The notes below the pieces were generated by a model. That model had not been told where the DNA came from. It saw nothing but the letters and a program-made list of their open reading frames with translations, and made no database searches. The position numbers were made by a program, and so were the translations under genes. Shown here in pieces: positions 1 through 7,990 of a stretch of 7,990 nt of DNA (position 1 is the stretch's first letter; every line of letters starts with the position of its first letter). Source of the DNA: Planctomycetaceae bacterium (lineage in GTDB: Bacteria; Planctomycetota; Planctomycetia; Pirellulales; UBA1268); NCBI GenBank assembly GCA_902629495.1, contig CACORA010000049.1:1-7990 (forward strand). Direction: 5' to 3'.

Positions 1-147
1 CATGTCTACCAACATTGCTGTGTCTGCACGAAGTAACTGATTGGTGGTCGCGGCGGCAGGTTGTACAGATTCGTCTTGAATATCACACCCAAAAAGAAGG
101 ATGGACATCATCCCAATGATCGTTCTTAAGTGGTTGTGATACCGCAT
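1..147 (-). CDS. Putative lipoprotein, N-terminal part only (runs off left edge)
   Basis: The minus strand is open for 49 codons from an ATG at 147-145 to the window edge. The start of the protein is a textbook lipoprotein signal: a basic n-region (MRYHNHLR), a hydrophobic stretch (residues 9-19) and a lipobox-like LFGC with the lipidated cysteine at residue 21. A polar Asp/Glu/Gln- and Ala/Thr-rich linker follows. No domain is visible in what remains, so no function can be given. It would be exported and anchored in a membrane. There is no good Shine-Dalgarno just upstream of the ATG; a second in-frame ATG pair at residues 13-14 would lose the basic n-region. It diverges from the TPR gene to its right. 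I am fairly sure of the signal peptide and less sure that the gene is real, because only 147 bases are visible. Confidence 0.55.
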   Translation of the reverse strand, partial: MRYHNHLRTIIGMMSILLFGCDIQDESVQPAAATTNQLLRADTAMLVDM

Positions 148-360
148 GGATGTGTCAAAAAGATTAAGTCCAAGGCGACAGGTGTTATTCGGATTAGTAC
201 GAAGTTGAACGTGTTCTCATCAAGATCGGTTTCTCTGAATTGGGAGGTTGCGGTAAGACAGTGCATTCAGGTAGATCGGGATGTCAGTGAAGTTGTTCAA
301 CTGGCCGTTGAGCTATGTTTGGCATGGAGCTACAGTCTCATCTCCCTCGGAGTCCTGTGG
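148..360. promoter_or_regulatory. Divergent intergenic region, probable promoters
   Basis: This gap lies between the minus-strand lipoprotein start at 147 and the likely start of the plus-strand TPR gene at 361/364. A weak sigma70-like pair for the TPR gene is TTGAGC at 308-313 and TACAGT at 331-336, 17 bases apart, each matching consensus at 4 of 6 positions. Just upstream is a short inverted repeat, AGTTG-TT-CAACT at 291-302, which could be an operator but may be chance. GGAG at 349-352 is a candidate ribosome binding site, 8 bases before GTG 361 and 11 before ATG 364. No convincing promoter was found for the minus-strand gene. The plus strand happens to stay open here from 130, but the predicted residues look like non-coding translation. 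Confidence 0.3.
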
Positions 361-363
361 GTG

Positions 364-1176
364 ATGCCACCAGTTATTTCTTTCATCAAAACGCATCATT
401 ATGGTTCTGTAGGTACATCCTGCATGATGACCGTATTGGTCTTGGTTGGGTTTGTGGGATGTCGTCTGGTCACTCGTCAAGATCCTGTCCCTAAGGAGCT
501 TGCGGCTGCTCGTCGTCTCTGTAATCAGGGTCTTTGTGCAGTCGATGAGCAGGATCTGCCAGGAGCAGAGACACTTTTGTCACAGGCGGTCGATCGTTGT
601 CCAACGGATATCGATGCGAGACAGCACTATGCCAGTATTCTCTGGAAAAGAGGATTGAAGGTAGAAGCCATTGAACAGATCACCAAGGCACTTGAATTGT
701 CTCCTGAGGATGTTGGTCTTTGTCTGGAGGCGGGAAGAATGTATTGGAATATTGGACTGCTTGATGATGCAGATCAATTATCAAAGAAGGCCATTCGTAA
801 TGCGCCTCACTCGGTAGAAGCATGGTACCTTCATGGACAGGTTGCACTTGCACGTGGTCACTCTGAAGATGCATTAGCTGATTTTCATAGGGCCTTATCT
901 ATTGCTCCAGATAATCGTGAGGTCCTTTTGGATACCGCAAAGGTATATCAAATGCTAAATCGTCCGAGGCGAGCGCTGTCGACCCTTGCCATTCTTGGAG
1001 AGACATATGGGCCAAATCAGGTGCCAGCGAATGTCCTTGTACTTGAGGGTGCGTCGCAGGAAGCACTCAATCGTCCTGCTGAAGCACTCGTAAGCTATCG
1101 TCGAGCTCGAGAGAAAGGTGATTTGTCCCCCGATACTGTTCAACGAATTGCTTTGCTTCAGAAGCAGAATCAGTAG
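364..1176 (+). CDS. TPR-repeat lipoprotein of unknown function
   Basis: About 270 residues. After a hydrophobic segment ending in VGFVGC (cysteine at about residue 33), which looks like a lipoprotein signal with a non-ideal lipobox, nearly the whole protein is helical tetratricopeptide repeats. Roughly five or six units can be seen between residues ~46 and 265, with typical closing signatures such as AIEQITKALELSP, ALADFHRALSIAPDN and EALVSYRRAR. TPR arrays are protein-binding scaffolds, so this is probably a membrane-anchored assembly or interaction protein; the partner cannot be read from sequence. The frame is open back to 130, but that extension would overlap the divergent lipoprotein gene and looks non-coding, so I prefer ATG 364 (or GTG 361), preceded by GGAG at 349-352. 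ATG 424 is a third option, but it gives a signal peptide without basic residues. It converges on the oxidase operon, so co-transcription with it is excluded. Confidence 0.72.
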   Translation: MPPVISFIKTHHYGSVGTSCMMTVLVLVGFVGCRLVTRQDPVPKELAAARRLCNQGLCAVDEQDLPGAETLLSQAVDRCPTDIDARQHYASILWKRGLKVEAIEQITKALELSPEDVGLCLEAGRMYWNIGLLDDADQLSKKAIRNAPHSVEAWYLHGQVALARGHSEDALADFHRALSIAPDNREVLLDTAKVYQMLNRPRRALSTLAILGETYGPNQVPANVLVLEGASQEALNRPAEALVSYRRAREKGDLSPDTVQRIALLQKQNQ

Positions 1177-1180
1177 TCAA

Positions 1181-1193
1181 CCAATGCTATTGG
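1181..1193. terminator. Small hairpin between convergent genes, possible weak terminator
   Basis: A perfect 5-bp inverted repeat, CCAAT-GCT-ATTGG, fills the middle of the 31-bp gap between the stop codons of the TPR gene (1176) and the haem A synthase fusion gene (1208). Its position suits a bidirectional terminator. The stem is short and AT-rich and neither strand has a clear T-run after it, so it may do nothing. Confidence 0.22.
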
Positions 1194-1207
1194 GCAGGAC
1201 AAAACAT

Positions 1208-2770
1208 CTACGACATGGATCGACCTGTGAGTACATCGAATGCTCCAATGGCAGGTACAAGTAAAGCAACGGTAGCAAAACCGTAGGCTGTGAATGCAAC
1301 GAGAAGCACTTGCAAGGGATTTCCCTGAAGAAAGCCAGTAATGCCTACAAATGTCAATGCTGGAAGGATTGCCGAGGCCCATCCAATAGCAGGCGAGGGG
1401 TTTCGTGCTGAGAGTGCAGCATAGAGACCTACTGCCCCTCCAACAATGACTGCAAGAAAAGGTGCGAGTTGTAACTCGAAACTTGAGCCAAATGCCACCA
1501 TAATTCGCATTGCAGTTGCGACACCGATAAAAAGGAAGGCGACGGTACCTAATGCGACTGAAATGGCTTGCCTTGATGCAGGATACGAAAGGCCAACATG
1601 CACACCGAGCACAGCACTAAAAAACGACAGTAAAGTCATTCCAAGGGCTAAATAGATGCCGTTTTCTAGGTTGGCAATCCCTGTCATGACCAAAGCACCA
1701 CATAGCACTAAAGGCAACAACACGATCTCTCGTGCTACCACTAAAACACCAATGAGTTTTCCCCAGACAAATTCACGTGGCTCGAGATCTGTTACTAATA
1801 AAACATCAAATGCACCACGATCACGTTCCGTTGTGATACTTGTGACCCCAAGTGACGTTATGGCAAGAAGAACATGGCCTGTAACAACCATAGCACCAAA
1901 TGCACTTCGTGCTTGAATCGGCTCTGAAAATTGAAGCGAGAAAGGTAACAGGCCTGAAGGACCCCCCCACGATACAATCCACGAAGCGACACCAAGGAAG
2001 ATCTGTCCTGCTACAAGACACACCAGCAACCAAGACCACCTTCTTGCTACAGAGGGTGATCTCCCGTGAAGGACAGCCAACGCTACGACAAGTCCCATCA
2101 CCACGAATGCTCCCACAACGTGGAAACCGACCATCCATTGAAATGTCCGCGGACCGATACTTGCAGATTCGATATGACGCAACTGAGCCCCAGCAACAAG
2201 TTGAACATACGCCGCAACAACAAGCCCGGATGCAGCAAAACCTATTCTTCTATCATGGACCACTGACATCCTTCGCGAAGAGGACTGGGGTGAATCGCTC
2301 TGCGGCAATGATGCTTTACGTCGGGTAAGAACTGCAATCGCGGTGGCAACTGAAAAAAACAAAGGCCCGGTACAGGCATGGACTTTTGCGATGGTCTTAT
2401 CATCAAGCAGCACTCTTGCCCCACCTAACATCCCTTGCACGACAACAAGCATGACCGCCGCAAAAGCAAGCGCTTTGACTATTGGGGATGCTTGACTTTT
2501 CCAGACAGTAAAGACCATCACAAGTGAAAGCAAACCTACAAAAGCACCGAGAAGCCTATGGCCGTGCTCCAAGAAAAGATCCCATGGACCCCATACCCAC
2601 TCTGCCCACGGAAAGAGAAACATATTGTGGCCGTACGTCGCCGGCCAATCTGGAACCGCCATAGCCGCTTCATAGGTTGTCACAAGCGCGCCGAAGCACA
2701 ACAACACCATGGTCGAGGCCACGAGAACACAACTCACAATATGCGGCCAGTTGAAAGAGTGTTTGTTCAT
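1208..2770 (-). CDS. ctaA: Haem A synthase (CtaA/Cox15) fused to an ABC-2 permease-like C-terminal domain
   Basis: The protein has 520 residues, against roughly 300-350 for ordinary CtaA. Residues 1-310 form a CtaA/Cox15 domain with eight membrane helices in two four-helix halves. It oxidises the haem O methyl group to make haem A for the oxidase. The visible haem ligands are H71 in EHGHR (with conserved E68), H131 in KVHACTG, H217 in FHVVGA and H299 in VVTGH. From about residue 311 the sequence changes to an ABC-2 export permease pattern: the cytoplasmic loop SITTERDRGAFDVLL, then VTDLEPREFVWGK, and about six hydrophobic segments (340-364, 369-394, 403-425, 435-455, 461-481, 485-511). The permease lacks its own first helices and no ABC ATPase is in the window. 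The ATG at 2770 lies 72 bp after coxA and has no evident Shine-Dalgarno. The CtaA assignment is firm; the permease assignment is good but made from motif style alone. Whether the fusion is functional, a deletion product or an assembly artefact is open. Confidence 0.85.
   Translation of the reverse strand: MNKHSFNWPHIVSCVLVASTMVLLCFGALVTTYEAAMAVPDWPATYGHNMFLFPWAEWVWGPWDLFLEHGHRLLGAFVGLLSLVMVFTVWKSQASPIVKALAFAAVMLVVVQGMLGGARVLLDDKTIAKVHACTGPLFFSVATAIAVLTRRKASLPQSDSPQSSSRRMSVVHDRRIGFAASGLVVAAYVQLVAGAQLRHIESASIGPRTFQWMVGFHVVGAFVVMGLVVALAVLHGRSPSVARRWSWLLVCLVAGQIFLGVASWIVSWGGPSGLLPFSLQFSEPIQARSAFGAMVVTGHVLLAITSLGVTSITTERDRGAFDVLLVTDLEPREFVWGKLIGVLVVAREIVLLPLVLCGALVMTGIANLENGIYLALGMTLLSFFSAVLGVHVGLSYPASRQAISVALGTVAFLFIGVATAMRIMVAFGSSFELQLAPFLAVIVGGAVGLYAALSARNPSPAIGWASAILPALTFVGITGFLQGNPLQVLLVAFTAYGFATVALLVPAIGAFDVLTGRSMS
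1838..1873 (-). other. Fusion junction between haem A synthase and permease segments
   Basis: These codons (residues 300-311 of the fusion protein) lie between the last haem-ligand histidine, H299, and the start of the permease-type loop at TTERDRG. Up to VVTGHVLLAI the sequence fits haem A synthase helix 8; from TSITTERDRG on it fits an ABC-2 permease. The hydrophobic run is continuous, so the exact joint cannot be placed to the base. The frame is intact, with no stop or frameshift across it. Helix 8 of CtaA ends on the cytoplasmic side, and the permease ERDRG loop is also expected there, so the fused topology is self-consistent. Confidence 0.55.
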
Positions 2771-2813
2771 TGTGACTAACGAAATTTTGTTTTGAATTGC
2801 GATCTGCTGTTAA

Positions 2814-2835
2814 GATATCACTGGGACCAGATATC
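2814..2835 (-). other. Inverted repeat in the gap between coxA and the haem A synthase gene
   Basis: Two GATATC hexamers (2814-2819 and 2830-2835) are separated by 10 bases and can pair as a 6-bp stem just after the coxA stop codon. TGG and CCA within the loop are also complementary, but too close together to add a stable stem. There is no T-run after it. It could protect the 3' end of a processed coxBA message or attenuate transcription into the last gene, or be fortuitous, since GATATC is itself a palindrome. Confidence 0.2.
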
Positions 2836-2842
2836 GAAACGC

Positions 2843-4651
2843 CTAATGAGCTGCCAGCGCGGCGGCTGCAGCCTGGGCATCTGGAGGATCAGTCTGCATG
2901 AGATGATCTTTGTCAACGCCAGGAACGGAGTATTCGTACGGGCCACGGTAGACCACTGGCTGAAAATCAAAATTCCCATGTCCAGGAGGACTTGGTGCCG
3001 TCCACTCAAGAGTGTTGGCATTCCAAGGATTTCTACCAGCAACAGGGCCTCTGAACATGCTATAGATGAAGTTCGTAGCAAAAATAATCTGTGATGCCAC
3101 CATCCCGATAGCACACCATGTCATAAATTCATTCATTGGCTGAAGATGACGAAACGTCTCGTAATGATAGGCATCAGCAAGACGACGGGGGAAGCCAACC
3201 GCACCGAGAATGTGCATGGTGAAAAATGTTCCGTTGAGAAAAATGAAGGTCAGAAAGAAGTGCACTTTCCCCCAGAATTCATTCATTGATCTTCCAAACA
3301 TTTTTGGAAACCAATAGTAGATAGCCGCCCACACACCCATGGCTGTTCCAGCAAAAAGAACATAATGAAAATGTGCAACAATAAAATACGTGTCGTGGAT
3401 GAAGATATCGACAGGGGTGGCGGCCATGAAAATCCCCGATAGACCTCCAATAATAAACATTGACACAAACGAGATGGCAAAGAGCATTGACGTTGTAAAT
3501 TGGATCTTGCCACCCCAGATTGTTCCAAGCCAATTGAACGTTTTCACCGCACTTGGGAGCGCGATCATCATCGTTGAGACCATAAATGTAATGCCGAGCG
3601 CCGGATTCATGCCCGACAAGAACATGTGATGCCCCCATACGATAAAGCCAAGACCAGCAATCCCTGCCACCGAGTACACCATGGGGCGGTAACCGAATAA
3701 TGGCTTTCGTGCAAATGTGGTCAGAATATCACTCACCATACCCATCGCCGGAAGGATCATGATGTAAACTGCAGGGTGGCTGTAAAACCAAAAGAGATGC
3801 TGCCACAGAAGAGGCTGCCCACCACCGGGACCACTTGTCAGATTATTGACAACCAATCCTTCTGGTGAAAAAAAGCCTGTGTTGAAAATTCGATCGGCAA
3901 GCTGCATGAAACCAGCGGCCGTAAGAACTGGAAGGGCAAATGCTTGAAGCACAGCTGTAATAAACATTGCCCAGATCGTCATAGGAAGACGAAACATGGT
4001 CATCCCTGGAGCACGCATCAAGATGATTGTCGTCATATAATTCACACTTCCGAGCATCGATGAAACACCGACAAACGTCAGGCCCAATAGCCAGAGCGTT
4101 TGGCCCCAACCACTCCCCGGAGACGATGCCGTATTCGTCGAAAGCGGTGGATAACTGGTCCAACCACCTGCCGCAGCACCACCTTCCACGAAAAAACTTG
4201 CACCAAATGCAATAAAGGCGGGCCACATAAACCAATACGACAACATATTGAGCGTTGGGAAGGCCATATCATCGGCACCGATCATCAATGGAATAAGGAA
4301 GTTCCCAAAAGCGCCTGCAAGAATAGGAATGATCACGAGAAAGATCATTACAGTTGCATGCATTGTAAAGAGCATGGTGTAAAACTCAGGGCTCATCTGA
4401 CCGCCTTGCTGAGCAAAAAGCTTCCCAAGCACAGGAACGTCAGACCAAGGCCATGCAACCTGCCATCGCACAGCAAGCGCCAACAACCCTCCGATCAGAA
4501 ACCAGAGAAGCGTCGAAAACAGGAATTGAAGACCAATGACCTTATGGTCCTTGGAGAACACGTACGTCGACAAAAATTCTGCAATCGGCCTTGGTTTCTT
4601 TTCAGGCAAGGAAACGGAGGTTGATGATTCAGGAATAGCGGTAGTACTCAT
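2843..4651 (-). CDS. ctaD: Cytochrome c oxidase subunit I (CoxA/CtaD), A2-type haem-copper oxidase
   Basis: The catalytic subunit of an aa3/caa3-type oxidase reduces O2 to water at the haem a3-CuB site and pumps protons across the cytoplasmic membrane. The 602 residues contain about 12 membrane helices and all metal ligands: H98 and H429 for haem a, H427 for haem a3, and H292, H341 and H342 for CuB, with Y296 as the cross-linked tyrosine. The K-channel lysine is K370 in AVKTFNW. The CuB helix reads YSHPAVY, so the D-channel glutamate of A1 enzymes (GHPEV) is absent and replaced by the Tyr-Ser pair that defines the A2 subfamily. The D-channel entrance aspartate is kept in GADDMAFP (D128). Soluble ends (1-30 and ~540-602) are longer than in minimal family members, and the C-terminus is Ala-rich. 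No subunit III is fused. ATG 4651 follows AAGAAGG by 4 bases and lies 11 bp after coxB. Confidence 0.98.
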   Translation of the reverse strand: MSTTAIPESSTSVSLPEKKPRPIAEFLSTYVFSKDHKVIGLQFLFSTLLWFLIGGLLALAVRWQVAWPWSDVPVLGKLFAQQGGQMSPEFYTMLFTMHATVMIFLVIIPILAGAFGNFLIPLMIGADDMAFPTLNMLSYWFMWPAFIAFGASFFVEGGAAAGGWTSYPPLSTNTASSPGSGWGQTLWLLGLTFVGVSSMLGSVNYMTTIILMRAPGMTMFRLPMTIWAMFITAVLQAFALPVLTAAGFMQLADRIFNTGFFSPEGLVVNNLTSGPGGGQPLLWQHLFWFYSHPAVYIMILPAMGMVSDILTTFARKPLFGYRPMVYSVAGIAGLGFIVWGHHMFLSGMNPALGITFMVSTMMIALPSAVKTFNWLGTIWGGKIQFTTSMLFAISFVSMFIIGGLSGIFMAATPVDIFIHDTYFIVAHFHYVLFAGTAMGVWAAIYYWFPKMFGRSMNEFWGKVHFFLTFIFLNGTFFTMHILGAVGFPRRLADAYHYETFRHLQPMNEFMTWCAIGMVASQIIFATNFIYSMFRGPVAGRNPWNANTLEWTAPSPPGHGNFDFQPVVYRGPYEYSVPGVDKDHLMQTDPPDAQAAAAALAAH

Positions 4652-4662
4652 AAAACCTTCTT

Positions 4663-5454
4663 CTAATTCACAGTGACGGCGTCAGGATCCGGCTGGGTTG
4701 CCTCTTGCTCCGCATACTTCGTTTCAAGCCACTCATCAAACTCTGGACGAGTTACAAATGTTACTCTTCCCTTCATTTTGTAGTGACCCCATCCACACAA
4801 TTCTGCACACACGATATCGAATGCCCCTGTCTCATTCGCCTTGAACCAGACCGGTATTTTCATACCAGGGACAGCGTCCTGCTTGATCCGTACATGTGGA
4901 AGAAAAAAACTGTGCAAAACATCCATACTCTTCAACTGAACAAGGATGTCCTCATCGATGGGCAAGTGAAGATCATTCACAAGATGTAAGTCATCAATCG
5001 TGCCAAGTATCCCGTCACGGCCTGGATAACGAAGCCGCCACTCAAATTGGCGAGCAATCACTTCAACCGTAGGCTGCATCTGCGGACGCCGCATCTTCAC
5101 ATCTGCCCACGCATTCATCTGATAGATCGCAAGAAACAGCAAGATGGCCGCTGGAACAATGGTCCACACAACTTCAAGAGTATGGCTTCCATGAATGAAG
5201 GCTGCCGGCCCATTGTTGCGTGCTGCATCATATTTCCAGATAAACCAAAAAAGCAGCACTTCAGTAGCAACAAACACAACACCCGTCAGCACCAAAATGA
5301 AGTAGAAGAGACTGTCGATGGCGGCACCATGGGAAGAAATATCTTTGGGCAGCCATATATTGATCGCAGGAGCCACCGCGAAAGTAGCCACACCCAAGAC
5401 AGGCACTGCCAAGAAAAGAAGCGCCCAAAATATTCCGACCAATCTACTACCCAC
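4663..5454 (-). CDS. coxB: Cytochrome c oxidase subunit II (CoxB/CtaC), CuA subunit
   Basis: It accepts electrons from a cytochrome or cupredoxin at the binuclear CuA centre and passes them to CoxA. Counting from the upstream GTG at 5472 (269 residues), there are hydrophobic segments at 12-35 (signal or extra helix), 53-79 and 97-118, then a periplasmic cupredoxin domain. All CuA ligands are present: H187, C222, E224, C226, H230 and M233 in CAELCGWGHYKM. Residues 151-161 (GRDGILGTIDD) form an Asp/Gly-rich insertion between strands. There is no C-terminal cytochrome c domain, unlike many A2-type caa3 oxidases; the separate upstream cytochrome probably takes that role. I prefer the GTG at 5454 (residue 7 in this numbering), because GAGGAG at 5461-5466 precedes it by 6 bases. 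GTG 5472 is possible, with AGGA 8 bases upstream, and would leave one base after the cytochrome stop codon. Confidence 0.97.
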   Translation of the reverse strand: MGSRLVGIFWALLFLAVPVLGVATFAVAPAINIWLPKDISSHGAAIDSLFYFILVLTGVVFVATEVLLFWFIWKYDAARNNGPAAFIHGSHTLEVVWTIVPAAILLFLAIYQMNAWADVKMRRPQMQPTVEVIARQFEWRLRYPGRDGILGTIDDLHLVNDLHLPIDEDILVQLKSMDVLHSFFLPHVRIKQDAVPGMKIPVWFKANETGAFDIVCAELCGWGHYKMKGRVTFVTRPEFDEWLETKYAEQEATQPDPDAVTVN

Positions 5455-5460
5455 AAATCT

Positions 5461-5466
5461 CTCCTC
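5461..5466 (-). promoter_or_regulatory. Ribosome binding site that sets the coxB start
   Basis: On the minus strand this reads GAGGAG, 6 bases before the GTG at 5454. It lies in the short gap after the cytochrome c stop codon and argues for the downstream GTG and against the GTG at 5472, whose own upstream AGGA is weaker. Confidence 0.45.
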
Positions 5467-5473
5467 AATCACC

Positions 5474-6682
5474 TTAGTTATCCTGAGCGACGATCATCGG
5501 CCGATCAACACCCATCTCACCATCGAAATCATACGGAAGCGAACGCACGTAATTCACAATATGCCAAATGTCCTCAGGAGCTACAGTACCCTTAGCAGCA
5601 GGCATCGGTGCGCCATTAATGCCCGCATGAATCCTGTAATATAAATCAATTGGACGACGACCACCCCGATAAAGACCTTTGCGAAGGTTTCTCGGGGGAA
5701 TGGTTCTCGGACGAAGTGCATCTCCATCCAAAACCTGCGTTGCACGAGCCACCCACGCCGCATCTTTGTCCCCAGCAACATCCTGACTCCACTGCACAAT
5801 TGACTTATTCCAGTCATCATAATCATTCGCTTGACCATCACCCAAAGCGGTCACTCCATGACACTTCACACAATTGGCTTTGTTACCATAAAACAACTCT
5901 TTTCCTTTTGCGATTGAAGCAACAAGATCAAGATCTTCAGGCATGTCTGGAACACCAATAACTGCATCGGGAGCCGACTGCCACCTTTCAGCAGCAGGAA
6001 GCATCATTTCCTCAACGAGAAACTCACGCGTTTCAGGCAACTTGCCCTCATCCTCGTCATCCAACTCAAAGAACGCCCGCATCAGTGACAACTCAGTCTC
6101 CCCTCGGATACTGAGGTATTTTACATATTCAACCAGAGCATCAATTTCGAGATCACTCAGCAAAGCAAAAGACGGCATTGACGTGCCGACAATCCCGTTA
6201 TGCAAAATCCGAACGAGATCCTGATCGGTTGGTTTATCAGCACGCTCAGTACTCTTAAATTTGAAAACGCCGGGACGGTAGTCTCGCGGATACGGATTAA
6301 GAAATGCAGCCGTTGGACCTAACCCGTCCCCGGTAACACCATGGCAATGAACGCAATGCTCACGAAAAAGACCATTCTTTCTCCCTGAGATGTCACTTCG
6401 AACAGGACCTGCCGCCAATCGCAATTTTGCTTCATCCAACCCAGACTCTGGGAGACAGTGTGGCTCATCTGGGGTTCCAAACATCGCCAACAGGATCGTT
6501 GCAACCTGCTGCTCCTGAACAGACGTGAGCCTCTGTTTTGTAGCCTCCACCATATTGAGACGAAAAGAAGCTGACGGCGTTTCACCACACCCTGTAGAGA
6601 CCGTGATCAATACACTCAACACAAGAGCCCACCAGGCTCCACCACAACTTTTTCTTGAGATATCCATCAATTGTGAAGTCAT
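5474..6682 (-). CDS. Di-haem c-type cytochrome lipoprotein, probable electron donor to the oxidase
   Basis: About 402 residues. Counting from TTG 6691, a signal peptide with a basic n-region (SRKS) and hydrophobic core ends in VSTGC, giving a likely lipidated C35. Two class I cytochrome c domains follow. The first has CVHCH at 113-117 with a probable axial Met172 in SMPSF. The second has CVKCH at 274-278 with a probable Met363 in APMPAA. An acidic linker (about 208-222, DDEDEG) separates them. The conserved-looking segment FGTPDEPHCLPESG lies before the first haem. It is membrane-tethered on the outer face and sits directly before coxB, so it most likely feeds CuA, standing in for the cytochrome domain fused to CoxB in caa3 enzymes. 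ATG 6682 is preferred, with GGAAGAG 9 bases upstream; TTG 6691 and ATG 6667 are alternatives. The stop codon is 19 bp before coxB. The donor role is inferred from context. Confidence 0.9.
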   Translation of the reverse strand: MTSQLMDISRKSCGGAWWALVLSVLITVSTGCGETPSASFRLNMVEATKQRLTSVQEQQVATILLAMFGTPDEPHCLPESGLDEAKLRLAAGPVRSDISGRKNGLFREHCVHCHGVTGDGLGPTAAFLNPYPRDYRPGVFKFKSTERADKPTDQDLVRILHNGIVGTSMPSFALLSDLEIDALVEYVKYLSIRGETELSLMRAFFELDDEDEGKLPETREFLVEEMMLPAAERWQSAPDAVIGVPDMPEDLDLVASIAKGKELFYGNKANCVKCHGVTALGDGQANDYDDWNKSIVQWSQDVAGDKDAAWVARATQVLDGDALRPRTIPPRNLRKGLYRGGRRPIDLYYRIHAGINGAPMPAAKGTVAPEDIWHIVNYVRSLPYDFDGEMGVDRPMIVAQDN

Positions 6683-6705
6683 CGCCGACAACTCTTCCTT
6701 ATGAA

Positions 6706-7581
6706 CTACATTCCCAAAGCACTCGCTGGAACGACAAGCGTACCGAGATCTCTCACCTCATCTTCTTGAAGCGTTAATTTGAACCGACCCTTTGACGACC
6801 ATTTCAATTCAGGCTGATCGAGGGCCAACGCACCATTTGGACCGGACGATCGCTCATGCCACACCTGAAACTCTAACGGCTCTCCAGCCGGCAGATCGGA
6901 AATAGTGAACGCCCCATCTGCGCCAGAGACAGCCACATACCCATCGTCCCGGAACACTGCATAGGCCTTCATCCATGGATGAATATTACAGGTCACCATC
7001 ACAGGCATGCCCGTTTCCCTGTTCGGGGTAAATGACGTCGCCTCCCCTGAGGGAATCAACTGATTGAAACTCGTTCCAGCGATATTGGTATTGTGACCAA
7101 CAGGGTCACTATTTTTCACATCGATGGGCTGCCCAACACGAGACGCAAAGACCGGAGACAAAAACTCACAATTTTTCTGATCAAAAAGAATCTTCTCTTC
7201 AGAAACCGGGTTCTTGACACGACTGGATTTGCGAACAAAAACAACCACGTTTGCGAGTCCTTTAGATGAACCGTCCACAAGAAGCGAACGATCAAATAAC
7301 TTCATTCCATCTTTGGAACACACCTCTGTGTCCTTGTCCACTACCAAAGCCTTCGCCGAAGGGGCAGTTCCCTCAAAACCAAAAACACCCTTGAGCGTGG
7401 CCCAACCCGTTCCCTTGGGACCAGCATCGGCCGCCGATTCATTTGACGACCCTGCGAGCAAAGAATCTCTCAATGCAACAGCAGCAGCCCCGTCAGCCCG
7501 AGCAGTTTCAACACGCGAGGAACCGCAACCTGCTGAGGCACAGAAAACGAGCAACATGCAACAGAATGAAAACCAGACCAT
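6706..7581 (-). CDS. Cupredoxin-like lipoprotein with carboxypeptidase-regulatory-like tail
   Basis: From ATG 7581 the protein has 291 residues: a hydrophobic signal ending in CASAGC (lipidated C19), a low-complexity Ala/Ser linker to about residue 58, a beta-rich domain (60-140), a cupredoxin fold and a C-terminal beta-sandwich (about 213-245, GYVAVSGADGAFTISDLPAGE). A complete type 1 copper set is visible: H163 in VGHN, then C198, H201 and M204 in CNIHPWM. It is therefore probably a blue-copper electron carrier anchored at the membrane, although the close C-x2-H-x2-M spacing leaves room for a copper-binding or structural role. It is paralogous to the preceding gene and ends 23 bp before the cytochrome gene. 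ATG 7581 leaves 4 bp after the upstream stop but gives no basic n-region; TTG 7596 gives MKSEK before the core, and TTG 7611 would overlap the upstream gene by 26 bp. The copper site is read from residues; the donor role is inferred. Confidence 0.82.
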   Translation of the reverse strand: MVWFSFCCMLLVFCASAGCGSSRVETARADGAAAVALRDSLLAGSSNESAADAGPKGTGWATLKGVFGFEGTAPSAKALVVDKDTEVCSKDGMKLFDRSLLVDGSSKGLANVVVFVRKSSRVKNPVSEEKILFDQKNCEFLSPVFASRVGQPIDVKNSDPVGHNTNIAGTSFNQLIPSGEATSFTPNRETGMPVMVTCNIHPWMKAYAVFRDDGYVAVSGADGAFTISDLPAGEPLEFQVWHERSSGPNGALALDQPELKWSSKGRFKLTLQEDEVRDLGTLVVPASALGM

Positions 7582-7585
7582 TTTT

Positions 7586-7990
7586 TCACTTTTCAAACAA
7601 GGATGCGTCAAGATTCATCTCACCTAAATCAGTCCCTGAGGCAACAACTTCAACCTTTTTCCGGCCCCTCGAAACAGATTCTGCCTTTCCACCCACTGTC
7701 ATCTCAGAGATGTACCCGGCCTTCTCGTGCCAGAACTGAAGCTCAACCTCACCGACAGGGAGATTCTTAATTTCAAAGGAACCATCTGAAGATGTTACAG
7801 CGCCGTACGGATTGTCACGAACAACCAACCAACCCTTCATCCATGGATGAATGTTACACGTCACCTGCGAAGGAATTGCTTCACCCGTCTTGAATGTCAC
7901 AGAGACGTCTCCGCCTGCAGGAATCAGGCTGTTGGAGGGGGGATTCTTCAATGTCGCAATATTGCTGTTGTGCCCCACCGTGTCAGAGTT
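7586..7990 (-). CDS. Cupredoxin-like protein, C-terminal part (runs off right edge)
   Basis: The frame is open to the window edge, so the start is missing; 134 residues are visible. It begins inside the cupredoxin domain with NSDTVGHN (copper-ligand type His, visible residue 7), followed by CNIHPWM (Cys45, His48, Met51), and then a carboxypeptidase-regulatory-like strand repeat, AVTSSDGSFEIKNLPVGE, and WHEK. The same elements in the same order occur in the next gene (NSDPVGHN, CNIHPWMKA, DGAFTISDLPAGE, WHER), so the two are tandem paralogues. Divergence between motifs is high, which points to an old duplication. The protein is probably an exported blue-copper electron carrier or copper-binding protein; export cannot be checked here because the N-terminus is outside the window. 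Confidence 0.8.
   Translation of the reverse strand, partial: NSDTVGHNSNIATLKNPPSNSLIPAGGDVSVTFKTGEAIPSQVTCNIHPWMKGWLVVRDNPYGAVTSSDGSFEIKNLPVGEVELQFWHEKAGYISEMTVGGKAESVSRGRKKVEVVASGTDLGEMNLDASLFEK

Follow-up and report, generated by a model that had tools for sequence, protein, structure and literature searches.

Haem A synthase (CtaA/Cox15) occurs in several lineages as a natural fusion with CtaB, according to excerpts of three reports (PMC8239418, PMC9145763, PMC12808453). Unions of another kind have been described for multiple displacement amplification: in excerpts of the study by Lasken and Stockwell (PMC1855051), 406 of 475 amplification chimeras were inverted, which is the commonest form, and over 70% of the chimera joints carried 2–21 complementary bases. 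Distances above 10 kb between the joined segments were seen in only 69 of these 406 inverted chimeras, and complementary bases were less frequent in that group (34.8%).

The window analysed here, a single stretch of 7,990 nucleotides from a Planctomycetaceae bacterium, holds a 520-residue frame (window positions 1208–2770, minus strand) that is open without stops, begins as CtaA and ends as an ABC-2 permease, as an earlier note on this DNA had described it. Like the natural CtaA–CtaB proteins of the three excerpted reports, it contains CtaA; there, however, the partner is haem O synthase, a neighbour in the pathway, whereas in the window it is a permease, and our searches of homologues and related genomes found no second copy of this pairing. 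Set beside the inverted chimeras of multiple displacement amplification, as far as the excerpts of PMC1855051 portray them, the window likewise joins two segments of one region in inverted orientation, with room for at most a few shared bases, although the 16–21 kb between these segments in relatives exceeds the dominant range of under 10 kb. We regard the frame as probably marking the place where an inverted-type rearrangement has joined two ordinary genes, the most likely source of that junction being an artefact of the laboratory or the assembly; the reading of the frame as a new kind of protein fails.

Two parent genes and their joint

The 5' part of ctaA (1872–2770, minus strand) contributes codons 1 to ~300 of 341, half of the last helix and the C-terminus being absent. 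Over residues 1–302 the frame is identical to the stand-alone, 341-residue protein P0001 at all but four positions (298/302), and Pfam recognizes COX15-CtaA (PF02628) at residues 66–268 with 45.8 bits, above the gathering score of 29.9. E68, H71, H131, H217 and H299, which we take to be the haem-site residues of CtaA, are invariant in the window protein and in 25 aligned CtaA homologues; together with the Pfam score, this confirms the CtaA core proposed at first sight of the sequence, and these conserved Glu and His residues all precede the joint. Measured against haem A synthase, residues 1–300 are unremarkable for a planctomycete CtaA and keep the conserved Glu and the four His, but the last 39 residues, half of helix 8 among them, have been replaced. 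Identity to CtaA ends at codon 302, leaving helix 8 and the C-terminus incomplete, and the G303-M304 pair, which at least 90% of the aligned CtaA sequences share, is replaced in the window frame. A run of seven G on the coding strand (1962–1968; ctaA codons 268–270) coincides with G270, a position at which the relatives aligned to the ctaA part have V or L; this run is possibly a sequencing error. When the frame was searched against the sequences of solved structures it gave one weak match, 8aw5, deposited as a haem O oxygenase, and the NCBIfam search with the frame returned no family.

The rest of the frame is the 3' part of an ABC-2 permease gene (1208–1863, minus strand; about the last 218 of 553 codons), comprising a cytoplasmic ERDRG loop and six hydrophobic segments. 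Residues 301–520 correspond to the C-terminal 220 residues of the double-domain planctomycete ABC-2 permease (P0004 and its relatives; PF12698/PF12679), with 219 of 220 positions identical to the intact, 553-residue P0004, which bears out the initial description of the back part as a permease without its front. Relative to that protein, the window frame retains residues 334–553 and lacks the first 333, that is, 60% of the length, including all of the first domain and, in the second, roughly the first one and a half helices. Pfam scores for this part lie below the gathering scores, both for ABC2_membrane_3 at residues 293–474 when the whole frame is searched (17.2 bits versus 31.6) and for ABC2_membrane when the C-terminal part is searched alone (18.6 bits). 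Alignment indicates that P0004 is a doubled protein, with the domain motifs EKDRR and ERDRG; the loop regions of its two halves, at residues ~73–158 and 334–404, align with one another and look like an internal duplication. P0004 found no match in the sequence search of solved structures, and Pfam, run on eight stretches of the window, matched no ABC ATPase family that would represent a partner ATPase gene.

Comparison with the intact parents places the joint at 1864–1871 (minus strand; codons 300–303), inside the interval 1838–1873 in which it had been expected. At most eight bases (TCTTCTTG on the coding strand) can be assigned to either parent, and Leu-Leu is encoded at the joint by both. 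Since P0001 and P0004 differ at residues 300 and 303, the shared DNA can be no longer than these eight bases, an upper bound that assumes that the strain's own parents encode the P0001 and P0004 residues. A hydropathy scan counts eight segments in the frame up to and across the joint and six after it, in keeping with the eight helices and six hydrophobic segments noted earlier, and gives eight segments for P0001 and 14 for P0004. G+C is alike on the two sides of the joint (47.6% and 49.2%), and third-position G+C is lower in the permease half (37%) than in the ctaA half (48%).

Within the window only this joint is abnormal: the permease side is turned round relative to ctaA (the inverted type), and on each side of the joint the flank matches the relatives' local gene order, coxA-ctaA on the one hand and permease-TPR-lipoprotein-like on the other. 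On the ctaA side, Pfam identifies coxA, encoding cytochrome c oxidase subunit I (2843–4651, minus strand), which precedes ctaA in relatives too, and, further upstream, coxB for subunit II (4663–5472, minus strand) and a gene for a two-domain cytochrome c protein (5474–6691, minus strand). Upstream of the cytochrome c gene, positions 6706–7990 hold two adjacent minus-strand genes whose related proteins have a common TCNIHPWMK motif and weak Pfam matches, and presumably contain periplasmic copper-type domains. On the permease side, a gene for a TPR protein (430–1176, plus strand), the usual convergent neighbour of the permease, starts at 430 by comparison with P0122, the longest frame starting at 130; from residue 101 of that long frame onwards, the window protein is identical to the representative of the P0122 cluster, which comprises 12 contigs, the longest of 95,870 bases, and may include the window's own contig. 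The left end of the window runs into the start of a small gene (1–111, minus strand; start only) that is 57% identical to its counterpart at locus L001 and 65% to that at L002, and that we call lipoprotein-like from its signal motif. In both nearest relatives, to which these loci belong, the same gene is found on the far side of TPR.

Gene order in relatives

To place the two parents, we searched 72 genomes of the family of G002, which together with G001 forms the nearest genome pair for both halves of the frame. Matches were present in 69 genomes: 59 held both genes, nine held ctaA only and one the permease only. The two genes lay on one contig in 23 of the 59 genomes and on different contigs in the other 36. 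In all 23 single-contig genomes ctaA and the permease gene are convergent, with 15,964–20,767 bp between the matches (median 16,951), a linkage seen only in genomes more distant than G001 and G002, where the genes are on separate contigs.

The intervening order was read with Pfam on one genome (G005, locus L099) and with tblastn on G003, G005 and G008 (loci L096–L099). It begins with ctaA, ctaB, cox3, cox4 and sco, continues through two genes without a Pfam family and malate/lactate dehydrogenase-like, hydrolase-like and ATPase-domain genes, and ends with FliF/FliO-, FliP-, FliR- and FlhB-like genes and then the TPR gene converging on the permease. A flagellar or type III-like export core thus separates the genes for oxidase assembly from the TPR-permease pair (L099:3934–9117, L096 from 12588 and L001 from 3602). 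DNA similar to the window's coxA was found beside ctaA at ten loci in nine genomes. The nearest genomes keep to this plan as far as their contigs extend: ctaA is followed by ctaB and then cox3 at L048 and L049, and the permease is followed by TPR, lipoprotein-like, FlhB, FliR, FliP and FliF genes at L001 and by TPR and lipoprotein-like genes at L002.

The surroundings of the permease are equally regular. A search with the fusion sequence yielded 47 loci; the permease is present from residue 1–3 on in 46, and the TPR gene or part of it likewise in 46, the exceptions (L001 and L027) sitting at contig ends; within the flanks of these loci, up to 8 kb, there is none of ctaA, coxA, coxB, ctaB, cox3, cox4 or sco. 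Permease, TPR and FlhB genes have the usual order and orientation at 24 of the 25 loci that hold all three. The remaining one, L016:1–6288, fills a 6,288-base contig on which the permease, itself intact, and TPR are reversed as a pair with respect to FliR-FlhB and are separated by a wider gap; this reflects either a true inversion at the locus or a contig that is likewise chimeric.

In G001, contigs C103 and C121 (L001 and L077) share an overlap of exactly 149 bases within the permease gene, where the codons of the window's joint lie. This break is probably an ordinary break in the assembly graph, because the ctaA contig of G001 continues into ctaB.

Search for other fused copies

A homology search with the frame returned 1083 proteins, and the best 120 were compared with each half: 88 matched CtaA only, 32 the permease only and none both. 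The window's fused protein is itself absent among these 120. Their lowest score is 371 bits, and any fused protein whose halves were both moderately similar should therefore rank among the matches listed. Two of the 120 listed proteins, P0071 and P0080, are the only ones of odd length; a recurrent fusion hidden among truncated permeases was considered, and both are front-truncated permeases without CtaA.

The same fusion, which the earlier note had proposed to look for in related genomes, did not turn up there: none of the 132 matches in the 72 genomes covers both halves. Some permease matches in this search begin before the joint, as early as query residue 244 (a short match in G001, on C121, spans 257–338), and we take these as weak extensions of the permease sequence, not as CtaA. 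Separate full-length genes in close relatives, which together with identical flanks had been put forward as a sign of misassembly, were found at the protein level: P0001 is intact on a 63,853-base contig and P0004 on a 24,899-base contig, which shows both genes to be whole in near-identical strains. Within the literature collection searched, no paper joined haem A synthase, ABC-2 and fusion protein, a lack of precedent that is best read as absence of the thing, not as novelty.

Origin of the joint

Judged by the relatives' order, the second segment of the frame is inverted relative to the genome. The parents are ctaA and the double-domain ABC-2 permease gene, which in relatives lies ~17 kb downstream on the other strand, in the planctomycete cytochrome oxidase region. 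During whole-genome amplification, a free 3' end in one gene could have annealed to a short complementary stretch of the other and primed synthesis there; alternatively, an equivalent chimeric molecule may have entered the assembly. The joint would then have stayed in frame by a one-in-three accident, as for any joint between coding regions on the same strand, and the in-frame state carries little weight. We infer for this strain a chromosome with the gene order of its relatives, and for the joint an origin in the laboratory and not in the cell. An assembly chimera was among the three readings offered by the earlier note, and it is the one we favour, the parents being separate and convergent in relatives. 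A chimera between unrelated organisms is not favoured, given the similar G+C of the flanks and the shared nearest genomes of the two halves, and neither is a De Bruijn misassembly through a long repeat common to both parents, given that the parents share at most eight bases at the joint.

The same joint could be one end of a real, recent inversion of ~17 kb in the strain, with its ends in ctaA and in the permease gene. Given the relatives' order, the joint matches such an end exactly; G+C differs little between the flanks, none of the conserved Glu and His residues of CtaA lies beyond the joint, and L016 provides an inverted permease-TPR pair, an observation that moved our weighting slightly from an artefact towards an inversion. 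CtaA may then still work with its last half-helix replaced, but the permease would be destroyed, and ctaB, cox3, cox4 and sco would be cut off from the coxA-ctaA genes, so that several oxidase genes would be broken or uncoupled at once. The permease half, moreover, is without decay, with one difference in 220 from the intact protein, though it would be an orphan if the inversion were real, and near-identical P0001 and P0004 are intact, with no other fused copy among the matches listed or in the 72 genomes. On this evidence we hold a genuine inversion to be unlikely, if still deserving of some weight. A direct deletion joining ctaA and the permease gene would account for the missing ctaA tail and the missing front of the permease, but the genes are convergent in 23 of 23 single-contig genomes, and convergent genes need an inversion to share a strand; the deletion product suggested at the outset is thus contradicted, unless the lineage earlier had another order, and we give it hardly any credence. 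A functional fusion that couples the making of haem A to export or assembly and uses helix 8 of CtaA in place of a permease helix has in its favour the in-frame, stop-free sequence, the segment count of eight plus six and the existence of CtaA–CtaB fusions (in excerpts of PMC8239418, PMC9145763 and PMC12808453). It would nevertheless have lost the first permease domain and, from the second, some one and a half helices, and the conserved G303-M304 has been replaced; both halves occur together in none of the 120 homologues listed (of 1083), and in the relatives whose surroundings were visible the parents are nowhere adjacent, and in the 23 single-contig genomes they are convergent and 16.0–20.8 kb apart in 23 of 23. 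This reading, also raised in the earlier note, finds no support here and is very improbable. Equally improbable is its most elaborate form, in which a 17-kb inversion in the living strain would have produced a hybrid that still makes haem A and passes it on by means of a six-helix tail bound to an ABC ATPase or to the oxidase.

If it were true, the fusion would bear on the transfer of haem A from CtaA into oxidase subunit I, a route that is called not known in an excerpt of PMC9145763. As an artificial inverted joint, which we consider the probable origin, the locus carries a caution: two membrane proteins can come to be fused by accident in frame, without a stop and with a sensible topology, and it is the gene order of relatives that reveals such a case.
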